From: an uncultured Clostridia bacterium | GTDB lineage: Bacteria; Bacillota_A; Clostridia; Christensenellales; Aristaeellaceae | Assembly: GCA_945871545.1 (NCBI GenBank) | Contig: CAMBWJ010000054.1 | Span: 1 to 9,054, forward strand | Length of the DNA: 9,054 bases | Reading direction: 5' to 3' | Shown: positions 1 through 9,054 of the stretch, one piece after another | Layout of the letters: each line of letters opens with the position of its first letter | How positions within the stretch are numbered: the stretch's first letter is position 1 | Translations under genes and position numbers: made by a program | Notes under the pieces: generated by a model | Told to the model about the DNA's origin: nothing | Seen by the model: the letters and a program-made list of their open reading frames with translations, nothing else | Database searches by the model: none

Positions 1-1341
1 GCGGGAAGCCTGTCGGATGTGCGGCAGGACATGTCCTTCAGCGCCGTCTACCTGCGCGTGCGCCGGGAGGCGAACTACACCGTGCGCCATCGCTGGCTGG
101 GCGACCCGGACGCTGAGATTTATGAGGATGCGCACGGAACCGCCGTGGTCGGCGAGATCCTGCGCTGGGACGCGCCCGCCGAGGTTCCCGGCTACGCCTT
201 CCTGCGGGCCGGGGAGCCGGAGCTCATCGTCAGCGCGGACGAGAGCCGCAACGAAATCGTGCTCTATTACAGCCGCGAGCTGAAGCTGACCTCCCAGAGC
301 GCGGAGAAGATCTACGACGGCACGGAGCTGAGCTGCAACGAGGTTCTGCTCACGGGCAAGCTTGCCGGAACGGACGAGCTGCACGTGCTGCTGGACGGCG
401 GCGTCACCGACGTGGGCACGGCGGAGAACAGCTTCTCCCAGGTCGCCATCCTCCGCGACGGGCAGGATGTGACCCGGAACGGCGAGTATGCCGTCACGCT
501 GGAGACGGGCGCCCTCACGGTGCTGCCCGCGCCGCTGGAGATCACCGCCGGTTCCGACTACAAGCGCCGCGACGGCACGCCCCTGACCTGCGGCCAGTGG
601 GCGCTGAGCGGAGGTTCCCTTGCGGAGGGACACAGCGTGGCCTCGATTCAGGTAACCGGCTCCCAGACGGAGCTGGGTACATCCCCGAACACGCCCTCGG
701 ACGCGGTGATCGTGGACGAGAGCGGCGCGGACGTGACCGCGAACTACGCGATCAGCTACTGCTCCGGCACGCTGGGCGTGACTGAGCGCCTGCCGCTGAT
801 CGTGATTGCCAACAGCGCCGCGAAGGATTACGACGGCGCGCCCCTCAGCGACGGCGGCTTCACTTGCAACGGCCTGCTGGAGGGCGACGCGCTCCACGCG
901 CAGGTGCGCGGCAGCATCACCCGGGCCGGAAGCATAGAGAACGCCATCGGGAACGTGACCATCACCCGCGACGGGCGCGATGTGACCGGGGAGTACGAGC
1001 TCACCCTGCGCAGCGGTACGCTCAGCGTGCGGCCCATCGAGATCGAGATCACCGCAGCCTCCCGCACCCGGGAGTACGACGGCACGGCGCTGGTCTGCAA
1101 CGACTGGGCGCTGACCCACGGTTCTCTGCTGGAGGGACATGCTCTGCGCAGCGTGCGCGTCTCCGGCAGCCGCACCGACGTTGGCTGGTCGGAGAACCTG
1201 CCCGGCGGCGCGGTGATCGTGGACGAGGGCGGCGCGGACGTGACCGCGAACTACGACATCCGCTACGTCGGCGGACGGCTGCGCGTGACCGACGTCCTCG
1301 ACGATACCCAGGTTCCGCTGGGCGGCGATCTGTATCGCTGA
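1..1341 (+). CDS. Secreted MucBP/MBG-repeat surface protein, 3' part (5' end outside window)
   Basis: The frame is open from base 1 to a TGA at 1339-1341, so this is the C-terminal 446 residues of a longer protein. The GTG at 19 and other internal starts are not needed. Residues 1-93 resemble a MucBP-type module: a YTVRHRW strand near the start and an IVLYYSREL end, as in 'nvi.vyY' repeats. Then come four MBG-like beta modules of about 84 residues, each with a (Y/R)DG(T/A) start, a GxxTxxGxxxN centre, a DVT..(N)Y/EY segment and a G(T/A/R)LxV end. They alternate in type A-B-A-B. Such modules occur in adhesins and cell-wall stalk proteins of clostridia, so a stalk or adhesive role outside the cell is likely. 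Each module has one Cys after the DG motif. The C-terminus ends VPLGGDLYR with no LPXTG-like motif, hydrophobic helix or basic tail. A sortase gene follows 64 bases later. The ligand is unknown. Confidence 0.85.
   Translation, partial: AGSLSDVRQDMSFSAVYLRVRREANYTVRHRWLGDPDAEIYEDAHGTAVVGEILRWDAPAEVPGYAFLRAGEPELIVSADESRNEIVLYYSRELKLTSQSAEKIYDGTELSCNEVLLTGKLAGTDELHVLLDGGVTDVGTAENSFSQVAILRDGQDVTRNGEYAVTLETGALTVLPAPLEITAGSDYKRRDGTPLTCGQWALSGGSLAEGHSVASIQVTGSQTELGTSPNTPSDAVIVDESGADVTANYAISYCSGTLGVTERLPLIVIANSAAKDYDGAPLSDGGFTCNGLLEGDALHAQVRGSITRAGSIENAIGNVTITRDGRDVTGEYELTLRSGTLSVRPIEIEITAASRTREYDGTALVCNDWALTHGSLLEGHALRSVRVSGSRTDVGWSENLPGGAVIVDEGGADVTANYDIRYVGGRLRVTDVLDDTQVPLGGDLYR
280..1293 (+). repeat. 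Two tandem copies of a 169-codon A+B MBG-like unit
   Basis: Copy 1 spans 280-786 (A1 280-531, B1 532-786) and copy 2 spans 787-1293 (A2 787-1038, B2 1039-1293). The offset is exactly 507 bases. The best-conserved part is 703-748 against 1210-1255: 46 bases with one difference, encoding the AVIVDE(S/G)GADVTANY segment of the B modules. Other parts have diverged at the protein level, for example the A modules. The pattern suggests duplication of an A+B pair rather than of single modules. Confidence 0.85.
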
Positions 1342-1405
1342 TTCCCCGCTCCATGCGGAGGAAAACCCTTAACATATCCAATATTACGACGGAGGTACTT
1401 ACAAC

Positions 1406-2125
1406 ATGAATCGCAATGCAAACATCTTCCACTGCTGGGCAGCCGTGCTGCTGACCCTGGCCCTGCTGACCGGCTGCGCGCTGGCAGAGGAGACCGTACC
1501 CGCCATTCCGGAAGCCTTCGCGGAGCTGTATGCGCAGAATCCGCACGTGGTGGGTCAGCTGGAGATGGATCCCGATATCGCCCTGCCGGTGGTGCAGTGG
1601 GACAACAGCTTCTACATGGATCACGACTTTGACGGCAACGAGGACGTGGCCGGCACGCTGTTCGTGGACAGCCGCAACTCCCTCGATCCCCAGGACGATC
1701 ACATCCTCATCTACGGCCACAACATGAAGGACGGCTCCATGTTCGGCTCCCTGAACAACTACCGCAACGTGGGCTTCCTGCGCAACACTACCTGCATCCA
1801 GTTCAACACCATCTATGGCGATGCGCAGTACGTGCCCTTCGCGCTGTTCGATGCGTCCATGACCAAGGATGACCCCAACTATTTCAAGCTGATCCGCCTC
1901 AACTTCAGCGAGGAGCAGCCCTTCGACGCCTTCCTGGCGGACGTGCAGAGCCGTTCCCTGTTCGACATCCCGGTGGATGTGAACGAGGACGACCAGCTGC
2001 TGAGCCTGGTCACCTGCAGCTATTCCATGGACAACGGCCGCTTCATCATCATGTGCCGCAAGCTGCGCGAGGGCGAAACCCCCGAGCAGATGTCGGCGCT
2101 GATTGAGCAGGCCAAGTCCAGGTAA
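1406..2125 (+). CDS. srtB: Class B sortase with N-terminal signal peptide / possible lipobox
   Basis: This is a cysteine transpeptidase of the sortase fold, 239 aa. The class B calls are the segment GTLFVDSRNSL, then IYGHNM with catalytic His105, SMFGSLNNYR, LVTCSY with catalytic Cys204, and GRF with Arg212. Sortases cleave a sorting motif in secreted proteins and join them to cell-wall peptidoglycan or to a pilin. The N-terminus has a hydrophobic stretch at about residues 12-22 that ends LLTGCALAEE. This fits either a lipoprotein site (LTG|C24) or signal peptidase I cleavage after Ala27; sortases more often keep an uncleaved N-terminal anchor. The start is supported by GGAGGT at 1391-1396, 9 bases before the ATG. 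The gene lies 64 bases after the MBG-repeat gene with no terminator between them, so co-transcription and a shared job are plausible. A hairpin terminator follows. The substrate is unproven, because the neighbour lacks a normal sorting signal. Confidence 0.93.
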   Translation: MNRNANIFHCWAAVLLTLALLTGCALAEETVPAIPEAFAELYAQNPHVVGQLEMDPDIALPVVQWDNSFYMDHDFDGNEDVAGTLFVDSRNSLDPQDDHILIYGHNMKDGSMFGSLNNYRNVGFLRNTTCIQFNTIYGDAQYVPFALFDASMTKDDPNYFKLIRLNFSEEQPFDAFLADVQSRSLFDIPVDVNEDDQLLSLVTCSYSMDNGRFIIMCRKLREGETPEQMSALIEQAKSR

Positions 2126-2141
2126 GACGGGTACATACGAG

Positions 2142-2169
2142 GGTCGGAGGCGAAAACCTCCGGCCTTTT
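2142..2169 (+). terminator. Rho-independent terminator after the sortase gene
   Basis: A 9-bp stem (GGTCGGAGG at 2142-2150 with CCTCCGGCC at 2157-2165, one T-G wobble) encloses a CGAAAA loop and is followed by TTTTA. It lies 16 bases after the sortase stop. On the minus strand the stem is not followed by a U-rich tract, so it serves the plus strand. Confidence 0.88.
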
Positions 2170-2191
2170 AGTTTGTCAAAAGGAAAGGATT

Positions 2192-2509
2192 CTACATTCG
2201 CGGGGTCGGGAAGCCGGACACATCCTCCGCCTCGGCCAGCATCGCGGCGCAGCGCAGCAGCTCCAGCGCGGAGAGGCGCGCATTCCCGCCCTCCATCGGC
2301 AGCAGGTCGTTGGCGGTGCAGCCCAGCGCGCGGGCGATGCGGCAGAAGCTGTCCAGACTCAGCTTCCTGCTTCCGCGCTCGATGTGCCCCAGAAATGAGG
2401 TGGAGATACCGGCGCGCTCGGCAAGCTGCTCCTGGGTCAGGCGCTGCTGCAAGCGGAGCTGGCGCACCCGCTTGCCGAGCAAAATATAGAGTTCATCGGC
2501 CTCTTTCAC
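2192..2509 (-). CDS. XRE-family HTH transcriptional regulator (leftward)
   Basis: A small DNA-binding protein of 105 aa as called here. The helix-turn-helix lies at about residues 11-70: LGKRVRQLR, then LTQEQLAERAGIS (helices 2 and 3 entry), TSFLGHIERGSRKLSLDSFCRIARAL and NDLL, which is the standard Cro/C1 (HTH_3) pattern. About 35 residues follow with no recognised effector domain (SALELLRCAAMLAEAEDV is probably a helix). The frame stays open to an ATG at 2536. I prefer the GTG at 2509 because AGGTGA (2520-2515) sits 5 bases ahead of it, and because the promoter at 2555-2584 would start RNA near 2548, leaving no room for a ribosome site before the ATG. The gene is divergent from a second XRE gene and probably binds the shared gap. 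Its targets are unknown. Confidence 0.88.
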   Translation of the reverse strand: MKEADELYILLGKRVRQLRLQQRLTQEQLAERAGISTSFLGHIERGSRKLSLDSFCRIARALGCTANDLLPMEGGNARLSALELLRCAAMLAEAEDVSGFPTPRM

Positions 2510-2554
2510 AATTCTCACCTGCCATTTAAGCACCATACGGTTCTATGCACTCCT

Positions 2555-2584
2555 AGTTTACCATCGCCTGTGCCATACTGTCAA
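2555..2584 (-). promoter_or_regulatory. SigmaA-type promoter for the leftward XRE gene
   Basis: Reading the minus strand, a perfect -35 TTGACA (2584-2579) is followed by an 18-base spacer and TAAACT (2560-2555; 4 of 6 match TATAAT). The expected RNA start is near 2548. That gives a leader of about 40 bases before the GTG at 2509. Confidence 0.65.
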
Positions 2585-2599
2585 TAGAACTTTTCAGTA
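2576..2599. promoter_or_regulatory. Operator-like inverted repeat between divergent XRE genes
   Basis: TACTGTCAA (2576-2584), a 6-base spacer and TTTTCAGTA (2591-2599) form an imperfect inverted repeat with 7 of 9 arm positions matching. The left arm covers the -35 of the leftward promoter, which is where a repressor site would act. A second, wider inverted repeat is GTTCTAT (2540-2546) with ATAGAAC (2584-2590), a perfect 7-bp match 37 bases apart that flanks the promoter. Binding by either XRE protein is inferred. Confidence 0.4.
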
Positions 2600-2614
2600 C
2601 TACGGCAGGGGGTG

Positions 2615-2836
2615 ATGGCTCTGTATTTTCAGCGACTTCGGGACATGCGCGAGGATGCCGACATGAAGCAGAGCGCCGTCGCCCAGTACCTCGGAATTCA
2701 GCAGACCGTGTATTCGAGGTACGAGAGGGGCGCGCGCACCATCCCCCTGGAGCATCTCATCAAGCTGGCGGATCTCTATAACGTATCCCTGGATTTCCTC
2801 ACCGGCAGAACCCAGAACATGAAGGTGAACAAGTGA
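2615..2836 (+). CDS. XRE-family HTH transcriptional regulator (rightward), about 73 aa
   Basis: This is almost only a helix-turn-helix: LRDMREDADMKQSAVAQYLGIQQTVYSRYERGARTIPLEHLIKLADLYNVSLDFLTGR is the full HTH_3 pattern, with the YSRYERGAR recognition and turn segment and the usual DFLTGR end. Single-domain XRE proteins of this size commonly act as dimeric repressors. The start is uncertain. GTG at 2612 and ATG at 2615 are in frame, but AGGGGGTGAT (2607-2616), a 9-of-10 match to the ideal 16S-complementary sequence, overlaps both. It would place initiation at the CTG at 2621, giving a protein that starts LYFQRLR. The gene is divergent from another XRE gene. Its stop codon touches a terminator stem, so it forms a one-gene transcript. 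I see no convincing plus-strand promoter hexamers in the gap. Confidence 0.88.
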   Translation: MALYFQRLRDMREDADMKQSAVAQYLGIQQTVYSRYERGARTIPLEHLIKLADLYNVSLDFLTGRTQNMKVNK

Positions 2837-2858
2837 CCCGGCCATGTTGCCGGGTTTT
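2836..2858 (+). terminator. Rho-independent terminator at the end of the rightward XRE gene
   Basis: A 7-bp perfect stem (ACCCGGC 2836-2842, GCCGGGT 2849-2855) has a CATGTT loop and then TTT. The last base of the TGA stop codon is the first base of the stem. It isolates the regulator from the exporter genes downstream. Confidence 0.87.
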
Positions 2859-2914
2859 CTCATGCCATCGCACAGTTCATATCGAGATTTTGACGGGATA
2901 TTACACAAGCCCGC

Positions 2915-2943
2915 TTTACAACGCAGCCCGTTTTGGGTATCCT
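2915..2943 (+). promoter_or_regulatory. Predicted promoter for the ThrE-type exporter pair
   Basis: TTTACA (2915-2920, 5 of 6 match TTGACA), a 17-base spacer and TATCCT (2938-2943, 4 of 6 match TATAAT). The RNA would begin near 2950. That is very close to the ATG at 2956 and favours a slightly later start (GTG 2971 or ATG 2980) for the exporter gene. A TTGACG at 2890-2895 has no good partner. Confidence 0.45.
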
Positions 2944-2955
2944 TTTCAGGTGAAT

Positions 2956-3735
2956 ATGGAAGGAAAACTGGTGAGGGAAATGAATCGAACGGAAGCGGAG
3001 GAGCGGCTGTACTGCGCCATGACCATCGGCGAGGAGCTGCTGGTCAGCGGCGCGGAGGTCAACCGGGTGGAGGACACCATCCGCCGCCTGTGCCGGGCGG
3101 CGGGCGCAGAGCGCGTGGACGTGTTCACCATCACCTCCAGCATCGTGACCACCATCTACGGACCGGACTTCGGCGCGTGCACCCAGACCCGGCGCGTGTC
3201 GGGCATGGCCTACGACCTGAACCGCCTGGACGCGCTGAACCGGCTCTCCCGGCGCATTTGTTCGGAGAATCTGTGCCCGGAGGACGTGCGCGCGGAGCTT
3301 GAACGCATCGACGCGGGGCCGCGCTACTCCTTCGGCATGCAGCTCTTCATCTATGCGCTGATCTCCGGCTCCTTTTCGATCTTCTTCGGCGGCAGCCTGC
3401 GCGACATGGTGGCCTCGGCGCTGATCGGCATCCTGCTGAAGCTGTTTGAATCGGCGCTGCGCCGCAAGGCCCATAACGCCCTCGTCACTGGGCTGCTCTG
3501 CTCCAGCGTGGGCGGTCTGCTGGCCCAGCTGAGCGTGCAGCTTGGCCTTGGCATGCACGCCGATCTGATCGGCATCGGCAACATCATGCTGCTGATCCCC
3601 GGCATCGCCTTCACCAACTCCCTGCGCGATTTGTTCTCCGGCGACACCATCACCGGACTCATCCGCTTTCTGGAGTCCATGCTGCTGGCCATCGTGATCG
3701 CGCTGGGCTTCACCCTCGCCGGTCTGCTGTTTTGA
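2956..3735 (+). CDS. ThrE-type threonine/serine exporter, N-terminal half protein (DUF1212-like)
   Basis: This is the larger half of a two-part exporter of the ThrE superfamily, predicted to export small amino acids such as threonine or serine across the cytoplasmic membrane. It has 259 aa as called. Residues 1-125 are soluble and carry the family-type segment MTIGEELLVSGAEVNRVEDTI and FTITSSIVTTIYG. Hydrophobic segments follow at about 129-146, 151-165, 175-196, 203-221 and 242-259. The conserved loop GNIMLLIPGIAFTNSLRDL followed by SGDTITG (residues 208-234) is typical of the family. The start is open: ATG 2956 has AGGTGA just upstream, but GTG 2971 has GGAAGG 7 bases ahead and fits the predicted RNA start better; ATG 2980 is also possible. 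The second half follows 11 bases later. Substrate identity is family-based only. Confidence 0.9.
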   Translation: MEGKLVREMNRTEAEERLYCAMTIGEELLVSGAEVNRVEDTIRRLCRAAGAERVDVFTITSSIVTTIYGPDFGACTQTRRVSGMAYDLNRLDALNRLSRRICSENLCPEDVRAELERIDAGPRYSFGMQLFIYALISGSFSIFFGGSLRDMVASALIGILLKLFESALRRKAHNALVTGLLCSSVGGLLAQLSVQLGLGMHADLIGIGNIMLLIPGIAFTNSLRDLFSGDTITGLIRFLESMLLAIVIALGFTLAGLLF

Positions 3736-3746
3736 GGAGGTGCGCC

Positions 3747-4199
3747 ATGAATCCCATCCTTCAACTGATCGCGGCCTGGGCCGGCTCGCTGGGCTTCGCC
3801 ATGCTGTTCAACGTGCGCGGCAAAAAGCTGGCCTTCGCCTCGCTGGGCGGACTGCTGGCCTGGGCGGTCTATCTGCTGGTCGCGCGCTTCACATCAAACG
3901 ACTACCTCTGCGGCTTCTGCGCAAGCGTGGCGCTGACGCTCTACGCCGAGGTCATGGCGATCTGCCAGAAGTCGCCGGTGACGCTGTTTCTCGTCTCGGC
4001 GGCGATCCCGCTGATCCCCGGCGCGGCGCTCTACCGCGCCATGGACTGCGTGATGCACGGCGACTGGCCGGGGCTGTGGCAGCGGGGCAGCTACGCGCTG
4101 CTGTTCGCCGCCAGCATGTCCGCGGGCATCACCGTCACCACCATCCTGTTCCAATTGATTCGCGGCAGCCTGCACGCCCGCATCCATCCCCATGGCTGA
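3747..4199 (+). CDS. ThrE-type exporter, C-terminal half protein (DUF3815-like)
   Basis: A membrane protein of 150 aa with about five hydrophobic segments at residues 4-21, 28-46, 53-72, 78-98 and 115-138. The fourth carries IPLIPGAALYRAMDCVMHGD, the counterpart of the IPG loop in the partner protein, as expected for ThrE_2 (DUF3815) proteins. In fused ThrE exporters this half follows the N-terminal half in one chain; here it is a separate gene. The ATG at 3747 is chosen because GAGGAGG (3734-3740) lies 6 bases ahead; an in-frame TTG at 3732 has no such support. The gap from the partner's stop is 11 bases, so the two are almost surely co-translated from one mRNA and form one complex. Confidence 0.9.
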   Translation: MNPILQLIAAWAGSLGFAMLFNVRGKKLAFASLGGLLAWAVYLLVARFTSNDYLCGFCASVALTLYAEVMAICQKSPVTLFLVSAAIPLIPGAALYRAMDCVMHGDWPGLWQRGSYALLFAASMSAGITVTTILFQLIRGSLHARIHPHG

Positions 4200-4204
4200 G
4201 GGCG

Positions 4205-4233
4205 TTGCGCTTTTCGCGCGCATGTGTTAAAAT
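4205..4233 (+). promoter_or_regulatory. Extended -10 promoter for the HAD-patatin-dehydrogenase operon
   Basis: TAAAAT (4228-4233, 5 of 6 match TATAAT) is preceded by TGT at 4225-4227, which makes an extended -10. A weak -35 TTGCGC (4205-4210) lies 17 bases upstream. The RNA would start near 4240, giving a leader of about 25 bases that contains GGGAG (4253-4257), 8 bases before the ATG at 4266. Confidence 0.6.
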
Positions 4234-4265
4234 AACGGCAACATAATTTTCCGGGAGATGGAACC

Positions 4266-5048
4266 ATGATTAAGGCTGTATACTTCGACGCGGACGGCAC
4301 GCTGGTCAGCTTCCGCACCCACGCGGTGCCGGAGGACACGCTGTCTGCGCTGCGGCGGCTGCGCGGCGCGGGCGTGCACTGCATCCTCTGCACCGGGCGC
4401 AACGGCGGAACCTCCGCCCCGCTGCTGGATACCGGCCTGTTCGACGGCGCGATCCTGCTCAACGGCCAGCTGTGCACGCTGAACGGCGAGGCGGTGCTGC
4501 GCAGGGCCGTCGACAAAAGCGATCTGGAGATCGCGGTGGACGGCGCGGAGAAGGGTGATTTCACGCTGGGCTTCGTCAGCGGCTACGAGAACTTCATGAA
4601 CCGCTTCAACGCCCAGGTGTGGCTGTCCGACGAGTTTGGCGGCATGCCGCCCATGCGGCTGCGCCCTGCGCGGGATGCGCTGGAGATGGAGATCTACCAG
4701 ATGCACATCTATGGCGCGCCCGGCTGCGAGGACGAGCTCATTTCCCGGGCCCCGGGGCTGATTGCGGCGCGCTGGAGCGAGAACTTCGCCGACGTGTTCC
4801 CCAGGGGCGGCGGCAAGGAGATCGGCATGCAGGCGCTCAACGCCCGGCTGGGCATTGCGCCGGAGGAAACCATGGCCTTTGGCGACGGCGAAAACGACGT
4901 GGGCATGCTGAAATACGCGGGCGTGGGCGTGGCCATGGGCAACGCCAGCGACGCGGTGAAGGCCCAGGCGAACTACGTCGCCCCCGGCGTGGACGATGGC
5001 GGCATCGCGCACACGGTGGAACTTTTTGCCGCAAAATTGGGTCTATGA
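4266..5048 (+). CDS. Cof-type HAD-superfamily (IIB) phosphatase
   Basis: A 260-aa cytoplasmic hydrolase that would remove phosphate from a sugar phosphate, nucleotide, flavin or similar small metabolite through an aspartyl-phosphate intermediate with Mg2+. All four HAD motifs are present: DADGTL with nucleophile Asp8 and acid/base Asp10; CTGR with Thr43; Lys184 in GGGKEIG; and GDGEND with Asp207 and Asp211 for metal binding. The stretch between motifs II and III (about 60-180) is the alpha/beta cap of the Cof (C2B) class, and the length is normal for the class. The ATG has GGGAG 8 bases ahead. It is the first gene of a unit whose later members follow at 30 and 19 bases. Substrate cannot be read from the sequence. 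Confidence 0.93.
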   Translation: MIKAVYFDADGTLVSFRTHAVPEDTLSALRRLRGAGVHCILCTGRNGGTSAPLLDTGLFDGAILLNGQLCTLNGEAVLRRAVDKSDLEIAVDGAEKGDFTLGFVSGYENFMNRFNAQVWLSDEFGGMPPMRLRPARDALEMEIYQMHIYGAPGCEDELISRAPGLIAARWSENFADVFPRGGGKEIGMQALNARLGIAPEETMAFGDGENDVGMLKYAGVGVAMGNASDAVKAQANYVAPGVDDGGIAHTVELFAAKLGL

Positions 5049-5063
5049 AAAATACGGTTCGAT

Positions 5064-5071
5064 AAGGGAGG
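5064..5071 (+). promoter_or_regulatory. Ribosome binding site that decides the patatin start
   Basis: AAGGGAGG ends one base before an in-frame ATG at 5073, which is too close to use, and 7 bases before the ATG at 5079, which is ideal. The protein therefore most likely starts MKRALVLSGGG rather than MDMKRALV. Confidence 0.75.
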
Positions 5072-5078
5072 TATGGAT

Positions 5079-6326
5079 ATGAAGCGGGCGCTGGTGCTCT
5101 CCGGCGGCGGATCGAGGGGCGCGTATGAGTGCGGCGCATGGCAGGCGCTGCGGGAGCTGAACGTTCGCCTGGACGGCGTGTACGGCACGTCCATCGGCGC
5201 GCTGAACGCTGCGCTGGTGGCCCAGGACGACTTCGAGGCCGCGCTGGATCTGTGGAACAACATCTCCATCCGGCAGATCGTGGCGGTGGACGAGGACGAG
5301 GACTTCTCCGTGGACACCATGCTCTCCCGCAAGCGGGACATCATCCCCTTCCTGCTGGAGAACGCCCACAACTTCAAGATGGACGTGTCGCCGCTGGTGC
5401 GGCTGATTGACGAGAAGCTGGACGAGGGCCGGGTGCGCACGTCCGGCATGCAGCTGGGCATGATGCTCACCCGCATGCCCCAGTTCAGCGGCCGCGCGGT
5501 GCGCCTGAACGAGATTCCACAGGGGCAGCTTGCCGACTATCTGCTGGCCTCGGCCTCCTGCTTCCCCATCTTCCCGATGAAGGAGATTGGCGGCGAGAAG
5601 TACATGGACGGCGGCTATGCCGACAACATGCCCATCGCCATGGCCATCGAGGACGGCGCGGAGGAGATCGTCGCGGTGGACATCCATCCCCAGCCGGTGC
5701 ACCCCGAGTACGGCTGTATGCCCTTCCTGAAGCAGATTCACCCGCTGCACGATCTGGGCGGCTTCATGGACTTCAACCCCCAGCTGCTGCGCCGCAGCCG
5801 CTTGATGGGCTACTATGACACCATGAAGGCCTACGGGCGCTTCGACGGAATCCGCTACACCTTCACCCGGGTCAATGAACTGAAGATTTCCGAGGCGGCG
5901 CGGCGCTACACCCGGGAGATCGCGCTCTTCGACGCGGGCTGCGACGCGCGCGACGGCGACGCAGTGCTCATCGGCGCGCTGGGCGCGGAGACCCCGCTGC
6001 GGGCGCTCAGCTGGAAGGACGCGCTGCTGCGGGGCCTGGAGCTCTGCGCCCAGGCGATGGGCTTCCGTGAGGACGCGATCTACGATATGGACGTGCTCAC
6101 CGGGCGCATCCTGAACTACGCCAGGAATCTGGACGGCGACGGCGCGCTGTGGGATCGCAGCATGAACGAGGCTGCCCGCGCAGGCGGGCGCGTGCTCACC
6201 GCGTGGATCTTCCTGTCCATGCTCCGGGAGAAGGACTTCCTCGCCCGCAACCGCCACAAACTGGCGGACTTCCCCATGGAGACCGCCGCGGCGCTGTATC
6301 TGAAGTGCATGGACGAGACGCTGTAG
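5079..6326 (+). CDS. Patatin-like phospholipase (acyl hydrolase)
   Basis: A 415-aa serine acyl hydrolase of the patatin family, which cleaves acyl chains from phospholipids or related lipids with a Ser-Asp dyad. Seen in order: the oxyanion loop SGGGSRGAYECG at residues 8-19; the nucleophile motif GTSIG with Ser38; and the YMDGGYADNMP motif with Asp177, preceded by SASCFPIFP. These fit bacterial RssA/YlbK-type patatins. No signal peptide is seen, so a cytoplasmic or membrane-surface place is likely. The C-terminal part, about 215 residues after the catalytic Asp, is longer than in the minimal domain, has no motif I know and looks mostly helical. The start is fixed by its ribosome site. It sits between the HAD phosphatase (30-base gap) and a dehydrogenase (19-base gap), in one operon. 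The true lipid substrate is unknown. Confidence 0.93.
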   Translation: MKRALVLSGGGSRGAYECGAWQALRELNVRLDGVYGTSIGALNAALVAQDDFEAALDLWNNISIRQIVAVDEDEDFSVDTMLSRKRDIIPFLLENAHNFKMDVSPLVRLIDEKLDEGRVRTSGMQLGMMLTRMPQFSGRAVRLNEIPQGQLADYLLASASCFPIFPMKEIGGEKYMDGGYADNMPIAMAIEDGAEEIVAVDIHPQPVHPEYGCMPFLKQIHPLHDLGGFMDFNPQLLRRSRLMGYYDTMKAYGRFDGIRYTFTRVNELKISEAARRYTREIALFDAGCDARDGDAVLIGALGAETPLRALSWKDALLRGLELCAQAMGFREDAIYDMDVLTGRILNYARNLDGDGALWDRSMNEAARAGGRVLTAWIFLSMLREKDFLARNRHKLADFPMETAAALYLKCMDETL

Positions 6327-6345
6327 ACACAAGGAGTGACCAACC

Positions 6346-7260
6346 ATGAACATCGAACGAATCGCCATCGTCGGCATGGGCGCGCTGGGCGTGCTCTACG
6401 GCGACTTTCTCACCGAACATCTGGGCCGCGAGCGGGTGGGCTTCGTGGTGAACGCCGCGCGCCGTGAGCGCTACGAGCGCATGGAAGTTACCACCAATGG
6501 CCGCCGCTGCGACTTCCGGCTGATCGACGCTGGCGAAAACGGCGATCCGGCGGATCTGGTGATCTTCGCCGTGAAGGCCACGGCGCTGGATCAGGCCATG
6601 GAGGACGCTGCCGGACAGATTGGCCCGGACACCGTGCTCCTGTCCGTGCTCAACGGCATCACCAGCGAGCGGCTGCTGGAGCAGCGCTTCGGCGGCAGGA
6701 ACGTGGTCTACTGCGTGGCGCAGGGCATGGACGCGGTCAAGCTGGGCGGTGCCCTGACCTACACGGTCATGGGCCAGCTGTGCATCGGCGTGCCCTCCGA
6801 AGAAAAGCTGCCCGCGCTGGACGCGGTCTGCGCGCTGTTCGACCGCATTGGCATGCCCTATTCCCGCGAGGAGGACATCCTCCATCGCCTGTGGAGCAAA
6901 TTCATGCTCAACGTGGGCGTGAATCAGGTGGTCATGGTCTTTGAGGGGACCTATGGAACGATTCAGGCTCCCGGCAGGCCCCGGGAGATGATGATCGCCG
7001 CCATGCGCGAGGTGCTGGAGCTGTCGAAATATGAGGGCGTGAAGCTCACCGAGGACGACCTCAATTTCTATGTGGAGCTGATGAACACCATGTCGCCCCA
7101 GGGCATGCCCTCCATGCGGCAGGACGGCCTGGCCCATCGCAGAAGCGAGGTGGAGCTGTTCTCCGGCACGGTCTGCCGCCTTGCAAAAAAGCACGGCCTG
7201 TCCGTTCCGGTCAACGAGTGGCTGTACGCCCGCGTCCGGGAGATGGAAGCGGCCTACTGA
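6346..7260 (+). CDS. Ketopantoate reductase-like (ApbA/PanE family) NADPH dehydrogenase
   Basis: A 304-aa protein of the ketopantoate reductase family. True members reduce 2-dehydropantoate to pantoate with NADPH for pantothenate and CoA synthesis; many paralogues act on other 2-oxo acids. The Rossmann loop GMGALG is at residues 10-15, FAVKA with Lys77 and LNG with Asn103 match the usual active-site and cofactor positions, and LWSKFMLNVGVNQ gives catalytic Lys185 with Asn189 and Asn193. The C-terminal domain holds SEVELFSG (Glu268/Glu270), where the family has its conserved Glu. Length is normal. AAGGAG (6331-6336) lies 9 bases before the ATG. It is the last gene of the three-gene operon and is followed by a strong terminator. 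No other pantothenate gene is in view, so pantoate synthesis is only a family-level guess. Confidence 0.88.
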   Translation: MNIERIAIVGMGALGVLYGDFLTEHLGRERVGFVVNAARRERYERMEVTTNGRRCDFRLIDAGENGDPADLVIFAVKATALDQAMEDAAGQIGPDTVLLSVLNGITSERLLEQRFGGRNVVYCVAQGMDAVKLGGALTYTVMGQLCIGVPSEEKLPALDAVCALFDRIGMPYSREEDILHRLWSKFMLNVGVNQVVMVFEGTYGTIQAPGRPREMMIAAMREVLELSKYEGVKLTEDDLNFYVELMNTMSPQGMPSMRQDGLAHRRSEVELFSGTVCRLAKKHGLSVPVNEWLYARVREMEAAY

Positions 7261-7279
7261 GCTCCGTACAGAATTGCAG

Positions 7280-7310
7280 CGCCCCGAGGGGAAATCCCTC
7301 GGGGCGTTTT
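7280..7310 (+). terminator. Strong Rho-independent terminator after the HAD-patatin-dehydrogenase operon
   Basis: A perfect 11-bp stem (CGCCCCGAGGG 7280-7290, CCCTCGGGGCG 7296-7306), a GAAAT loop, then TTTT. It lies 19 bases after the dehydrogenase stop and just beyond the end of the convergent Fe-S gene. Read on the minus strand the stem lacks a U-tract, so it is weaker for the opposite operon. Confidence 0.93.
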
Positions 7311-7312
7311 CG

Positions 7313-8212
7313 TCATCTGCCGGACTCTGCCAGCGAATTTTCCTTGATACGAATCCTTCCGAAGCGCAGCTCGATGGCTCCGGCGGGACAGACCTGTGCG
7401 CACTTGCCGCAGCGGATGCACTCGGCGCTGTTGATGTTCTTCAGCACCTGCACCTGCATGGGACATTCGCGCTCACACTTGCCGCAGGAGACGCAGCTTC
7501 CGCCGTCCAGCTCCATGCGGGTCAGGCTCACCCGGTTGAACAGCGCATAGAACGCGCCCAGCGGGCAGACGTACTTGCAGAAGGGCCGGTAGATCAGCAC
7601 CGACGCAAGGATCGTCAGCGCCAGCAGGCCCAGCTTCCACCAGAACAAAAAGCCCAGGCTGCCGCGCAGGCTCTCGTTGGTCAGCACCAGCGGGATGCCG
7701 CCCTCCAGCGTGCCCGCCGGACAGATCCACTTGCAGAAGTAGGGCGCGCCCAGTCCGAAGCCATCCACCAGAAAGGCGGGCAGAGCCAGCACGAAGATCG
7801 CCAGCACGCCGTACTTCAAAAAGCGCGCGGGGCGGTCGATCTTCCCCGGGACGCGCAGCTTCCTCCCCGGAAGCTTGTGCAGCAGCTGCTGAATCCAGCC
7901 GAAGGGGCACAGAAAGCCGCAGATCAGCCTGCCCAGCAGCACGCCGAACAGCAGCAGGACGCCGAATACATAATAGGAGAAGCTCAGCTTGTTGCCGCTG
8001 ACCACCGCCTGCATCGCGCCGATGGGGCATGCGCCCACCGCGCCCGGGCAGGAGTAGCAGTTCAGCCCCGGCACGCAGGCGGTCTTGAGCTCGCCAGAGT
8101 AGATGCGCCCGCTGAGGAAGCCGCGCAGGTGGGCGTTGGTGCCGAGGGTCGCGCCCAGCTGAATCCAGCCGCGGTAGCGGAACAGCCGCCCGCCCGATTT
8201 CTTCTTGCTCAT
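7313..8212 (-). CDS. NapH-like polytopic [4Fe-4S] membrane protein
   Basis: A 299-aa membrane electron-transfer protein related to NapH/YccM/CcoG (Fer4_5 plus ferredoxin modules). Hydrophobic segments lie at about 78-98, 132-152 and 188-208, with a weaker one at 15-35. Cysteine motifs in order are CVPGLNCYSCPGAVGACP (C46, C52, C55, C62), three CX3CP motifs (C98/C102, C160/C164, C212/C216), then two full CX2CX2CX3CP ferredoxin clusters (C240-C250, C265-C275). It probably passes electrons between the cytoplasmic side and a partner in or outside the membrane. The ATG at 8212 is chosen because it overlaps the upstream stop codon as ATGA; upstream in-frame codons give an Arg-rich, family-unlike sequence. 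It is the last gene of a coupled trio with a CXXC mini-protein and a redoxin. Its donor and acceptor are unknown. Confidence 0.92.
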   Translation of the reverse strand: MSKKKSGGRLFRYRGWIQLGATLGTNAHLRGFLSGRIYSGELKTACVPGLNCYSCPGAVGACPIGAMQAVVSGNKLSFSYYVFGVLLLFGVLLGRLICGFLCPFGWIQQLLHKLPGRKLRVPGKIDRPARFLKYGVLAIFVLALPAFLVDGFGLGAPYFCKWICPAGTLEGGIPLVLTNESLRGSLGFLFWWKLGLLALTILASVLIYRPFCKYVCPLGAFYALFNRVSLTRMELDGGSCVSCGKCERECPMQVQVLKNINSAECIRCGKCAQVCPAGAIELRFGRIRIKENSLAESGR

Positions 8213-8367
8213 GCGCCCACCCCGATGCACTCCAGGCAGATGCGCACGGCCTTGCGCAGCACGATCTCCGTCTCGCCCCGCAGCGCACCCAAGCAGATGC
8301 AGCCCACGGCGGCGGCAATGGCCAGAACGCGCAGCGCCCAGGTCAGCCGCGCCCGGCGCAGGCTCAT
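8209..8367 (-). CDS. CD1871A-like CXXC-motif membrane mini-protein (52 aa)
   Basis: A very small protein with three parts: a basic N-terminus (MSLRRAR), one hydrophobic helix at about residues 10-28, and a short tail ending RICLECIGVGA with a CXXC pair at Cys44 and Cys47. Cys23 and Cys25 lie within or near the helix end. By the positive-inside rule the tail and its CXXC would be outside the membrane. The C-terminal 'KAxxICLECIGxG' pattern matches what I know as the CD1871A family of clostridial CXXC mini-proteins, whose function is not established. Both ends overlap neighbours by 4 bases (ATGA): its ATG with the stop of the redoxin gene, and its stop with the ATG of the Fe-S gene. This indicates tight translational coupling and probably a fixed complex. 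It is easily missed because it is so short. Confidence 0.87.
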   Translation of the reverse strand: MSLRRARLTWALRVLAIAAAVGCICLGALRGETEIVLRKAVRICLECIGVGA

Positions 8368-8888
8368 GCTGCATCCTCCAGCATGGCCAGAACCTCCTGA
8401 ATCACGCCGTAGTAGGCGCCCGCAGCGTCCTCCAGATCCGGCACGCCCACGATGGGCTGGCCCACAGGATTGCCCTCGCTGTCCAGGAAGTAGGTGGTGG
8501 GGAAGGCGTACACCTGGTAGAGGAACTGGTCGTAGATCTCCTGGGTGCCCATCAGCGTCTGGAAGTTGGTCGCGCCGGTCTGCTGAAGGATGTTGTAGGC
8601 CAGCTCGGTCTCGGTGGTCGCGTCGTCGCAGATGGTGATCAGGTTCACGTTCTCCGGCAGCATGTCCTTGAGCTTCGCCAGCTCCGGCATCTCCTGCACG
8701 CAGTAGCCGCACCAGGTCGCCCAGATGTTCACCATGGTCAGGTCGTAGCCGGAGAAGATGCTCTCGTCCACCGGCTGGGCCTCCATATCGTAGGTGCTGA
8801 AGCTGGTGAGGCCGCTCGTCTCGGCACAGGCCGCAGATGCGGCGATCAGCATCGCCAGCGTAAGCAGCAGAATCATCGCTCTCTTCAT
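8364..8888 (-). CDS. Secreted TlpA/ResA-like thioredoxin-fold protein (WCGYC)
   Basis: A 174-aa extracytoplasmic redoxin. Residues 1-22 are a signal peptide (MKRAMILLLTLAMLIAASAACAET); cleavage by signal peptidase I after ACA, or lipid modification at Cys21, are both possible, since the SAAC site is a poor lipobox. The thioredoxin fold follows: VNIWATWCGYC with Cys60/Cys63, MPEL, a central LITICDDA strand and the cis-Pro loop VYAFPTTYFLDSEGNPVG (Pro130). TlpA/ResA proteins usually reduce disulfides in cytochrome c or other exported proteins; no cytochrome gene is in view. The start has GGAGG (8900-8896), 7 bases ahead. It is the first gene of a three-gene unit with a CXXC mini-protein and a multi-Fe-S membrane protein, which suggests it receives electrons from them, or gives electrons to them. 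Confidence 0.93.
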   Translation of the reverse strand: MKRAMILLLTLAMLIAASAACAETSGLTSFSTYDMEAQPVDESIFSGYDLTMVNIWATWCGYCVQEMPELAKLKDMLPENVNLITICDDATTETELAYNILQQTGATNFQTLMGTQEIYDQFLYQVYAFPTTYFLDSEGNPVGQPIVGVPDLEDAAGAYYGVIQEVLAMLEDAA

Positions 8889-8917
8889 TGTTTTTCCTCC
8901 TCTAATTTCTCTTACTG

Positions 8918-8946
8918 TATATATAAGTTCGACGCGGGGGATTCAA
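8918..8946 (-). promoter_or_regulatory. Predicted promoter for the redox trio
   Basis: On the minus strand TTGAAT (8946-8941, 4 of 6 match TTGACA) is followed by a 17-base spacer and TATATA (8923-8918). The surrounding TATATATA gives several possible -10 registers. The RNA would start near 8911, ahead of a strong GGAGG site. A terminator just upstream supports an independent promoter here. Confidence 0.55.
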
Positions 8947-8964
8947 ACCCTGCACGCATAAAAT

Positions 8965-8999
8965 CGCCGCAGACGGTTTCGTCTGCGGCGTTTGTGTTT
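8965..8999. terminator. Perfect 11-bp hairpin terminator, likely bidirectional
   Basis: CGCCGCAGACG (8965-8975) and CGTCTGCGGCG (8980-8990) form a perfect stem around a GTTT loop. On the plus strand it is followed by TTTGTGTTT; on the minus strand it is followed by ATTTTAT. The gene that uses it is the minus-strand reading frame ending at 8998, since no plus-strand gene precedes it. Confidence 0.85.
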
Positions 9000-9054
9000 A
9001 CCTTGTGCTCTTGTCGTAGGGCACGCCCTCGGCCTTCGGGGCCCTCGAGCTCTT
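8998..9054 (-). CDS. C-terminal end of an unidentified gene (rest outside window)
   Basis: On the minus strand an open frame enters from the right edge and ends with TAA at 9000-8998. The visible 18 residues end EGVPYDKSTR and are charged and polar. I do not recognise the protein. Support for it being a real gene end is positional: the stop lies directly before a strong hairpin terminator read in the same direction. Too little is visible to call a function. Confidence 0.5.
   Translation of the reverse strand, partial: KSSRAPKAEGVPYDKSTR

Follow-up and report, generated by a model that had tools for sequence, protein, structure and literature searches.

A Three-Gene Set Shared by Many Anaerobic Clostridia Looks Like a New Kind of Transmembrane Electron Wire

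INTRODUCTION

Exported redoxins of the TlpA, ResA, StoA and DsbE (CcmG) families are reductants with a common WCxxC redoxin fold, and they are supplied with cytoplasmic electrons by membrane proteins of the CcdA/DsbD/ScsB group (PF02683, DsbD_TM), in which a membrane CXXC pair carries the reducing power. Ferredoxin:thioredoxin reductase is a soluble enzyme in which an Fe-S cluster reduces a disulfide and, by way of it, supplies a protein of the thioredoxin fold. Membrane Fe-S proteins of the NapH/MauN type (TIGR02163) are partnered by a quinol-fed periplasmic reductase or by methylamine dehydrogenase. Less is at hand for the small proteins of the CD1871A family (NF040920), whose family model names no function. 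A literature search that took in few subscription papers found no account of this mini-protein family or of the gene trio described below, in agreement with the NCBIfam name and with the preliminary description of the locus, according to which the family has no established function. In the excerpts available of two papers that use similar names, CD1871 denotes an ABC transporter permease (PMC11326576) and CD18710 is given as a conjugative transposon (PMC12772354), and the CD1871A family is not concerned in either excerpt.

The locus studied here comprises genes for a redoxin, a CD1871A mini-protein and an Fe-S membrane protein. Like CcdA/DsbD/ScsB, the trio would feed cytoplasmic electrons to exported TlpA/ResA-type redoxins, but it has no DsbD_TM domain, and Fe-S clusters together with a single-helix CXXC protein would take the place of the CcdA membrane CXXC pair. 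Its redoxin has the exported WCxxC fold of ResA, StoA, TlpA and DsbE, yet differs from them in having an Fe-S/mini-protein pair as partner instead of CcdA and, at 14 loci, a putative selenocysteine. The Fe-S protein and Escherichia coli NapH have in common the two inner CxxxC(P) motifs (C98/C102 and C212/C216) and a C-terminal pair of [4Fe-4S] clusters, whereas six further cysteines of the former (C46, C52, C55, C62, C160 and C164) are missing from E. coli NapH. With ferredoxin:thioredoxin reductase we see a similar principle by analogy only and claim neither sequence relation nor membership.

RESULTS

The locus and its three genes

The window, by which we mean the whole analyzed stretch of 9,054 nucleotides from an uncultured Clostridia bacterium, contains the features listed in Table 1. 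The preliminary description held up on three points of gene content: three minus-strand genes (7313-8888) are joined by two ATGA overlaps; the Fe-S protein has 18 cysteines, of which eight belong to two ferredoxin clusters and the others to four further motifs (C46/C52/C55/C62, C98/C102, C160/C164 and C212/C216); and no CcdA/DsbD gene is present, a Pfam scan of 10 window proteins having given no DsbD_TM match, neither for the redoxin, the mini-protein and the Fe-S protein nor for the others.

Table 1. Features of the trio locus, with positions in the window
Feature	Position	Strand	Description or source
Redoxin gene	8364-8888	-	174 aa, TlpA/ResA-type, N-terminal signal/anchor, WCGYC
Mini-protein gene	8209-8367	-	52 aa, CD1871A family, one TM segment, C-terminal ICLECIGVGA
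Fe-S protein gene	7313-8212	-	299 aa, NapH-like membrane protein, 18 Cys
ATGA overlap, redoxin/mini-protein	8364-8367	-	Sequence check
ATGA overlap, mini-protein/Fe-S protein	8209-8212	-	Sequence check
Shine-Dalgarno-like GAGGAGG, 5' of redoxin gene	8896-8902	-	Read from sequence
Terminator-like hairpin, 5' of trio	8965-8990	-	Terminator search
Inverted repeat CGCCCCGAGGG/CCCTCGGGGCG, between trio and convergent panE-like gene	7280-7306	.	Read from sequence

The hairpin 5' of the trio is probably the terminator of the preceding transcript and likely marks the upstream edge of the operon; the search that gave it returned 3 such sites vs 0.8 expected and found no sigma-70-like promoter. The inverted repeat beyond the other end, absent from the output of that search, is probably a terminator common to the trio and the convergent panE-like gene. 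Elsewhere on the plus strand of the window lie a class B sortase-like protein (1406-2125; TIGR03064, 139 bits, cut-off 153.75) directly 3' of a repeat-bearing reading frame (19-1341), a split ThrE threonine/serine exporter pair (2833-4199; PF06738 and PF12821) and a patatin-like phospholipase of 417 aa (5073-6326; PF01734).

The window redoxin exceeds the Pfam cut-offs for AhpC-TSA (34.4 bits, cut-off 26), Redoxin and Thioredoxin, and its hydrophobic peak covers residues 4-22. Having an AhpC-TSA/Redoxin domain, a WCxxC motif and a hydrophobic export signal, it falls among the TlpA-like exported redoxins in the broad sense. TlpA, ResA, StoA and DsbE are its best NCBIfam models at 37-44 bits, each below the curated cut-off (ResA 42.6 bits, cut-off 170; StoA 39.7 bits, cut-off 210). 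The mini-protein is a member of NF040920 (53 bits, curated cut-off 32) with a single hydrophobic segment, and its CLEC motif begins 9 residues from the C-terminus. The Fe-S protein matches the Pfam Fer4_5 and Fer4 families, stays below the cut-off of the NapH model TIGR02163 (73.1 bits, cut-off 213) and aligns with E. coli NapH at 23% identity. Neither a quinol-fed periplasmic reductase nor methylamine dehydrogenase was found in the 10 scanned window proteins or in the partly identified neighbor lists of related loci.

Gene association across genomes

A search of a species-level genome collection with the Fe-S protein gave 266 relatives, of which the best 80 were kept. A mini-protein gene adjoins the Fe-S gene in 79 of these 80 loci, and a redoxin match lies in the fetched stretch in 62. 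In the sole miss (L018), 102 bases separate the start of the Fe-S gene from the end of the contig. Because this set had been selected by the Fe-S protein, a second survey was begun from the mini-protein family alone, in an unbiased class sample of 293 Clostridia genomes. The family was matched in 47 genomes, 45 of them above the cut-off, at 48 places above the cut-off. A same-strand Fe-S gene was present at all 48 places and a same-strand redoxin within about 3 kb at 44. The three genes are thus near-constant neighbors, and the rarity of this neighborhood that would have refuted the preliminary description is clearly not what other genomes show. Two further places fell below the cut-off: one (L133) has no Fe-S gene and has a mini-protein in which the CXXC is missing (read from L173, the same place), and at the other (L134) the contig breaks off at the expected position of the Fe-S gene. 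A phylum sample gave the mini-protein in 60 of 398 genomes (45 above the cut-off; 61 places). Of these places 40 were fetched, 20 of the 22 weakest among them; a same-strand Fe-S gene is present at all 40 and a redoxin at 28. The constant partnership of the CD1871A mini-protein with the Fe-S protein is a result of the present analysis.

Taken over all surveys, Fe-S and mini-protein genes stand close together on the same strand in 197 fetched loci, a number that includes a few likely duplicates (e.g. L003 and L111, seemingly one place). The two are mostly direct neighbors, with a gap of 0.2 to 2.3 kb in four loci (L128, L191, L201 and L220). The order redoxin-mini-FeS occurs 121 times, mini-FeS-redoxin 41 times and FeS-mini-redoxin once, and 34 loci have no close redoxin. 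Some genomes, such as G343 and G370, possess two whole trios. The trio is a real unit, and as a module it is well supported.

Other neighbors vary. ABC transporters and two-component regulators are minority neighbors, no one cluster of them exceeding 23 of 80 or 14 of 115 loci, respectively, and among the partly identified neighbors no third enzyme accompanies the trio constantly. Nor does a replacement partner recur beyond a few of the redoxin-less loci, judged from several neighbor lists, one of which covers 25 of 87 families; MsrA, Fe-ADH, RACo, a DEAD helicase, glycosidases and others are each found in one to four of them. The idea that MsrAB is the constant substrate is not supported. A redoxin of the same profile is encoded somewhere in 21 of the 22 genomes in which none was seen adjacent to the pair, a raw count in which the 22 include a contig-end case (L074); in one of these genomes (G075) it is a redoxin beside CcdA/DsbD (L262).

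Among stand-alone redoxin frames, 94 of 160 have a hydrophobic stretch N-terminal to the domain and 63 of 160 a lipobox-like motif; the remaining ones may have export signals that our simple threshold test overlooked. Two unusual redoxins were noted in passing: in one trio genome, a lipoprotein-like protein that combines a rhodanese with a redoxin domain (L269), and a lipoprotein-like redoxin of 362 aa with a long N-terminal region free of Pfam matches (L270), which belongs to the genome with a TGA-containing mini-protein. At a further locus (L172), the mini-protein is split over two frames, with an intact adjoining Fe-S gene and no redoxin match nearby, and this is perhaps a decaying trio.

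Gene fusions

Fe-S protein and redoxin are encoded in one frame at two loci, L122 and L124. A search with L122 gave 6674 relatives, and of the best 120 all but one, 119 in total, have both domains. The linker that joins the ferredoxin end to the redoxin contains exactly one hydrophobic segment in 96 of these 119 fusions and none by our threshold in 23. A fusion of the second kind was seen once: in L076 the Fe-S protein carries the mini-protein at its C-terminus, and the locus showed no mini-protein gene of its own besides. Given cytoplasmic ferredoxin clusters, fusions of either kind would place the redoxin and the CXXC outside. The structure model of L076 has a mean pLDDT of 81.4, with good confidence over most of the Fe-S protein and values near 50 for the mini-protein.

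Cysteine conservation and predicted topology

Over 198 aligned rows, eight cysteines of the Fe-S protein (C52, C55, C62, C98, C102, C164, C212 and C216) reach a weighted frequency of 1.000, as do C44 and C47 of the mini-protein when U is counted as C. C46 of the Fe-S protein stands at 0.918 and its other cysteines at 0.976 or more. A divergent branch (L185-L204) has mini-proteins ending, for example, in CLSCIGIQ or CTSCIGLR, and in its Fe-S proteins the first outer cysteine is shifted.

Three TM segments of the Fe-S protein are clear, and a first one is weak. This weak segment, which precedes C46, has a mean hydrophobicity of 0.9 (range 0.1 to 2.1) and aligns with the N-terminal hydrophobic segment of E. 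coli NapH, the first TM helix of NapH. Over 73 rows, K+R number 7.3 in the loop between TM-A and TM-B vs 2.1 in the loop between TM-B and TM-C, and the ferredoxin end is therefore predicted inside and C160/C164 outside. We infer from the sequences that the protein has one inner and one outer cluster site.

For the mini-protein, the preliminary description had the CXXC facing outward. The side is uncertain because more K/R follow the helix than precede it (3.8 vs 2.4; mean, n=62) and because a second helix is fairly hydrophobic. The outward position is favored by the L076 fusion and by the fusions of Fe-S protein and redoxin, while charge counts leave it undecided and the model of the mini-protein is of low confidence. 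Column coupling between mini-protein and Fe-S protein was also considered as evidence of contact. Its top pairs include W191 and A156 of the Fe-S protein with L29 of the mini-protein, which would fit a contact at the outer helix end; we do not use it because the remaining high-ranking pairs seem for the most part to reflect a single divergent subgroup.

Putative selenocysteine at the redox sites

At 14 loci, the first cysteine codon of the redoxin CXXC is replaced by TGA, which read as U gives U-x-x-C; 11 of these are regular matches (L098, L104, L105, L114, L115, L210, L212, L213, L215, L217 and L221) and three are weak ones (L211, L216 and L219). SelB scores above the cut-off in 11 of 11 TGA genomes vs 5 of 15 other hand-picked trio genomes (p=0.0007), the former being 10 genomes with a TGA redoxin, which hold the 11 loci with regular matches, and one with a TGA mini-protein. 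The stems 3' of the redoxin TGA are longer than those 3' of Cys codons (median 6 vs 4 pairs; n=11 and 154; p=5e-6) and the folding energies differ as well (p=6e-5), in both cases among relatives that are not independent. The hairpin that follows the TGA in the trio redoxins tested often has a GTT loop. With SelB present and hairpins following the TGA codons, the trio redoxins of these relatives, as distinct from that of the window, look like selenoproteins and likely are.

One mini-protein, L117, has TGA at the corresponding position (ULECIGIG), in a genome with SelB (385 bits) and tRNA-Sec (65 bits). The hairpin is only mildly unusual here, an equally long stem occurring in 8 of 150 cases including L117 itself, and the case for selenocysteine therefore rests mainly on codon position and machinery. 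We regard L117 as a putative selenoprotein, seen in one genome, with a broken gene as the alternative; the order, family and phylum samples yielded no second mini-protein with TGA.

Relation to CcdA/DsbD

In the class sample, PF02683 is present in 150 of the 293 Clostridia genomes and missing from 143. Genomes with a mini-protein above the cut-off have it in 12 of 45 cases vs 138 of 248 for the others (p=0.0003); with the two sub-cut-off hits included the figures are 14 of 47 vs 136 of 246 (p=0.0014), both tests ignoring phylogeny and the incompleteness of metagenome-assembled genomes. Among the 66 trio genomes (66 of the 80 trio loci), PF02683 is missing from 56 and found in 10. The suggestion that the trio replaces CcdA/DsbD agrees with its absence from those 56 and from 33 of the 45 mini-protein genomes, but not with a strict alternation, for the 10 genomes that have both, and hence show that trio and CcdA/DsbD are not exclusive, include that of L001 (33.4 bits, cut-off 27.1), the closest relative of the window with an Fe-S protein 90% identical. 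CcdA/DsbD is under-represented in mini-protein genomes, not excluded from them.

Forty CcdA/DsbD loci were fetched for comparison, some being the highest-ranking hits and others coming from genomes in which a mini-protein is present as well. A redoxin match, in some cases weak, lies within about 2 kb in 26 of them; a mini-protein is beside CcdA/DsbD in 0 of 40, and an Fe-S match, a weak one, in a single locus. Redoxins travel with the trio or with CcdA/DsbD. In a rapidly computed redoxin tree (14 CcdA rows and a selection of 66 trio rows from a larger set; 3 changes), the two groups form mostly separate lineages, and recent partner swapping, which we had considered, is therefore not supported.

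DISCUSSION

Our preferred reading, to which we assign a probability of roughly 0.6, is that the three genes form one transmembrane thiol-reducing module that does the job of CcdA/DsbD in these anaerobes. Low-potential electrons from the cytoplasm would enter the two ferredoxin-type [4Fe-4S] clusters of the NapH-like protein, pass to a cluster site in the inner part of the membrane (C98, C102, C212 and C216) and from there to an extracytoplasmic cysteine site (C46, C52, C55, C62, C160 and C164). The CXXC of the mini-protein, held beside the outer site by its one helix, would be reduced there and would in turn reduce the exported redoxin at its WCxxC (or UxxC), and the redoxin would pass the electrons on to exported thiols. 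What the genomes show directly is the gene association, the fusions, the conserved cysteines, a putative selenocysteine at both CXXC sites and the negative association with CcdA/DsbD, from which we infer the clusters, the electron route, its direction and the final substrate. A bolder version of this reading is a transmembrane disulfide reductase of new mechanism, in which a [4Fe-4S] chain with an extracytoplasmic cluster reduces the CXXC/UXXC of a 50-residue one-helix protein and through it the redoxin, replacing CcdA/DsbD in many ferredoxin-rich anaerobes and tying the repair of exported thiols to ferredoxin; here we consider the odds even.

The role of the mini-protein is where another reading comes closest. 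It may be a structural subunit whose CXXC helps to bind an extracytoplasmic cluster while the Fe-S protein reduces the redoxin directly, an arrangement that would suit the invariance of both cysteines, which could bind a cluster jointly with the six outer cysteines of the Fe-S protein, and the retention of the mini-protein beside the Fe-S gene in the 34 of 197 loci where no redoxin is near. The putative U-x-x-C mini-protein, in a genome with SelB and tRNA-Sec, suggests redox catalysis instead, though it is one case, and we hold the structural role to be possible but doubtful. The current might also run the other way, exported thiols being oxidized outside and ferredoxin or another acceptor reduced inside, as an oxidation or electron-sink path. 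Anaerobes need electron sinks, and neither topology nor gene content fixes the direction; the best models for the redoxin, however, are families of reductants, Sec at the attacking position, as in the TGA redoxins, is usual in reductases, and the negative association is with CcdA/DsbD, a reducing system, so that we regard reverse flow as unlikely.

We think it slightly more unlikely still that redoxin and mini-protein serve to assemble or protect the Fe-S protein, or a metal site or another enzyme served by it, and accept no electrons from it. Precedents exist, since the Fer4_5 proteins CcoG and MauN serve maturation tasks and thioredoxin-like proteins help to assemble metal sites, but the near-universal fusion of redoxin and Fe-S protein among the best L122 homologs and the lack of a constant third enzyme among the partly identified neighbors speak against such a role. 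That unrelated redox genes share an ordinary operon by chance or through selfish clustering is highly improbable, being already contradicted by the counts of the unbiased sample (48 of 48 and 44 of 48), by the differing gene orders, by fusions of two kinds and by whole trios occurring twice per genome.

What the transmembrane thiol-reducing module would mean is plainest for the 143 of 293 sampled Clostridia that have no CcdA/DsbD, for which it offers a concrete, testable answer to how exported redoxins are recharged. It points to a function for a mini-protein family that has had no name, and it adds likely selenoproteins at its redox sites. If the reading is true, exported thiol repair in many ferredoxin-rich anaerobes would be tied to ferredoxin rather than to cytoplasmic thioredoxin. 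The fixed three-gene set of many anaerobic Clostridia looks like a new kind of transmembrane electron wire, and it suggests that Fe-S clusters, not membrane thiols, can carry reducing power to proteins on the outside.
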